NCBI RefSeq assembly: GCF_003075415.1 | Contig: NZ_QDAH01000032.1 | Location: 1-64,000 of the forward strand | Reading direction: 5' to 3' | From: Microvirga sp. KLBC 81 | GTDB lineage: Bacteria > Pseudomonadota > Alphaproteobacteria > Rhizobiales > Beijerinckiaceae | Length of the DNA: 64,000 bases | Part shown: piece after piece, positions 1 to 64,000 of the stretch | How the letters are laid out: each line of letters begins with the position of its first letter | Numbering within the stretch: position 1 is the stretch's first letter | The notes under the pieces: generated by a model | Database searches by the model: none | Told to the model about the DNA's origin: nothing | The model's input: only the letters and a program-made list of their open reading frames with translations | Made by a program: the position numbers and the translations under genes

Positions 1-115
1 CGAGCGAGAGCAGCGGATATCGTGGGGAGCGCAGGATGGAGGTCTTGTATTGCGGCGTGAAAGCCGGCGGGTGCCAGTTCCTGTCCCGTTGATAGAATGG
101 TCCGTCGTCCGACAT
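1..115 (-). CDS. pcaH: Protocatechuate 3,4-dioxygenase beta subunit, N-terminal part (cut by window edge)
   Basis: Only the first 38 codons are inside the window. The start is an ATG at 115 preceded by GGGAGAG at good spacing. The visible peptide has the PcaH N-terminal signature: [10 protein letters not shown], then [10 protein letters not shown] and PLLSL. PcaH and PcaG together open the aromatic ring of protocatechuate to beta-carboxy-cis,cis-muconate using non-haem Fe(III); the iron ligands lie further along and are not visible. It is the gene after pcaC in the same direction, with a 36-nt gap, which fits a pcaDCHG order. The identification rests on a short stretch but the motif and context agree. 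Confidence 0.8.
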
Positions 116-151
116 GACTGCTCTCCCTGCAGAAGCCGTTATTGTTGTGCT

Positions 152-544
152 TTAGGCTTTTTCCATTTCCTCATAAGCTCTCTTCACGATCTTGAAGGCG
201 TGATTGGCGGCGGGGACGCCTGCATAGACCGCCACATGCAAGAGAGCTTCACGAATATCGTCCTTGGTCGCGCCGGTGTTGCGTGTGGCGCGCACATGCA
301 TGGCGACCTCCTCGTCATGCCCCAGCGCCGCCAGCAGCGCGATGGTGACGATGGAGCGCTCGCGCTTGGTGAAATGGGGCCGCGCCCACACCGAGCCCCA
401 GGCGCCCTCAGTGATGAAGGTTTGAAAGTCCGCGTCAAACTCGGTCATCTGAGCGCTGGCGCGGTCCACATGCGCATCGCCGAGAACCTGGCGGCGGACC
501 GCCATGCCCGCCTTGTAGCGTTCGCTGTGAGAATCGTCAGACAA
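152..544 (-). CDS. pcaC: 4-carboxymuconolactone decarboxylase
   Basis: This 130-aa protein has the usual length of gamma-carboxymuconolactone decarboxylase, which converts the product of PcaB to 3-oxoadipate enol-lactone in the cytoplasm. The N-terminal ERYKAGMAVRRQVLGDAHVDRA block is typical of PcaC, and the CMD core carries GHDEEVAMH with His83. The start is TTG at 544: AGGAGG lies 6 nt upstream, and the first ATG (505) would cut away the conserved ERYKAG region. The start overlaps the pcaD stop by 8 nt, which suggests translational coupling. It is not an AhpD-type peroxidase because the CxxC pair is absent. Confidence 0.92.
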   Translation of the reverse strand: MSDDSHSERYKAGMAVRRQVLGDAHVDRASAQMTEFDADFQTFITEGAWGSVWARPHFTKRERSIVTIALLAALGHDEEVAMHVRATRNTGATKDDIREALLHVAVYAGVPAANHAFKIVKRAYEEMEKA

Positions 545-1331
545 GGCCTGCCTCCTGAAGATGCTGTTGGATCAACCGGGTCAGAACATCCGGCTTCTCG
601 ACACAGGGAATGTGCCCACACCCGTCGACCAGTGCGAAGCGTGCGCCGGGAATGAGGCTTGCGGTGTTGCGCACCACGTCGGCTGGCGTGGAGCCATCCT
701 GATCGCCCGCGACACAGAGGGTTGGAACCTCGATCCGGCGTGCATCGGGCGTCAGATCAGCGTCGCGGATGGCCGCGCAGGTTCCGGCATAGCCGTGGGC
801 AGGCATGCGAACCAGCATGTTGCGCCAGCCCGCCACCTCGTCCTCGCGCCTTTCGCGGAAGTCGGATGTGAACCAGCGTTGCAGAACGTTCTCGACGATG
901 GGCTCAATGCCGCCAATCTCGACGGCTGCAATCCTCTCGCTCCACAGTTCCGACGTGCCGATCTTCGCTGCAGTACAGCAGAGCACCAGCGCCTTCACCC
1001 GCTGAGGCGAACGCACGGCGGCGCGCTGTGCAACCATGCCTCCGACGGAGAGGCCGACCAGGGCTGCGCTATCGATCTTCAGGTGATCGAGCAGCGCGAA
1101 GAGATCGTCCGTGTGATCATCCATCGTATAGGGAGCAGGCGGCGCGTCGGAGAGGCCGTGCCCGCGCTTGTCATAGAGAACGACGCGGAAACGATCGGTG
1201 AAAGCAGGCGCGACCTCCTGCCAGATGCGAAAATCGCTGCCGAGCGAGTTGTTGAAGACGAGCGCGGGCCCGTCAGGCCTTCCGATGACCTGATAGTGAA
1301 GAACGATGCCGTTTGCGCGAGTGAATGCCAT
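537..1331 (-). CDS. pcaD: 3-oxoadipate enol-lactonase
   Basis: This 264-aa alpha/beta hydrolase hydrolyses 3-oxoadipate enol-lactone to 3-oxoadipate. The nucleophile elbow is GLSVGG with Ser95, and the likely acid and base are Asp212 (in GDQDGSTP) and His240 (in GCGHIP). FNNSLGSD near residue 27 is the PcaD-type oxyanion segment. I chose ATG 1331 because GAGGTGGGG sits just upstream; an in-frame TTG at 1343 overlaps that Shine-Dalgarno sequence. It lies 8 nt after livF and overlaps pcaC, so it is probably cotranscribed with the transporter. Confidence 0.92.
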   Translation of the reverse strand: MAFTRANGIVLHYQVIGRPDGPALVFNNSLGSDFRIWQEVAPAFTDRFRVVLYDKRGHGLSDAPPAPYTMDDHTDDLFALLDHLKIDSAALVGLSVGGMVAQRAAVRSPQRVKALVLCCTAAKIGTSELWSERIAAVEIGGIEPIVENVLQRWFTSDFRERREDEVAGWRNMLVRMPAHGYAGTCAAIRDADLTPDARRIEVPTLCVAGDQDGSTPADVVRNTASLIPGARFALVDGCGHIPCVEKPDVLTRLIQQHLQEAGLV

Positions 1332-1339
1332 GCCCCACC

Positions 1340-2062
1340 TCAATGCAGCGAGCCGACGCCGATATAGTGTTCGACCAGGCCATGATCGGCCCGCAGCGCC
1401 TCGCTCGTGCCCTGCCAGACGATGCGGCCTCGCTCCAGGATCAGCACGGACTCGGCAAAATCGAGCGCGCTCTCCAGGCGCTGCTCCACGAGCAGGATCG
1501 TCATCTCGCCGCTGGAGGCGAGACGCGTGAAGGCCGCCATCAGCTCCTCGCAGATCACCGGCGCCAAGCCTTCGAGCGGTTCGTCGAGAAGAAGCACGGA
1601 GGGACGCCCCAGGATCGTGCGGGCGGTCGAGAGCATCTGCTGCTCGCCGCCGGACAATTGCCAGCCGAGATTGTTCCGGCGCTCATGGAGGCGCGGGAAC
1701 ATGTCGTAGGCTTCCTGGATGACGCTGCGCGGGCGATCCTTGATGCCGACGATCAGGTTTTCCTCCACCGTCAGCGAGCGGAAGATGTCGCGCGTCTGCG
1801 GCACGAGACCGATGCCCAACCGGGCGCGTTCGGAGCTTTTCAAGGACGACAGGTCCTTGCCACCGACCAGGATCTCTCCGCCATAGCGGCGGTTCATGCC
1901 CATGAGCGTCGAGAGCAATGTGGTCTTCCCCATGCCGTTGCGGCCGAGGATCGACAGGCGCGCGCCGGGCGGCACGGAGAAAGACACGTCCTCCAGCACG
2001 ATCGTCGGGCCATAGCCCGCGCTCAGGTTTTTGACGTCAAGCGACGCTGCGGGCATTGGCAT
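1340..2062 (-). CDS. livF: Branched-chain amino acid-type ABC transporter ATPase, LivF
   Basis: This 240-aa ATPase has Walker A GRNGMGKTT (40-48), signature LSGGEQQ (136-142) and Walker B VLLLDEP (156-162). The length and the short C-terminus without an extra domain are typical of LivF. ATG 2062 and ATG 2056 are both possible and both overlap the end of livG. The family imports amino acids, urea, amides and, in many soil alphaproteobacteria, aromatic acids. Because pcaD follows 8 nt downstream, an aromatic acid such as protocatechuate or 4-hydroxybenzoate is the likely substrate (inference). Confidence 0.9.
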   Translation of the reverse strand: MPMPAASLDVKNLSAGYGPTIVLEDVSFSVPPGARLSILGRNGMGKTTLLSTLMGMNRRYGGEILVGGKDLSSLKSSERARLGIGLVPQTRDIFRSLTVEENLIVGIKDRPRSVIQEAYDMFPRLHERRNNLGWQLSGGEQQMLSTARTILGRPSVLLLDEPLEGLAPVICEELMAAFTRLASSGEMTILLVEQRLESALDFAESVLILERGRIVWQGTSEALRADHGLVEHYIGVGSLH

Positions 2063-2801
2063 AGTTCCCCAAGTAAGCTTCGCGCACCTTCGGATCGGCA
2101 GCGACCTCCGACGGCAATCCTTCGAAGATGATCTCGCCGGCCGCCAGCACCACCACGCGCTTGGCGAAGCGGAAAACCAGATCCATGTCGTGCTCGATCA
2201 TGAGTACGGCGAGGCTCGGCGGAAGGCGCTCCAGCGCCTGTTCGATGCGCGGCGTGTCGACGGAGGGGACGCCGGCTGCAGGCTCGTCGAGCAGGAGCAC
2301 CTTCGGCCTGAGGGCGAGCGCAATGGCGATTTCCAGAAGGCGCTGCTGGCCATAGGCGGTCTCGCCCACTTTCCGGCGCGCGACCTCGAGCAGGCCGAGG
2401 GTGCCCAGAATATCATGCACCTCATCCGCGACAGTGGAATTGCCACGGAAACGGCTCAGGATCCGCGAGGCCCTTCCTTCCCGCTGCAATATGGTGAGTG
2501 TGACATGTTCCTCGGGCGTCAGCTCCGAGAAGAGTCGCGTGACCTGGAAGGTCCGCACCAGTCCCTTTCGCACACGCTGCACAGCGCCGATTTGCGTCAC
2601 GTCTTCCCCGTTGAGGATGACGCGTCCGGCGCTGGGCTTGAGCTGGCCTGTGACCAGGTTGACGAACGTGGTCTTGCCGGCACCGTTCGGACCGATGAGA
2701 GCCAGACGCTCGCCCGCCGGCATCGACAGGGAGATGTTACGGCTCACTGCGAGGCCGCCGAAGGATTTCGACAGGTTCTCGACGCGGAAGAGATCGCTCA
2801 T
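2037..2801 (-). CDS. livG: Branched-chain amino acid-type ABC transporter ATPase, LivG
   Basis: This 254-aa protein has Walker A GPNGAGKTT (37-45), an AYGQQR-type signature near 149 in place of LSGGQ, as is usual in LivG, and Walker B LLLDEPAAG (169-177). The frame stays open upstream to 3287, but that stretch is an Arg/His/Gly-rich shadow of livM. The real start is ATG 2801 (MSDLFRVENL), which overlaps the livM stop as ATGA. Its C-terminus overlaps livF. It pairs with LivF on the cytoplasmic face of the LivHM channel. Confidence 0.92.
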   Translation of the reverse strand: MSDLFRVENLSKSFGGLAVSRNISLSMPAGERLALIGPNGAGKTTFVNLVTGQLKPSAGRVILNGEDVTQIGAVQRVRKGLVRTFQVTRLFSELTPEEHVTLTILQREGRASRILSRFRGNSTVADEVHDILGTLGLLEVARRKVGETAYGQQRLLEIAIALALRPKVLLLDEPAAGVPSVDTPRIEQALERLPPSLAVLMIEHDMDLVFRFAKRVVVLAAGEIIFEGLPSEVAADPKVREAYLGNYANARSVA

Positions 2802-3799
2802 GCCTTCCCTCCCCTCGATCCGGAGAACTTCTCGACCAGGCTGCTCAAGCCTCCGGGAGCAGCCAGCACGACAGCGATCAGCAGCGCACCCACCATCGTC
2901 ATCCAATGGAACGGGTTGATGGCGGAGACCACATGCTCGAAGCCCATGAAGATCGCGGTTCCGATCAGCGCGCCATAGAGTGTGCCAAGGCCACCGAGAA
3001 CCAGCATGACGAGCGCATTGGCCGAAAGCTCGAAGCTGACGCTGTCGAGGCCGACGACCTGCGTGGAGATGGCAGCAAGAGCCCCGCCCAGGCCAGCCAC
3101 CGCCCCCGAGATCACGAACATCTTCAAGAGCACCGGGAACACGAAGGCCCCCATGGCACGGATGCGCACCGGATCCTGCTTGATGCCGCGGCACAGCATG
3201 CCGAAAGGCGACGCCACGATGAATTTCAGCGCGATGAAGACGCTGAGCAGAAGGGCGAGGCCCATGATATAGGCCGTCTTGCCCCACAAATCGAATTCGA
3301 ACGTTCCGAAGAGCGGGCTCACCATCAGCCCCGCCAATCCATCGCTGCCGCCCGTATATGCGGAGGCCTTGTTCGCGGCCTCATGGAAGAGCTGCACGAT
3401 GGCGATGGAGAGAACGAGCTGCGCGAGCCCGTGGGCTCGGAGCATGATCGCACCCATGACAAGCCCGGCCGCCGCGCCTGCTACCGCGCCAATGGCAAGC
3501 AGCGTCATCGGCTCCGTGACACCGTTCACGCAGGCAATGCCCGCCGCATAAGCGCCAGCGCCGAACAAGGCTGCCTGTCCGAGGGTGGCCACACCGCAAT
3601 AGCCGACGATCAGATCGATCGACAGCACCAGAAGCGCAACCGCGATGATCCGGGTGAGCAGCGCGAGATTGTCGGGGAACAGCCAGTAGGCCGCCGCTCC
3701 GAAAGCCACGATCGACACGATCCCAATCACGTCGTGCCACCACGGGCTCTTCGCCTTGGGAGCCGCCGATACCGTTCCTGCCTGAGCCATGAGCTGCAT
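2798..3799 (-). CDS. livM: Branched-chain amino acid-type ABC transporter permease, LivM
   Basis: This 333-aa integral membrane protein has many hydrophobic helices and the LivM signature GYCGVATLGQAALFGAGAYAAG near 66-87. The conserved permease loop includes ALKFIVASPFG and GIKQDP. The longer reading frame to 3979 is rejected because it reads back through livH. ATG 3799 is 1 nt after the livH stop and has GGGAAGGG 9 nt upstream; ATG 3790 is a weaker alternative. It forms the heterodimeric channel with LivH. Confidence 0.92.
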   Translation of the reverse strand: MQLMAQAGTVSAAPKAKSPWWHDVIGIVSIVAFGAAAYWLFPDNLALLTRIIAVALLVLSIDLIVGYCGVATLGQAALFGAGAYAAGIACVNGVTEPMTLLAIGAVAGAAAGLVMGAIMLRAHGLAQLVLSIAIVQLFHEAANKASAYTGGSDGLAGLMVSPLFGTFEFDLWGKTAYIMGLALLLSVFIALKFIVASPFGMLCRGIKQDPVRIRAMGAFVFPVLLKMFVISGAVAGLGGALAAISTQVVGLDSVSFELSANALVMLVLGGLGTLYGALIGTAIFMGFEHVVSAINPFHWMTMVGALLIAVVLAAPGGLSSLVEKFSGSRGGKA

Positions 3800-3800
3800 G

Positions 3801-4664
3801 TTACTGAGCCCTTCCCAGGAAGCCGCGCGGGAACAGGCAGACGATGAGAATGACCGCCGCATAGAAGAAGAAATTGCCGAATTCAGGCATGAGATAACGC
3901 CCTGTCGTATCGACCAGTCCCAGCACGAGACACGCAATGACGGCGCCGAGGATGGAGCCTGCCCCGCCGACTGACACAACGACGAGGAACATCACCATGT
4001 AGCGCAGCGCATAATAAGGCTCGATGGGCAGAAACTCCGCGCCGACCACGCCACCCAGTGCGGCAAGGCCGATGGCGATGGCAAAGCTCACGGCATAAAC
4101 GACTTGGGTGCGGACGCCGAGCGCATCGCTCATGGCGGCATTATCAACCGTTGCCCGCAGCCTGATGCCGAAGCTCGTGCGTTCGATGAGATACCACAGG
4201 CCACCGGCCACGACCGCGCCGCAGGCGATCACGAAGAGACGATGCGCGGCAATCGTGCGAAAGCCCACGTCCACCGGCTGGCTCAAGGCTTGAGGCAGAG
4301 GAATGGTCTTCAGGGTCGGGCCGAAGAAATAATTGGTGATGCCGATCACGCAGAAGGTGATGCCGATCGTCATCAGCACCTGGGTCAGCTCAGGACTGCC
4401 ATAGATGCGCCGATAGAGAAAACGCTCCAGCGGAATGGAGATGATGATGGTGCCGATGATCGCGAGAAAGATCGCAACCGCATAGCCAAGCCCGAGATCC
4501 CGCGCGGCGTAGGATGCGATATAGCCTGCGATCATCGCGAACGCGCCGTGAGCGAGATTGACGACCCGCATCAGGCCCATCGTGAGCGACAGGCCGATGC
4601 AGATGATGAACAACACCATGCCAAAGGCCACGGCGTCGGTCGCAATGCTTAAGATCGTCTGCAT
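3801..4664 (-). CDS. livH: Branched-chain amino acid-type ABC transporter permease, LivH
   Basis: This 287-aa membrane protein starts MQTILSIATDAVAFG. It carries the LivH signature GLMRVVNLAHGAFAMIAGY in the first third, followed by several more membrane helices. The open frame extends to 4718, but the extra 18 residues are not LivH-like, so ATG 4664 was chosen. The gene follows the substrate-binding protein gene by 92 nt, which is the usual order in such operons. Its partner is LivM. Confidence 0.9.
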   Translation of the reverse strand: MQTILSIATDAVAFGMVLFIICIGLSLTMGLMRVVNLAHGAFAMIAGYIASYAARDLGLGYAVAIFLAIIGTIIISIPLERFLYRRIYGSPELTQVLMTIGITFCVIGITNYFFGPTLKTIPLPQALSQPVDVGFRTIAAHRLFVIACGAVVAGGLWYLIERTSFGIRLRATVDNAAMSDALGVRTQVVYAVSFAIAIGLAALGGVVGAEFLPIEPYYALRYMVMFLVVVSVGGAGSILGAVIACLVLGLVDTTGRYLMPEFGNFFFYAAVILIVCLFPRGFLGRAQ

Positions 4665-4756
4665 CTGTCTTGTTCCGCTCGTGCGCGCCATGGTCTGAAG
4701 GGGACGTGATGGACACAAATCTCAAGCGGTTGCGTCCATCTCAACGTTTCATCGCC

Positions 4757-5938
4757 TTACTGCGTGGCGAGGCCGGGATCCTTCTGGTCCGGGAAGGTCT
4801 GGATTTCCTTGTTGAAGTACTTTCCGTCGGCGCCCTTCGCGACCTCGCGCAGATAGATGTTCTGCGTGATGTGGCGCGTCTCGGGCTCGATGCGCACCGG
4901 CCCGCGCGGGCTGGTCCAGGACAGGCCCTTCACGGCATCGACCGCCTTCTTGGCGTCCTGCTTGCCGTCGGTGGCTTCGATCATCTTGTAGATGACGTGC
5001 ATGCCATCATAAGCACCGACCGACGGGAAGGAGAGTTGCTCCGCCGAGCCGATGGCCTTGGTGGCCGCCTCGACGAACTTCTTGTTCTCCGGGCTGTCAT
5101 GGGCCACTGCATAATGGAAGCTGGTCTTCAAGCCTTCAGCCGCTTCGCCGAGCGCCGGCAGGTCGGATTCCTGGGTGAGGTCCCCCGGCGCGTAGAATTT
5201 GATGCCTGCCTTCTTCAGGCCCGTCTCGTTGAACGCCTTCACGAAGCCGAGGGTGGGCGGGCCGGATGGCAGGAAGGCGAACACACCGGCGGCTCCGGAG
5301 TCACGCACGCGCTGCATGATCGGGCTGAAATCGGCGGTGTTCATCGGCATCCGGATGGCCTCGATCACTTGGCCGCCGGCTGCCTCGAAAGCCTTCTTGA
5401 AGGCATTTTCCGCATCGACGCCCGGGCCGTAATCGCTGACCACGGTAATCGCCTTCTTGACCCCTTCATCGACAGCCACCTTGCCGAGAGGAGTCGTGGT
5501 CTGGGCGGTCGTGAACGACGTGCGGACCACGAGCGGTGAAGTGGTCATGATGGCAGAGGTCGCCGCATTGAAGATGACGAGTGGCGTGTTGGCCTGTGCG
5601 AGCAAGGGCGTGATCGCCATGGCGTCGGGCGTGAAGTAGACGCCGCCGAGATACTGCACCTTCTCCTTCACCACCAGTTCCTGCGCCAGGGCGCGGGATT
5701 GCGCAGGGTTTGCAGCCGGAAGGTCGCGATAGATGACTTCGACATCATGGCCTTTCACGGATTTTCCGTTCAGGGCCATGTAGGCTTCGACACCCGCCTG
5801 GAAGTTCTTGCCCTGTAGAGCGAATGGACCCGAGAACGGGCCGATGATGCCGACCTTGATGGTCTCGGCGTATGCGGAGACGGAGCTCATCAGCAATGCG
5901 CCGATGGCCGCACCCAGAATTTTCTTCCCTGCTGTCAT
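4757..5938 (-). CDS. Periplasmic substrate-binding protein of the LivHMGF/pca transporter
   Basis: This 393-aa type I periplasmic binding protein has a cleavable signal peptide ending in SAYA (residues 21-24), then ETIKVGIIGPFSGPFALQG, the typical first strand and ligand loop of Liv-type receptors. The 'peripla_BP_6' fold extends to the C-terminus. Relatives bind amino acids or aromatic acids. The coupling to pcaDCH and the divergent PcaR-like regulator suggest a hydroxybenzoate or protocatechuate receptor, which is inference. The divergent upstream region to 6115 should hold its promoter. Confidence 0.88.
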   Translation of the reverse strand: MTAGKKILGAAIGALLMSSVSAYAETIKVGIIGPFSGPFALQGKNFQAGVEAYMALNGKSVKGHDVEVIYRDLPAANPAQSRALAQELVVKEKVQYLGGVYFTPDAMAITPLLAQANTPLVIFNAATSAIMTTSPLVVRTSFTTAQTTTPLGKVAVDEGVKKAITVVSDYGPGVDAENAFKKAFEAAGGQVIEAIRMPMNTADFSPIMQRVRDSGAAGVFAFLPSGPPTLGFVKAFNETGLKKAGIKFYAPGDLTQESDLPALGEAAEGLKTSFHYAVAHDSPENKKFVEAATKAIGSAEQLSFPSVGAYDGMHVIYKMIEATDGKQDAKKAVDAVKGLSWTSPRGPVRIEPETRHITQNIYLREVAKGADGKYFNKEIQTFPDQKDPGLATQ

Positions 5939-6014
5939 CCTCGTTTCCTTCCCTCCAAGCCGCGGATCTCTTTTGGTGGATCGCGGTCCCCTGGTTCTAT
6001 GGCGTTATCAGCTT

Positions 6015-6053
6015 GTGCGCATTGCGAACATTGATTACCATACCGAACATCAA
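6015..6053. promoter_or_regulatory. Candidate PcaR/IclR operator between the aromatic operon and its regulator
   Basis: In the 177-bp divergent region, 6015-6029 reads on the minus strand as GTTCGCAATGCGCAC. This matches 11 of 15 positions of the Pseudomonas PcaR site GTTCGATAATCGCAC as I remember it. A direct repeat follows: GCGAACATTGA at 6024 and CCGAACATCAA at 6043, 19 bp apart, about two helical turns. IclR regulators of this subgroup often bind such repeated half-sites. It is a sequence-based prediction only. Confidence 0.4.
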
Positions 6054-6115
6054 GGACGATTCAGGGGCACGGTGTCAAGTCCACATGAGTCGAACACCCC
6101 TCTTTGGAGAGCAGC

Positions 6116-6895
6116 ATGGCTCAGGAGATCGACAGCCAGAGCAGCGAGGACCGCGATTTCGTCGCGAGCCTCGAGAAAGGACTGCTGGTGATCGAAGCCT
6201 TCGATGCCAGCCGTCCCCGCCTGACTCTGTCGGATGTGGCCAAGATCACGGGCATTACCCGCGCGGCTGCCCGCCGCTATCTTCGCACCCTTACCCGGCT
6301 CAACTATGCGGATTTCGACGGGCGGTACTTCTCCTTGAGCCCGCGCATTCTCAGGCTTGGCTATGCCTATCTCTCCTCCACGGCGCTTTCCACACGTCTG
6401 CAGCCCTTCCTGGAGCGGATCTCGGAGGAGACGGGCGAGTCGAGCTCCGCGGCCATTCTGGATGGCGACGATATCGTCTACATCGCCCGCTCGGCCACCC
6501 GCCGCATCATGTCCATCGGCTTAGGCGTGGGTAGCCGCCTGCCCGCCTATTGCACGTCGCTCGGGCGGGCGATCCTGGCCAACCAGCCCCCTGAAACCAT
6601 CGAGGCCTATCTCAACCGGGTGCGCCTGGAGCCTCGAACCCCGAAAACCATCACGGACAAGAACGAATTCCGCGCCATCCTGGAGACGGCCCGACAGCAA
6701 GGCTATGCCTTCGTCGACGAGGAGCTGGAATTCGGCCTCCGCTCCATTGCCGTGCCGCTGGTCCAGGAGAACGGCCAGGTCACCATTGCCCTCAACATCA
6801 GCGCTCAGGCCGCGCGCGTGCCGGCCTCCGAGATGGAGGAGCGTTTCCTGCCGTCCCTGCGATCCGCCAGCGAGGCCCTGCACTACACGCTGTAG
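6116..6895 (+). CDS. IclR-family regulator, PcaR/PcaU/PobR type
   Basis: This 259-aa protein has an N-terminal winged helix-turn-helix (about residues 16-78) with FVASLEKGLLVIEAFD, LTLSDVAKITGITRAAARRY and LRTLTRLNY. This is the PcaR/PcaU/PobR subgroup signature. The C-terminal IclR effector domain follows, including SSSAAILDGDDIVYIARS and an FVDEELEFGLRSIAVPL block. ATG 6116 has GGAGAG upstream; a TTG at 6104 is less likely. It is transcribed away from the transporter-pca operon and is its likely regulator, with beta-ketoadipate or protocatechuate as plausible effector (family knowledge). Confidence 0.85.
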   Translation: MAQEIDSQSSEDRDFVASLEKGLLVIEAFDASRPRLTLSDVAKITGITRAAARRYLRTLTRLNYADFDGRYFSLSPRILRLGYAYLSSTALSTRLQPFLERISEETGESSSAAILDGDDIVYIARSATRRIMSIGLGVGSRLPAYCTSLGRAILANQPPETIEAYLNRVRLEPRTPKTITDKNEFRAILETARQQGYAFVDEELEFGLRSIAVPLVQENGQVTIALNISAQAARVPASEMEERFLPSLRSASEALHYTL

Positions 6896-6979
6896 GCTTC
6901 TTGAAACTCAGCCGAATTGATCGAAACGCCCAGATGCGCGTTAGGCAAAGAGACCAGCTTGCGCGATGAAGGACATGCC

Positions 6980-7297
6980 ATGGTTACCCTGGAGATTGCC
7001 GGCAAGGCGGTTGCCGTGACCAATGCCGATCAGGAGCAGGCCGAGGAACTCTTTTTGAGCGAGAGCTTTAAAGATGACCTGAAGTCGTTTAAGAGCGAGG
7101 GCCGCTTCCTTTGGGACGGCTCAGCTGCCTTGACAACCAGACCCGCATCCGAGGACGAAATCGATGCGTTTTATGAGGTTCTGGACGAAGAGGATGAGGA
7201 CGAGGTCGAAGACGACGAAGACTCTGACGGCATCAACATCGATGTCGTTTTCCTGGTGTCCATCGACGAAATAGACGACGGCGCCACCTCCGGCTGA
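6980..7297 (+). CDS. Small acidic protein of unknown function
   Basis: This 105-aa protein is not recognised. The N-terminal half (residues 1-55) looks folded: a beta-like MVTLEIAGKAVAVT segment, then an AEELFLSESFKDDLKSF helix. The middle (residues 57-84) is an almost unbroken Asp/Glu run, followed by a hydrophobic INIDVVFLVSIDEID strand. ATG 6980 has AAGGA upstream; an earlier TTG or ATG would add a non-conserved-looking leader. No signal peptide or membrane segment is visible. It lies between the IclR gene and the helicase gene on the same strand, 52 nt before the helicase. Confidence 0.7.
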   Translation: MVTLEIAGKAVAVTNADQEQAEELFLSESFKDDLKSFKSEGRFLWDGSAALTTRPASEDEIDAFYEVLDEEDEDEVEDDEDSDGINIDVVFLVSIDEIDDGATSG

Positions 7298-7349
7298 TCA
7301 CATTTATCGGAGCCTTTGAGCTCTCTCGAACCGGTTCAGCCCCATTCCC

Positions 7350-9203
7350 ATGCCTTTTCCCAAGACCAATCCCAGCCTCGAACGCGCCCTCACCGATCGA
7401 GGTTATAACGACCCCACTCCCGTCCAGGCCGCCGTTCTTGAGCAGGATGCTCTCGACCGCGATCTTCTCGTGTCAGCCCAGACCGGCTCCGGCAAGACGG
7501 TGGCCTACGGCTTGGCCATGGCCTCGACCCTGCTCGGCGATGCGGAGCGCTTCGGGGCTCCGCGCGAGCCGCTGGCGCTGATCATCGCGCCGACCCGTGA
7601 GCTGGCACTTCAGGTCAATCGCGAGCTGATCTGGCTCTATGGCCCGGCCGGCGCACGTGTTGCGTCGTGCGTCGGCGGCATGGATGTGCGCCGCGAGCAG
7701 CGGGCCCTGGAAGACGGCTGCCACATCGTCGTCGGCACGCCGGGCCGCCTGCGCGACCACCTGGAGCGTGGACGCCTCGATACATCGAGGATGAAAGTCG
7801 TGGTGCTCGACGAAGCGGATGAGATGCTCGATCTCGGCTTCCGCGAGGACCTCGAGTTCATCCTCGACGCCACGCCCGAGGAGCGCCGCACGTTGCTCTT
7901 CTCCGCCACCTTGCCGAAGAACATCGTGACGCTGGCGCGCCGCTATCAGCGCGATGCGCACCGCATCGACACACTGGTCGAGAATGAGCCGCACGGCGAC
8001 ATCGAATATCGCGCCATCCGCTGCGCGCCGAACGAGACAGAGCTCGCCACCGTGAATGTGCTGCGCTTCTATGAAAGCCGCGGCGCGATGGTGTTCTGCC
8101 ATACCCGTGAAGCCGTGCGCCACTTGCATGCGAGCCTCGTCGAGCGCGGTTTCGCAGCGGTTGCTCTGTCGGGTGAACTCAGCCAGAGCGAACGCAGCCA
8201 TGCTCTTCAGGCCCTGCGCGATGGACGCGCCCGCGTGTGCGTTGCGACCGACGTTGCCGCTCGCGGCATCGACCTGCCCGATCTCGGTCTGGTCATTCAC
8301 GTCGACTTGCCGAACGATCACGAAACGCTCCTGCACCGCAGCGGCCGCACTGGCCGCGCCGGTCGCAAGGGCGTATGCGTGATGCTCGTGCCCTATACGC
8401 GGCGCCGCAAGGCGGAGCGCCTGATCGACATGGCCGGCATCGACGTGGCTTGGGCCGGCCCTCCTTCGGCTGACGACATCCGCACGCTCGACCGCGAGCG
8501 CCTGATGCAGGATCCCATGTTCTCCGAGGAGACGACGGAAGAAGATCTTGCCATGGCTCGCGTTCTGCTCGCCGAGAAGTCGGCCGAGGAAATCGCCAAT
8601 GCCCTGGCGCGCTTCCATCGTTCACGCCTGCCCGCACCTGAAGAGGTTTTCGATCCCGGCGAAGATCGTGGATCGCGTCAGCGCAAGGACAAGCGCGAAC
8701 GCCAGGAAGAGCGCGCGCGCGGCGGCAGGGAATGGGGCCGCGGCGCTTCAGAAGATGGCGCTTACGGCGCGTCGGAAGACATGGTGTGGTTCCGCATGAG
8801 CGTGGGGCGCCGCAACAATGCCGATCCCCGTTGGCTTCTGCCCATTATCTGCCGTCTCGGTCATGTGACCAAGAAGGAGATCGGGTCGATCAAGATCTTC
8901 GACAGGGAGTCGAAATTCCAGATCGCGAAGTCACATGCGCCGAAATTCGCCGCCGCTGTGCGCAAGGCCAATGACGAGGACATCCGCATCGAGCCCGCCG
9001 ACGCGCCGCATGGAAAGACCTGGGATGCGCCCAAGCACAAGGGTCCGAAGGAGAGAGGCGAATTTTCCGAGCGTAAGGGCCCGCGAGAAGGCAAGCGCGT
9101 CCATGAATCCAAACCGCCTCGTGCGCACAAGGACACGAAACCTCACAAGCCCCCAAAGGACAAGAAACAGGACAAGAAGCGTTCGTCCGACAAACGCCGC
9201 TGA
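7350..9203 (+). CDS. DEAD-box RNA helicase with DbpA-type RNA-binding domain and basic tail
   Basis: This 617-aa protein has all helicase motifs: AQTGSGKT (43-50), PTRELAL (81-87), TPGR (130-133), DEAD (154-157), SAT (185-187), and HRSGRTGR (329-336). A disordered charged linker (about 435-476) leads to a DbpA_CTD-like RNA-binding module (478-550: MVWFRMSVGRRNNADPRWLL, then KKEIGSIKIFD), which in DbpA recognises 23S rRNA. The tail (551-617) is very Lys-rich. The likely role is ribosome assembly or cold-stress RNA remodelling. A strong terminator follows. The name dbpA or csdA would be a guess. Confidence 0.93.
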   Translation: MPFPKTNPSLERALTDRGYNDPTPVQAAVLEQDALDRDLLVSAQTGSGKTVAYGLAMASTLLGDAERFGAPREPLALIIAPTRELALQVNRELIWLYGPAGARVASCVGGMDVRREQRALEDGCHIVVGTPGRLRDHLERGRLDTSRMKVVVLDEADEMLDLGFREDLEFILDATPEERRTLLFSATLPKNIVTLARRYQRDAHRIDTLVENEPHGDIEYRAIRCAPNETELATVNVLRFYESRGAMVFCHTREAVRHLHASLVERGFAAVALSGELSQSERSHALQALRDGRARVCVATDVAARGIDLPDLGLVIHVDLPNDHETLLHRSGRTGRAGRKGVCVMLVPYTRRRKAERLIDMAGIDVAWAGPPSADDIRTLDRERLMQDPMFSEETTEEDLAMARVLLAEKSAEEIANALARFHRSRLPAPEEVFDPGEDRGSRQRKDKRERQEERARGGREWGRGASEDGAYGASEDMVWFRMSVGRRNNADPRWLLPIICRLGHVTKKEIGSIKIFDRESKFQIAKSHAPKFAAAVRKANDEDIRIEPADAPHGKTWDAPKHKGPKERGEFSERKGPREGKRVHESKPPRAHKDTKPHKPPKDKKQDKKRSSDKRR

Positions 9204-9210
9204 GAATCCA

Positions 9211-9248
9211 ATCAGGCCGGAGCGAGAAGCACTCCGGCCTGATGCTTT
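9211..9248 (+). terminator. Rho-independent terminator after the helicase gene
   Basis: A perfect 12-bp stem (ATCAGGCCGGAG at 9211-9222 and CTCCGGCCTGAT at 9232-9243) closes a 9-nt loop and is followed by GCTTTTA. It lies 8 nt after the helicase stop codon. It can also serve the convergent gene that ends at 9266. Confidence 0.85.
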
Positions 9249-9265
9249 TACCGATGCCGCCGCCT

Positions 9266-9769
9266 TCAGGACTCGTTTGCGGCAGGCTTTTTAAGGTTCT
9301 TGATCACAGCCCCCGCCAGCGGCACGAGCATCGACGGCAGAACGGCGTCGATCGGCTGCCGCACGAAGCCGAGGACGGCTTGCTTCATGCCGCGCACTTC
9401 ATCGCGCAGCTCCGTGAGCTGCTCCTGAATGGCTTCTGCATCGGCCTCCAGAGCCTGGATCGCCGAGTTGCGCACTTCGAGCGCCAGCTCCATCTCCCGC
9501 CCCGGCCTCGACTTTTCTGCGACCACCAGCAGGATGATGGCGACGAGGACGTTACCGAGGGCGATGACGGCGGCGGCCCAGATGGAACCCCACGCCTGAT
9601 CGAGCGCGAAGAACACTGCCAAATTTCCCATGAAAAACGCGAAAAGCCCGAGAAGAACCGCCGCTCCCCTCAAGGAGGAACGGGTCATCATCTGGCGGAA
9701 GCGGATGTCGGCAATGATCGACTCGGCGCGCCAGAGGACGCGAAGATTGCGAACGATGCTGTCCATCAT
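9266..9769 (-). CDS. Two-helix membrane protein, holin-like (phage holin family III type)
   Basis: This 167-aa protein has two membrane segments (about 35-57 and 64-86), a helical N-terminus, and a long heptad-rich cytoplasmic helix (about 90-140: ALEVRNSAIQALEADAEAIQ). A third weak hydrophobic patch is VLPSMLVPLAG. The arrangement resembles 'phage holin family' proteins that are chromosomal in many Proteobacteria and are not lytic. It is the last gene of a three-gene minus-strand set that includes a YqjD/ElaB-like protein, so an envelope or stress role is likely (inference). Confidence 0.75.
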   Translation of the reverse strand: MMDSIVRNLRVLWRAESIIADIRFRQMMTRSSLRGAAVLLGLFAFFMGNLAVFFALDQAWGSIWAAAVIALGNVLVAIILLVVAEKSRPGREMELALEVRNSAIQALEADAEAIQEQLTELRDEVRGMKQAVLGFVRQPIDAVLPSMLVPLAGAVIKNLKKPAANES

Positions 9770-9774
9770 GATTT

Positions 9775-10077
9775 TCAGGCCCTTCCCACCATCTGCCCGA
9801 TCGCCACGCCTAAGACGAAAGCGCCCAGCACGGACGCCAGCGGATGCTCGGCGATGAAATCTTCAACGTTGCCGGAATACTCGGACAACGCCTTGCTCAA
9901 TTCCTTCAGCTGCTCTTCGAGATCGGCAGCGAAGGATGCATTGGCTTCTTCGGCTGCATTGGTTGTCCTCTCATGCTTCGCGGCATGCGATTTCGCCTTG
10001 GCGGCGGCACGTGACGGCTTGTTCAGGTCCGCGTGCAGAGAGGCAAGCTCATGATGAATATGAGAAGCGCGCGCCAT
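9775..10077 (-). CDS. YqjD/ElaB-like (DUF883-type) small membrane-anchored protein
   Basis: This 100-aa protein has a helical, Ala/Lys-rich body and one C-terminal membrane segment (HPLASVLGAFVLGVAIGQMVG) preceded by EDFIAEHP. This 'long helix plus C-terminal Gly-rich anchor' layout is that of DUF883 proteins, which in E. coli attach ribosomes or other partners to the inner membrane in stationary phase. The gene begins 2 nt after the upstream gene's stop and ends 5 nt before the next start, so the three genes form an operon. Confidence 0.75.
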   Translation of the reverse strand: MARASHIHHELASLHADLNKPSRAAAKAKSHAAKHERTTNAAEEANASFAADLEEQLKELSKALSEYSGNVEDFIAEHPLASVLGAFVLGVAIGQMVGRA

Positions 10078-10079
10078 GA

Positions 10080-10316
10080 TCAGAGCGCCCGCCGAATGCG
10101 CGTATAGGCGTCTTTCAGCTCGGAGGCGAGGATCTTCAAGGCATCGCCCACATCCCTGGTGCTCTTGTCAAGCTCAGCCCTGCTCTCGAAGGAACTCCAA
10201 CGCTGCTCGAGTTCGGACCACTCGTCCTGCACCTCTCTCGAGCCGAGATGGATCTTCAGCCGGATCTCATCACGGGTGCGCTTGAGGTCCTCGGCGAGTT
10301 TTACGAGATCCGGCAT
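10080..10316 (-). CDS. Small helical protein, first gene of a three-gene set
   Basis: This 78-aa protein of unknown function starts MPDLVKLAEDLKRTRDEIRLKI. ATG 10316 has GAGGGA upstream; the frame is open to 10415 but the extra residues have no support. The whole sequence is predicted to be amphipathic helix with heptad-like spacing and no cysteine, signal or membrane segment. A soluble coiled-coil partner of the two downstream membrane proteins is the simplest reading, but this is inference. A promoter should lie in 10317-10455. Confidence 0.7.
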   Translation of the reverse strand: MPDLVKLAEDLKRTRDEIRLKIHLGSREVQDEWSELEQRWSSFESRAELDKSTRDVGDALKILASELKDAYTRIRRAL

Positions 10317-10455
10317 GGTTCTGTTCCCTCTCAAAAGCAGACGAACGGCAGGCCCAATGAGCAACTTGAAGCCCTTGTACCCGGCTCCAACACAAGCAGC
10401 CTTGATCTTCATCAAGTATGGCCAAGCTGCAGGTCGCTCTGCACTTTGGAGAACA

Positions 10456-10810
10456 ATTTTCCTGCGATATCAGCGATGTAACACAATCCACTCTCTGGCC
10501 GGAGAGCAGACAAGGCGTGGGAAGTTCGGTAGGTTCTGGTCAACAACACCGTAGGGGCAGAACAATGAAACCTGACATGGACCTGATTGGCGCGCTCACC
10601 AGCTTCTCGGTTGGCACGCTCGATGGCCGCGATGCGATGATGGTGATCGAGATGGCCACCACGCTGGAGGAGTACGAGCGCGGCGTGCGCCGGCAGCTGC
10701 CGGTGGCGATGACGCCCGAGCATGCGCGCGAGCTCGGCGAGGCGCTGCTCCTGGCCGCCAAGGCCGCGCTGATGGGCGACACTCCCTCCTACGCCGTCAA
10801 CTGAAGCAGC
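10456..10810 (+). repeat. 355-bp direct repeat, copy 1 (carries a 79-aa ORF)
   Basis: This segment recurs at 13374-13728. By eye the two copies differ at 2 positions, both in the 109-bp upstream part; the 240-bp ORF is identical. The repeat begins at ATTTTCCTGC and ends 6 nt after the ORF stop. No flanking target duplication and no terminal inverted repeats were found, so it does not look like an insertion sequence. Confidence 0.93.
10565..10804 (+). CDS. Duplicated 79-aa protein of unknown function, copy 1
   Basis: The protein starts MKPDMDLIGALTSFSVGTLDG and is identical in sequence to the product of 13483-13722. ATG 10565 has GTAGGGGCAG upstream. The protein is mostly helical, Met- and Leu-rich and slightly acidic, with no signal peptide, membrane segment, or cysteine. 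A central MTPEHARELGEALLLAAKAAL helix ends in a GDTPSYAVN tail. I do not recognise the family. Complete identity at the DNA level points to recent duplication or gene conversion. A strong terminator follows. Confidence 0.75.
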   Translation: MKPDMDLIGALTSFSVGTLDGRDAMMVIEMATTLEEYERGVRRQLPVAMTPEHARELGEALLLAAKAALMGDTPSYAVN

Positions 10811-10890
10811 AGCTTCTCCTTGAAGCTCCGCTGCGAGATGTTAGATGACGTTACGGCATGGTTTTGCGGCAACAATCCTACGCTCATCGG

Positions 10891-10921
10891 AATATTTTGC
10901 TGCACCGCAAAATATTTTTTT
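10891..10921 (+). terminator. Rho-independent terminator after copy 1 of the duplicated gene
   Basis: A perfect 10-bp stem (AATATTTTGC at 10891-10900 and GCAAAATATT at 10907-10916) closes a 6-nt loop and is followed by five T. It is outside the repeated unit, so copy 2 does not share it. The surrounding 10811-10985 is AT-rich and should also hold the promoter of the downstream esterase gene. Confidence 0.8.
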
Positions 10922-10985
10922 GCATTGCAACGAGAGCTTCTTTAAAGCGTTATCTGACATTCAGCAGTCCTGAAGGATAAGCCTG

Positions 10986-12155
10986 ATGCAGCGCCTAGGA
11001 AGCATGATCCACCAATTGGCTCGCTACCGGAGGCAATGGGAAGGATTGATGAAGGCCTCGGCCGAGAGCGCAGCCTCGCTGGAGCCTTCCTCGACGGCTC
11101 CGAGCCGCCTGACGGAAACGCAAAATTTCGGCCCTAACCCCGGCAATCTGCGCATGTTCACCTATGCGCCGCCGGAGATCGGCGCCTCCCCCGCCCTCGT
11201 CGTGGTTCTCCACGGCTGCACACAGAGCGCTGCGGGCTATGATTACGGCTCCGGATGGTCGGTTCTGGCCGAGCGTTACGGCTTTGTCGTGCTCTTCCCC
11301 GAGCAGCAGGATGCAAATAACCCGAAACGCTGCTTCAACTGGTTCCAAGCCGGGGACATCGAACGCGACAGCGGCGAAGCCGCCTCGATCCGCCAGATGG
11401 TGGAGCGCGCCGTTCGCGATCACGGCGTTGATCGTGACCGCATTTACGTAACCGGACTGTCGGCCGGCGGCGCCATGACGGCGACCATGCTGGCCGCTTA
11501 CCCAGAGGTTTTCGCCGGCGGGGCCATCATCGCCGGCCTTCCCTATCGATGCGCCACGAGCGTCTCGGAAGCGTTCGAGTGCATGTTTCAAGGGCAGACA
11601 CGCCCGGCCGAGGAATGGGGCGATCTGGTACGCCAGGCCTCTCCGCATCGCGGGCCCTGGCCCAAGGTGTCCGTCTGGCATGGCAGCGCCGATGCCACCG
11701 TGAAGCCCCTCAATGCAGGCGAGATCATCAAGCAATGGACGAATGTCCATGGCTTGTCGGCGGCTTCCAGCAGGAACGAAACCGTGGATGGTTATCCGCG
11801 TCGCGTCTGGACGAACGATGTCGGCGAGGAAGTGGTCGAGGAATACGTCATCACCGGCATGGCCCATGGCACGCCGCTCGCCACGGGCGATGGCGAGAAC
11901 AATTACGGCGTTGCAGGCCCGTTCCTGCTCGAAGCCGGGATCTCATCGAGCTATCACATCGCGCGGTTTTGGGGCCTCACCGGGCGCGGTGCATCGAAGA
12001 AGTCTGCAAGCACCACGCCGAGACCTACTTCAATCGAAAAGACTTCGCCATCAACCACCGCTTCGCAGGAGCGCAGGAAGCAAGCGCCTGTCTCCATCCC
12101 GGATGTCGGCGCTATCATTACAAGAGCGTTGAGGGCTGCCGGCCTCATGCGCTGA
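10986..12155 (+). CDS. PHB depolymerase-family esterase (intracellular)
   Basis: This 389-aa alpha/beta hydrolase is of the esterase_phb (PHB depolymerase/LpqC) family. Visible parts are the oxyanion LHGCTQ (75-80), nucleophile elbow GLSAGG (157-162, Ser159), probable acid Asp236 (HGSADATV) and base His294 (GMAHG). CFNWF and RDSGEAASI are also family-typical. No signal peptide is seen, so it is probably cytoplasmic; the Ser/Thr/Pro-rich stretch (335-370) before the last helix looks disordered. It may act on polyhydroxyalkanoate oligomers or other esters. ATG 10986 has AAGGA upstream. It converges with the next gene, 6 nt away. Confidence 0.87.
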   Translation: MQRLGSMIHQLARYRRQWEGLMKASAESAASLEPSSTAPSRLTETQNFGPNPGNLRMFTYAPPEIGASPALVVVLHGCTQSAAGYDYGSGWSVLAERYGFVVLFPEQQDANNPKRCFNWFQAGDIERDSGEAASIRQMVERAVRDHGVDRDRIYVTGLSAGGAMTATMLAAYPEVFAGGAIIAGLPYRCATSVSEAFECMFQGQTRPAEEWGDLVRQASPHRGPWPKVSVWHGSADATVKPLNAGEIIKQWTNVHGLSAASSRNETVDGYPRRVWTNDVGEEVVEEYVITGMAHGTPLATGDGENNYGVAGPFLLEAGISSSYHIARFWGLTGRGASKKSASTTPRPTSIEKTSPSTTASQERRKQAPVSIPDVGAIITRALRAAGLMR

Positions 12156-12161
12156 AGGCAC

Positions 12162-12968
12162 TCACGGGCCTTTCTTGACGCTGAGATCGTCTTCGCTTTT
12201 CTTCTCGCCAGTCACGCAATTCATACGCGACTGAGCCGGAAGGACTTGTGGAGGCCGATCCTCACGCCCGGCGATCTCGCGCATGATCTTGGTGCGAATG
12301 ACCATGGCGAATTGCTCCGAGTCGTGCAGAGGGATCACGAAGGATCCGACGCCGCCGATGACGCATTCCCGATAATACACGTCCAGCCCGTCCATCTCGG
12401 GGCTGTTCGAGGCTCGCCCGAACATGATCGGCAAGCCATTGATCGTGATGCTTTCCGCGATCGCCTCATCCCGCGCGAGTTCAACCTTGCGCCCATCATT
12501 GTTGGGACCATCCCCCGAGATATCGATGACTCGGCGCGCCGAGATTCTGCCGAGATCCGTGAACAGATTGCGGCTGAAGTCGATCACCCCGGAGATCGAC
12601 GTCATGCCTGCTTGGCGTATCGGCTTGCTGGCGAGATGGTTGGAGAAGGCATTCGCTTTCTCCGGACCATCGATGACTGTCCAGGGAACGAGCACCACCT
12701 GATCCTTGGCCCCAGACCACTCGACATAGGTTACGGCGATCCGGCCTGCTACGCCGTTCTGGATGGCCTCATGAACAGCCGAGGATCGAAAGGCCTCCAC
12801 GAAGCCTGTGCGCTGCAGGCCTTGTTCCTCCGCTTCCATCGAGGAGGACACGTCAACAGCGATGACGAGAGCCAAATCGAGCGGAGGCTCAGCGGAGGCT
12901 GGCGCTCCTCCGAGAAAGCCGCCCGCGAGAATAAGGCACGCGAGAGTACACCAGAAACGACGAAGCAT
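12162..12968 (-). CDS. Secreted VWA-domain protein (DUF1194)
   Basis: This 268-aa protein has a signal peptide ending in APASA (residue 26), followed by a von Willebrand factor A domain. The MIDAS motif is DVSSS (Asp39, Ser41, Ser43), and SISGVIDFS and ISGDGPNNDG are typical DUF1194 blocks, the second giving the later metal-contact residues. Members of DUF1194 are periplasmic alphaproteobacterial proteins with no settled role; metal-dependent protein binding is the expected activity. It is a single gene with its own upstream region (12969 onward). Confidence 0.85.
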   Translation of the reverse strand: MLRRFWCTLACLILAGGFLGGAPASAEPPLDLALVIAVDVSSSMEAEEQGLQRTGFVEAFRSSAVHEAIQNGVAGRIAVTYVEWSGAKDQVVLVPWTVIDGPEKANAFSNHLASKPIRQAGMTSISGVIDFSRNLFTDLGRISARRVIDISGDGPNNDGRKVELARDEAIAESITINGLPIMFGRASNSPEMDGLDVYYRECVIGGVGSFVIPLHDSEQFAMVIRTKIMREIAGREDRPPQVLPAQSRMNCVTGEKKSEDDLSVKKGP

Positions 12969-13373
12969 GACGACCTCCGTCTCTGCCCTCGGTCAGTTGA
13001 CCAACGCCCAAGTTACCTCTTTCTCAACGCACCAAGCTGGACTTTGATACGCTGAGCCGCGCATAAAAAGCTGAACCTCTTCTCAATGAGCCGGAGAAGT
13101 CACCTGCCGAACGGATGCTCAGGCAGAGCCTCAGGGACGAACTTGTCCTTTAAAGGGCAATGGGAGCATGGGGCCCGGCAAGCTGCCATCGAGGCCTCCA
13201 CGAAGAGAACACTGCTACTATGATGGCATTCGCGCTGGAGCCTTTTTCGGTGAAGCGGCTCCGGTTCACCATCAAAAAATGCGGCCCGGCAAACAAGAGG
13301 GCTGATTCCAGGCCAACGGAAACAGCTCTACTTCGTGATTTCACAATTGCGCAGGGCCTGAGCCTGGCTGGCG
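12969..13373. other. 405-bp intergenic stretch before repeat copy 2
   Basis: No convincing gene was found here. A 79-codon plus-strand frame from 13160 runs into the repeated unit and lacks a ribosome binding site. The left part should contain the promoter of the divergent DUF1194 gene. No hairpin with a T-run, transposase remnant or tRNA was seen. Confidence 0.6.
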
Positions 13374-13728
13374 ATTTTCCTGCAATATCAGCGATGTAAC
13401 ACAATCCACTCTCTGGCCGGAGAGCAGACAGGGCGTGGGAAGTTCGGTAGGTTCTGGTCAACAACACCGTAGGGGCAGAACAATGAAACCTGACATGGAC
13501 CTGATTGGCGCGCTCACCAGCTTCTCGGTTGGCACGCTCGATGGCCGCGATGCGATGATGGTGATCGAGATGGCCACCACGCTGGAGGAGTACGAGCGCG
13601 GCGTGCGCCGGCAGCTGCCGGTGGCGATGACGCCCGAGCATGCGCGCGAGCTCGGCGAGGCGCTGCTCCTGGCCGCCAAGGCCGCGCTGATGGGCGACAC
13701 TCCCTCCTACGCCGTCAACTGAAGCAGC
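13374..13728 (+). repeat. 355-bp direct repeat, copy 2 (carries a 79-aa ORF)
   Basis: This is the second copy of the unit at 10456-10810, in the same orientation, offset 2918 bp. The two differences seen are CGATAT versus CAATAT and ACAAGG versus ACAGGG in the leader. Flanking sequences on both sides are unrelated to those of copy 1. Confidence 0.93.
13483..13722 (+). CDS. Duplicated 79-aa protein of unknown function, copy 2
   Basis: This ORF is identical to 10565-10804 at DNA and protein level, including the Shine-Dalgarno sequence GTAGGGGCAG. The two genes therefore share at least 109 bp of upstream DNA and probably their regulation; CTCTCTGGCCGGAGAG in that leader is a small hairpin or operator-like dyad. 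Copy 2 is followed by a palindromic repeat element in place of the terminator of copy 1. Function is unknown. Confidence 0.75.
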   Translation: MKPDMDLIGALTSFSVGTLDGRDAMMVIEMATTLEEYERGVRRQLPVAMTPEHARELGEALLLAAKAALMGDTPSYAVN

Positions 13729-13770
13729 GTCTGACGCGGGAAAACCGGGTTTCCTTTTCCGTACGACGCG
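13727..13770. repeat. Palindromic intergenic repeat, GCGGAAAACCGGGT type (diverged copy)
   Basis: The segment is an imperfect palindrome around GGAAAACCGGGTTTCC with outer arms GCGTC and GACGCG. Its reverse orientation closely matches the element at 62042-62090. It lies between the convergent copy-2 gene and the extensin-like gene and may act as a bidirectional terminator. Confidence 0.6.
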
Positions 13771-13789
13771 AAGGGCGACGAAGCTCCTC

Positions 13790-14539
13790 TCATCGGCAGG
13801 CGCGATACGTGCCCATGTCGAAATGGAAGTGATCACGATGGGCCCCGTTGTAATCGGGGCTGAGCACGACGTCGAAGAGCCCGCAGGCGCCATCCCGGAT
13901 GTCCCGCAGAAAAGCCGCGCGGCGGGGATCTCTTCCCGTCCAGTCGCTTCTCACCGTGATCTGCTGTCCATCGGCCAGCACGAAGCCGGCGAGATCAATA
14001 GCATTGGCGGTCGCATGTTCGCTGCGCCGGCCTTCAGTGCGGTGGTTGATGTTGCGACAGGCGTAAGTGCCGAAGCGGACGACGCGCACCACATCCTGTC
14101 CGAGATGCCTGCGAGCCGCCGGTCCGACGACGTGGCGGTCAAAGAGCGCCCAGGCCACTGCCAGAGAACATGAAGCCGTAAAGCTCCGGCTCAAGGCGCG
14201 CGAAGCCTCCGTCACCTCGACGGCATTGGACAAGCCGCAGCCATCCCTGTCCGTACGATCCGAAGCGGGTCTGTAGGAAACATCCGACTCCGCCAACACT
14301 CGAAGGCATTGCGGCCCGTTCCTCTCGAGACGCGAGAGCTTTATCCGGGTCAGCCAGTTCACCTCATCCGCCACCTGCAGGGGCGCGAAGGGATCAAGAT
14401 GGCTCGGAACGACGATGACTCTGCCCCAGACCAGTCCCGCCAGGATCGCAAGCCCAAGTGCAGCAGTGAGGGCGAGCCGGCCCAGAATGGTCGGGAGAAG
14501 TCTCGTACGCCGACGCGTCGGAAAAAGTTCATCCTGCAC
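13790..14539 (-). CDS. Extensin-like family protein (membrane-anchored, LAS/MepA-like fold)
   Basis: This 249-aa protein has an N-terminal membrane anchor (about 22-44) and an extensin-like C-terminal domain (about 70-249). Conserved blocks are CGLSNAV, SCSLAVAWALF, SEHATANAIDLAGF (His175, Asp182) and HRDHFHFD (His237, His239). This metal-ligand pattern resembles D-Ala-D-Ala carboxypeptidase/MepA enzymes, so peptidoglycan cleavage in the periplasm is plausible. The name 'extensin' comes from a plant domain and is misleading. The start is GTG 14539; no in-frame ATG fits better. Confidence 0.85.
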   Translation of the reverse strand: MQDELFPTRRRTRLLPTILGRLALTAALGLAILAGLVWGRVIVVPSHLDPFAPLQVADEVNWLTRIKLSRLERNGPQCLRVLAESDVSYRPASDRTDRDGCGLSNAVEVTEASRALSRSFTASCSLAVAWALFDRHVVGPAARRHLGQDVVRVVRFGTYACRNINHRTEGRRSEHATANAIDLAGFVLADGQQITVRSDWTGRDPRRAAFLRDIRDGACGLFDVVLSPDYNGAHRDHFHFDMGTYRACR

Positions 14540-14617
14540 ACCATGGATTTAGGGCAGACCATGCAGGGAGCGAGCCCTCAGGACTGTCGGTGCGGCCGAA
14601 CCAATCGAGACTTGTAT

Positions 14618-17389
14618 TCAAAAAGGTCCAGGGCCTTGATTGAGGAGCCCCATGATGACCTGGAGCGGCTGGGGGCGACCTAGACAATAACCCTGGCCTT
14701 CCTGGCATCCGAGTTCCTGGAGCACGCGGATCTGATCCGGTGTTTCCAGCCCCTCGGCGATCAAGCGAATTCCAAGGCTCCGACCGAGGGCAACAATGGC
14801 CTGCACGATTGCCATCGCTTCCACATCGTTCGGAACGCCGAAGACGAATGAACGATCGATCTTGATGGCGTCGATAGGGAACTTCCGCAGATAGCTGAGG
14901 GCGGAGTAGCCTGTTCCGAAATCATCGAGAGCAAAGCCAACGCCGGAAGACTTCAGCTCATCGATGGCCCTGCGGACCGCACCGCTCTCCTGAATGAAGA
15001 GCGACTCGGTAAGCTCAAGCATCAGCCGATCTGCTGGCAAGCCCGTATCAGCCAGCACCTTCGTGACAGATGCGACGAGATTGCCGCGTGTGAATTGAAC
15101 TGGCGATACATTAACCGAAAGCTTGATGGGCTGCGGCCAGCGAACGACCTCGCGGCATGCCTCGTGCAGAACCCACTCGCCAAGGATTTCCATCATGCCG
15201 ACCTCCTCGGCAACGGGAATAAACTCGTCAGGTGGCACCATTCCACGCTCCGGATGAGGCCAGCGCAGAAGCGCCTCCACACCAACGAGCGTTCGGCTGC
15301 CGAGGTCGAATTGCGGCTGATAGACCACCTGGAATTCCTGCCGCGCCAGGGCATCCCAAAGCTCCATCTCCAGCTTTTGCCTGACCCGCAGCTCCGCTTC
15401 AATCGAAGATTCGTAGAAGCAATGCAGCCCGCGTCCAGCCTTCTTTGCCCTGTAGAGCGCCGCATCCGCCTGTTTCATGATGAGATCGGGCTCGCTTGCC
15501 GTCTCATCGATCATTGCAATGCCGACGCTGACGCCAATCGTCAGACGATTGCCGTTGATTTCGTAAGGATCGCCAATTTGTTCGATCAGGCGCCACGCGA
15601 GGATTTGGAGATCCTCCTTCCCAATCGGCTCACGCCAGAGCACGGCGAACTCATCTCCGCCGAGCCGCGCGAAGAGATGCGGAGACGGAACGAGCTCCAA
15701 TCCGCGACGACCAACGGCCTGCAGCAGGAGGTCCCCGGTCCCATGGCCGAAGGTATCGTTGACGGTCTTGAAGCGGTCGAGATCGAAATAGAGAACAGCC
15801 CCAGAGGGCGCTCCCGCAGTACTCGCTTTCAATACCTCGCGCAGGCGCTCCGTGAAGTGGTTGCGGTTGGGCAGCCCGGTCAGCGTGTCATAGTGAGCAA
15901 GATAGGCCAGACGCTGCTCGGCACGCCTTCGTTCGGTGACATCCCTGAAGCTCAGACAAACGACGAAACGATCCGCAGGTCTGCCACGGCTCGTGTCCAC
16001 GTTCTCCTGGAGACGTGAGGGGGTGACGACATATTCGAGCACCCGCTCGTCAGCACCGTCACCCTGCATGCATAGCTCACGCGGCGCAGCTCCGCGCCAT
16101 TCGCCCTGAGCACAGTCGGAAATAGCGTTTCTCATCGCCATCAGCATTTCAACCGGTGCCAGTTCCTTGACGGGAAGCCCGATCCAGTTGCGGCGGGCCC
16201 CCGGCTTGAGAATCTGTGCTGCGGCGCGGCTGATCGATTGGATGGTTCCTTCGTCATCGACCACGATGATGCCGTCGAAATTATCTGAGACGACCTGATC
16301 GAGCACAATCTTCAGGTTATGACGCTCTGTGTCTGACAGAACGAGGAGAATACGACGCAGGTCGATCTCCCGTCCGACCGTAAGAGCCATGAAGCCTAGA
16401 ACAGCAACGTGCCAAGCTGAGGTATCGAGCACAATCGTGTGCAGAACCTGCAGGGCCCAGGCGCAGATTTCCACCAGAACGGCACAGCCAATCAGCGCGA
16501 GGACAACGTGGTGCCATTTGGAGCACCTTGCCGCCCAAACCAGAACCGCCAGCACGATCAAGCCGATAATTGAGATTTCTTGCGCCGCTTCGTCAAGCGC
16601 CCGTCCCTGCACGATGGCCTCCGCACTGACGGCCTGGAGGAGAGAACCGGAGATCAGACCATAATGAGGCACCTGGAAGACGTCGCGCAGCTCGATTGCG
16701 CCGGCGCCGACGATGACTTTCTTACCTCTCAGGCGCTGAGCCTCGACACGCCCTTGCAGAAGATCGATGACCGAGATGCGATCAATCTCACTTGCCGAAA
16801 TGCTGAAGTCGATGATGAACGACTCAGTGCTCGGGGAAACGCCTCCGTAGAGCGTGGCAAGCGACGGCAGAAGCTTCCCGTCGATCAAGGCGCCATAGGG
16901 ATAGCGCCGAACGTGCCCGTCGGAATCCGGCTCTATATTGACGCTTGCAAGCCAAGCATGATCCCGAAAGCGGGCGAGCGGCTGGCTGGCGATGGTGCGG
17001 CGATCCTGGATGTCCGACGACGCAGGCTGGTTGAACGTGGCGAGGATGACCGAGCTTTTCGCAGCTCGCAAAGCGGCTTCGAGAGCGCTGTCATCCGCCT
17101 CGTTCGACCGCGCGCTGAAATCGATGTCGAGTGCAATTTCGGAAGGCTCGAAGCGATCGATGGACTTGATCAGATCGGCATGAATGCGCCTGGGCCAAGG
17201 CCATTCACCGATCTCGGCAATGCTCTTGGCGTCGATCTCCACCAGCACGATCCCGCCGGTTGGATCCCGGGAAGCGGCAGCAAAGCGGAGTTCTGTCAGC
17301 CTATCCTTCAGCGGCTTGAGTGCGCCTTCGTTGTGAAGCAAGCCCGCAAAGAGAGCGATGAGACTGATGACGATCGCGTATCGGAACAC
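14618..17389 (-). CDS. CHASE2-PAS-GGDEF-EAL cyclic-di-GMP protein
   Basis: This 923-aa membrane protein senses an extracytoplasmic signal and should control cyclic di-GMP. It has one N-terminal membrane helix, a periplasmic CHASE2 domain (about 22-265; LTELRF, DIDFS), three membrane helices (about 272-338), a PAS domain (about 360-490), GGDEF (motif at 577-581) and EAL (EALLRW at 705). The phosphodiesterase residues ELTES (792-796) and DDFGTGYS (822-829) are intact, and so is GGDEF. The RxxD inhibitory site expected just before GGDEF is absent. The start is GTG 17389. It follows the FecR gene by 65 nt, so the two are likely cotranscribed. Confidence 0.92.
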   Translation of the reverse strand: MFRYAIVISLIALFAGLLHNEGALKPLKDRLTELRFAAASRDPTGGIVLVEIDAKSIAEIGEWPWPRRIHADLIKSIDRFEPSEIALDIDFSARSNEADDSALEAALRAAKSSVILATFNQPASSDIQDRRTIASQPLARFRDHAWLASVNIEPDSDGHVRRYPYGALIDGKLLPSLATLYGGVSPSTESFIIDFSISASEIDRISVIDLLQGRVEAQRLRGKKVIVGAGAIELRDVFQVPHYGLISGSLLQAVSAEAIVQGRALDEAAQEISIIGLIVLAVLVWAARCSKWHHVVLALIGCAVLVEICAWALQVLHTIVLDTSAWHVAVLGFMALTVGREIDLRRILLVLSDTERHNLKIVLDQVVSDNFDGIIVVDDEGTIQSISRAAAQILKPGARRNWIGLPVKELAPVEMLMAMRNAISDCAQGEWRGAAPRELCMQGDGADERVLEYVVTPSRLQENVDTSRGRPADRFVVCLSFRDVTERRRAEQRLAYLAHYDTLTGLPNRNHFTERLREVLKASTAGAPSGAVLYFDLDRFKTVNDTFGHGTGDLLLQAVGRRGLELVPSPHLFARLGGDEFAVLWREPIGKEDLQILAWRLIEQIGDPYEINGNRLTIGVSVGIAMIDETASEPDLIMKQADAALYRAKKAGRGLHCFYESSIEAELRVRQKLEMELWDALARQEFQVVYQPQFDLGSRTLVGVEALLRWPHPERGMVPPDEFIPVAEEVGMMEILGEWVLHEACREVVRWPQPIKLSVNVSPVQFTRGNLVASVTKVLADTGLPADRLMLELTESLFIQESGAVRRAIDELKSSGVGFALDDFGTGYSALSYLRKFPIDAIKIDRSFVFGVPNDVEAMAIVQAIVALGRSLGIRLIAEGLETPDQIRVLQELGCQEGQGYCLGRPQPLQVIMGLLNQGPGPF

Positions 17390-17454
17390 GAGTCCCTCAC
17401 AAGGGAAAGAGGATAAGCCGCGGACGTCAGCAACCTGACGCGCTGTGGAGTGCC

Positions 17455-18381
17455 TTAACGTTTTCCGCTGCCCTCGGAGGAACCGCCTCCCCGACCGTTG
17501 CCTTCGCCGTTACCGCCGGCATTGCTACTGCCATTGCCGTTGCCTCCACCAGCGCCACCGCCATTGCCGTTGTTACCACCGTTGTTGGAGCTGCCCTTAT
17601 CTGCACCTTTGCCACCACCGTTCCCGTTGCCGCCGGCATTGCTGCCCGAACCGGTAGACCCGGAGCCGCCTTTGCCACCGCCACTGCTTCCGGTGCCTGT
17701 GCCGCCAGAGTTGCTCGATGTCTTGCCTGTTCCGGCTTTGCTGCCTGACTGCCCCTTCGTTCCGGCATCCTCGTCATCAGAGCTCTGGGGGTGCCCTTTC
17801 CGGACATCCAGAGTATCGCTTGCACCAGTCACTCGAAGACCGCGTCCTTCCGGCCCACCGACGATGGCTTTCTGACCGGGGCCGATTTCTGCCGATGCGC
17901 CGGTCTTCAGATCGGAAACCTCCACCAATCCACGCGCAACCTGCACGTCCGCGCCGACCCTGGACACGGACACCGTGAAGTGCGTTCCTTTCACGACAGC
18001 TGCCAGAAGCGGGGTTTTCACCGAGAAATGCCTGACGTTGCGTTTCTCAACTTCAAGTTCGATCCGTCCCACCTGCTGCTGGATCGTCGTGCTCGTGCCG
18101 AAGAACGTGTAGGATTGCGGTGAGATCACCGTATTGGGGCTGACCAGAATGCTCTCAGCTCCTCGCTCCAGTTGAGCGCGGGCATTGTGGCTCGTCGAGA
18201 AAGTCGCCCCATCCGGCACGGTCATTCCAGCCGTCGCTCTGGCAACCGGTGCATTCGGGTTGGAGATCCAAGCCTCACCCGAGACTTTAACAATCACCCA
18301 ATCTCCTGCCAGGGCGGGAGCCGCACTCAAGAGCAGAAGAAGGGGAAACATGAACAGGCGGCGCAGCGGGATCAGCATCAT
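17455..18381 (-). CDS. Secreted FecR-domain protein with Gly/Asn/Ser-rich tail
   Basis: This 308-aa protein has a signal peptide ending in PALA (residue 25). The FecR domain follows (about 28-165), with VKVSGEAWI, DGATFSTSHNARAQL, VEKRNVRHFSVKTP and GTHFTV. The last ~105 residues are low-complexity Gly/Asn/Ser/Lys, probably disordered in the periplasm or at the surface. FecR-domain proteins are often encoded beside CHASE2 proteins and are thought to act with them in periplasmic sensing. The gene is directly upstream of the CHASE2-GGDEF-EAL gene on the same strand. No sigma factor gene is nearby, so it is not a FecIR iron system. Confidence 0.87.
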   Translation of the reverse strand: MMLIPLRRLFMFPLLLLLSAAPALAGDWVIVKVSGEAWISNPNAPVARATAGMTVPDGATFSTSHNARAQLERGAESILVSPNTVISPQSYTFFGTSTTIQQQVGRIELEVEKRNVRHFSVKTPLLAAVVKGTHFTVSVSRVGADVQVARGLVEVSDLKTGASAEIGPGQKAIVGGPEGRGLRVTGASDTLDVRKGHPQSSDDEDAGTKGQSGSKAGTGKTSSNSGGTGTGSSGGGKGGSGSTGSGSNAGGNGNGGGKGADKGSSNNGGNNGNGGGAGGGNGNGSSNAGGNGEGNGRGGGSSEGSGKR

Positions 18382-18735
18382 GGCAGGTGCGGCAATCGTT
18401 ATTGGCAGGATGAAGGCAATATCTCAGACCCCATTTAAAACACTATAACATATTCCCTTTCCTGTCGATTGTGAATTCCGCAGGCTGCGAGCGCTTCGGA
18501 ATGCGTCCTCGCTCACGCAAATCGCGCCGCTACGATACCTACATGCCCCAAGGTAAGTAAGAGGATAAGATTGAATTACAGGAAGCCTACCCAATACGCT
18601 GTGCATGCCGCTGCACCACGTCTGGTTCGCCAGATTTCAGCGCCGGAGCAAAATAAGAACCGACCGGTTCAGCGACATCGGTGAACGGGTCGGCGCTGGA
18701 ATGGAGAGAAACGACGGGATGGAGGATCCGCAGAG
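18382..18735. other. 354-bp intergenic stretch, relatively AT-rich
   Basis: No convincing gene is present. Small frames of up to 60 codons exist on the minus strand but lack a ribosome binding site. The left part should carry the FecR promoter. An imperfect dyad (GACCGGTTCA near 18661 and TGAACGGGTC near 18680) might end transcription of the methyltransferase gene on the minus strand, but has no T-run. Confidence 0.5.
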
Positions 18736-19356
18736 TCAGCTGGCCTGAGCGATGCCGCGGCAGTGAAAGCCGATCACGCGCGGAGCTCCACCCAGATAAT
18801 ACTCCTCCATATCCTGGATGGAAAAACCGGCTTGCTGGAGCAGTTCCACTACTGGCCTCGTGAGATTGCAGCCAACTGCGAGGGATCGCCAGATCGGATT
18901 GAGCCGATGCTGCCAGCGCGCCACATCCGCTTCCGGCGACAGCCCATGCTCAAGGAAGAGCACCCTGCCCTCGGGCTTGAGAACGCGCCGGATCTCCTTG
19001 AGCGCCTGCACGGGATCGTCGACCGAACACAGCGTGTAGGTGATCACGGCCGTATCGATGGATGCATCCCTCAAGGGTAGCGCCTCGGCTGGAGCACGGA
19101 CGATCTCCAGAGGAACCGGGCTGTTGCGATGCCGCGCCTCACCGAGGTGAAGGAAGGCATCGTTGGGATCGACTCCGATGACCTTCCTCACCTTGAGGGG
19201 ATCGTAGAACGGCAGGTTCAGACCAGGCCCCATGCCGATTTCGAGGACCACACCGCCTGCGAGAGGAACAACCCGCTCCCGCTCCGCCGTTATGTCATCC
19301 ATCGCGCAGAGGCAGCTGACGATCTTTGGTCCGATATAGCGAGAATACAGGCTCAT
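18736..19356 (-). CDS. Class I SAM-dependent methyltransferase
   Basis: This 206-aa protein has the SAM-binding motif I VLEIGMGPGLNLPFY (37-51), an acidic residue after strand 2 (VIGVDPNDAF), and the post-motif DTAVITYTLCSVDD. It belongs to the Methyltransf_11/UbiE-like group. Similar proteins include small phospholipid and METTL7-like methyltransferases, but the substrate cannot be read from the sequence. ATG 19356 is followed by MSLYSRYIGPKIVSCLC, typical of this subgroup. It is transcribed in the same direction as the upstream DUF1127 gene, 45 nt away, so the two may share a transcript. Confidence 0.83.
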   Translation of the reverse strand: MSLYSRYIGPKIVSCLCAMDDITAERERVVPLAGGVVLEIGMGPGLNLPFYDPLKVRKVIGVDPNDAFLHLGEARHRNSPVPLEIVRAPAEALPLRDASIDTAVITYTLCSVDDPVQALKEIRRVLKPEGRVLFLEHGLSPEADVARWQHRLNPIWRSLAVGCNLTRPVVELLQQAGFSIQDMEEYYLGGAPRVIGFHCRGIAQAS

Positions 19357-19401
19357 TTTCGTTCTTCCGTGAGAGGGTGCGTCTGGAAACGGTTGCGAGC
19401 A

Positions 19402-19629
19402 CTAATGCCCTGAGCCGCGCCAGCCGTAATAGAGGTCGAAGGGCTCGAGCCCGATGTCCTGCAGCATGCGCTCGTCGAGCTGCCGGCGATCCCGCTCATG
19501 GGCAGCGGCCTCGTTCATCAGCGTAACGAAATAGCGGATGGACTTGGTGGCGCTCTCAATGATGGCTCGCGCAATCCAACCTGACTGCGCGATCATTGAA
19601 CTGTTCGGTGAAGCAGTGTTCTGCATCAT
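19402..19629 (-). CDS. DUF1127 small arginine-rich protein
   Basis: This 75-aa protein ends with the DUF1127 motif RRQLDERMLQDIGLEPFDLYYG (spans about 48-69). ATG 19629 (or 19626) has GGGAGG at the correct distance; the longer frame to 19704 runs into the divergent promoter region. DUF1127 proteins in alphaproteobacteria bind RNA or affect phosphate, oxidative-stress and small-RNA responses (family knowledge). The gene shares its promoter region with a CRP-like regulator gene that has a CRP-type palindrome, and could be under that regulator's control. Confidence 0.85.
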   Translation of the reverse strand: MMQNTASPNSSMIAQSGWIARAIIESATKSIRYFVTLMNEAAAHERDRRQLDERMLQDIGLEPFDLYYGWRGSGH

Positions 19630-19755
19630 GGCATGCCTCCCAGCACTTTTGATGCTAGACTGGACCAGATCGAGGTTCGATCCATGACGATGAAGGCAAG
19701 GCACTCCTGGCCGTCATCGCTACGGTTGATGATGCGCGGCTCGGGGTCTCTCTTC

Positions 19756-19771
19756 TGTGACCTTGATCACA
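19756..19771. promoter_or_regulatory. CRP-type palindrome upstream of the CRP-like gene
   Basis: TGTGACCTTGATCACA is an exact TGTGA-N6-TCACA site. It lies 41 nt before the CRP-like start codon at 19813 and 127 nt before the divergent DUF1127 start. The recognition helix of the adjacent regulator (SRESVNR) has the Arg-Glu-Arg pattern of E. coli CRP, so this regulator is the natural candidate to bind, probably autoregulating. Confidence 0.65.
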
Positions 19772-19812
19772 TTGCAGTCGATGCCCCGTCATCCTTGACG
19801 AAAGGCCTCTTC

Positions 19813-20514
19813 ATGGCTGGACCGCACAACCTGGCGCTTCTGCTCAAGGCCAATCCCTTCTTCGCAGGCCTGGGGGACGACGCCATTGAGGCCATCGCAG
19901 TGTTGTGCGTGTCGCGGCACCTCGATCCAGGAGAGACGCTTTTTCTCAAAGGGGATCCGGGCGATGCGCTCTATGCCGTGCGTCGCGGGCAAATCCGCAT
20001 TGCGACGGGGAGTTCCTCCGGTAAGCGTCTGACGCTCAATCTCCTCGGTCCAGGCGACGTTTTCGGTGAGGTTGCCCTTCTTGACGGCCGTCCACGAACC
20101 GCCGATGCCGTGGCGGTGGAGCCGACGGAGCTCTATACGGTCCTTCGGCGCGACTTCTTCGACCTTCTCGAAAAACGCCCCTCCGTCGCGATCCGGATCA
20201 TCGAACTCCTGTGCGAGCGCATTCGCTGGATGAGCGCGCAAATGGAGGAACGTGCGCTGCTGCCGCTGGGAACCCGGCTTGCCCATCGTCTCGTTGCGCT
20301 CAGCGAAGATTACGGCTGCGAGCTGCATGTGAGCCAGGAGGAACTCGCCATCTTCGTCGGTGCAAGCCGCGAAAGCGTGAACCGGCAGCTTCAGGATTGG
20401 CGCCGTCGCGGCTGGGTGGAATTGAGCCGTAACCGCATTCGCGTGCTCCATCCATCCTATCTGCATCGTTCGCATGGGAACGACGGGAGCATGGCGACGC
20501 GTGATCCCGTGTGA
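19813..20514 (+). CDS. CRP/FNR-family transcriptional regulator, CRP-like
   Basis: This 233-aa protein has an N-terminal cyclic-nucleotide-binding domain (about 14-125). Its phosphate-binding cassette reads FGEVALLDGRPRTADA, with Gly85-Glu86 and Arg95-Thr96 in the positions that bind cAMP in CRP. The dimer helix is about 120-148. The HTH_Crp domain (about 155-220) has recognition helix SRESVNRQL (185-193), like CRP SRETVGR. The FNR-type N-terminal cysteines are missing. ATG 19813 was chosen because upstream frame residues cover the promoter and a palindrome. Exact CRP-type sites lie on both sides of the gene. Confidence 0.88.
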   Translation: MAGPHNLALLLKANPFFAGLGDDAIEAIAVLCVSRHLDPGETLFLKGDPGDALYAVRRGQIRIATGSSSGKRLTLNLLGPGDVFGEVALLDGRPRTADAVAVEPTELYTVLRRDFFDLLEKRPSVAIRIIELLCERIRWMSAQMEERALLPLGTRLAHRLVALSEDYGCELHVSQEELAIFVGASRESVNRQLQDWRRRGWVELSRNRIRVLHPSYLHRSHGNDGSMATRDPV

Positions 20515-20525
20515 TCCGCATCACA
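20510..20525. promoter_or_regulatory. CRP-type palindrome upstream of the homocysteine methyltransferase gene
   Basis: TGTGATCCGCATCACA is a second exact TGTGA-N6-TCACA site. It overlaps the stop codon of the CRP-like gene and lies 57 nt before the ATG at 20583. The position is suitable for activation or repression of the downstream gene by the neighbouring regulator. Confidence 0.6.
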
Positions 20526-20582
20526 GAACGGAACGCCTTCCTCATTCAAAGTCCCGGCATGGTTTTGAGGGGGAGAAGAAGC

Positions 20583-21572
20583 ATGGCCTCGTATCGATCG
20601 AACCTGCCGCAACTATCCGGCGGAGACTTCCTGACCGATGGCGGCCTGGAAACAACCCTGGTCTTTCATCGCGGCATCGATCTGCCCTGCTTTGCCGCCT
20701 TTCCTCTCGTGATGAGCGAGGACGGGCGCGAGACGCTGAGAGCCTACTTCAAGCCCTATCTCGAAACCGCCAGAGAGCGCGGCGTTGGGTTCATTCTCGA
20801 TACTGTGACATGGCGCACCAATGCCGATTGGGGCAAGAAGCTCGGCTATTCGGCAGACGATCTCGCCGATGTTCAGCGCAGATCCGTAGCCTTTGCCTGC
20901 GAACTGTGCGAGGCATACGCCACGGACCGCACACCTGTCGTCATCAACGGTGTCCTGGGGCCTCGCGGCGACGGCTACAAGGCCGACAGCCGCATGAGCG
21001 CCCGGGAAGCAGAGCGTTACCATGCGCCTCAGATCGAGGTCTTTCACGATACACCGGCCGATATGGTGAGTGCGATAACACTGACCTATCCGGAGGAGGC
21101 CATCGGAATCGTACGGGCAGCGCAAAGCCGTGGCCTTCCTGTGGTCATCTCCTTTACACTGGAAACAGATGGCCGCCTGCCCTCCGGAGATACGCTGCAG
21201 AAGGCGATCGAACGAGTGGACGCCGCCACCGGTTCGGGCCCGATCTACTATATGATCAACTGTGCGCACCCGACGCATTTCGAAAGCACCGTGGCGACAG
21301 AGGGGACGTGGCTTAATCGGGTCAAGGGCATCAGGGCCAATGCCTCCACCCTGAGCCATGCCGAGCTCGACGCTGCCACCGAGCTGGACGCTGGCGATCC
21401 GGCTGCGCTCGCGCGTCACTATCAATCGCTGCGCCAGAGGATGACGCAGCTTTGTGTCCTGGGAGGATGCTGCGGCACGGACCACCGCCACATCGTTGCC
21501 ATTTGCGAGGCCTGCAATCCGCGCTCCGGGTTCGCCTCAAGCCATGCACAAGAACTGCAAAGGGTTTCGTAA
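20583..21572 (+). CDS. Homocysteine S-methyltransferase family protein
   Basis: This 329-aa protein is a zinc-dependent Met-synthase-like (beta/alpha)8 barrel. It begins with FLTDGGLETTLVFHRGIDLP, and the zinc cysteines are visible as NCAHP (Cys227) and GGCCGTD (Cys296, Cys297). The family transfers a methyl group from donors such as S-methylmethionine or betaine to homocysteine. ATG 20583 has GGGGGAGAAG upstream; the frame is open back to 20511, but that part overlaps the CRP-type site. The gene stands alone, and cAMP-CRP-like control is suggested by the palindrome. Confidence 0.88.
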   Translation: MASYRSNLPQLSGGDFLTDGGLETTLVFHRGIDLPCFAAFPLVMSEDGRETLRAYFKPYLETARERGVGFILDTVTWRTNADWGKKLGYSADDLADVQRRSVAFACELCEAYATDRTPVVINGVLGPRGDGYKADSRMSAREAERYHAPQIEVFHDTPADMVSAITLTYPEEAIGIVRAAQSRGLPVVISFTLETDGRLPSGDTLQKAIERVDAATGSGPIYYMINCAHPTHFESTVATEGTWLNRVKGIRANASTLSHAELDAATELDAGDPAALARHYQSLRQRMTQLCVLGGCCGTDHRHIVAICEACNPRSGFASSHAQELQRVS

Positions 21573-21792
21573 GTCCTGATGCTCCGTTCAGCTCCGATTC
21601 CAAGCAGGAACCGCTATATCAAAACTACCTCTTAAGAGGTGTGATCACGCAAAAGAGTTGGGAGCAGCGGTTTCGGGGAATAGTATGGTTTGAGAAGCGA
21701 AACTCACAAGCAAGGCATAAGCCCGCGGCACAATGTGAGAAGGACAAGTGTCCGCCAACGGCAGTCGAACGTTCACGCGATCGGATTATGCC

Positions 21793-22785
21793 ATGTCACG
21801 ACGTTTCGAACATGCGGGATTTCGGGTGCGGAGAGCAGCGCTCGTCCGCATCCTTGTCTGCGCCTTGGCTGTTCTTCCTGCAACCGAAGGCGCTCAAGCG
21901 CAGGAAGCGTCGAAGAAGGTGCTGCATATCGATTCCTACCACGCAGGCAACGAGTGGAACGACCGGATCGTGGCGGCGCTCCGGGAGACGCTGACGGGCA
22001 AGGATATCGAGCTGCGCGTGTTCCATATGGACACGAAGCGACGCCCGTCCGACAGCGACATCCGAGCCTCGGCCCTGGAGGCCAAGCGGATCATCGACGA
22101 GTTCAATCCCGATGTCGTCACGACCAGTGACGACCCCGCCGCGCAGCACCTCGTGCAGCCCTATTTGCGCGACTCCTCGATCCCAGTCGTCTTCTGCGGC
22201 TTGAACTGGGACGCCTCCACCTATGGCCTGCCCTTCCGCAATACCACGGGCATGGTCGAGGTCTCGCCGATTCCACAGATTGTGAAGCTGCTGCGGAGGC
22301 ACGCGCGCGGCCCAAGGCTCGGCTTTCTGTCTGAGGATACGCAGGTCAAGCGCAAGGAGCTGGCCTATCACGAGAGGCTCTTCGGGATCACCTACGACAA
22401 GACTTACTTCGTGAAAACGCATGCGGCCTGGAAGGAGGCCTTCCTGCGGGCTCAGAAGGAGGTCGACATGCTGATGATCCTCGGCGTCGGAGCTCTGCCC
22501 GACTGGAACATCGCCGATGCCACCCGCCTTGCGGAGGAGAAGAGCGAAATCCCGAGCGGGACGGATTTCGAGTGGCTCACCTCCGTCAGCCTCATCGGAG
22601 TGGTGAAGAGCCCGCAGGAACAGGGGCGCTGGGTGGGCCAAGCAACGCTTCGCATTCTCGAAGGTGTTCAGCCCAGCGACATTCCTCTTTCATACAATCG
22701 CGAAGGCGAGTTGTTCTTTAATGACAGGATTGCCCGAAGGCTTGGCATCAAGGACTTCCCTCCCCTCGCCAGAGCCGTACCATGA
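21793..22785 (+). CDS. Periplasmic ABC_sub_bind-type receptor of a sensor kinase operon
   Basis: This 330-aa exported protein has a signal peptide (hydrophobic 15-31, cleavage near GAQA, residue 36). It then has VLHIDSYHAGNEWNDRI, a start typical of 'ABC_sub_bind' receptors that are encoded with sensor kinases rather than with permeases. DVVTTSDDPAAQHLVQPYL and IPVVFCGLNWD are further family features. No transporter genes are nearby. The stop overlaps the kinase start as ATGA. It is probably the ligand-binding input of the kinase. In the 220-bp leader, CCTCTTAAGAGG (21629-21640) is a perfect palindrome of unknown role. Confidence 0.83.
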   Translation: MSRRFEHAGFRVRRAALVRILVCALAVLPATEGAQAQEASKKVLHIDSYHAGNEWNDRIVAALRETLTGKDIELRVFHMDTKRRPSDSDIRASALEAKRIIDEFNPDVVTTSDDPAAQHLVQPYLRDSSIPVVFCGLNWDASTYGLPFRNTTGMVEVSPIPQIVKLLRRHARGPRLGFLSEDTQVKRKELAYHERLFGITYDKTYFVKTHAAWKEAFLRAQKEVDMLMILGVGALPDWNIADATRLAEEKSEIPSGTDFEWLTSVSLIGVVKSPQEQGRWVGQATLRILEGVQPSDIPLSYNREGELFFNDRIARRLGIKDFPPLARAVP

Positions 22786-25700
22786 CAAGCCTTGAGTCTG
22801 TTGAACCTCGAAAGGTCACGAGCCCGAAGCGCTCCCTTACCCTGCTGACGCTCCGCAAGATCGCGATCCGCATCAGCCTCGTCGTCGCGGCCGCTACGAT
22901 CATGAGCTACTGGCACGTGAAGACGGGCTTCGAGCAGCAGGCCGTTGAGAACCTTGAGCGGTATGTCGAACAGAGGCGCGTTCGTGAAAGCGCGATCTTC
23001 GACCTCGCCAGCAGCAATATTCGTACATTCTCGGATGCCTATCTGCGCGAGATCAGCCAGATGGACCCGCAGGGAGCGGAGCAGCGCTTTGCAAGCCTGT
23101 TCGAGCAGCATCCCGACGGAACCACGCGGCTGACGGAAAATGTCTTCAAGACCTATGGCGTCACAGGCTTCATCGGCAAGCACGTGATGATCGAGCGGGA
23201 TCTCAAGCGGCGACTTGTCGTCGCCTTCGATCTGATCACGCAATTCGGCCCTGCGTGGAAAAGCCAGTTCGCCAATCTCTATGTGATGACGCCGGAAGGC
23301 GCCGTCATCATGTACTGGCCGGATCAGCCCTGGGCTTTGCGTGCGGGGGATTGGGAGATCTCGGGCAAGCTGAATCTGCTCTCCGACAACAAGGACGACG
23401 TGCTCGTCGCGAACACCGGCTCGATCGCCGACTCTGCCAAGGAGCGCTGGTCCGAACTCTACTTCGACTATGGTATCAACGATTGGCTCGTATCGGTCAC
23501 CCGCCCGGCTCTTCTGGACGGACGCCCGGCCATCCAGATCGGCCAGGATATCCTCGTCCATGACCTGATCGGCCGCGCCGTCAGCACGGATCTGGGCGGC
23601 ACATATAACATCCTCTTCTCCGAAGAAGGAAGGATCATCGCCCATCCCCGCTTCATGGATGCCATCCAGGCACGCAGCGGCTCCTTGCCGATTTCCGAAA
23701 CCGGTGACCCCAAACTTGAGAAAATTCACCGATTGACGCTGGAGCGTTCTCCGCAGCAGACCGTCATTCGTGACCAAAGCGACAATCAGGTGATTGCCGT
23801 CACGAAGCTCAGCGGTCCGGCCTGGACCCTGGCTACGGTCTATCCTCTGGATCTTGCATCCGAGAGCGCGTGGCAGACGGCTCGCCTTATTCTCCTCATG
23901 GGCGCCCTGGCGCTGATTCTCGAAATCGCAATCTTAAGCTCGACGCTCAGGAGCCAGATTGCCGTTCCATTGCGTCTCCTGGTGCGTGCCACGAGCTCTG
24001 TCGCCAAGGGAGAGTTCAAGACACACCTCAATCTTCGCCGCGATGACGAAATCGGCGAGCTGGCGGACGCTTTCACCACCATGGCCCGGCAGATCGACGC
24101 CCGTGAATCAGCGCTGAACGAGCGCAGCGCGAGCCTCGCCAAGCTCAATGACGAATTGGCCCACGAGCTTGCGGAGCGTGAGAAAGCCGAACGGGAGCTG
24201 GCGCGCCACCGGGAGCTCAATGCGCTGCTCGATACCATCGATTACGGCATTCTGTTCTTGAGCCCCGACCTGAAGATCCGCCTCGCCAACCGGGCCTACA
24301 AGGAAATGTGGGCCGTGCCCGAGGCGCAGATCGCCAAGGGAACACCAATCCGCAACGTGGTTGCCCATCACAGCCAGGCCCTCGGCATCGAACACGAGTA
24401 CGAAGACGCCTTCATCGAGCGCAACATGGAGGATATCCGACGCTGCGATCAGGCTCCGATCGAGATCCAGTCCCCGAACAACCGTGTGCTCCGCTACCAT
24501 TGCGTCGCCCTGCCGGATGGCGGACGCATGCTCACCTATGTGGATATCACCGAGCAGAAGCGGGCCCTCGATGCCATCGCGCTCGCCGAGCAGCGCCAGC
24601 GACGCCTTCTGGAACTGGCGCCCTTCCCGCTGGTCGTGACCCGGATGTCGGACGGGCGGATTCTGTATGCCAATGCCCGCACGGCAGAGGCCATCGGCCT
24701 CAAACCCGAGGAGTTGCGGGGAACGCCCGCGCCGAACTATTACGCAAACCCGACGGATCGCGAGCGCATCCTCAAGATTCTATCGCAGGAAGGCCGCGTT
24801 CAGGACGTGGAAGTTCTCCTTCAGCGCCACGACGGCAAGCAGTTCTGGGCCTTGGTGAACGCGAGCTTCGCCGATTATGAATCCACCCCTGCCCTTCTGT
24901 TCGCCTTCAACGACATCACCGAGTTGAAACAGAGGGAAGCGCAGCTCAAGCAGGCCAAGAAGGAAACCGAAGCGGCGTTGCGCGACCTCAACGCCGTTCT
25001 CGACACCATTCAGTACGGCATCCTGTTTCTCGACCCCGATTTTCGCATCCGCCTCGCCAACCGGGCTTATCGCGAGATCTGGGAGATGCCCGCGAGCTAT
25101 TATGAGAAGCCCCGATCCCTGGAAGAGGACATGGAGAAGAGCCGGTCACTCGGCAGCTACGATGTCTCGGATGAAGAATGGGGGGCCTACAAGGCACGAC
25201 GCATCGGCGAGATCAGAAGCGGTGCTCCCGTTATGACCGAGATGCGCCTGAAGAACGGGCGCGTTCTTCAGTACCGTATTATTGCACTGCCGGATGGCGG
25301 GCGCATGCTCACCTATTTCGACATCACCGACATGAAGCGGTTCGAGGATGTCCTGCGCCGCCATCTGGCCGCCATGGAAGCGGCCATGGACGGCATGGCG
25401 ATCCTCGATGCCGACTATCGCTACCAGTACCTCAACGAAGCTCATCTGAAGATCTTCGGCTATGACCGCCCGGAGGAGCTTGTCGGGAAAAGCTGGAAGC
25501 AGCTCTACACGGACGAGGAGCGCGCATATTTGGAGGCCGTCGCCTTCCCCAAGGTCTTCCAGGACGGTCACTGGAACGGCGAGGCTGTGGGCCTGAAGCG
25601 CGACGGCACGCTCTTCCCGCAGGATGTCTCGCTCACCATCATCCAGGACGGCGGGCTCATCTGCGTGGTGCGCGACATCACCGAACGCCATGCCCGCGAC

Positions 25701-26444
25701 GAAGCCTTGCGTCAGGCCAAGGAGCACGCCGAGGAAGCAAGCCAGGCCAAGTCCCGGTTCCTGGCGAATGTGAGCCATGAGCTTCGCACGCCGCTCAATG
25801 CCGTCCTTGGCTATACCGAGCTTCTCATCGACGGTCTCTACGGTGATCTTCCCGACAAGGCGCACGGCGTGCTCACGCGCGTGCAGGTGAATGGCCGCCA
25901 TCTTCTCGCTCTCATCAACGATATCCTCGACCTCTCGAAGATCGAGGCCGGAGAGCTTCTGATCGCGGCAGAGCCCTATTCGATTTCCGATCTCATCCAT
26001 GCCGTCGTCACCACGGCGGAGCCGCTCGCCAAGGCGAAGGGGCTTTCCCTTCGAGTTTCGGTTCCGGAGGAACTTCCCTGTGGCAGCGGCGACGAGCGCC
26101 GGTTGACCCAGGTGCTCGTCAACCTCGTCGGCAACGCCATCAAGTTCACGGATCAGGGCTCCGTCGATGTCTCGGCCGAGGTGGTGAGCGGACGTCTGAA
26201 GATTGCCATCCGGGACACTGGCATCGGTATCGCGCCGAAGGATCAGAAACTCATCTTCGAGGCCTTCCAGCAAGGCTCCAATGCCGTGAATGGCGGCACC
26301 GGAACAGGGCTCGGCCTCGCTATCTCGAAGCGGATCGTGCAGATGCACGGCGGCACGATTCATGTCCACTCAGCCGAGGGACAAGGCTCCACCTTCACCA
26401 TCGACCTCCCGCTTGAGACCCGCCCTGTGACGGAGGCTGCCTGA
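22782..26444 (+). CDS. Multi-PAS membrane sensor histidine kinase
   Basis: This 1220-aa kinase has a membrane helix (about 27-46), a large dCache-like periplasmic region (about 47-360), a second helix (about 366-390), HAMP (about 392-445) and coiled coil. Four PAS modules follow: PAS_7-like from about 478, PAS from about 607, PAS_7-like from about 734, PAS from about 863. HisKA has NVSHELRTPL with phosphoacceptor His999. HATPase_c has the N-box NLVGNAIKF (about 1112), DTGIGIAP (about 1146) and GTGTGLGLAI (about 1173). There is no receiver domain, so it is not hybrid. The start overlaps the upstream receptor gene and the stop overlaps the downstream receiver gene. Confidence 0.92.
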   Translation: MTSLESVEPRKVTSPKRSLTLLTLRKIAIRISLVVAAATIMSYWHVKTGFEQQAVENLERYVEQRRVRESAIFDLASSNIRTFSDAYLREISQMDPQGAEQRFASLFEQHPDGTTRLTENVFKTYGVTGFIGKHVMIERDLKRRLVVAFDLITQFGPAWKSQFANLYVMTPEGAVIMYWPDQPWALRAGDWEISGKLNLLSDNKDDVLVANTGSIADSAKERWSELYFDYGINDWLVSVTRPALLDGRPAIQIGQDILVHDLIGRAVSTDLGGTYNILFSEEGRIIAHPRFMDAIQARSGSLPISETGDPKLEKIHRLTLERSPQQTVIRDQSDNQVIAVTKLSGPAWTLATVYPLDLASESAWQTARLILLMGALALILEIAILSSTLRSQIAVPLRLLVRATSSVAKGEFKTHLNLRRDDEIGELADAFTTMARQIDARESALNERSASLAKLNDELAHELAEREKAERELARHRELNALLDTIDYGILFLSPDLKIRLANRAYKEMWAVPEAQIAKGTPIRNVVAHHSQALGIEHEYEDAFIERNMEDIRRCDQAPIEIQSPNNRVLRYHCVALPDGGRMLTYVDITEQKRALDAIALAEQRQRRLLELAPFPLVVTRMSDGRILYANARTAEAIGLKPEELRGTPAPNYYANPTDRERILKILSQEGRVQDVEVLLQRHDGKQFWALVNASFADYESTPALLFAFNDITELKQREAQLKQAKKETEAALRDLNAVLDTIQYGILFLDPDFRIRLANRAYREIWEMPASYYEKPRSLEEDMEKSRSLGSYDVSDEEWGAYKARRIGEIRSGAPVMTEMRLKNGRVLQYRIIALPDGGRMLTYFDITDMKRFEDVLRRHLAAMEAAMDGMAILDADYRYQYLNEAHLKIFGYDRPEELVGKSWKQLYTDEERAYLEAVAFPKVFQDGHWNGEAVGLKRDGTLFPQDVSLTIIQDGGLICVVRDITERHARDEALRQAKEHAEEASQAKSRFLANVSHELRTPLNAVLGYTELLIDGLYGDLPDKAHGVLTRVQVNGRHLLALINDILDLSKIEAGELLIAAEPYSISDLIHAVVTTAEPLAKAKGLSLRVSVPEELPCGSGDERRLTQVLVNLVGNAIKFTDQGSVDVSAEVVSGRLKIAIRDTGIGIAPKDQKLIFEAFQQGSNAVNGGTGTGLGLAISKRIVQMHGGTIHVHSAEGQGSTFTIDLPLETRPVTEAA

Positions 26445-26809
26445 TGAGCAAGCGGATCCTGATCGTCGAGGACACTGAGGACAATCGACGGATCCTGCGC
26501 GATCTCTTGACCAATGCGGGATTTGAAATCTGCGAGGCGCATGACGGCCAGGCGGCGATCACGGCTGCGGCGGAATTCAAGCCCGATCTGATCCTGATGG
26601 ATATCCAGTTGCCCATTCTCGATGGGTATGAGGCGATCCGGCATATCAAGGCCAATCAATCCATCCAGCCGCCCCCGATCATTGCCGTGACGTCCTATGC
26701 GCTTTCCGGAGATGAGGAGAAGGCCTGGGCTGCCGGATGCGACGGTTACATCGCGAAACCCTTCAGCCCGCGCCAAATCCTCGCGAAGGTGCGCGAACTT
26801 CTGGAATGA
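26444..26809 (+). CDS. Single-domain response regulator, DivK-like
   Basis: This 121-aa protein is a complete receiver domain with nothing attached. The acidic pocket is Glu9-Asp10, the phosphoacceptor is Asp53 in LILMDIQLP, and Thr83 and Lys105 (IAKPF) complete the active site. The MDIQLPILDGYEAIRHIK segment is very like DivK. The start codon overlaps the kinase stop (TGATG), and the next gene starts 6 nt after its stop. It may be a phosphate sink or intermediate between the kinase and the receiver-cyclase. Confidence 0.9.
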   Translation: MSKRILIVEDTEDNRRILRDLLTNAGFEICEAHDGQAAITAAAEFKPDLILMDIQLPILDGYEAIRHIKANQSIQPPPIIAVTSYALSGDEEKAWAAGCDGYIAKPFSPRQILAKVRELLE

Positions 26810-26815
26810 CGGGCC

Positions 26816-27949
26816 ATGCGTGATCGCCCTCTCATCCTGGTTGTCGACGATATCGAGGAAAACATCGAGATCGTCCGCGTGCGCCTGGAGGCTCAGGGCT
26901 ATGAGATCGAGACGGCCAGCAATGGACGCGAGGCGCTCGAGAAAGCGGATCGACTGCGCCCCGATCTGATCCTGCTCGATATCATGATGCCGGAGATGGA
27001 CGGCATCGAAGTCACGCAGCAGCTCAAGGGCAATGAAGCCCTTCGCGCCACTCCCATCATTCTGCTGACGGCGAAATCCAGCATCAAGGACGTGGTCGCG
27101 GGCCTCGACGCTGGAGGTGATGACTATCTCACCAAACCTTTCGAGCCTGCGACGCTCGTTGCACGGGTACGCTCGCTGCTGCGGATAAAAACCCTTTACG
27201 ACACTGTCCAGGCACAGGCCTCGGAACTTGCAGCCCTGAACCAACATCTGGAAGAGCGTGTCGAGCAGCAGGTGCAGGAGCTCGAGCGGTTACGCGATCT
27301 CAGGCGCTTCCTGCCGCCTCAGATCGCGGACATGATCGCCTCGAAGGGCGGCCAGGCCGAAATCCTTCAGCATCACCGCCGGGAGATCGTGGTGCTCTTC
27401 TGCGATCTGCGCGGCTTCACGAGCTTTGCCGAGATCGCTGCGCCCGAGGAGGTGATGGACCTTCTGAATGCCTATCACTCGACTCTCGGACCGCTGATCC
27501 ACGAGGCTGCGGGAACGCTTGAGCGGTTCACGGGCGACGGCATGATGATCTTCTTCAACGATCCCATTCCCTGTCCCGATCCCGCCGCTCGTGCCGTCAA
27601 GCTTGCGATCGCCATGCGCGATCACATTCAGATGCTGGCGCATGACTGGCGGCTTCGGGGCTATTCCATCGGATTTGGCATCGGCATCTCGCAAGGCTAC
27701 GCGACCATGGGCCGGATCGGCTTCGAAGGGCGGTTCGATTACGCCGCCATCGGCACCGTGACGAATGTGGCCGCGCGCCTGTGTTCGGAAGCACGCGACA
27801 GCCAGATCCTGGTCACGCAGCGCATCGCTGCGGAGGTGGAGAATCTGGCGGCCTTAACCTCTCTTGGCGACTTCAATCTGAAGGGTCTGAGCCGCCCGAT
27901 TCAAATTTATAATATCGAAGGGCTCAGACCTGAGAGCGCGAGCGCCTAA
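26816..27949 (+). CDS. Response regulator with class III nucleotide cyclase output
   Basis: This 377-aa protein has a receiver (1-125; phosphoacceptor Asp55 in LILLDIMMP, Lys108 in LTKPF), a coiled-coil linker (about 127-165) and a class III cyclase domain (about 185-365). The metal aspartates are Asp197 (FCDLRGFT) and Asp241 (TGDGMM), and Asn317/Arg321 (TNVAARL) are present. The purine-selecting Lys is replaced by Arg (ERFTGD) and the second selector position is Ala, so cAMP as product is likely but not certain. It is the output of the operon. The gene ends in a 4-nt stop-codon overlap with the convergent dehydrogenase gene. Confidence 0.9.
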
Positions 27950-29400
27950 CCCATCTTCACCATGACGTGGCGCACGGCCGTATAATCCTCCAGCGCGTAC
28001 ATGCTCATATCCTTGCCGTAGCCGGACTGCTTCAGGCCGCCATGGGGCATCTCGTTGACCAGCATGAAGTGGCAGTTCACCCATGTGCAGCCATACTGCA
28101 GGCGCGAGGCCGTGCTCATGGCCTTCGACACGTCCTTGGACCACACGGACGAGGCGAGGCCGTAATCGGAATCGTTCGCCCAGGCGACCGCCTGATCCAC
28201 ATCGTCGAAGCGCGTCACGGAGACGACAGGGCCGAACACTTCACGGCGAACGATCTCGTCCTCCTGGAGGGCCCCGGCCACGACGGTGGGTTCGTAGAAG
28301 AAGCCGCCGCCGCTTCCCTCCTTGCCGCCGGCCGTGATCTCGATGTGCTTGAGATCCGCAGCACGTTCCACAAACGAGGCCACGCGCGAGCGCTGGCGCG
28401 GTGATATCAGCGGGCCAATGTCGTTCTCATCGTCATTCTCGCGGCCAAGTCGCAGGCCTGAAACGGCGGAGGAGAGATCCGCGACAAAACGGTCGTAGAT
28501 CTTGGAGCCCGCATAGATGCGGCAGGCTGCCGTGCAATCCTGGCCGGCATTATAGTAGCCGAAGACCTTAATACCCTCGACCACCTCGGCGAGATCCGCA
28601 TCATCGAACACGATGACCGGCGCCTTGCCGCCGAGCTCCAGATGCGTGCGTTTCACCGAATTTGCGGCAGCGGCGAGAATCTTCTTGCCCGTGGCGACGT
28701 CGCCGGTGAGGGAGATCATCGAGACCTTCGGATGGGAGATGAGTGTCTGGCCGACAGTTTCGCCACGTCCCACCACCACGTTGACGACGCCTTGAGGGAA
28801 GATATCGGCGATGATCCTGGCGAGCTTCAGCGTCGTCAGCGGCGTCTGCTCGGAGGGTTTGATCACCACCGTATTGCCGCCAGCCAGGGCCGGAGCGAGC
28901 TTCCACGCCGCCATCATCAGCGGATAATTCCACGGCGCGATCGATGCCACGACGCCAATGGGATCGCGCCGGATCATGGAGGTATGGCCCGCCAGATATT
29001 CCCCGGCGACTGCGCCCTGCATGGTGCGCACCGCACCGGCGAAGAAGCGGAAGCAATCGACGATTGCCGGGATCTCGTCACGCAGCACGAGATAGCGCGG
29101 CTTGCCGCAATTGAGCGCTTCGAGGCTCGCGAAGGACTCCGCTTCCGCTTCGATGCGATCAGCGAGCTTCAGCAGAAGTCCTGAGCGCTCGGCAGGCGTG
29201 GTGCGTGACCAGAAGGCGAAGGCGGCTTCTGCTGCCGAGACCGCATCATTGATCTGGTCGGAAGATGCTTCGGGCATTTTCAGGATCGTTTCGCCCGTGC
29301 GCGGATTGAGGATCGTCTCCGCATCCTCGGATCCCGCCTCGAAGCGCCCGCCGATCAGCATTTCGGTGTCGGATGGTCTGGAAAGATTGGCTGTATCCAT
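27946..29400 (-). CDS. Gamma-aminobutyraldehyde dehydrogenase-like ALDH
   Basis: This 484-aa NAD-dependent aldehyde dehydrogenase has Asn158 (APWNYP), Glu255 (LELGGKAP) and catalytic Cys289 (NAGQDCTA). [11 protein letters not shown] is the form seen in E. coli PatD (YdcW), which oxidises 4-aminobutyraldehyde from putrescine to GABA. It is the last gene after a polyamine-type ABC transporter, the same order as E. coli ydcSTUV-patD. ATG 29400 has GAGGAGGAC upstream. Betaine aldehyde dehydrogenases are close relatives, so other amino-aldehydes are possible. Confidence 0.87.
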
Positions 29401-29435
29401 GGTGTCCTCCTCAAATTGTTCTGATCGGTTTCCCG

Positions 29436-30236
29436 TCACGGGCGGCTCGATGCTCCCACCTCCTCGCGGGTCAGGTAATAGGCCGCGAGAATAGGCAGGA
29501 AGGTCAGGACGATCACAATGACGGCAACGACGTTGGTGACGGGCCGCTGACGCGGTCTGACGAGTTCGTTGAACATCCAGATCGGCAGCGTCGATTGCTG
29601 TCCTGCGGTGAAGGTGGTGACGATCACCTCGTCGAAGGACAGGGCGAAGGCGAGCATTGCGCCTGCAAGCAGCGCCGTGCTTAAGTTAGGCAACATCACA
29701 TAGCGGAAGGTCTGGAAGCTGTCGGCGCCGAGATCGTAGGACGCCTCCACGATGGAGGGGGACATGCGCCGCAGGCGCGCCACCGCATTGTTATGCACCA
29801 CCACGACGCAGAAGGTGGCATGCCCCACCACGATGGTCCAGAAGGAGAAAGGCAGATCCATCAGGTTGAAGGCGGAGCGCAATGCGATGCCGGTGATGAT
29901 GCCGGGCAGCGCGATGGGCAGGATGATGAGAAGCGAGATCACCTCGCGTCCGAAGAACCTGCTCCGCGCCAGCGCACCGGCGGCAAGCGTGCCCAGCACC
30001 AGGGCGATGAAGGTCGCAACCGCTGCGACTTGAAACGAGAGCGTGAGCGCGTTCCAGACATCAGGACGGGACCAGGCAACGCCGAACCATTTCAGCGTCA
30101 GACCCGGCGGCGGGAACTGATAGCTGCGCTCCTCCGTGGTGAAGGCGTAGAGGATCACGAACGCGAGCGGCGCGTGCAGGAAGAGGAGTCCGACGGTGGC
30201 ACTGATCTTCAAGCCCAGGGAAGCCTTAGAATGCAT
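29436..30236 (-). CDS. Polyamine-type ABC transporter permease, PotC/YdcV-like
   Basis: This 266-aa inner-membrane protein has about six helices and the EAA loop [21 protein letters not shown]. The early [10 protein letters not shown] and [11 protein letters not shown] segments are typical of PotC/YdcV. The start ATG 30236 overlaps the end of the PotB-like gene by 11 nt, which indicates translational coupling. It forms the channel with the PotB-like subunit. The aldehyde dehydrogenase gene starts 35 nt downstream. Confidence 0.88.
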
Positions 30237-31173
30237 CGAACGCCCCCAGTCGCTTCGCAGCAAGAAGATAGAGCGCCATCACCATGATCGGCACGACTGC
30301 GAAAGCCGCAGCGAGCGGAATGTTGCCCGCCGTGCCCTGCAACACATAGACGGCTTGGCCCAACAACAGCGTCGATGGGCCGATGATCTGCGGCAGGATG
30401 TAATCACCGAGCGTCAACGAGAAGGTGAAGATGGAGCCTGCTGCGATGCCCGGCATGGCGAGCGGCAGGATCACCGTCCGAAAAGTCTGGTTCGGCGATG
30501 CGCCGAGATCGGCCGACGCCTCGGTGAGGCTGCCGGGCACGCGCTCCAGCGCGGCCTGGACGGGTAAGATCATGAATGGCAGCCAGAGATAGATGAAGAC
30601 GAGGAATTGGCCGATATAGCTGACAGACAGGGACGGACCGCCAATCAGCGGAGTGCTCAACAATCCGTCGATCATAGGGGTCGCGCCGATCCGGTTCGCC
30701 GCCCATGCCACCGCCCCTTCCTTCGCGAGCACCAGTTTCCAGGCATAAACCTTCACGAGATAGCTCGACCAGAGCGGCATCATGATCGCGAGATAGAAGG
30801 CTGCCTTCATGCGCCCATATGCGTGGCGCGCTGCGTAATAGGCGATAGGAAAGGCAAGGATCGCGGAGGCCAGCGTCACGGCAGCGGCCATCGCGACGGT
30901 GCGCAGGATCACGTCGAGATTGGCTGGCTGCAGCAACTCGGCATAGGTTTTCAGCGTGAACTCGCGAACGATGGTTCCCGAAAACTCATCGATGGAGAAA
31001 AAGCTCTGCAGCAGCAGCGCGATCAAACTGCCCACATAGACGATCCCGAGCCACAGCAGCGGCGGCACGAGAAGGAGAGTGAGCAGAAGGCCGCGGCGCT
31101 TGAAGAGCGCATCGGAGAAGTGGCGCGACAGGCTCTCGCGCGGGATCGGCAGATCGAGGACGCCAGCGGTCAC
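30226..31173 (-). CDS. Polyamine-type ABC transporter permease, PotB/YdcU-like
   Basis: This 315-aa membrane permease has an N-terminal cytoplasmic region and about six helices. The EAA loop is [22 protein letters not shown], and [15 protein letters not shown] is a strong PotB-family block. The start is GTG 31173, which overlaps the ATPase stop as GTGA. It partners with the PotC-like subunit encoded next. Confidence 0.88.
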
Positions 31174-32243
31174 CGTTCATCCTCCATCTCATGCATGGCG
31201 GCCGGCGACCATGACAGGCGGATCGGCTCGCCAGGACCCAAGCTCCGCACCTCCGACGCAGGCACGAGGGCACAGAGGCGAACGCCCGCGCAATCGGCGA
31301 TCACGCGCCGCATCGCACCCTGGTATTGAACTTCGATGCATGTGCCGTCCGCATGAAGGCGCCCTGGCTCGCTTGCATTCCCGGCGGGACGAACGGCAAT
31401 CGCTTCAGGCCGGAGGCTCACGAGCCTCGAGGGGCCACCGAAGCGTGCGGTCACGGCGGGTTCGAGCACGTTGGAGCCGCCAACAAATTCGGCGACGAAG
31501 CGCATTCGAGGCCGCTCATAGATCTCTTCCGGCGTGCCAACCTGCACGATACGACCTGCATTGAACACGGCCACGCGGTCGCTCATCGAGAGCGCCTCGC
31601 CTTGGTCGTGCGTGACGAAGATGAAGGTAAGGCCGAGGCTGCGCTGCAATGCTTTCAGCTCCACCTGCATCTCCTCTCTCAGCTTCAAGTCGAGCGCGCC
31701 GAGCGGCTCGTCGAGCAGCAGCACCTTGGGGCGGTTGACCAAGGCGCGCGCAAGCGCAACGCGCTGGCGCTGGCCGCCGGAGAGCTGCTGCGGACGACGC
31801 ACGTCGAAGCCGACGAGTTTTACGAGCGCGAGCGCCTCACGTCCGAGCTTCTCCCGTTCCGTGCGCCCCATGCCGCGAATGCGCAGGCCGTAAGTCACGT
31901 TGTCGAGGACGTTCAGATGCGGAAACAGCGCATAATCCTGAAACACCGTGTTCACCGCGCGGCGATAAGGCGGAACACCCGCAACGGGCTCACCGAAGAT
32001 ACTGATCTCACCTGCATCGGGCTGCTCGAATCCGGCGATCAGGCGAAGGCACGTGGTCTTGCCCGAGCCGGAGGGACCCAGCATCGAGAAGAACTCGCCG
32101 ACATGGATGTCGAGATCGAGCCCATCGACAGCCCGCACGGCGCCGAAGTGGCGGGCGACGCCGTTGAAGCGCACGGCGTGAGCCGGTGCAGGCGCAAGGG
32201 ATTGAGCCGCAATGGTGTCTTGCGGACGCGTGTGAACGGACAT
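31170..32243 (-). CDS. Polyamine-type ABC transporter ATPase, PotA/YdcT-like
   Basis: This 357-aa ATPase has Walker A GPSGSGKTT (56-64), the [14 protein letters not shown] signature, Walker B VLLLDEP and the switch FVTHDQGEAL. A C-terminal TOBE-type domain follows (about 270-357: LRPEAIAVRP). The open frame to 32342 is cut back to ATG 32243 (MSVHTRPQD), because the additional Arg-rich leader is not family-like. It powers the PotBC-like channel. Its gene follows the binding-protein gene by 88 nt. Confidence 0.88.
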   Translation of the reverse strand: MSVHTRPQDTIAAQSLAPAPAHAVRFNGVARHFGAVRAVDGLDLDIHVGEFFSMLGPSGSGKTTCLRLIAGFEQPDAGEISIFGEPVAGVPPYRRAVNTVFQDYALFPHLNVLDNVTYGLRIRGMGRTEREKLGREALALVKLVGFDVRRPQQLSGGQRQRVALARALVNRPKVLLLDEPLGALDLKLREEMQVELKALQRSLGLTFIFVTHDQGEALSMSDRVAVFNAGRIVQVGTPEEIYERPRMRFVAEFVGGSNVLEPAVTARFGGPSRLVSLRPEAIAVRPAGNASEPGRLHADGTCIEVQYQGAMRRVIADCAGVRLCALVPASEVRSLGPGEPIRLSWSPAAMHEMEDER

Positions 32244-32331
32244 GAGTGGCGCTCCGGAGGTCAAGCGATCAGGCCTCCTGTTGTGTCGAAGGGAGGCGCT
32301 CTTGAAGCTCGAGCGCCTCCGCGTCAGGGCA

Positions 32332-33489
32332 TCAACGCCCACCGAGGATGGCGATGTAATCCGTCACCCAGCGATAATAGGGTATGCAGCCTTCGGACTG
32401 GGTTGCGCATTTTGCAACCGGCGTGCGCCAGAACTTAATCATCTCGAAATTGCCCATGCCGTTGACCTCGCAGCCTTCGGCGCCGAGAAGCTCGTTGCCC
32501 TTGCATGCGGCGGGAACGGAGGGCACGGAGCCGAACCAGGAGGCGAGATCGCCCTGTACCTTCGGGCTCAAGGAATGCTCAAGCCATAGATAAGCGCAGT
32601 TCGGATGCGGCGCGTCCACATGCATCATGGTGGTGTCGGCCCAACCGGTCGCGCCCTCTTCCGGAACGGTACTGGCGACGGGCTTGTTCTGGCTCTGCAG
32701 GAGATTCACCTGGAAGGGCCAGGATGAGGAAGCGACCACGCCTTCATTGGTGAAGTCGTCCACCTGGACCATGGCGTCGTGCCAGTAACGCTGCACGAGC
32801 CCGCGCTGCTTGCGCAGCAGATCGAGCGCCGCCTTGTACTGCTTCTCGTTGAGCTCGTAGGGATCCTTGATACCGAGATCCGGCTGATGCTTCATCAGGT
32901 AGAGCGCCGCATCGGCGATGTAGATCGGCCCGTCGAAGGCCTGGATGCGTCCCTTGTTGGACTTGCCGTCGGGAAGCGTCATCTCCTCGAACACCACGTT
33001 CCAACTCTTGGGCGCTTCCTTGAACACGTTGGTGTTGTACATCAAGACGTTCGAGCCCCATTGATAGGGCACGCCGTAATGGACATTGTCGACCGTGTGC
33101 CAGGGCGCGTTCTGCAGGCGCTGGTCGACAGTGTTCCAGCTTGGAACGAGACTGGTGTTGATCGGCTGCACGCGCTTGCCGGAGATGAGCCTCAGACTCG
33201 CATCGCCCGATGCGGTGACGAGATCGAACCCGCCCTCGTTCATGAGGGCCACCATCTCGTCCGAGGTGCCGGCGGTCTTCACATTCACCTTGCAGCCGGT
33301 CTTCTGCTCGAAGCTCGTGACCCAATCGTATTTCTTGTCGGTCTCGCCCCGCTCGATATAGCCGGGCCACGCGATGATATCGACCGAACCCTCGGCCTTG
33401 CCGAGCTGTTTGACCTGTGCGGCGGCAGGCATGGCGCCGATCGACGCCGCCAAGCAGAGTCCCGCGGTCTTGAAGACAATGCGACGCAT
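32332..33489 (-). CDS. Polyamine-type periplasmic binding protein, PotD/YdcS-like
   Basis: This 385-aa exported protein has a signal peptide ending in PAAAQ (cleavage near residue 24). It then has the type II binding fold with DIIAWPGYIERG, FDLVTASGD and VPYQWGSNVLMYN, typical of YdcS-like spermidine/putrescine-family receptors. Three further cysteines near the C-terminus (NCAYLW, CKGNELLGAEGC) may form disulfides in the periplasm. ATG 33489 has GGGGAGG upstream. A T-N11-A palindrome for a LysR regulator lies 128 nt before the start. The ligand is probably a polyamine or amino-aldehyde precursor (inference from the ALDH). Confidence 0.88.
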   Translation of the reverse strand: MRRIVFKTAGLCLAASIGAMPAAAQVKQLGKAEGSVDIIAWPGYIERGETDKKYDWVTSFEQKTGCKVNVKTAGTSDEMVALMNEGGFDLVTASGDASLRLISGKRVQPINTSLVPSWNTVDQRLQNAPWHTVDNVHYGVPYQWGSNVLMYNTNVFKEAPKSWNVVFEEMTLPDGKSNKGRIQAFDGPIYIADAALYLMKHQPDLGIKDPYELNEKQYKAALDLLRKQRGLVQRYWHDAMVQVDDFTNEGVVASSSWPFQVNLLQSQNKPVASTVPEEGATGWADTTMMHVDAPHPNCAYLWLEHSLSPKVQGDLASWFGSVPSVPAACKGNELLGAEGCEVNGMGNFEMIKFWRTPVAKCATQSEGCIPYYRWVTDYIAILGGR

Positions 33490-33616
33490 GATGCGCCTCC
33501 CCTTCCCTCTAACCCCATCTGAAAGCAGGCGGGGCCCATTAGGCTTGGGCCTCTTATCCTGGGGAAAAGAGTGTCCCAAGTCGCCAAGCTGCGCCACTTT
33601 AATCGAGAGAATTCGG

Positions 33617-33635
33617 CTATCGGAATTTCCGATAG
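33617..33635. promoter_or_regulatory. LysR-type operator (T-N11-A palindrome) upstream of the polyamine operon
   Basis: CTATCGGAATTTCCGATAG is a perfect 9-bp inverted repeat around one central T and includes TCGGAATTTCCGA, an exact T-N11-A LysR box. It starts 2 nt after the stop of the LysR gene and lies 128-146 nt before the binding-protein start codon. A second, weaker dyad, GGCCCA/TGGGCC, is at 33533-33551, closer to the gene. Confidence 0.65.
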
Positions 33636-33636
33636 G

Positions 33637-34548
33637 TCAGGCGCGCTGTCGGTGGGTCCTATAGGTCCGCACGACGGAGAGGAATTGAGAAGCCGGAGGC
33701 GAAAGGCGGGAGCCGCGCCGCCATACCACGCCGACTGACACCGCCGGCAGATCCTCGTGGATACGCCGTGCCTCGATCTTGTCGCCTTCCAGCGACCAGG
33801 GCCGATAGGTGAGATCGGGCAGGACAGCGACACCCGCTCCCGTCGCCACGAGGCTTCGCACCGCCTCCACCGAGCGGGTGCGGAACGCCGTGGGTGGGCG
33901 GATGCCAAGCTGCTGCATGGCATGCTTGGGGGCTTCATCGATTTCGTCGATGGCCAGCAGGATTTGCGGCTCCTCGGCCAGATCCCGCAGGCTGACCTCC
34001 ACCTCCTGAGCGAGCCTGTGGCCGAGGGGCAGCCACAGACGATAGCGCGAGGCCTCCACGATCTCGGCTTCGAGAGAAAGCAGCCTCGGCCTCGGCGGCA
34101 GCACCATGACGGCGATATCGAGCTCGCCGCCGATCAGGAGATGTTCGAGATAATCGCGCCCGTCCTCCACGACGCCGACTTCGAGAAGCGGAAAGGCACG
34201 CCGGAACCGGGCGAGCAGGTCGGCGAGGATGTAGCTCGCCACCAGCGGCGTGACACCCAGATTGAGCCGCCCCTCGGATGGCGCGCCACCATCGCTCAGC
34301 GCCCGCCGCGCATTGGACACTTCTGCGAGGATCTTCTCGGCGTGACGCAGGAACTGATAACCCTTCAGAGTCAGGCTCATGCCATGGGTGGAGCGCTCCA
34401 CCAGCTTGAAGCCGAGATCCTGCTCGAGCTCCTGCACGGCCTCGGTAATCGTGGATTGCGAGATCGACAGATGGCGGGCCGCCCCGGAGATGGATCCCGT
34501 TTCCGCAATGGCGACGAAATAGCGAACTTGGCGGAGAGAGAAGGCCAT
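33637..34548 (-). CDS. LysR-family transcriptional regulator
   Basis: This 303-aa protein begins MAFSLRQVRYFVAIAETGSI and has the LysR helix-turn-helix (SISGAARHLSISQSTITEAVQELE, about 18-41). The periplasmic-binding-like effector domain follows (about 92-300: GRLNLGVTPLVASYILADLL). ATG 34548 was chosen over the longer frame to 34617. It is encoded on the same strand directly before the polyamine-type operon, and the palindrome between them suggests it regulates that operon. LysR genes are more often divergent from their targets, so control of the divergent 34895 gene is also possible. Confidence 0.87.
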   Translation of the reverse strand: MAFSLRQVRYFVAIAETGSISGAARHLSISQSTITEAVQELEQDLGFKLVERSTHGMSLTLKGYQFLRHAEKILAEVSNARRALSDGGAPSEGRLNLGVTPLVASYILADLLARFRRAFPLLEVGVVEDGRDYLEHLLIGGELDIAVMVLPPRPRLLSLEAEIVEASRYRLWLPLGHRLAQEVEVSLRDLAEEPQILLAIDEIDEAPKHAMQQLGIRPPTAFRTRSVEAVRSLVATGAGVAVLPDLTYRPWSLEGDKIEARRIHEDLPAVSVGVVWRRGSRLSPPASQFLSVVRTYRTHRQRA

Positions 34549-34894
34549 CGGAGGCTCAGGAGCTATGGTTTTGACCGTCCTCCATTCTTGCCCGCCCCTG
34601 CCCTTTTGAAAAGCCACGCTCCAGAGGCCCGTGAAATGTGTGAGGGCACCATCGTCGCAGCGCCAAACCCCGGTTCTTTATGGCGAACAAGATCCTATTG
34701 GAAACGGCTCGCGGGACAACACACATCTCAGACATGCAAGGATTTCTCTTCGCCGGTCGGGAATGGTCCCGCCTGACATCGTGAGGAGTAAATCTGTTAC
34801 ATTCACTTTCGTTCGTTAAACAGAACTTTTCCGTTGACAAGGACGAACAGCAGCGCTTGTCTCCTGCGCTGGAACACAATCAAAGGAGAGAACG
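34549..34894. other. 346-bp divergent intergenic region between LysR and a binding-protein gene
   Basis: No gene was found. It should hold promoters in both directions. TTGACA at about 34834 is a good -35 candidate for the plus-strand gene, but no clear -10 follows. GTTCGT (about 34811) and ACGAAC (about 34843) form a wide, weak dyad. The 34800-34850 segment is AT-richer than its surroundings. Confidence 0.5.
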
Positions 34895-36124
34895 ATGCTT
34901 CACAGGCATCACATTGCGCTGGCAGCCGTGATTGGCGCCTTGTCCACGGGATTCCCGCTCGCCTCGGCGCAGGCGGCAGAGGCGATCTCCGATGGTGTGG
35001 TCAAGATCGGCGTGCTGAACGACCAATCCGGCATCTATGCGGATATGGCGGGCTCCGGCTCGACCATCGCCGCCCGCATGGCAATCGAGGATTTCGGCGG
35101 CAAGGTGCTTGGAAAGCCCATCGAGGTCGTCGCGGGCGATCACCAGAACAAGCCGGATGTCGGATCCGCGGTTACCAACCGCTGGATCGATGAGGACAAG
35201 GTGGACACGATCGTCGATCTCCCGACATCCTCGGTCATGCTGGCCGTCCAGGAGATCGGCCGGCAAAAGAACCGCCTGGTCATTGCCTCCACGGGCGGCT
35301 CTTCGGATTTTACGGGCAAGTTCTGCTCTCCTGTCGGCATTCACTGGACCTACGATACCTATGGCCTCGCCGTGGGCACGGGGCAGCCATTGGCAAGCCG
35401 CGGCCCCTGGTTTTTCCTGACGGCGGATTATGCCTTCGGCCATGCCCTGGAGCGGGATACGGCCCAGGCCGTCACCAAGGCAGGCGGCAAGGTCGTTGGC
35501 AACGTCAGGCACCCGCAAGGCAATCATGACTTCTCCTCGTTCCTCCTCCAGGCCCAGAGTTCGGGCGCGAAGATCGTCGGAATCGCCAATTCCGGCGCCG
35601 ATACGGTGAATGCGATCAAGCAGGCGCACGAGTTCGGTCTCACGGATTCGGGCGTGCAACTCGCGGGCCTCTACATGCACATCACCGACGTGCATGCGAT
35701 TGGCCTGAAGCAGGCTCAAGGCCTCCTGATGACCCAGGCCTTCTACTGGGACCTCAACGACGAGACCCGCGCCTGGTCGAAGCGCTTCTACGAGCGCCAC
35801 AAGGCCATGCCGACGATGGGACAGGCCGGCGTCTACTCGTCGATCATCCATTACCTGAAGGCCATCGAGGCTGCGGGCACGGACGAGGCGCAGGCCGTTG
35901 CGAAGAAGATGAAGGAACTGCCGGTGAATGACTTCTTCGCCAAGAACGGGAAGGTGCGCGAGGATGGCCGCATGGTGCACGACCTCTACGTCTTCGAGGT
36001 GAAGAAGCCGGAAGAATCCCGCGAGCCTTGGGATTACCTGAAGCTGGTTCGCACCATTCCCGGCGACCAGGCCTTCCGTCCGCTGTCGGAAGGCGAGTGC
36101 CCGCTCGTCAAGGCCGGACATTGA
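34895..36124 (+). CDS. Orphan Liv-type periplasmic substrate-binding protein
   Basis: This 409-aa exported receptor has a signal peptide ending in SAQA (cleavage near residue 27). It then has VVKIGVLNDQSGIYADMAGSG, and later DHQNKPDVGSAV and PVGIHWTYDTYGLAVGT, all typical of branched-chain amino acid/amide receptor folds. No permease or ATPase genes adjoin it; the next gene encodes an acyl-CoA ligase. It must share a transporter encoded elsewhere, or the ligand may be an organic acid that the ligase then activates (inference). ATG 34895 follows GGAGAGAAC. A GC-rich stem-loop follows the stop codon. Confidence 0.85.
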   Translation: MLHRHHIALAAVIGALSTGFPLASAQAAEAISDGVVKIGVLNDQSGIYADMAGSGSTIAARMAIEDFGGKVLGKPIEVVAGDHQNKPDVGSAVTNRWIDEDKVDTIVDLPTSSVMLAVQEIGRQKNRLVIASTGGSSDFTGKFCSPVGIHWTYDTYGLAVGTGQPLASRGPWFFLTADYAFGHALERDTAQAVTKAGGKVVGNVRHPQGNHDFSSFLLQAQSSGAKIVGIANSGADTVNAIKQAHEFGLTDSGVQLAGLYMHITDVHAIGLKQAQGLLMTQAFYWDLNDETRAWSKRFYERHKAMPTMGQAGVYSSIIHYLKAIEAAGTDEAQAVAKKMKELPVNDFFAKNGKVREDGRMVHDLYVFEVKKPEESREPWDYLKLVRTIPGDQAFRPLSEGECPLVKAGH

Positions 36125-36134
36125 TGACACCGGA

Positions 36135-36159
36135 CAGGGCCGCCTGCACGGCGGCCCTG
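36135..36159 (+). terminator. GC-rich stem-loop after the orphan binding-protein gene
   Basis: CAGGGCCGCC (36135-36144) and GGCGGCCCTG (36150-36159) form a perfect 10-bp stem around a 5-nt loop, starting 11 nt after the stop codon. No T-run follows, only TGGTT, so it may stabilise the upstream mRNA as much as terminate. The rest of 36160-36311 shows no other feature. Confidence 0.55.
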
Positions 36160-36311
36160 CTGGTTCAGCCTACCGCCTTATTGCTAGGGGATGCTCGCTG
36201 TGAACACCCGAGACGGGTGCGCGCGCATTTGATAGGCTCCAGCCCAACAGAACCATCCGACCGGGCCCGCGGCTCTCAAGGATCTTCATAAGCAGACATC
36301 AGGGAACGCCC

Positions 36312-37952
36312 GTGACTTCGACTGTTTACGACACGAACCTCGATAAGAATCCCGCCAACTACCAGCCGCTGACGCCTCTGACGTTTCTGGAGCGTGCCGC
36401 AAGCATTCACCCGGACCGGACGGCCATCGTCCATGGCTCCTTGAGGCGTAATTACCGCGACTTCTATGCCCGCTCCCGCCGCCTCGCCTCGGCGCTCATC
36501 CGGCTCGGCATCGGACGCGGCGATACGGTATCGGTGGTGCTCCCCAATGTCCCCGCCATGCTCGAATGCCACTATGGCGTGCCGATGGCAGGCGCGGTGC
36601 TCAACACGCTCAACACGCGCCTCGATGCCAAGATCATCGCCTTCTCTCTCGAGCACAGTGGCGCGAAGGTTCTCATCACGGACCGCGAGTTCTCGGCAAC
36701 CGTGAAGGCGGCCCTCGAACTCTCTTCCGTCAAGCCGCTCGTCATCGACTACGATGACCCGGAATTCACCGGTTCAGGCGAGCGCTTGAGCGATCTCGAA
36801 TACGAGGACTTCCTGGCCGAAGGAGATCCGGAATTCGCCTGGAGCCTGCCGGGCGATGAATGGGATGCGATCACCCTGAACTACACGTCCGGCACGACGG
36901 GCGACCCCAAGGGCGTCGTCTATCACCATCGCGGCGCTTACTTGCTTGCGATGGGCAACATCGTCACCGGCGGAATGGGGCAGCATCCGGTCTATCTGTG
37001 GACGCTTCCCATGTTCCACTGCAACGGCTGGTGCTTTCCCTGGTCGCTCTCGATCGTCGCCGGCACTCATGTGTGCCTGCGGGCCGTTCGCGCGAAGCCC
37101 ATGTACGATGCGCTGGCGGATTACAAGGTCACCCATCTCTGTGGTGCGCCCATCGTCATGTCGACGCTGCTGAATGCGCCCGCAGCCGAAAAGCGCACGT
37201 TCCCGCAAACGGTCCGCTTCATGACCGCGGCCGCTCCCCCGCCGGAGGCCGTGCTGGCGGCCATGAAGGAAGCGGGATTCGACGTCACGCATCTCTACGG
37301 CCTGACGGAGGTCTATGGTCCCGCCGTCGTCAACGAGTGGCATGAGGATTGGGACAAGCTGTCTCCTGCGGAATATGCCGCGAAGAAAGCGCGCCAAGGC
37401 GTGCGTTATCCCGTTCTGGAAGCGCTCGACGTGCTCGACCCGGACACGATGCAGCCCGTACCGGCGGATGGGCAGACGCTCGGCGAGGTCATGTTCCGCG
37501 GCAATGTCGTCATGAAAGGATACCTGAAGAACCCGAGCGCGACCGAGAAGGCTTTCGCGGGCGGCTGGTTCCATTCAGGCGATCTCGGCGTGAAATATCC
37601 CGACGGCTATGTCCAGCTGAAGGACCGCTCGAAGGACATCATCATTTCCGGCGGCGAGAACATCTCCTCCATCGAGGTGGAGGATGCGATCTACAAGCAT
37701 CCTGCGGTTCAGACGGTTGCCGTCGTCGCGATGCCGGACGAGAAATGGGGCGAAACCCCTTGCGCCTTCGTGGAGCTGAAGCCCGATCAATCCGTGACGG
37801 CGGAGGAGATCATCGCCTGGTGCAGGCAGCACCTCGCCTCCTTCAAATGCCCGCGCACGGTGATCTTCACGGAGTTGCCGAAGACATCCACCGGCAAGAT
37901 CCAGAAATTCCAGCTGCGCGAGATGGCGCGCGCCCACGCAAGCCAGGCGTGA
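36312..37952 (+). CDS. Acyl-CoA synthetase (AMP-forming), DmdB/fatty-acyl-CoA ligase type
   Basis: This 546-aa ANL-family ligase activates a carboxylic acid with ATP and CoA. It has the P-loop YTSGTTGDPKGV (191-202), YGLTEVYGP, SGDLGVKYPDGY and ISGGENISSIEVE. The catalytic lysine is in TSTGKIQKF near 530. The N-terminal NYQPLTPLTFLERAA start and PMFHCNGWCFPW are typical of the medium/long-chain and methylmercaptopropionate-CoA ligase group. The start is GTG 36312 with AGGGAA upstream. The substrate is unknown; the neighbouring crotonase and binding protein suggest organic-acid catabolism. Confidence 0.88.
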   Translation: MTSTVYDTNLDKNPANYQPLTPLTFLERAASIHPDRTAIVHGSLRRNYRDFYARSRRLASALIRLGIGRGDTVSVVLPNVPAMLECHYGVPMAGAVLNTLNTRLDAKIIAFSLEHSGAKVLITDREFSATVKAALELSSVKPLVIDYDDPEFTGSGERLSDLEYEDFLAEGDPEFAWSLPGDEWDAITLNYTSGTTGDPKGVVYHHRGAYLLAMGNIVTGGMGQHPVYLWTLPMFHCNGWCFPWSLSIVAGTHVCLRAVRAKPMYDALADYKVTHLCGAPIVMSTLLNAPAAEKRTFPQTVRFMTAAAPPPEAVLAAMKEAGFDVTHLYGLTEVYGPAVVNEWHEDWDKLSPAEYAAKKARQGVRYPVLEALDVLDPDTMQPVPADGQTLGEVMFRGNVVMKGYLKNPSATEKAFAGGWFHSGDLGVKYPDGYVQLKDRSKDIIISGGENISSIEVEDAIYKHPAVQTVAVVAMPDEKWGETPCAFVELKPDQSVTAEEIIAWCRQHLASFKCPRTVIFTELPKTSTGKIQKFQLREMARAHASQA

Positions 37953-37978
37953 AGGATGGGGCGCGCTCCTCAGAGAAT

Positions 37979-38030
37979 GAGCATCGGATCGACTCCCAAA
38001 AGTGCAGATCCACTTTTGGGTCCGATGCTC
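37979..38030. repeat. Palindromic intergenic repeat, GAGCATCGGA/CCCAAAAGTG type (copy 1)
   Basis: The arms are GAGCATCGGA plus CCCAAAAGTG on the left, interrupted by TCGACT, and CACTTTTGGG plus TCCGATGCTC on the right. The loop is CAGATC. A second copy is at 62104-62154. It lies between two convergent genes and its last base is part of the stop codon of the crotonase-like gene, so it may serve both as terminator. Confidence 0.85.
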
Positions 38031-38830
38031 TAGCGCCCCTTCCACACGGGCTTACGTTTTCCGATGAACGCATCGATGCCCTCGGCCGCGTCCTCGGCCA
38101 TCATGTTGCAGGCCATCACCTGGCCTGCGAAAGAATAGGCCTCTTCCAGGCTCATGCTGCGCTGCCGCCCGAACATCGCCTTTCCGGTACGGATCGCGAC
38201 AGGGCTCTTCGAGCAGATGGCCGACGTCAGCGAGGCGACGGCCGCATCGAGTTCGGCATCCGGCGCGACGCGGTTGATCAAGCCGTAGGACAGCGCCTCG
38301 GCGGCCGAAATGAAGCGTCCCGTCACGAGCATCTCGAAGGCCTGCTTGGGTGCGACATTTCGCGAAAGAGCCACCGCCGGCGTGGAGCAGAAAAGGCCGA
38401 CATTGATGCCGGAGACGGCGAAGGTCGCGCTCTCGGCCGCGACCGCGAGATCGCAGGACGCGACCAGCTGGCACCCGGCTGCCGTCGCCATGCCGTGCAC
38501 GCGGGCGATCACAGGAGCGGGCAGATTCACGATGCTCTGCATGACCCGGCCGCACCGCTGGAACAGAACCTCGTAATATTCCTGGCGCGGATTGGAGCGC
38601 ATCTGCTTGAGGTCGTGTCCTGCGCAGAAGGCCTTGCCCGCGGCAGCAATCACCACGCAGCGCACACTCTCATCGGCGGCAAGCTCGTCCAGGCTTTGCT
38701 GCAACGCCTGCAGCATTTCCTCCGACAGCGCATTGTACTGGCCGGGCCGGTTCAGCATCAGGGTCGCGACCCCTTCCCGGTCCTCGCGGATCAGAATGGG
38801 CTCTTCGGGGATAGTCTGCTGCGCGCTCAT
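38030..38830 (-). CDS. Enoyl-CoA hydratase-family protein, ECHDC3-like (catalytic glutamates missing)
   Basis: This 266-aa crotonase-fold protein has FCAGHDLKQM (68-77) for the first oxyanion position and GMATAAGCQLVASCDLAVAA for the second. The two glutamates needed for enoyl-CoA hydration are replaced: the first aligns with Gln121 and the second with Gly141 (in AVSGINVGLFCSTP). The same replacement and the GLFCSTP block occur in human ECHDC3-type proteins. It may catalyse another CoA reaction or act without hydratase activity. ATG 38830 has GGAGAG upstream. It is convergent with the acyl-CoA ligase gene. Confidence 0.83.
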   Translation of the reverse strand: MSAQQTIPEEPILIREDREGVATLMLNRPGQYNALSEEMLQALQQSLDELAADESVRCVVIAAAGKAFCAGHDLKQMRSNPRQEYYEVLFQRCGRVMQSIVNLPAPVIARVHGMATAAGCQLVASCDLAVAAESATFAVSGINVGLFCSTPAVALSRNVAPKQAFEMLVTGRFISAAEALSYGLINRVAPDAELDAAVASLTSAICSKSPVAIRTGKAMFGRQRSMSLEEAYSFAGQVMACNMMAEDAAEGIDAFIGKRKPVWKGR

Positions 38831-38953
38831 GATTGTCTCTCCTGGCCCCGAATTTAAGCACGTTGTCCGCCTGAGCCAAGCCGAATAAGCTGAGGTCAAG
38901 CAAGCCGCTCGGCCGATGCGACGCCGCAGCGACATAACAGGAAGGGAGCCCCC

Positions 38954-39526
38954 ATGAGCAAGGCACCAATCAGCCGCTTTCCGACGCCGGAGATCGCCGA
39001 TCTACCGGAGGATATCCGGGCACGCGTCCTGGCCGTGCAGGAAAAGTCGGGCTTTGTCCCGAATGTCTTCCTGGTCCTTGCCCGGCGCCCTGACGAGTTT
39101 CGCGCCTTCTTTGCCTACCACGATGCTCTCATGGACAAGCCGGGGAACCTCACCAAGGCCGAGCGTGAGATGATCGTGGTGGCGACGAGCAACGCCAACC
39201 AGTGCCAGTACTGCGTCGTCGCCCACGGGGCGATCCTGCGCATTCGGGCGAAAGATCCGCTGATCGCGGATCAGGTTGCGGTCAATTATCGGAAGGCCGA
39301 CATCACGGAGCGGCAGAAAGCCATGCTTGACTTCGCCATGAAGGTGGCTTTCGAGGCCTATGCGGTTGACGATGCCGACCTCGAAACTTTGAGCGCTCAT
39401 GGCTTCAGCGAGGACGACGCCTGGGACATCGCCGCCATCGCCGCCTTCTTCGGCATGTCGAACCGCCTCGCCAATGTCACCAACCTGCGCCCGAACGACG
39501 AGTTCTACATGATGGGCAGGACTTGA
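38954..39526 (+). CDS. AhpD-like carboxymuconolactone decarboxylase-family protein (peroxidase-related)
   Basis: This 190-aa protein has the AhpD-type redox motif CQYCVVAH (Cys84, Cys87, His91) inside the CMD core (about 45-120). REMIVVATSNANQC and WDIAAIAAFFGMSNRLAN are typical of 'uncharacterized peroxidase-related' proteins. It should reduce peroxides or other substrates through its cysteine pair. Unlike PcaC near the left end, it has no role in the pca pathway. It is divergent from the crotonase-like gene across 123 bp and may respond to the same conditions. Confidence 0.87.
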   Translation: MSKAPISRFPTPEIADLPEDIRARVLAVQEKSGFVPNVFLVLARRPDEFRAFFAYHDALMDKPGNLTKAEREMIVVATSNANQCQYCVVAHGAILRIRAKDPLIADQVAVNYRKADITERQKAMLDFAMKVAFEAYAVDDADLETLSAHGFSEDDAWDIAAIAAFFGMSNRLANVTNLRPNDEFYMMGRT

Positions 39527-39546
39527 GCGATCACGCCCCTCTCACC

Positions 39547-40680
39547 TTATTCACTCTCTTGACTTGTCGCGTCCATGAGCACCTTGACGCTATCCAGAGA
39601 GTTCGCGACAGCGATGGCCGTGTCCCATTCCTCAAGGCGGTAGCGGTGAGTGACAATGCCCTTTGATGTCACCAGTCCCCGCGACAGCAGATTGATGGCG
39701 ATAGGGTAGCAATAAGGCGCAAGGTGAGCGCCACGAATATCGAGCTCCTTGCGGTCGCCGATGATCGACCAATCGACCGTCGTCGGCGCTCCGAAGACCG
39801 AAAACTCGACAAAACGACCGAGCTTGCGAATGAGATTGAGGCCTTGCTCGACGCCGCTCGGCGAACCTGTCGCCTCGATATAGACATCGCACCCATATCC
39901 ATCCGTCAGAGACCGCACGACAGCCAGCGCATCCTGCTCGCGAGGATTGATGACGACATCCGCGCCGAAGGATTTCGCGAGCTGCAACCGCTCGTCGACC
40001 ATGTCGATGGCAATGAGCAGTTTCGGCGTCTTGAGCTTCGCCACCTGAACCATCATGAGGCCGATCGGCCCGGCCCCTGCGATCACCACCACGTCGTCGA
40101 GCTGGATGTCGCCGCGATTGACCGTGTGGATGGCGCAGGCCAGAGGCTCGATGATCGCGGCATCGTTTGCGGAGATCCCCTCGTCGATCTTGTGGACGCG
40201 CGCGGTGCGTGGAATGCGCATGTACTCCGCCATTCCGCCATCGGCCACCACGCGCTGGAAGCCGAAGATATTGTGGACCTCGCACATCCAATACTGCCCT
40301 GACCGGCAGAACCGGCATTGATCGCACGGCACGATCTGTTCCGCGATCACGCGCTCCCCGAGGCTGACGCCGAAATGCTCCGCTGCTCCCGGCCCCAGCT
40401 CATCGACCACACCATAGAATTCATGCCCTGGGATCACCGGTGGCTTCACATAGGGATTGTCCCCGCCCCAGAACATTTTCGCGCCCGACCAGCATTTGCA
40501 ATCGCTCGCACAGATGCCGCAAGCCGCAATGCGAAGGACCATCTCGCGCTCCTCCGGCACCGGCCGGTCCACCTGCTGGACGCGGTAATCCTCAGGCCCA
40601 TGGCAGACGATGGCCGTCATCTTCCTGTTGGACTGCTCCCGCAATCCGACTGGAGTATCCTCTTCATTCAATGCCATCAT
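39547..40680 (-). CDS. Zinc-type polyol dehydrogenase, erythritol/L-threitol dehydrogenase-like
   Basis: This 377-aa medium-chain dehydrogenase has catalytic zinc ligands Cys57 (CGICASD) and His86-Glu87 (GHEFYG). Its structural zinc ligands are Cys119, 122, 125 and 133, and it has a Rossmann motif GAGPIG for NAD. KCWSGAKMFWGGD in the substrate region matches what I recall of the erythritol/L-threitol dehydrogenase (LtnD/EltD) group, so a C4 or C5 polyol is the probable substrate. ATG 40680 or 40677 both follow AGGAG. It is the last gene of the polyol operon, 30 nt after xylulokinase. Confidence 0.75.
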   Translation of the reverse strand: MMALNEEDTPVGLREQSNRKMTAIVCHGPEDYRVQQVDRPVPEEREMVLRIAACGICASDCKCWSGAKMFWGGDNPYVKPPVIPGHEFYGVVDELGPGAAEHFGVSLGERVIAEQIVPCDQCRFCRSGQYWMCEVHNIFGFQRVVADGGMAEYMRIPRTARVHKIDEGISANDAAIIEPLACAIHTVNRGDIQLDDVVVIAGAGPIGLMMVQVAKLKTPKLLIAIDMVDERLQLAKSFGADVVINPREQDALAVVRSLTDGYGCDVYIEATGSPSGVEQGLNLIRKLGRFVEFSVFGAPTTVDWSIIGDRKELDIRGAHLAPYCYPIAINLLSRGLVTSKGIVTHRYRLEEWDTAIAVANSLDSVKVLMDATSQESE

Positions 40681-40710
40681 TGCGTCTCCTGCCTTCCGTA
40701 TGAATGCTGC

Positions 40711-42180
40711 TCACGACGCTGAATCCGCAAAGGTCGATTTCAAGTCGGAATACAAGCGGCGATACAAGGCACGTCGGGCCTTGAGCAACTCCGCCAACGC
40801 AGCTTCCGGTTCGATGACATGAGAAACCGGCGGCGGAGGACAGGCCTCGTCAAGACTCGCTCCCGCAGCAGCGACCATCGCCAACCGGGCTGCGCCCAAC
40901 GCCGGCCCCACCTCGCCTCCCCGATGATAGGTGAGAGGCCGCTGAAGTGCGGCTGCCAGAATCCGCCCCCACAGTTTCGAGCGCGCTCCACCGCCGATGA
41001 CGGAAAGACCGCCGATCGTCCCGCCACGGGCCTGCAGAGCGTCCAATCCGTCCGCCAGAGCAAAAGCCACCCCTTCAAGCGCGGCCCGGCCCAGATCCGC
41101 CCGCGTCGTCGTTCCATCAAGTCCGAAGATGACGCCTGTGGCCGCCGGATCGTTGTGAGGTGTCCGCTCGCCGCTGAGATACGGCAGGAAGACGAGGCGG
41201 CTTTGGGGCGGCAGACCTGCCGCTTCCGTCTCGGCCAGAAGGGACGCTTCATCGGCGGCACCCGCAAGGCGGGTGGCAAACGACAAGGTGGCCGCAGCAG
41301 ACAGGATCACCGCCATCCGGTGCCACATGCCCGGAATGCAGTGACAGAACGCATGAACCGCCCGCTCCGGATCCTTCTTCAAGGCCGCATCGGCTACGAA
41401 GATCACGCCTGATGTGCCGAGCGATACGAAAGCCATTTCAGGATGGACGACACCGATTCCCGCGGCTCCCGCCGCGTTGTCGCCGCCGCCGCCCGCGACC
41501 GGAATACCGGGACGGAGGCCGAGCGCCGCAGCCGCTTCCACAGAGAGAACACCCGACACTTCGGTGCCCTCGACGAGACGGGGCATATGCCGCTCGCCGA
41601 GTCCCGTCGCTTCGAGCATCGCAGGCGACCATTGCCGCTTCCCGACATCGAGCCAGAGAGTGCCGGCAGCGTCGGACATGTCGCTGACCGCTTCGCCCGT
41701 CAGTTTCAGGCGGATCCAGTCTTTCGGAAGCAGCACCCGCACCGTGCGCGCGAAGATGTCGGGCTCGTTCTTCGCGACCCAGATGAGCTTCGGCGCAGTG
41801 AATCCGGGCATCGCCAGATTGCCGGTGATCTCCCGGCTTGCCGGCTCACGCTGCTCGAGTTCCCGGCACTCCGCTCCGGCACGCCCGTCGTTCCACAGAA
41901 TGGCGGGACGAAGAACCTGATCGTTGGAATCGAGCAGAACAGCGCCGTGCATCTGTCCGGAAAGGCCGATGCCCGCCACGGCATCGAGGGAACGGCGACT
42001 CTTCAGGTTCCGAACGGCGGCCTGCGTCGCATCCCACCAACTTTGAGGATCCTGCTCCGACCAGAGCGGCCGTGGCCGCGACAATGTGAGCGGTGCCGCC
42101 GCCTCGTCGACGAGCGTGCCTGCCTCATCGATGAGGATGACCTTGACGCTGGAGGTGCCTAAATCGATTCCCATATACAT
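40711..42180 (-). CDS. xylB: Xylulokinase of the polyol operon
   Basis: This 489-aa FGGY-family kinase has MGIDLGTSSVKVILID at the N-terminus, GLSGQMHGAVLLD (xylulokinase-specific, 72-84), and catalytic Asp234 in GGGDNAAG. LGTSGVIF and PYLSGERTPHND are also XylB-typical. It phosphorylates D-xylulose to D-xylulose 5-phosphate, which enters the pentose phosphate pathway. It follows the mannitol-dehydrogenase-family gene by 45 nt. A second xylulokinase, clearly similar but not identical, is encoded at 53405-54889. Confidence 0.9.
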   Translation of the reverse strand: MYMGIDLGTSSVKVILIDEAGTLVDEAAAPLTLSRPRPLWSEQDPQSWWDATQAAVRNLKSRRSLDAVAGIGLSGQMHGAVLLDSNDQVLRPAILWNDGRAGAECRELEQREPASREITGNLAMPGFTAPKLIWVAKNEPDIFARTVRVLLPKDWIRLKLTGEAVSDMSDAAGTLWLDVGKRQWSPAMLEATGLGERHMPRLVEGTEVSGVLSVEAAAALGLRPGIPVAGGGGDNAAGAAGIGVVHPEMAFVSLGTSGVIFVADAALKKDPERAVHAFCHCIPGMWHRMAVILSAAATLSFATRLAGAADEASLLAETEAAGLPPQSRLVFLPYLSGERTPHNDPAATGVIFGLDGTTTRADLGRAALEGVAFALADGLDALQARGGTIGGLSVIGGGARSKLWGRILAAALQRPLTYHRGGEVGPALGAARLAMVAAAGASLDEACPPPPVSHVIEPEAALAELLKARRALYRRLYSDLKSTFADSAS

Positions 42181-42225
42181 CGGCCATTGTCTCCGTCAGA
42201 TCACCCTCAATTCCAGGCGCTCGCA

Positions 42226-43710
42226 TTAGGCGAGATTGCCACCCAGGTAGCGCTGCAGCGTGACGCGCGTGCCATCCCGCCAAAGAGAATTGAGCGCGGT
42301 TTCGAACCGTGAGCGGAACTGGGGAGCCTCGGCGAGGTCGCCGAAGATATCGCGTAAGGCCAGGAAGAACCCCGGATCATCCTTGGCCACGAGAGCGGCT
42401 GGCGTCAGTCGTTCGGCGTTCGGGTCGTTGAGTGCAAACGGCTCACCCGCATCGGTGGTCGCGGCGCAGTAGCGGCACCAGAGGGCAGATTCCAGGGCAA
42501 GCCCCGTCACGTCGGCTCCGGCGTTCAGCCGTTCACGGGTCGAGGGCAGGATGAATTTCGGCTGCCGGTTCGATCCGTCCTGCGCAAGGCGGGGGATCGT
42601 GTCACCGACATCGGGATTGGCGAAGCGGCTGGCGATGAGCTGGTAGTATTCGGCCAGATCGACGCCGGGCACCGGCGGCACATGGGGAATGATCTCTTCC
42701 GTCTCCAGCTTGTCGAGGAACCCGCGCACGAGAGGATCCGCCATGGCGTCATGGACGAAGTGGATTCCGAGCAAGCCCGCCGGATAGGCGATGGCCGCAT
42801 GCCCGCCGTTGAGAATCCGCAGCTTCATCAGCTCGAACGCGGCGACATGAGGCGTGAAGGTCACGCCTACCTCCTCCAGCGCCGGCCGACCTGTGGAGAA
42901 ATGGTCTTCGAGCACCCACTGCCGGAAAGGCTCGCAGAAGACGGGCCAATTGTCCTTGATGCCGAACCGCTCCTCGAGAATGGCGCGCTCCCGGTCGGTC
43001 GTGGCCGGGGTGATGCGGTCGACCATGCTGTTGGGGAAGGCCACCACCTCGCGCACATAGGCGGCAAGCGAAGGATCGATCAGATCGGCAAGGCCCGCGA
43101 CCGCATCCATGGTCACTTGGCCATTATGGGGAATGTTGTCGCACGACATGATCGTGAAAGGAGCCATATTCCGCTCGCGACGCCGCTTAAGAGCCGCGAC
43201 CAGCACACCGAACACACCTTTGGGCGCATCGATATGCGAAGCGTCATAGCGGATTTCCGGATGCTCGGGGTTGAAGAATCCGGTGGCCGGATCGATGCAA
43301 TAGCCGCCTTCGGTCACGGTCAGCGACACGATCCTGATCGATGGATCGTCGAGCGCATCGACGATGGCGCGGCTGTCCGCCCCGACGGGCACGAAGCCGA
43401 TCATGGAACCGGTGACGCGGGCACGGTTGGCTCCCGGTTCCAACTCGACCACCGTGGTGAGCCAATCCTGTGGCTCGAGAGCACGCCGCATCGCGGCATC
43501 GCCCGCGCGTACGCCCGCGCCGATAATCGCCCAGTCCAAGTCCCTGCCGTTGTTGAACAGGTCGTCCAGGTAGACCGCCTGATGGGCGCGATGAAAGTTC
43601 CCGACACCGATATGGAGAATGCCTGGGCGCAACACCTCCCGCGGATAGCGCGGCCGGGCAACCGCTTCGGGAAGAGAGGCAAGACGAGCGAGGGAGAGAG
43701 GCTGAGCCAT
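42226..43710 (-). CDS. Mannitol dehydrogenase-family polyol dehydrogenase (mannitol/D-arabinitol type)
   Basis: This 494-aa polyol-specific long-chain dehydrogenase has the N-terminal NAD motif HIGVGNFHRAHQA (33-45) and TVTEGGYCID. The catalytic KLRILNGGH block contains Lys296, Asn301 and His304. The family oxidises mannitol to fructose, D-arabinitol to D-xylulose or sorbitol to fructose without zinc. Since xylulokinase is the next gene, D-arabinitol to D-xylulose fits the operon well (inference). Length is normal for the family. It lies 51 nt after the SDR gene. Confidence 0.88.
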   Translation of the reverse strand: MAQPLSLARLASLPEAVARPRYPREVLRPGILHIGVGNFHRAHQAVYLDDLFNNGRDLDWAIIGAGVRAGDAAMRRALEPQDWLTTVVELEPGANRARVTGSMIGFVPVGADSRAIVDALDDPSIRIVSLTVTEGGYCIDPATGFFNPEHPEIRYDASHIDAPKGVFGVLVAALKRRRERNMAPFTIMSCDNIPHNGQVTMDAVAGLADLIDPSLAAYVREVVAFPNSMVDRITPATTDRERAILEERFGIKDNWPVFCEPFRQWVLEDHFSTGRPALEEVGVTFTPHVAAFELMKLRILNGGHAAIAYPAGLLGIHFVHDAMADPLVRGFLDKLETEEIIPHVPPVPGVDLAEYYQLIASRFANPDVGDTIPRLAQDGSNRQPKFILPSTRERLNAGADVTGLALESALWCRYCAATTDAGEPFALNDPNAERLTPAALVAKDDPGFFLALRDIFGDLAEAPQFRSRFETALNSLWRDGTRVTLQRYLGGNLA

Positions 43711-43761
43711 CTGACCTGAACCTATCGTTTAACCTTCGGATATCGACGGGCAGCGCCCAGA

Positions 43762-44487
43762 TCAGTTAATCATGAAGCCACCATCGACCGGCATCGCAAG
43801 GCCGTTCAGCATCGCGGCGCGGTCACTCAGTAGGTAGAGAATGACCTCCGCGACATCGTCAGGATCGGCAAACCGCCCGAGCGGAATGCGCGAGAGCATG
43901 CGTCCCGCCTTTTCGGGATCGCTCCAGGCCTTTGTCGCCATCGGCGTGAGCGTGACCGTCGGGTTGATGGCATTCACCCTGATCTTGTGGCGCCCGAGTT
44001 CGTTCGCCATCACGCGCGTCAAGGCATCGAGCGCCCCTTTTGAAGCGCAATAGGCGGCATGATCGGCAAACCCGATGAAGGATGAAATCGACGAGACATT
44101 CACGATCGACCCAGGCAGCTCGCGCGCGACCCGATCCCGCGCATATTCCTGGGCCACGATCATGGGTGCACGCGTATTGACCGCGTAGAGCCAGTCGAAC
44201 GTCTCCGTCGTCACTTCGAGGAAAGGATCGAGCGCCGTCGCTCCGGCGCAATTCACCAGGTAGTCGACCGGCAAGGCGGCTCGTGCCGCCTCTCGCGTCG
44301 CCGCCGCATCAGCGAGATCGACGACAATGGACCGGCAGCCGATTTCACTCTCCAGGCTGTCGAGATCCTCCTTCGTCCGGGTCATCGCAACGACTTTGGC
44401 CCCACGCTCGGCCAAGAGCTTGGCCGTTGCCCGGCCAATGCCCTTGCCGGCTCCCGTCACGAGAACGCTCTTGCCTTCGAATTCCAT
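43762..44487 (-). CDS. SDR oxidoreductase, L-xylulose reductase (DCXR)-like
   Basis: This 241-aa short-chain dehydrogenase has TGAGKGIG (11-18), NCAG (79-82), catalytic Ser132/133, Tyr146 and Lys150 (YCASK). Several blocks match human dicarbonyl/L-xylulose reductase as I remember it: DPFLEVT, HKIRVNAINPTV, WSDPEKAGRML, RIPLGRFA and the PVDGGF end. Thr37-Arg38 after strand 2 suit NADP(H). It would interconvert L-xylulose and xylitol, one step before the xylitol dehydrogenase of the same operon. ATG 44487 (MEFEGKSVLV) is preferred over 44508. Confidence 0.82.
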   Translation of the reverse strand: MEFEGKSVLVTGAGKGIGRATAKLLAERGAKVVAMTRTKEDLDSLESEIGCRSIVVDLADAAATREAARAALPVDYLVNCAGATALDPFLEVTTETFDWLYAVNTRAPMIVAQEYARDRVARELPGSIVNVSSISSFIGFADHAAYCASKGALDALTRVMANELGRHKIRVNAINPTVTLTPMATKAWSDPEKAGRMLSRIPLGRFADPDDVAEVILYLLSDRAAMLNGLAMPVDGGFMIN

Positions 44488-44559
44488 GGATTCGTTCCTC
44501 ACCAGCACGTAAATCCGCCATCGGCGACAACAATGGAGCCTGTCATGAGGCTTGCAATC

Positions 44560-45630
<1,071 letters not shown>

Positions 45631-45643
45631 GTTCTTTTCCTCG

Positions 45644-46687
45644 TCAGGCTTGATCTTGCATATCGATCTGGATTTTCACCTCCCCCTTCGGGGCCGAGGC
45701 TGCGTATTCGAAGGCCTCAACGCTCCTGGAGAAGGGAAAAGTGCGGGTAATCAGAGGGCTCACGTCGATAGAGCCCGATGACAGCATGGCGATGCAGCGC
45801 GGGAAGACATGAGCGTAACGGAACACGTGTTCGACACGGGCTTCCTTCACCTGGGCCTTGGCGACATCATAAGCGATGGGCTCCAGCGGAATGCCGACAT
45901 AGACCACACAGCCGCCCGGGCAGAGCGGATCGAAGACATCGGCTGCGGCCTTCTCGTTGCCGGAGCATTCGAAGACGATATCGGCTCCCCACCCGTCCGT
46001 TTCCGCGCGTGCCGCCTCAGTGAGATCGCGGCTGCGCACATTCACAGGCGTCACCGGGCCCAATTTCGCGGCGATGGCCAGCTTGTCGTCATCGACATCG
46101 CTGACGATGACACGGGCACAGCCAGCCGCGAGCGCCGCGAGAACCGTGACCAGGCCAATCGGACCCGCGCCGGTGACAACGGCGATGTCACCGGGCTTGA
46201 CCCGGGCCTTGATCGCGGCATGCACACCAACGGCCAAGGGCTCGACCATGGCCGCTGCCTCGAAGGACACGTTGTCGGGCAGCTTAAAGGTAAAATCAGC
46301 CGGATGGACGACACTGGGCCTGAGAACGCCGTGGATCGGAGGCGTCGCCCAGAACCTGACCGCAGGATCGAGGTTGTACAATCCGAGCCTCGTTGCACGG
46401 CTCGTCGGGTCAGGGATCCCCGGCTCCATGCAGACACGGTCGCCCACCTTGAGCTCGCGGACGGCAGAGCCGACTTCGGTGACGACACCGGCCGCCTCAT
46501 GGCCGAGGACCATCGGCTCCCGAACGACGAACGGTCCGATGGCGCCATGCGTATAGTAATGAACGTCGCTGCCGCAGACGCCAACGACCTTCAGCTGGAT
46601 GCGGACATCGCGCGGCCCAAGCTCCTCTTCGACGATGTGATCACGAAGGGCGAGCTTTCCCTTTTCCTCAAGAACGAGCGCTTTCAT
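45644..46687 (-). CDS. Xylitol dehydrogenase (D-xylulose reductase), zinc type
   Basis: This 347-aa medium-chain dehydrogenase has catalytic zinc ligands Cys38 ([11 protein letters not shown]) and His63-Glu64 (GHEAAG). [14 protein letters not shown] and [27 protein letters not shown] are xylitol/sorbitol dehydrogenase blocks. Asp after strand 2 (VSDVDDDK) suits NAD. The four structural-zinc cysteines are missing: the lobe reads [19 protein letters not shown] recall the same in rhizobial xylitol dehydrogenases. It would oxidise xylitol to D-xylulose for the downstream xylulokinase. ATG 46687. Confidence 0.87.
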
Positions 46688-46698
46688 CGAAGGTCCTC

Positions 46699-46905
46699 CT
46701 ACCCGCGCATGACAATGATGACCCCAAGGACCAGCGACAGAACCGTAGCCACCATGAGGGGAAGATCCGCCTCGAGAAAGCGCATCCAGAGCAAGTGCAA
46801 GGCAACGAACAGAAGGACCGCAATGAAGATCCGATCAAAGGCATTTGTCTCAATCGGAAGGAAGCCACGGCGCTCCACGACAGGTCTATCGATGTCGTCA
46901 CTCAT
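46699..46905 (-). CDS. Small two-helix membrane protein in the polyol transporter operon
   Basis: This 68-aa protein is not recognised. A charged N-terminus ([18 protein letters not shown]) is followed by two membrane helices, roughly 27-43 and 49-66, separated by an acidic FLEADLP turn. The gene is 3 nt after the permease stop and 11 nt before xylitol dehydrogenase, on the same strand, and GC and codon use match the neighbours. Spacing makes it a real gene. It may be an accessory subunit of the ABC transporter (inference). The frame is also open in another register at 46668-46901, which I take as its shadow. Confidence 0.75.
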
Positions 46906-46908
46906 GCA

Positions 46909-47763
46909 TCACTCCTTGACAGCGCCGAAGGTGAGACCCGCCACGATGTGACGCTGCGCGAGACCAAGCACGAGAAGAGCCGGCACAAGGGTCAACATCG
47001 CGGTCGCTGCCATTCTTCCCCAGTTCGTGCCGGTGACGGTCACGAACTCGGCAAGTCCCGTCGTGATGGTGCGCGCATGCACGCTGGTCAGCGTCGCTGC
47101 GAACAGGTACTCGTTCCACGCGAAGACCCAGGTGAGAATTCCCGTCACCGCGAGACCCGGCTTCGCCAGAGGCAGGATGACCTTGGTCAAGACCTGCCAC
47201 GTATTGGCTCCGTCCACGAAGGCGGCCTCGTCGAGCTCTTTCGGAATTCCGTCGATCACCCCTCTCAGCGTCCAAATCGCAAAGGGGAGATTGAAGACGC
47301 AGTACAGGAGTATCAGGCCGATCTTCGTGTCGAACAGCTTCACATCAGCCACGACGAAGACCTGGGTGTAGAGAAGAAACAGCGGAAGGAGGAATACCGC
47401 GGGAGGCGCCATGCGGTTGGTGATGGTCCAGAAAAAGAGATTCTCCTTCCCTGGCAGCTTGTACCGGGACAGAGCATAGGTGGCGAGCAGGGCCAAGGTG
47501 GTGACGAGCAAAGCGTTCGCCGTGGCGACCACGATGGAATTGACCATATACCGCTGGAAGGCCGCATCGGCCAGTGTGCTCGTGTAGTTCTCCGTGAAGA
47601 AGCTCGAAATCACGAAGTTCGGGCTTCCGAACAGCTGAACGCGGCTCTTCGCGGAGACTGCAAACATCCAGTAGATCGGGAGCAGCGTGACGATGCTCGA
47701 CAGCGTCCAGAACAGGATGGACACGAGCGATGCAGAAGCTCTCTTGCGTAACTGACGCATCAT
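46909..47763 (-). CDS. Sugar/polyol ABC transporter permease, MalG type
   Basis: This 284-aa permease has six likely membrane helices and the EAA loop [20 protein letters not shown] with [28 protein letters not shown] near the N-terminus and [17 protein letters not shown] in the middle are typical of polyol transporters of the SmoG/MtlG kind. ATG 47763 overlaps the MalF-type gene by 4 nt. It forms the channel with the MalF-type partner. Confidence 0.88.
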
Positions 47764-48641
47764 TCCGCCCTCTTCAAATCACGCCGTGCCACCAGACCCG
47801 CATAGAGCATCCAGCACATGACGATCGTGAGATAGAGTGTGATCAGCGACATCGCCGACCCGTAGCCGTAGTCGGTCTTCGGAAAGACGACGCGCCAGAT
47901 GTGAAGGCCGATATACCGCGTGGCAGCGCCCGGGCCGCCGCCAGTCAGCATCCAGACCTCATCCACGGTGCGCAATGCATCCATCATCCGAATGAAAACC
48001 GTGGCGAGAATGGCGGGCTTCAGCAGCGGCAGGGTGATATGCCAGAAGATCTGGAAGCGGTTCGCGCCATCGATCTGGGCCTGCTCGAAAGGTTCCTTCG
48101 GCAGGGACGACAGTGCAGCGAGCAGCGTCAGCGTGACGAGCGGCGTCCAGTGCCACACATCCATGACGACCGTCGTGAAGAAGGCCTGGTCGATATACCG
48201 GCTGATGTTGAATTCATACCCGAACCACCGATTCAGGTAAAACGGCAACGGTCCGAGGCCGGGCACCGTCAGAAGACGCCACGTGGCGCCGACGGCAATC
48301 GGGGCGATCACGAGCGGCAGCGTATGGATGGTGCGAAAGAAACCTTTGCCCGGGAAGTCTTTCATGAAGAGCTGAGCGAGGAAATAGCCGAGCACGATCT
48401 CGCTGAGGACCGCGAAGAAGGCAAACTTGAGCGTCAGCCAGAGCGAGTACAGAAACTGATCGTCGAAGACGAGGCGCCTGAAGTTCTCGGCCCAGGCGAA
48501 TTGCATATCCGGATTCGCCGCAAAACTGTTCCAGTTCATGAACCCTATGACGAGAACATAGAGGAACGGAATGACCCCGAAGACGAACAAAATGAGGAGG
48601 GTCGGCGCGAGAAACAGCCATCCCACCGAATTCGCACGCAT
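47760..48641 (-). CDS. Sugar/polyol ABC transporter permease, MalF type
   Basis: This 293-aa permease starts [19 protein letters not shown], has six likely membrane helices and the EAA loop [49 protein letters not shown] is a CUT1 permease block. The start ATG 48641 lies 108 nt after the binding-protein stop, with a stem-loop in between. The stop overlaps the MalG-type gene start. Relatives transport sorbitol, mannitol and related polyols. Confidence 0.88.
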
Positions 48642-48697
48642 CCTGATGCTCCTGCCGTCCGGTCGCGAAAACTCGACCGGGGAATTTGGGGTTTAAC

Positions 48698-48724
48698 GGC
48701 CACCGCACAAAAAGCACGGTGGCC
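48698..48724 (-). terminator. Stem-loop between binding-protein and permease genes
   Basis: GGCCACCG (48698-48705) and CGGTGGCC (48717-48724) form a perfect 8-bp stem. On the minus strand the 11-nt loop contains TTTTT, and no T-run follows the stem. Such structures after a binding-protein gene usually act as partial terminator or mRNA stabiliser, giving more receptor than permease. Confidence 0.55.
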
Positions 48725-48749
48725 TTGATAGCCCAAAAGGAAGGGCGCA

Positions 48750-50180
48750 TTACTTGCGGTAGCCGAGGTTCTTCAATTCGGCGTCGGCTGCCGCGGCGGC
48801 CTTGTCGAGCGCCTCGTCAGGCTTCAGCTCGCCTGTGATCGCCTGGTAGATGAAGGGAGCGATCGCCTCGCGGACCTGGTTGTGGAACGGGAAAGGAGGC
48901 GCGCCACGGAAGAGCGGTCCCTTCTCGCGCATCAAGGTGTAATAGCCGTCGACCTTCTTGTCTTGCGCCTGCACCTTCGGGTCGTCGTAGGTCGCCTTGT
49001 GCGTGATGCGCGACCCGGCAAGCGCCCAATCCGTCTGGACGGAGTCCTGACCGATGTACTGCAGCCAGAGAAGAGCGGCCTTCTTGTTCTTCGACGAATG
49101 CGGAATGCCGAAGGCGCCGCCGTCATAGTAGCCGATATATCCCGCACCCGAGGCGGCCTGATCCATCACGCCGGGTTGCACGGGCGGAAGCGCCACGCCG
49201 ACCTTGCCGACCACCGTCGACTTCTTGTCGTCGGTCGCAATCCAGGCTGCGTTCTCGCCATAGACCAGCCCCTGTGCGGCCCGGCCTGCTGCGAAGGTTG
49301 CAGCAACCTCGTCCCACGTGCTGGAGGTCGATTCCGGCGGAGCATAAGCAAGATTTCCGATCCACCAGGTCAGAGCGGCCTTGGCCTCAGGGCTGTTCAT
49401 GCGGCCGCCATTCGCAACCGAAGCGCCATAGGTCTTGGTATCGATACCCCAGTTATAGACGCCGTAGGTGGGGAAGATGCTTTCGACGACTTCGTAGACC
49501 GCAGCGGGATGGCCGGAGGCCGCCTGAACGGTGGTTCCAAAGATCTCCTGGCCGCTGGACTTGCCCCATTCGGTGAAGAATTCGGCGATCTGGCGATATT
49601 CTTTGTGATCCTTCGCAGGCGCGAGATCCGCGCCGTATTTCGCCTTGTAAGCCTCTTTGACCTTGGGATCGTCGAACAGGTCCTTGCGGTACAGGTAAAC
49701 CTTGATGAAGGCTTCCATCGGGACGCCGAACAGGTTGCCCTTGTCGTTCTTGAAGTTGTCGATGAAGCTCGTGAACTTCGTCGGGTCGAAGGTCGGCGAC
49801 TTGAGATTGGGGTTCTCGTTCAGCGCTTGCGTGATATCGACCAGGAAGTTGCGGGCGAGATAGCTGTAGATGATGTCCTGCTCGATATAGACGAAGTCAT
49901 AGATGCCGGTATTGGCTTCCATGTCCTTGATCGCCTTATCGTACATCTGATCCCAGGACGTCGCCTCGAACTCGACCTTGATGCCGGTTGCCTTCGTGAA
50001 GGCAGGACCCAGCACATCCTTGGCATAGTTGGACGGCGGCGTACTCTCGGAGATGCCTCGAATGGTCGTGCCCGCCAATCCCTTCGCCGCATCCGACCAG
50101 AAATCGGCGAACGCCGGCGTCGTGCTTGAGAGCAAAGCTGCCGTGAGTGTCGAGGCTATCAGGCTTTTGAAGTGATACAT
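48750..50180 (-). CDS. Extracellular sugar/polyol-binding protein of the CUT1 transporter
   Basis: This 476-aa exported protein has a signal peptide ending in PAFA (residue 25). It then has the SBP_bac_1 fold with [37 protein letters not shown] and [16 protein letters not shown] near the N-terminus. It is longer than typical sorbitol/mannitol receptors (about 430-440 aa). It should capture the polyol for the MalFG-type permease. It is the first transporter gene of the operon, 191 bp after the AraC regulator gene; the intervening 50181-50371 should hold the operon promoter. Confidence 0.88.
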
Positions 50181-50371
50181 CGCGTTTTCCCTCCCGAACT
50201 TCCTCTCAAGGAAGACCCGCGGTCGTTATCCTTGAGATCAAAGATGCGACGCCCCTCCTTGGGGGGCGGGCGGTATTGTTTTGTCAGGCGAGGCGAGCAA
50301 ATCAGAACATGGTCTTCTGAATTTGCCTCCCGGAAGTCGCACGCATGTCTCGTGCGGCCTCCGTAGAAAAT

Positions 50372-51373
50372 CTATTCAGCGCCAGCGAATGCTTCCACGC
50401 CTCTGCTCATCGGGACCTGTACTTTTTTGTCCGGAGAGGCGTTCGATCCGTATCTGGCGGCCATAAAAATGCTTTCCTGGATCGAGGCCGGAGCAGGCGT
50501 TGTGCATCGACGCGCCGTTCGCCGGTATGCGGATGGCGTCTGATCGCAGAACTTCACGAACTGGCGGTTGAAGTTCGCTATATTGTTGAAGCCCACATCG
50601 AAGCAGATCTCGGTCACGGATCGATCCGTGTGGGCGAGCAGCGTGCAGGCCGAATAGATGCGCGTCTGGTTGACGTATTTCGCGAAGGTATGACCCGTCT
50701 GCTTTTTGAAGAAGCGGGAGAAGGCGCTCGGCTCCATGCCGCAGAGCTGCGCAACGGTCGTCAGATGGATATCGGAGAAGTAGTTGTTGTGGATGTAGTT
50801 GATCGCGCGCTCGGCCCTCTCCGACGGGCGCGACGGTATGGTTGCGGCGGGAGCGCGGTGAGAGAGCGTTTTCCGCTCGGAAGGGTTCCTGGCCAATGTC
50901 GCCAGGAGCTCCAGGAACAGGATCATGCGCTGGGCGCCTTGAGCGGGGCCGATCTGCCGGAGCAGAGAAGCTCCCTTTCGTGCCGTATCTCCCGAAAACA
51001 ACAGGCCGAATGCGGCATCCGACATAAGCAGCTGCACCTCCTCGAACTCGGGAAAGTTCGTGCAGATGCGGTCGGCACATTCAGGGCTGAACTGAATCAG
51101 CATGTCCCGATCGGGAATGGTCAGGTTACCGGTGTCGCTCAACCAGTTGTGGGGCAAATTCGGGCCTGTCAGGACAAGGCAGTCAGGCTCGAAGGGACCG
51201 ACATAGTCGCCGATCATCATCGTGCCGGAGGAATTCTGGATCAGGTGGAGCTCATACTCTACGTGGTAATGCCACTTCGCCAGGTGGTGAGGATAGTCGT
51301 GAACGTTCCACCGGAACGATGCGGATGGCGGAAAGACGATAACCTCATACACAGGGACTGATTTGCGTTCCAT
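50372..51373 (-). CDS. AraC-family regulator of the polyol operon
   Basis: This 333-aa protein has an N-terminal cupin-like sensor domain (about 10-150; WHYHVEYELHLI, GDYVGPFEPDCLVLTGPNLPHNW). The C-terminal double helix-turn-helix (about 193-285) contains LTTVAQLCGMEPSAFSRFFKK and SVTEICFDVGFNNIANFNRQF. The GPNLPHNW block is shared with regulators of polyol and sugar operons. The last ~45 residues extend beyond the DNA-binding domain. It is encoded directly upstream of the transporter operon on the same strand and is its probable activator; the inducer is unknown. Confidence 0.87.
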   Translation of the reverse strand: MERKSVPVYEVIVFPPSASFRWNVHDYPHHLAKWHYHVEYELHLIQNSSGTMMIGDYVGPFEPDCLVLTGPNLPHNWLSDTGNLTIPDRDMLIQFSPECADRICTNFPEFEEVQLLMSDAAFGLLFSGDTARKGASLLRQIGPAQGAQRMILFLELLATLARNPSERKTLSHRAPAATIPSRPSERAERAINYIHNNYFSDIHLTTVAQLCGMEPSAFSRFFKKQTGHTFAKYVNQTRIYSACTLLAHTDRSVTEICFDVGFNNIANFNRQFVKFCDQTPSAYRRTARRCTTPAPASIQESIFMAARYGSNASPDKKVQVPMSRGVEAFAGAE

Positions 51374-51524
51374 TCTCGCCGCCCTCCATAGGTACAGCAG
51401 GCCGTTTCCTCTTAAAATCCGCTCTTTGGCGGTTATCGTTCCACGTCTCCTTTGACGGAGCCGCGGCTGTCAGTTTGAGCCGAATACGCAGGCTGGGCAC
51501 AGGCTTTCGACGCCAGTGTTAGTT

Positions 51525-53198
51525 CTAGGATAAGGTTTCGTACTGTCGATCCTCGGCAGGCTGATGGCTAGGGTTTGCAACGAACTCAGCCGCACGATGC
51601 CCAAGCATCAATGCTGCCGCATTGGTGTTTGCGGACGGGATGAACGGTATAGCGGAGCAGTCGATCACGCGCAGGGCATCGACACCGCGGACGCGCATCC
51701 GGCTGTCGAGCACGGCCATCAGGTCGTCATCAGGCCCCATTCGGGCAGTACCGGAAGGGTGGTAATTGGTTTTGACGGTCTTCCCGCAGTACTGAATGAG
51801 GGCTTCATCGCTTTCGACATCGGCTCCCGGCAGCAGCTCCTGCGCAATCTTCGGCCCGATCGGTTTTGTCGCCAGCAGTTTCCGGGCATGCCGAAGCGAG
51901 GCCAGCGTCAGGCGCAGATCGTCAGGATGGCCGAAGAAATTCGCATCGACGACGGGCTTATCCGCAGGATTTGAAGAGCGTAGCCGGACGCTTCCTCGCG
52001 CTTTGGGCCGCAGCAGGCATGAGGTCAGCGTAACGCCATAGGTCGGCTTGGCGCTCGATACGTCGCGGTCGAGATAAACGATGGGCGCGCAATACAGTTG
52101 AATGGTCGGCCGCTCTTCCCCATCCGGATCATAGAACAGGCAGGATTCGATCCCGGTCGTCGTGACCGGCCCGGTGCCGAACAAAATATACTGCAGGCCG
52201 TTGCGCACCATGCGCCAGCCTTTGTCCTGACCGAAATATCCGCTCGGCCGATTGGTGGACGCAATCAGCGGCACCTCATGGTGATCCTGCAGGTTGGCCC
52301 CTACCCCGGGCAGGTCGGCAACCACTCGGACACCATGCTCTCTGAGATGTTCGGCCGGACCGAGGCCTGACAACATGAGCAGCTTCGCCGTATTGTATGT
52401 TCCTGCCGCAACCAGCACTTCGCGGTCAGCATAGGCGCGCACCATATTGCCGTTGAGGCTGTATTCCACGCCGGTGGCGCGGCCTGCCTCGATCAGGATT
52501 CTCGTTACCAGGGCATCGGTCACAACGGTCAGGCGCGGATCGGCCATGACCTGAGACAGGAACGCCGATACGGCATCGCAGCGCACCATCCGCCCGTTGG
52601 CCCCACGGCCCATCGTATGCTGCATCACGCCGACGCCGGCTTGGCGTTCACCGTTGAAATCCGGGTTATAGGGGTGGCCCAGCCCTTGTGCCGCGAGGAT
52701 GTAATCCTCGGTCATGTCGCACAGGCTGCCTGGATCGGAGACCAACAGGTCTCCGTCTATGCCATGATAGGCATTGTTGAATCTGGTATTCCGCTCCAGT
52801 GCTTTGAAGTGAGGCAGCACATCGGCGTATGACCAGCCGGAACCCTCCCCGAGATAGGCTTCCCAGCCGTCATAATCTTCGCGCTGACCGCGCATATAGA
52901 CCATCGCGTTCACGGCACTGCCACCGCCAAGAACCTTGGCCTGAGGCACGATAGGCGCCCGTCCGCCGAGACGTTGCTGCGGCATGGTCTGATGCATCTC
53001 GAGGAAGTCATCCCGGGCGAGATATTTCATGTAGCCCGCCGGCATGCGCATGATGGAGGCCGTCCTCGCCGGTCCTCGCTCGATGAGAAGCACGCGACAG
53101 CCGAAGTCGCGAACGAGCCGCGTGGCCGCCACGCATCCGGAGGAGCCCCCGCCCGCGATGATGAAATCGTAACTCGGTGTTGGACCTGAAGCCACCAT
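51525..53198 (-). CDS. GMC-family FAD-dependent oxidoreductase
   Basis: This 557-aa flavoprotein has the FAD motif DFIIAGGGSSGCVAATRL (11-28), LLIERGP, and the GMC signatures QAKVLGGGSAVNAMVYMRG and AAGTYNTAKLLMLSGLGP. The active-site segments are NYHPSGTARMG and IPSANTNAAALMLGHRAAE. It oxidises an alcohol, as choline, polyol or sugar dehydrogenases do; a choline role has no support here because no betaine genes adjoin. Its neighbours on both sides are polyol genes, so a polyol or sugar alcohol is likely (inference). ATG 53198. It is divergent from the second xylulokinase gene across 206 bp. Confidence 0.85.
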   Translation of the reverse strand: MVASGPTPSYDFIIAGGGSSGCVAATRLVRDFGCRVLLIERGPARTASIMRMPAGYMKYLARDDFLEMHQTMPQQRLGGRAPIVPQAKVLGGGSAVNAMVYMRGQREDYDGWEAYLGEGSGWSYADVLPHFKALERNTRFNNAYHGIDGDLLVSDPGSLCDMTEDYILAAQGLGHPYNPDFNGERQAGVGVMQHTMGRGANGRMVRCDAVSAFLSQVMADPRLTVVTDALVTRILIEAGRATGVEYSLNGNMVRAYADREVLVAAGTYNTAKLLMLSGLGPAEHLREHGVRVVADLPGVGANLQDHHEVPLIASTNRPSGYFGQDKGWRMVRNGLQYILFGTGPVTTTGIESCLFYDPDGEERPTIQLYCAPIVYLDRDVSSAKPTYGVTLTSCLLRPKARGSVRLRSSNPADKPVVDANFFGHPDDLRLTLASLRHARKLLATKPIGPKIAQELLPGADVESDEALIQYCGKTVKTNYHPSGTARMGPDDDLMAVLDSRMRVRGVDALRVIDCSAIPFIPSANTNAAALMLGHRAAEFVANPSHQPAEDRQYETLS

Positions 53199-53404
53199 GA
53201 GGTTCCGACCTGCCTTCTTCCTCAACGAAGGATTTGATCGAAAGCCTACGATGCCGATCTGTTGCCGACTACAGCCATAACTGCACCTGATCTGTACTTT
53301 TTTGATCGCAATGCGAAATTAAAGTATGGGTCAAAGACAAGCCGGGTCAGCATCATTGACTCTCCACTCAGACTTCTCAGGCGGGCCTCTCATGGAGCGC
53401 AGGC

Positions 53405-54889
53405 GTGTCTCATTATCTCGGCATCGATATCGGCACTTCGGCGGTCAAGGCGATCGTCGTCGATGAGCGTCAGCTTGCCATAGGCGAGACGGAAATCCCT
53501 CTGGCGATCTCCCGCGCACGCGATCTCTGGTCCGAGCAGGATCCTGAAGTATGGTGGCAAGCGGTCCAAGCCGCCATCACGCGATTACGCAGCCTGGCAC
53601 CGGAAGCCTTCACCGACGTCAAAGGGATTGGCCTCTCGGGACAGATGCATGGCGCTGTCCTGCTCGATGAGAACGATCAGCCCCTGCGCCCGGCCATTCT
53701 CTGGAACGATGGCCGCTCGTTCCAGGAGGCGGAGGAGCTTGAAAGAAAGCACCCTGGCCTCTCGCGAGTCATGGGCGTGCTCCCGATGCCCGGCCTCACG
53801 GCCCCGAAGCTCCTCTGGCTTCAGCGGCATGAGCCGGAGACATTTCGGGCCGCCCGAAAGGTTCTTCTGCCGAAGGACTACATCCGGCTGAAACTGACGG
53901 GCCGCCTCGCAACCGACATGTCGGATGCAGCGGGCACCTGGTGGCTGAATGAGGCCGCGCGATCGTGGTCCGACGAGGCACTCGCGGCAACAGGGCTGGA
54001 TCGCTCCTATATGCCCGCATTGCTCGAGGGATCGGACCCGTCCGGCAGCTTGCGTCCGGAACTGGCGCGGCAATGGGGCTTGAGCGGCGAGATCGTCGTT
54101 GCCGGTGGTGCGGGCGATGTGGCAGCGGGCGCGGTCGGGCTGGGAGCGGTTGAGGACGGAGCGGCTTTCATCTCACTCGGGACATCGGGCCAACTCTTCG
54201 TCACCACGAGGGCATTCAGCCCCGCGCCCGAGGCCCTGGTGCATTCCTTCTGCCATGGTCTTCCTGATCGCTGGTTCCAGATGGCGGCGATGCTCAACGG
54301 AGCAAGCTGCCTCGCTTGGGTGGCGGAGCTGCTCAAGACGGATATCGCTGACCTTCTGCGGCAGACTGAAGACATCTCCCGCAAGCCCTCCTCCCTGCTC
54401 TTCCTGCCCTATCTCGCAGGAGAACGCACGCCCCACAACGACGCTTATGCGCGCGGCGTCTTCTTCGGACTTTCCCCCGAAACGCAACGGACGGATCTGG
54501 TGCAGGCCGTTCTGGAAGGTGTCGCTTTCAGTTTCGCCGATGCCAAGGCATGCCTTGAGCACGCAGGCACGCAACTCTCTTACGCGGGCCTGATCGGCGG
54601 CGGATCTCGCAGTGCCTTCTGGGCGCGCATTCTCGCCAACGTCCTGAACATCCGGCTTGTCCGCTATGAAGGGGGCGATAAAGGGCCCGCTTTCGGCGCC
54701 GCGCGGCTGGCGCGGCTGGCAGCGACCGGGGAGCCTCCGGAGGCTGTCTGCTCAGCGCCTGCAGTGCTTGAGACGATCGAGCCGGAATCTCACCTTGCGG
54801 AACTCTATAGCCCACGCATCGAGAACTTCCGTCGCCTCTATCGTGCTCTCAAGCCGGAGTTCAAGCACGCCCTGTCAGGTGGCGATTGA
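53405..54889 (+). CDS. Second xylulokinase-like FGGY kinase
   Basis: This 494-aa kinase has LGIDIGTSAVKAIVVD, GLSGQMHGAVLLDEN (76-90), GGAGDVAAG with catalytic Asp238, LGTSGQLFVTT and PYLAGERTPHND. It is aligned along its whole length with the first xylulokinase at 40711-42180, but clearly diverged. The start is GTG 53405 with GGAG upstream. It is followed by an RbsACB-type transporter operon and may phosphorylate D-xylulose or a related ketose released by the enzymes there. Whether it is truly specific for xylulose cannot be read from the sequence. Confidence 0.83.
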   Translation: MSHYLGIDIGTSAVKAIVVDERQLAIGETEIPLAISRARDLWSEQDPEVWWQAVQAAITRLRSLAPEAFTDVKGIGLSGQMHGAVLLDENDQPLRPAILWNDGRSFQEAEELERKHPGLSRVMGVLPMPGLTAPKLLWLQRHEPETFRAARKVLLPKDYIRLKLTGRLATDMSDAAGTWWLNEAARSWSDEALAATGLDRSYMPALLEGSDPSGSLRPELARQWGLSGEIVVAGGAGDVAAGAVGLGAVEDGAAFISLGTSGQLFVTTRAFSPAPEALVHSFCHGLPDRWFQMAAMLNGASCLAWVAELLKTDIADLLRQTEDISRKPSSLLFLPYLAGERTPHNDAYARGVFFGLSPETQRTDLVQAVLEGVAFSFADAKACLEHAGTQLSYAGLIGGGSRSAFWARILANVLNIRLVRYEGGDKGPAFGAARLARLAATGEPPEAVCSAPAVLETIEPESHLAELYSPRIENFRRLYRALKPEFKHALSGGD

Positions 54890-54978
54890 AAGTTGATTTG
54901 AGCGGCCCTAGTCTTCTCTCATCCTGAACGAACAAACCGCCTCATCGTCAAGCCGGGGACGTCAGGGAGGAAAGAACC

Positions 54979-55149
54979 GTGGACCGGGGCTCTGTCGTCA
55001 CACCCCCACATTCCACCGCTGCCGCTCCTGGTGCAGCCAGGGACGGCGTGCTTCCTGCTGTCCATGAGCGGCCTTCCGGCAATCCTCTCCTTCCCGATAA
55101 GTCTCCCATCGCCCGCACTGGCGGGATACCGCCAAGGGAGGATCTATGA
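54979..55149 (+). CDS. Small proline-rich ORF translationally coupled to the RbsA-type gene
   Basis: This 56-codon frame begins at GTG 54979 after a strong Shine-Dalgarno sequence (GGAGGA, 7-nt spacing). It stays open without interruption until its TGA, which overlaps the ATG of the ATPase gene as ATGA. The peptide ([20 protein letters not shown] and onward) is rich in Pro, Ala and Arg, with no membrane segment. It may be a leader peptide that couples translation of the transporter gene to its own, or a small protein. The rest of 54890-54978 has no feature. I do not know a family for it. Confidence 0.5.
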
Positions 55150-56675
55150 CAGGATCATCTCCGATCCTCGAAATGTCCGGGATCTCGAAAACCTTCCCCG
55201 GCGTGCGAGCCCTCTCCGATGTGTCGCTCACAATATATCCTGGTGAGATCCATGCCCTCATGGGCGAGAACGGGGCCGGCAAATCGACCCTGATGAAGAT
55301 TCTCTCAGGGGCCTATCATGCCGATAGCGGCGGAGAGATCCGCATCGACGGCAAGCCGGTGATCATCAACTCTCCCCTCGCCGCTCTCCATCACGGCATC
55401 TCGACCATCTATCAGGAACTCTCCCTCGCACCGAACCTGTCCGTCGCGGAAAACATGCTGCTGGGGCGTGAGCATCGCAGCGGCCCCATGATCGACCGCG
55501 GCTCGATGGAGAATGCCTGCCGCACCGTGCTCACCAAACTGGGGGTTACGTTCGGCCCCTCGACGAAGGTCAGCGCATTGTCGATGGCCGAGCGGCAGTT
55601 GGTTGAGATCGCCCGCGCGCTTATCGCCAATGCCCGCATCCTGATCATGGACGAGCCGACCACGTCCCTCTCGTCCCGAGAAACGGAAGCCCTGTTCGCG
55701 CTCGTGCGGCAGCTTCGAGCGGAAGGCATGGCCATCATCTATATCAGCCACCGCATGGCCGAGGTCTACGAGCTTGCCGACCGTGTCTCGGTGCTGCGGG
55801 ATGGAACCTATGTCGGCACGCTCGAACGGGACGAAATTTCGGCCGAGCGTTTGGTCCGGATGATGGTGGGCCGCGATCTGTCCTCCTTCTACAAGAAGGA
55901 CCATGACGCAAAAGGCAGCCGAGGCCCGGTGATCTTCTCCGTCCGCGATATGGGAGATGGTCAGCGCGTGCACGAGTGCTCCTTCGATCTTCACCTGGGA
56001 GAGACGCTCGGGATTGCAGGGCTTGTCGGGGCCGGGCGCACTGAGCTTGCCCGCCTCATTTACGGAGCCGACCGCCGGACGAGCGGCGAGATCACCCTTC
56101 AGGGAAAGCCCCTCTCCATCCGTCGCCCCGAGGATGCGATCGAGGCCGGCATCGTCTATCTGACCGAGGACAGGAAGCACCTTGGTCTCTTCCTCGATAT
56201 GACGGTGCGCGAGAACGTCAATCTGAACGTTCTGGAGCGGGATTCACGGGTCGGAAAGGTGCTGAACCTCAAAGCGGCCAAGGCGCGGGCAGCTGCTGCC
56301 ATCAAAGCGCTTGGGATCCGCGTTGCCGGAGATATCGTTCCCGTCGGCAGCCTCTCCGGCGGCAACCAGCAGAAGGTTCTGCTCTCGCGCCTGCTCGAAA
56401 CCAAGCCCCGGGTGCTCATTCTCGACGAGCCGACGCGCGGCGTCGATATCGGCGCGAAATCCGAGATCTACCGGCTGATCGACGAGCTGGTGCGGCGTGG
56501 CGTCGGCGTCATCGTCATATCGAGCGAACTTCCGGAAATCGTAGGTATCTGCGACCGCGTATTGGTGATGCGCGAAGGAAGGATCGCCGGTGAGGTCGGT
56601 GGGGTCGGCCATCCGCCGATCACGCAGGAAAACATCGTCGCCATCGCGACGGGGGTAAAGGAAGCCGCCGCATGA
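55146..56675 (+). CDS. Sugar ABC transporter ATPase, RbsA/MglA type (two domains)
   Basis: This 509-aa protein carries two ATPase halves, as usual for CUT2 transporters. The first has [24 protein letters not shown] and [11 protein letters not shown]. The second has the atypical [11 protein letters not shown]-loop, [14 protein letters not shown] and [23 protein letters not shown] is the RbsA-type start. ATG 55146 has AGGGAGGA upstream. It pairs with the permease encoded next (4-nt overlap) and with the binding protein at 57809. The substrate is a monosaccharide; which one is not visible. Confidence 0.92.
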
Positions 56676-57703
56676 CATCTCCCAATGAGACCAGCGCATC
56701 TCTCCAGACTTCAGGAGCGGCTGGCGTCGATTCAGGCACGCAGAGCCTGCAGCGACGCCTTGCCTGGCGATCCACCCTGCAGGCCATCGGCATGCTGCCG
56801 GTGCTCATCATTCTCGGCATTGTCTTCGAGCTCATGTCGGGTCGTTTCCTGAGCCTCCAGAACCTCTCTATCGTGGCGCAGCAAGCCTCGATCAATACGG
56901 TGCTTGCGGCTGGCATGACCTTCGTCATTCTCACCGGCGGCATCGATTTGTCGGTCGGCTCGATCCTTGCCGCCGCCGCGATGGTTGCGATCCTGGGGTC
57001 GAAGATTCCTGACTGGGGCATGCTGGGAATCCCGGCCGCTCTGCTGATGGGTCTCGCCCTCGGGTTCATCAACGGAGCGCTCATCGCCTTTGCACGGCTC
57101 CCGCCCTTCATCGTGACGCTCGGCTCGTTGACGGCCGTGCGCGGTTTCGCGCGCCTGCTCGGCAACGACACCACGCAGTTCAACCCTGAACTTCCCTTCG
57201 CCTTCATCGGCAACGGCTATCTCTTCGGTATTCCCTGGCTGGTGGTGATCGCCATCGTGGTCGTGCTGGTGTCCTGGTTCATCTTACGCCGGACGGTGCT
57301 TGGCGTTCACATCTACGCGGTCGGTGGCAATCCGGACGCAGCGCGTTTGACCGGCATCAAGGTCTGGGCCGTGCTTCTCTTCGTCTATTGCGTCTCCGGC
57401 CTCACCAGCGGCTTGGGCGGCGTGATGTCGGCCGCACGCCTTTACGCAGCCAACGGCCTGCAGCTCGGGCAATCCTATGAGCTCGACGCCATCGCAGCCG
57501 TCATTCTCGGCGGCACGAGCTTCGTTGGCGGCATCGGGTCGATCTGGGGCACGCTCATCGGCGCGCTCATCATCGCGGTCCTGTCGAACGGCCTCATTCT
57601 CGTCGGCGTCTCCGACATCTGGCAGTTCATCATCAAGGGTCTCGTCATCATCGGCGCGGTGGCCCTCGACCGCTATCGCCTGAAAGGCTCCGCGCGCACG
57701 TAG
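56672..57703 (+). CDS. Sugar ABC transporter permease, RbsC type
   Basis: This 343-aa permease has a polar N-terminus (about 1-35) and eight to ten hydrophobic segments. Signature blocks are [59 protein letters not shown] and [22 protein letters not shown], all typical of RbsC. ATG 56672 overlaps the ATPase stop. After its stop a 19-bp sequence is tandemly repeated before the binding-protein gene. Confidence 0.92.
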
Positions 57704-57707
57704 CAAG

Positions 57708-57745
57708 CATGTGCCGCAGGATTACCCATGTGCCGCAGGATTACC
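57708..57745. repeat. Perfect tandem duplication of 19 bp before the binding-protein gene
   Basis: CATGTGCCGCAGGATTACC occurs at 57708-57726 and again at 57727-57745 with no spacer. It is in the 105-bp gap between permease and binding-protein genes. It looks like a replication-slippage product and no function is apparent. Confidence 0.9.
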
Positions 57746-57808
57746 GCGTTCGGAGCTGGTCGGGCCGACGCGGCGCAACAAAGACCGAAACGACGTGGAG
57801 GAACACAC

Positions 57809-58747
57809 ATGAAACGCCTTCTTCTCGCGGCCGTTGCCGCCGCGGCCCTCAGTGCCGGCTCTGCTGAAGCCAAGGAGCTGAAATCCATCGGCATCTCGCT
57901 CGGCTCCATGGGCAACCCGTTCTTCGTCGCGCTTGCCCGTGGCGCTGAAGCAGAGGCGAAGAAGATCAACCCGAACGCCAAAGTGACGGCGGTCGGTTAT
58001 GATTACGATCTCAACAAGCAGTTCACTCAGATCGACAACTTCATCGCAGCCGGCGTCGACATGATCCTCCTCAATCCGGGCGATCCGAATGCGGTTGAAC
58101 CTGCGATCAAGAAGGCGCAGGCCGCCGGTATCATGGTCGTCGCGGTGGACACGGCGGCGAAGGGCGCTGACCTGACGGTGACCACGGACAATGTCCAAGC
58201 CGGACAGATCGCCTGCCAATACATCGTCGACAAGCTCCAGGGCAAAGGCAACGTCATCATCCAGAACGGCCCGCAGGTTTCGGCGGTCATCGACCGGGTG
58301 AAGGGCTGCAAGGAGGTGTTCGCGAAGAACAGCGGCATCAAGGTTCTCTCGGACGACCAGGACGCCAAGGGCTCCCGCGAAGGCGGCCTCCAGGTCATGC
58401 AGAGCCACCTCACCCGTTTCCCGGACATCAACGCGGTGTTCGCGATCAACGATCCTCAGGCCATCGGCACGAATTTGGCCGCGAAGCAGCTCAACCGCAG
58501 CAACATCATCATCACCTCGGTCGATGGCGCGCCGGATATCGAGGCCGCTTTGAAGGATCCTGGAAGCCCCATGATCCAGGCCTCATCGAGCCAGGACCCC
58601 TATGCCATGGCGCAATTGGCCGTCAAACTGGCCAACGATGCCATGAACGGCAAGAAGCCTGAGAACGCGGTGACGTTAATGCCCTCGAAACTGATCACGC
58701 GCGACAACGTCAATCAGTATCAGGGCTGGTCCGCACCCCGCTCCTGA
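57809..58747 (+). CDS. Sugar-binding periplasmic protein, RbsB type
   Basis: This 312-aa exported protein has a signal peptide ending in SAEA (residue 21). It has the type I fold with SIGISLGSMGNPFFVALARG, IDNFIAAGVDMILLNP and VVAVDTAAKG, the ribose/galactose-binding family pattern. MFAINDPQAIGT-like and VDGAPDIEAAL segments in the C-terminal lobe contact the sugar. ATG 57809 has GTGGAGGAA upstream. A GC-rich stem-loop follows the stop codon and probably adjusts expression of downstream kinase and isomerase genes. Ligand unknown. Confidence 0.9.
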   Translation: MKRLLLAAVAAAALSAGSAEAKELKSIGISLGSMGNPFFVALARGAEAEAKKINPNAKVTAVGYDYDLNKQFTQIDNFIAAGVDMILLNPGDPNAVEPAIKKAQAAGIMVVAVDTAAKGADLTVTTDNVQAGQIACQYIVDKLQGKGNVIIQNGPQVSAVIDRVKGCKEVFAKNSGIKVLSDDQDAKGSREGGLQVMQSHLTRFPDINAVFAINDPQAIGTNLAAKQLNRSNIIITSVDGAPDIEAALKDPGSPMIQASSSQDPYAMAQLAVKLANDAMNGKKPENAVTLMPSKLITRDNVNQYQGWSAPRS

Positions 58748-58766
58748 GCCTTGTGTACCTGATCGT

Positions 58767-58793
58767 GCGGCGTCGGGGCACCCGACGCCGCTT
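58767..58793 (+). terminator. Strong stem-loop between binding-protein and kinase genes
   Basis: GCGGCGTCGGG (58767-58777) and CCCGACGCCGC (58781-58791) form a perfect 11-bp stem followed by TTT. It starts 19 nt after the binding-protein stop and lies 18 nt before the kinase start, so it is inside the apparent operon and is probably a partial terminator or mRNA stabiliser. Confidence 0.6.
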
Positions 58794-58811
58794 TCATATG
58801 TGGAGCCGAGA

Positions 58812-59762
58812 ATGATCCTGGTCTGTGGCGAAGCCCTGATCGACCTGTTTATCGGAGTGCCCTCTCAGACCGGGCTCTCGGCGGAGGCCGTGGCGGGCGG
58901 ATCCCCCTTCAACGTTGCGATCGGCATCGGCCGCCTGGGCCGCCCCGCCGCCTTCCTGTCCACCCTGTCGGACGATGCATTCGGCGTTTTCCTCGCCAGC
59001 AAGCTTGCGGAGGCGGGCGTGAGCGCATCCTATCTGCAGCGCTGCCCGAACCCGACGACGCTCAGCGTCGTCGCGACCAGTGCCTCAGGACAGCCGCAAT
59101 ATTCCTTTTACGCCCCGGACAGTGCGGACCGCGCGCTCAGGCCGGAGGCCCTGCCTTCGCAACTGCCCTCCGGCATCAATGCCATTGCGGCTGCGTCCTA
59201 TGCGCTTGGCGTCGAGCCCATCGCCAGCGCCATTGAAACCCTCCTCCGCCGTGAGGCCGGATCGCGCGTGATCTCGCTCGACCCCAATGTCCGCCCTCGC
59301 GTGGTCGGTGACCTGCAGGCTTATCGAGAACGGTTCGAGCGGCTTCTTGCCCATGCCGACATCGTCAAGGCCAGCGATGAGGATATCGAACTGCTCTATC
59401 CGGGTCTGGACCTCGTCGCGGCTGCACGGGCCTGGCTTCAGCGCGGCCCGAAGCTCGTGATCGTGACGCGTGGAGCGGAGGGGCCGCTGGCGATTTTCGG
59501 CGGATCCGTCGTCGAGCGTGCGGCGCCTCGCGTGGATGTGGTCGACACCGTTGGCGCAGGAGATACCTTCCATGCCGGTCTGCTCTCCTGGCTCGACGCG
59601 AACGGCCTGCTGACATCGCAGGGCATTGCCGAATTAAGTGAGGCGCAAGTCACAGCGGCTCTCGACTTCGCGGCAGCGGCGGCGGCGATCGTCTGCACGC
59701 GGCGGGGCGCCAATCCGCCGGCATGGGAAGAAGTGACCCGCTTCATGGCGGAGAGCGCTTAA
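58812..59762 (+). CDS. PfkB-family sugar kinase, fructokinase-like
   Basis: This 316-aa kinase has ILVCGEALIDLF, AGGSPFNVAIGIGRLG (the PfkB sugar-binding start) and VDTVGAGDTFHAGLL with catalytic Asp251. This is the fructokinase/ketohexokinase-like branch. It is distinct from the ribokinase encoded at 61027. ATG 58812 has GGAG upstream; a GTG at 58800 overlaps that site. Encoded before an aldose-ketose isomerase of the AGE family, it may phosphorylate the ketose made by that enzyme, for instance fructose from mannose (inference). Confidence 0.86.
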   Translation: MILVCGEALIDLFIGVPSQTGLSAEAVAGGSPFNVAIGIGRLGRPAAFLSTLSDDAFGVFLASKLAEAGVSASYLQRCPNPTTLSVVATSASGQPQYSFYAPDSADRALRPEALPSQLPSGINAIAAASYALGVEPIASAIETLLRREAGSRVISLDPNVRPRVVGDLQAYRERFERLLAHADIVKASDEDIELLYPGLDLVAAARAWLQRGPKLVIVTRGAEGPLAIFGGSVVERAAPRVDVVDTVGAGDTFHAGLLSWLDANGLLTSQGIAELSEAQVTAALDFAAAAAAIVCTRRGANPPAWEEVTRFMAESA

Positions 59763-59779
59763 CAGAGGTGGATACTACC

Positions 59780-61030
59780 ATGCAGATGCCCTTCCCTCCT
59801 TTTCCCGCAACCGGCTCGAGCTGGCGCACTCGCCCTTTCCACCGGCAATGGCTCGGCGAACAGGCCAACAGCCTGTTCGATTTTTTCCAGCATCGCAGCA
59901 TCAATCCGGCAGGTGGATTCTTCGATCTCGACAGCCTGGGACGCGCCATCGATAGCGGCAATCCCGTTCGCCAGATCCACAACACCACCCGCATGGTGCA
60001 TTGCTTCTCCATCGGCGTCCTGCTCGGCCGTCCTGGATGCGAGACGATCGTTGATCACGGCATGACCTATCTTTGGAACCACCACCGGGATTTAGAGCAT
60101 GGGGGATATGTCTGGTCGCTGGATAGCGATGGGCCGAAGGACGATACGAAGCAGGCCTATGGACACGCCTTCGTTCTGCTCGCCGCCTCCAGTGCGAAGG
60201 TTGTCGGGCATCCGCTCGCCGATCAGCTTCTCTCGGACATCTCGCAGGTTCTCGAAGAACGCTTCTGGGAAGAGCAGCACGGCGCGGTCGCCGAGGAATT
60301 CGCACGTGACTGGTCGCCGCTCAGCTCCTATCGCGGCCAGAATTCCAACATGCACCTCACGGAAGCGTTGATGGCCGCTTTCGAGGCAACAGGCGAGAAA
60401 TCTTATCTCGACAAAGCCGAGCGCATCGCGAGCCTCATCATCGGACGTCATGCCGCATCCCTCGGCTACCGGGTGGCGGAACACTTCAACGCGGATTGGA
60501 CTCTGGACCGTGATTACCGCGGCTACGATGTGTTCCGTCCCTACGGCACGACGCCTGGGCATTGGCTCGAATGGGCACGGCTTCTGCTTCAGCTCTGGGT
60601 GCTCGGCGGCAAGCGCCATGACTGGATGCCGAACGCTGCCCGCGAATTATTCCGGCAATCCATCGAGCTCGGCTGGGATCGCGACAAGGGCGGCTTCTTC
60701 TACGCGCTCGATTGGGATGACCGGCCGCGCCTGCCGCAGAAACTCTGGTGGCCTTGCGCCGAAGCCATCGGCGCGGCGGCCTTTCTCATCGAGCATGGTC
60801 CCAGCGAGTTTCACGAGGCGTGGTATCGGCATCTGTGGGGTTTCGTTGATCGTCACCTGATCGATCATGAACGAGGCGGCTGGCATCCTGAGCTCTCCGA
60901 AGACCTGCAGCCGGCGAGCTCTTTGTTCACGGGAAAGCCGGATCTCTATCATGCCCTGCAGGCCTGCCTCATTCCACTCTTTCCCGCAACGGGAAGCCTG
61001 ACGCGGGTGATCTCGCAGGCGAACGGTTAA
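59780..61030 (+). CDS. AGE-family sugar isomerase (mannose isomerase/YihS-like)
   Basis: This 416-aa (alpha/alpha)6-barrel protein belongs to the N-acylglucosamine 2-epimerase superfamily. TTRMVHCFSIG, RGQNSNMHLTEALMAAFEATG and PGHWLEWARLLLQLW (His261) are typical, and His391 (DLYHALQACLIP) matches the second catalytic histidine of YihS-type aldose-ketose isomerases. It likely interconverts an aldose and a ketose such as mannose and fructose. ATG 59780 follows AGAGGTGG. It lies 17 nt after the kinase gene. Its TAA stop overlaps the ribokinase stop in a shared TTAA. Confidence 0.86.
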   Translation: MQMPFPPFPATGSSWRTRPFHRQWLGEQANSLFDFFQHRSINPAGGFFDLDSLGRAIDSGNPVRQIHNTTRMVHCFSIGVLLGRPGCETIVDHGMTYLWNHHRDLEHGGYVWSLDSDGPKDDTKQAYGHAFVLLAASSAKVVGHPLADQLLSDISQVLEERFWEEQHGAVAEEFARDWSPLSSYRGQNSNMHLTEALMAAFEATGEKSYLDKAERIASLIIGRHAASLGYRVAEHFNADWTLDRDYRGYDVFRPYGTTPGHWLEWARLLLQLWVLGGKRHDWMPNAARELFRQSIELGWDRDKGGFFYALDWDDRPRLPQKLWWPCAEAIGAAAFLIEHGPSEFHEAWYRHLWGFVDRHLIDHERGGWHPELSEDLQPASSLFTGKPDLYHALQACLIPLFPATGSLTRVISQANG

Positions 61031-61959
61031 GAGGACAAAGCCGCTTCCAGCATGTCCCGAGATGGCATTCCGGCCTGGGCCCCTGCCGTCAGGCACGACA
61101 ACGACGCCGCAACGCAGGCCCGTCGCATGGCCTCGCTCACCTCTCGCCCCTCCGCAAGGCCGTAGGCGAGAACGCCCACGAAGGTATCGCCGGCCCCGGT
61201 GGTGTCGACCGGCGTCACCGGCCGAGCGGCCGCATGGCTCTGCCTGCCGTCGGGACTGACGGCAACAGCGCCTTTCGCACCGGCTGTAATGATGCAGACA
61301 AGACCGTAGGTGTGGGCCAGGAGACACGCGGCCCGCAGATAATCGCCGTCGACCTCCTCACCCATGATGGCGGCAACAGACACCGCCTCGTGCTCGTTCA
61401 CGACGAGCACGTCGATCGCAGCGAGCATGTCAGCCATCGCGGCGCGCTCGGTTTCCGCAGGAACGGGCGCGAAGTTCCAGAGGATGGTTGCACCGGCGCG
61501 CCTTGCCCGCAGGGCCATGTCGAGATTCTCGGCAAGAGGCACTTCCATCTGGAGAACGAGGACGGAAGCATCGGACACAAGCCTCTCCGGAACATCCAGC
61601 GCACGAACGGCCAGGTTCGCGCCGCTGGCCACCGTAATGGCATTCTCTCCATGTTCATCGACCGTGATGAAGGCGCAGCCAGTCGGCTCATCGACGACTT
61701 TGATCGCCTCCACATCGACACCGTTCCGCGTGAGATTGTCGAGGCACGCTTTGCCGAAGGGATCACGCCCGACGGCTCCGGCCATGGCGACCTTGATCGC
61801 GCCCTCCCGGCTTATTCTGGCTGCGGCAACCGCCTGATTGGCTCCCTTGCCGCCGAAGAAACTGTCGGCCCTGCGCGACAGGACGGTTTCCCCCGGCCGG
61901 GCAATGCTCCGCACCCGTGCGACGAGATCCATGTTGATCGATCCGAAGATGGTGATCAT
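61027..61959 (-). CDS. rbsK: Ribokinase
   Basis: This 310-aa PfkB-family kinase starts MITIFGSINMDLVARV and has SFFGGKGANQAVAAARI, the ribokinase-specific sugar-binding loop. NFAPVPAE and VDTTGAGDTFVGVLAYGLAEG hold the catalytic aspartate. It phosphorylates ribose (or a related pentose) at C5. ATG 61959 is preferred since GGGGCAGGG precedes it; ATG 61974 is also in frame. It is convergent with the isomerase gene and is therefore on a separate transcript from the RbsACB-type transporter, although it could act on the imported sugar. Confidence 0.9.
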   Translation of the reverse strand: MITIFGSINMDLVARVRSIARPGETVLSRRADSFFGGKGANQAVAAARISREGAIKVAMAGAVGRDPFGKACLDNLTRNGVDVEAIKVVDEPTGCAFITVDEHGENAITVASGANLAVRALDVPERLVSDASVLVLQMEVPLAENLDMALRARRAGATILWNFAPVPAETERAAMADMLAAIDVLVVNEHEAVSVAAIMGEEVDGDYLRAACLLAHTYGLVCIITAGAKGAVAVSPDGRQSHAAARPVTPVDTTGAGDTFVGVLAYGLAEGREVSEAMRRACVAASLSCLTAGAQAGMPSRDMLEAALSS

Positions 61960-62041
61960 GGAGCCCTGCCCCATCTATTGTGGTTCTGCATGAGAGCCCT
62001 TGGCTCTCCCGCCCTCTCACACTCGGCCTACGAACTATCTA

Positions 62042-62090
62042 GCGCATCGTGCGGAAAAGTGGACCCGGTTTTCCGCACCCAACGATGCGC
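62042..62090. repeat. Palindromic intergenic repeat, GCGCATCGT/GCGGAAAA type
   Basis: The left arm is GCGCATCGT then GCGGAAAA, and the right arm is TTTTCCGCA, CCCA, then ACGATGCGC; the middle is GTGGACCCGG. A diverged copy in the opposite orientation is at 13727-13770. The element lies 13 nt before a palindrome of a different family. Confidence 0.82.
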
Positions 62091-62103
62091 TCCCGCAGAG
62101 AGT

Positions 62104-62154
62104 GAGCATCGGATCAATCCCAAAACTGCAAGTCCACTTTTGGGTCCGATGCTC
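62104..62154. repeat. Palindromic intergenic repeat, GAGCATCGGA/CCCAAAAGTG type (copy 2)
   Basis: The arms are GAGCATCGGA, TCAAT, CCCAAAACTG on the left and CACTTTTGGG, TCCGATGCTC on the right, with loop CAAGTC. It is the same family as 37979-38030; the left-arm insertion is 5 nt here and 6 nt there. Dispersed copies in one window suggest a genome-wide repeat. Confidence 0.85.
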
Positions 62155-62428
62155 TAGAAGATTGTTCGGAACAGGCGAGCGGTAGCCATGTGACTTCGCA
62201 AGCGTCTATGAGCTCGGAAGGCTTTTTTAACTGAAGAAACTTGCTTCTCTCTAGTGTGCAACATATCAAACGTGGAACGCAACAGTGTTCAGAACACTGT
62301 TTGACCCTTCTCCACGTTGCCGGAAAGCCTCAGTTCGAGAAAACGATTTCACAACGGCTCGTCGCTTATAGCTTAACTCTACAAGTCGTGCGACGATGCC
62401 TTCCTCATCCATAAGGTTCCTTAAAGGA

Positions 62429-62845
62429 ATGAAAGAAGACAAAGTAGAAGTCGTCGCCGAGTTGCTCGCCAAGGTGGGCAGCAACTGGTATCCGGAGCGC
62501 ACACGTCCAGCACTTCGGACGATCAGCAGGCGCCATCGGGTCGTGGCCCAGCTCATTCTGGCCGAACTCGATAGACTCAGAGGCGCAGATCAGGATCCTG
62601 AGTCGATCGACGGCTCGCCTTATGAAAATCTCGATGAGGCCAATGCGTTCAACTTCGCGGGAGACGACCAGCTTTACGTCGGTGCGGCCGTCGTCTACCG
62701 CCCGCCGGGTGAGAAGAGAGCGATCACCTGTTTGATCGAGAAAATGGAACACGGTCGCGCCTATCTCGTCCCGGCGCATCGGGAGATAGGCTGGGTGTCC
62801 ACTCAGACGCTCTCATTGCCGAAGCCGGAAGCCTCTGGGCCATAG
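62429..62845 (+). CDS. Protein of unknown function, paralogue of the N-terminal part of the next gene product
   Basis: This 138-aa protein starts MKEDKVEVVAELLAKVGSNW. It shares two blocks with residues 1-130 of the next gene product: a helical NWYPER...RHR-VA-LI segment (about 18-45), and a C-terminal block VYRPPGEKR, GRAYLVP, HREIGWVST (about 92-130). The second block looks like a small beta-barrel. No signal or membrane segment is seen. ATG 62429 aligns with the paralogue's start; ATG 62396 is an alternative with no better ribosome site. I do not recognise the family. Confidence 0.7.
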   Translation: MKEDKVEVVAELLAKVGSNWYPERTRPALRTISRRHRVVAQLILAELDRLRGADQDPESIDGSPYENLDEANAFNFAGDDQLYVGAAVVYRPPGEKRAITCLIEKMEHGRAYLVPAHREIGWVSTQTLSLPKPEASGP

Positions 62846-62914
62846 ATCAAACAACCAGCCTGCCAGGTTCCGGAAGAGACGCAACAGACTTGATTCGCTG
62901 TGGGGGAATGCGAA

Positions 62915-63913
62915 TTGACCGAAGAAGAAATCAAACTCGTGGCAGAGGTGCTCGCCAATATCGGCGGCAATTGGTATCCGGAGCGGGCACGATCGGAGCC
63001 AAAGCCAGTCACGAACCGCCACCGCGAAGTCGCCCGGCTCATCGTTGGAGCCGTTGAACGCTCGAAAGCAGCCAATCAGAGCGCCACGGACGTCGGTTCG
63101 GCATCTGACCGCTCCGTTGAAGCTCAATCGCCGAACGGTACAGAAGACGACAAATTGAATGTCGGAGCGAAAGTTCTGTATCGCCCGCCCGGCGACAAAA
63201 GGACGTTTCCCTGTCGTATCGAAGAACTCGAAGGCGGTCGTGCCTATGTCGTCCCGGAGCATCGGGAGATCGGCTGGGTGTCCACCCACTCGCTCCTGCC
63301 GCTCAATCCCAATCGGGACGATGGAAAACGGCCACCGCTCTCATCCATTCCCACTGGATCGGCGGACGGTAAGGATGCTCAGCCGGAGGCTCCTGCCCCC
63401 GAAGGCCCGCGCGTCAAGCCCGCGCGTCGTCCGAAGAGCGAGGAAGCCACCGCAAAGGTGAAATACTACTTCTCTTCGTCGGGTGAATGGATCGCCTTCC
63501 GCCTTTCGGAAACCGACCGCTATCTGTTCGACAAAAAAGGAAACTGGATCGGCTGGTTCCCTTGGAACGACAACGACATTGTCCGCATCGACGGTCAATA
63601 TCTGGGCACCGTGTTCTATGGGAACCGCATCTATCGGAGAGCATCATCAGCCCCGAGCAAGCGCGACCCAGGGTTCGTGATGGATCCGGGCGATGCCCAG
63701 TATGTCAGCCATCCGGGACATGCCGCGCCCTACGCGCCTCCGCACGGCTATAAAGATGTCGACATGGCGCAAATCCCGACCAGCCGCCGCACTTGGCTGA
63801 AGAGTCGCGACAAGGCCGCCAACTCCGGCGATCCGAGCACATTCGAGGTCTGGATGTCGAAGATAGGTCTTGGCTTCGTCGCCCGTGCGATCAAGGGCAT
63901 GGTCCGGTCTTGA
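62915..63913 (+). CDS. Two-part protein: conserved unknown domain plus '4-fold beta flower'-like C-terminus
   Basis: This 332-aa protein repeats the domain of the previous gene (about 1-125: NWYPERAR, RHREVARLI, YRPPGDKR, HREIGWVST). A Pro/Lys-rich linker (about 128-175) follows, then an aromatic beta-rich segment (about 178-240: KYYFSSSGEWIAF, YLFDKKGNWIGWFPW, IYRR). The latter resembles what is named '4-fold beta flower' in genome annotations; this is from memory. TTG 62915 has GGGGGA at good spacing; GTG 62900 is the alternative. The C-terminal part (about 255-332) ends in an amphipathic GLGFVARAIKGMVRS. Function unknown. Confidence 0.72.
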   Translation: MTEEEIKLVAEVLANIGGNWYPERARSEPKPVTNRHREVARLIVGAVERSKAANQSATDVGSASDRSVEAQSPNGTEDDKLNVGAKVLYRPPGDKRTFPCRIEELEGGRAYVVPEHREIGWVSTHSLLPLNPNRDDGKRPPLSSIPTGSADGKDAQPEAPAPEGPRVKPARRPKSEEATAKVKYYFSSSGEWIAFRLSETDRYLFDKKGNWIGWFPWNDNDIVRIDGQYLGTVFYGNRIYRRASSAPSKRDPGFVMDPGDAQYVSHPGHAAPYAPPHGYKDVDMAQIPTSRRTWLKSRDKAANSGDPSTFEVWMSKIGLGFVARAIKGMVRS

Positions 63914-64000
63914 ACCGGCCGCCAGAGCTGGCCCGAGGGTTTCACGAGGTTTGACGAGGCCTTGCCATCATGCAGCCACTCTAAAGCTAACGCAGGCCGA

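Follow-up and report, generated by a model that had tools for sequence, protein, structure and literature searches.

Concerted evolution of a paired 79-aa gene in Microvirga, very probably through repeated gene conversion

The window analysed here is a 64,000-nucleotide stretch of contig C32 of the Microvirga sp. KLBC 81 assembly, a 6.86-Mb draft in 357 contigs with 6.63% contamination. When the window was compared with itself at an offset of 2918, two direct copies of a 355-bp unit were found on the + strand, at 10456-10810 (site 1) and 13374-13728 (site 2), 2918 bp apart. The units differ only at 10466 and 10513, both in the leader, and their open reading frames (10565-10804, open with a stop codon, and 13483-13722, both +) show 0 differences over 237 positions and encode identical 79-aa products. 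This confirmed the two mismatches in 355 positions and the unchanged ORF reported in the initial annotation. Each unit holds a whole gene: the ORF with its ribosome-binding site, preceded by a -10-like TA and by a palindrome overlapping a plausible -35 element. No inverted repeat 20 nt or longer in the window links one end of the unit to the other, and no target duplication was seen by eye beside either copy; within these limits, the earlier claim that terminal repeats and a target duplication are absent was upheld. A DNA search of the KLBC 81 assembly reported two places for the unit, the same two copies in the window. No direct repeat found in the window is longer or more alike than this pair; second to it comes one of 155 nt, 73% alike (31645-31799 and 45092-45246). 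This repeat and another of 112 nt at 71% (24210-24321 and 24981-25092) are perhaps paralogous coding stretches. Separately, a dispersed 40-nt repeat (37994-38033 and 62118-62157, 93% alike) carries the 20-nt core TCCACTTTTGGGTCCGATGC, found at 223 places in the KLBC 81 genome with up to 2 mismatches (0 for the reversed control) and partly arranged in head-to-head pairs; by these features, it is a REP-like family.

Site 1 lies between a small 111-aa ORF (10080-10415, - strand) and the gene of a PHB-depolymerase family esterase (10986-12155, +; PF10503, E 7.5e-30; NF050058, E 4.4e-105). A gene for a DUF1194 protein (12162-12968, -; PF06707, E 6.9e-70) follows between the copies, and an Extensin-like C-terminus protein is encoded to the right of site 2 (13790-14539, -; PF06904, E 1.6e-59). 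In the gap separating site 1 from the depolymerase gene, the stretch TTTTTTGCATTGCAACG (10895-10935) recurs in several relatives and presumably resembles the sites of PhaR-type PHB regulators.

The leader contains an imperfect palindrome, ATCCACTCT-N8-AGAGCAGAC (10486-10511 and 13404-13429, +), which we propose as an operator. In an alignment of 38 leaders, the block from GTAACA through ATCCACTCT-N8-AGAGCAGAC was conserved above the rest of the leader. The 26-nt pattern occurred, with at most 2 mismatches, at 61 places in 48 Microvirga genomes. By hand count, 54 of these were just upstream of the gene (45 without mismatch and 9 with one), and the 7 found elsewhere, with 1 or 2 mismatches, equalled the number obtained with a reversed control pattern. 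The mismatch-free palindrome was found only in front of the 79-aa gene in these 48 genomes. The 26-nt pattern had no occurrence at all in three of the genomes, two of them lacking the gene and the third, M. pudoricolor (G002), carrying a variant. A scan of the family allowing up to 1 mismatch matched 23 of 298 genomes, all of them Microvirga (1 of 43 genera). The right end of the palindrome, CAGACA, resembles a -35 element and would form, with TAGGTT 17 bp downstream, a putative promoter (10507-10535, with CAGACA at 10507-10512 and TAGGTT at 10530-10535, and 13425-13453, +). Across 55 leaders, the spacing from CAGACA to the best -10-like hexamer was 17 in 36, 18 in 14, 19 in 4 and 16 in 1, on a hexamer score of our own that favours a spacing of 17, and the expected ungapped -10 position showed T in 42 and A in 46. 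A probable ribosome-binding site, AGGGG, was read at 10553-10557 and 13471-13475 (+). We infer that the leader combines promoter and operator, and that a dimeric regulator probably binds the palindrome overlapping the -35 element. The possibility that the leader acts as RNA was set aside: the CTCT/AGAG arms offer no covariation by eye because they are nearly invariant, and no Rfam family reached its gathering score in the leader, the best hit near the gene being SECIS_3 (18.5 bits against 63).

No Pfam or NCBIfam model passed its cut-off for the KLBC 81 protein. Nothing in Pfam, NCBIfam or PHROGs reached E 0.001, no PHROG fell below E 0.1, and the best sub-threshold matches were Phage-tail_3 (E 0.027), DUF6324 (E 0.046) and phrog_1546 (E 0.12). 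The gene, described as being of unknown family in the initial annotation, fits no curated family that we searched. Over 32 members, the best family match was Phage-tail_3 (E 0.0047). Membership of DUF6324 (PF19849) was rejected: 18 of the 32 members of alignment A1 resemble the profile weakly over residues 44-68, but the 79-aa protein lies below the curated cut-off (14 bits against 27; best E 0.034 among the 32 members) and the model matched none of the 19 Microvirga genomes searched, KLBC 81 included. No paper on DUF6324 was found. A profile search of PDB sequences gave a best E of 0.22. An AlphaFold2 model from 32 sequences, of moderate confidence (pLDDT 74, pTM 0.51), predicted three strands, two short helices and a C-terminal helix, and fold searches with this pLDDT-74 model returned weak matches (Foldseek best E 0.18; COMMD, Z up to 5.0; PUR repeats, Z 3.7). 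Since the KLBC 81 protein has 12 D/E and 7 K/R residues, DNA binding is not favoured, and autoregulation by the 79-aa protein would be a guess.

The protein was present in 46 of 48 Microvirga genomes, and all 36 named relatives found with it were Microvirga. It was found in none of 24 genomes from other families of the order, and neither the plasmid nor the phage collections held a match. A sample of 149 genomes from the family yielded 11 with a match: 6 belonged to Microvirga, and the other 5, spread over 4 further genera, matched weakly (E 9e-6 to 8.5e-4). The 79-aa protein is nearly genus-wide in Microvirga, and the matches outside the genus are weak. A remote relative, 41% identical over query residues 10-75, is encoded on contig C8 of KLBC 81 itself (G000:C8:100285-100482, L087).

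Within the 48 Microvirga genomes, matched by contig coordinates, nine carried intact copies at both sites: KLBC 81, M. vignae, G036, ACRRW, M. solisilvae, M. pakistanensis, M. roseola, MAG RH59 and M. makkahensis. In a tenth, M. guangxiensis, site 2 was present and site 1 showed a run of N and, after it, the end of the gene (L048 5052-5231), as if the repeat had broken the assembly or been masked. The first 69 nt of this gene end equal its site-2 copy, and a decayed site-1 remnant was dropped as a description of the stretch. Site 2 lies behind the depolymerase gene and, as a rule, the DUF1194 gene, and before the Extensin-like gene. Both loci occupied conserved positions, as expected of concerted evolution, with some variation around site 2: in M. 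roseola, the DUF1194 gene is missing from between the copies, ACRRW, M. solisilvae and M. guangxiensis carry extra DNA before site 2, and for some copies, as in G036, no adjacent Extensin gene was detected. The distance between paired copies ranged from 2.2 to 8.9 kb. Both site-1 neighbours were found at 34 loci, of which 24 lacked the gene and had a gap of 159-325 bp, the gap being 506-775 bp in the other 10, which are the nine two-copy genomes and M. guangxiensis. Most relatives of KLBC 81 carry a single copy; in M. terricola and M. alba, this lies next to the left neighbour of site 1. Two diverged copies (68% and 56%) stand 96 kb apart in G063. In a DbpA tree of 35 rows, eight two-copy genomes and M. 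guangxiensis formed one group with support 100, and M. vignae was nearest to KLBC 81; M. roseola is absent from this tree, having no DbpA in its locus. On the simplest reading, the duplication would be older than the two-copy species. The initial annotation had raised a very recent duplication, and this found no support: both sites are filled in the sister M. vignae, where the flanks are orthologous, as well as in further relatives, and each of these species carries a sequence of its own. It had also held that an old pair common to all relatives would speak for conversion, and this was borne out in part, in one clade and M. roseola, most relatives being single-copy.

The copies grouped by genome, not by site. 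Within genomes, the two ORFs differed at 0 of 237 positions in KLBC 81, M. vignae and MAG RH59, at 1 in G036, M. pakistanensis and M. makkahensis, at 9 in M. solisilvae, at 10 in ACRRW and at 42 in M. roseola, while ORFs at the same site differed between genomes at 8 to 81 of 237. In a 56-row ORF tree, the site label required 9 changes for 9 pairs, the M. roseola pair falling in an unresolved fork. A clade of site-1 copies was rejected in the AU test, both against the site-2 copies (p-AU 4.1e-52) and against all other rows (p-AU 1.1e-12), with 8 pairs included, M. roseola left out and three sets of identical rows left free. By the difference table, the tree and the AU test, paralogues within a genome are closer than orthologues between genomes, as concerted evolution implies, with the M. 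roseola pair standing in that fork. Synonymous divergence (dS) between KLBC 81 and M. vignae was 0.108 in the 79-aa ORF, against 0.185-0.233 for the genes of DbpA, depolymerase and DUF1194, and it was 0 between the two KLBC 81 copies. From the palindrome to the ATG, a gapped alignment of leaders gave 0-2 mismatches within 7 of 9 pairs (10 in M. solisilvae and 19 in M. roseola), and 5-24 mismatches plus indels between KLBC 81 and the other eight species. Constraint alone fails to explain the identity within genomes, because leaders match within pairs and differ between species.

Near-identical pairs that group by genome could also result from a separate recent duplication in each species, in which the site-2 unit was recopied beside the PHB-depolymerase gene, perhaps after loss of site 1; the similarity in M. 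makkahensis, which reaches well upstream of the usual edge, would fit this. Such a history demands, however, repeated insertion into one intergenic gap, and the flanks speak against it. Between KLBC 81 and M. vignae, the one species pair for which flank orthology was assessed by shuffles, site-1 flanks scored 63 and 181 and site-2 flanks 152 and 78, whereas site 1 against site 2 gave 16-18, inside the shuffle range. By this measure, the flanks of the two species are orthologous site by site, at site 1 right up to the unit. The extent of similarity within pairs was variable. Under an ungapped rule of 15 of 20 positions alike, the upstream edge fell at about -95 in KLBC 81, -99 in M. vignae, -93 in G036 and -123 in M. 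makkahensis, at -67 to -75 in ACRRW, M. pakistanensis and MAG RH59, and at the start codon in M. solisilvae. M. roseola copies were alike in the inner part of the ORF only, and the first 20 bases of its site 1 matched M. terricola at 15 of 20 positions and its own site 2 at 10 of 20; by this pattern, M. roseola site 1 is a mosaic. Its reading frame (L054 3716-3900) departs from the common one near the end, so this may be a decaying copy. The pairs of ACRRW, M. solisilvae and M. roseola share the same configuration, differing at the ends and alike in the middle, which separate duplications would not produce. The box TAGTAATATTATCC also links the site-1 leaders of ACRRW and M. roseola to the leader of M. 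terricola, whose sole copy is at the site-1 left neighbour, again at odds with fresh copying from site 2. We therefore consider separate duplications improbable. Variable tracts and mosaics, as found in concerted evolution, are expected of gene conversion and not of fresh duplication, and therefore favour conversion. The leader starts of KLBC 81 and M. vignae resemble the site-2 type of M. solisilvae and M. guangxiensis; therefore, conversion likely ran from site 2 to site 1 in these two genomes. The same comparison of direction in ACRRW was a near tie, at 44 versus 42 of 50. In six pairs, the ORF retains no trace of old site-1 sequence, so that loss of a copy and its replacement by a new one at that position is hard to dismiss.

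A 355-bp repeat exceeds common short reads in length and can be misjoined in short-read drafts, which most of the compared assemblies are, and KLBC 81 is itself a draft of 357 contigs; an assembler could thus have made one copy or the identity of both. Yet the KLBC 81 copies keep two fixed differences, each runs on into unique flanks, and the same arrangement recurs in nine other genomes, G036 with its 2 contigs among them, which makes an artefact highly improbable. Still harder to credit is the unknown mobile cassette that had been suggested for the gene. The unit is compact and brings its own promoter-like leader, but the KLBC 81 genome holds just the two DNA copies, the two-copy genomes share the gene neighbourhood of the pair, the unit edges vary between species, and the plasmid and phage collections gave no match. 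Neither terminal inverted repeats (at least 20 nt) nor varied sites or mobile replicons, as a mobile element would show, were found.

The comparisons established, at the level of sequence, the shared sites, the orthologous flanks (KLBC 81 vs M. vignae), the grouping by genome and the species-specific tract edges. The pattern is one of concerted evolution, for which recurrent gene conversion is the best explanation, and the conversion named among the initial proposals gains support from the shared sites, the grouping and the variable tracts. Very probably, an old duplicated gene at two matching sites has been homogenised by recurrent non-allelic gene conversion. The gene, with its own promoter, would sit at these sites in one Microvirga clade and in M. 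roseola, and homologous recombination between the direct repeats, presumably by the ordinary RecA route, would repeatedly overwrite one copy with the other. Because of this overwriting, the copies would be nearly identical within a genome and different between species. Both promoters would be active, and dosage of the 79-aa protein is suggested as the reason why selection may keep the copies paired and matched. The expectation that regulation is also conserved fits, because the tract includes the conserved promoter-like region. A more specific proposal, which we regard as doubtful, is that the protein is a genus-specific regulator or a dose-critical factor under a private palindrome, perhaps self-controlled, and that conversion of the promoter-gene block keeps both units matched.

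The Microvirga pairs offer a natural gene-conversion series in a bacterium: homogenisation differs in degree among the nine pairs, single-copy relatives can be compared with them, and their tracts span a promoter-like region as well as a gene. They also draw attention to a small, uncharacterised protein whose operator-like element is private to it and strongly conserved. In the portions available to us of the literature on Microvirga gene duplication and small-protein gene conversion, no report of the pair was found. Gene conversion reportedly operates between the rRNA operons of E. coli (PMC8022953), which resemble the present case in being repeats homogenised in one chromosome; those are multi-copy RNA operons, whereas here a two-copy small protein gene is concerned. 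Long-lasting concerted evolution in prokaryotes is described by Wang and Chen (2018, PMC6053082) for tufA/tufB, psbD, the amo genes and mtrA, whose paralogues keep different genomic contexts across species, explained by recurrent gene conversion. As in the Microvirga pair, these paralogues are closer within a genome than between species. According to the same account, they mostly belong to major complexes and pathways and are in most cases more than 500 million years old (PMC6053082), whereas the Microvirga pair is a 79-aa gene of one genus with a promoter-like leader inside the tract. The process is already known, and the Microvirga 79-aa gene pair is a new case of it.
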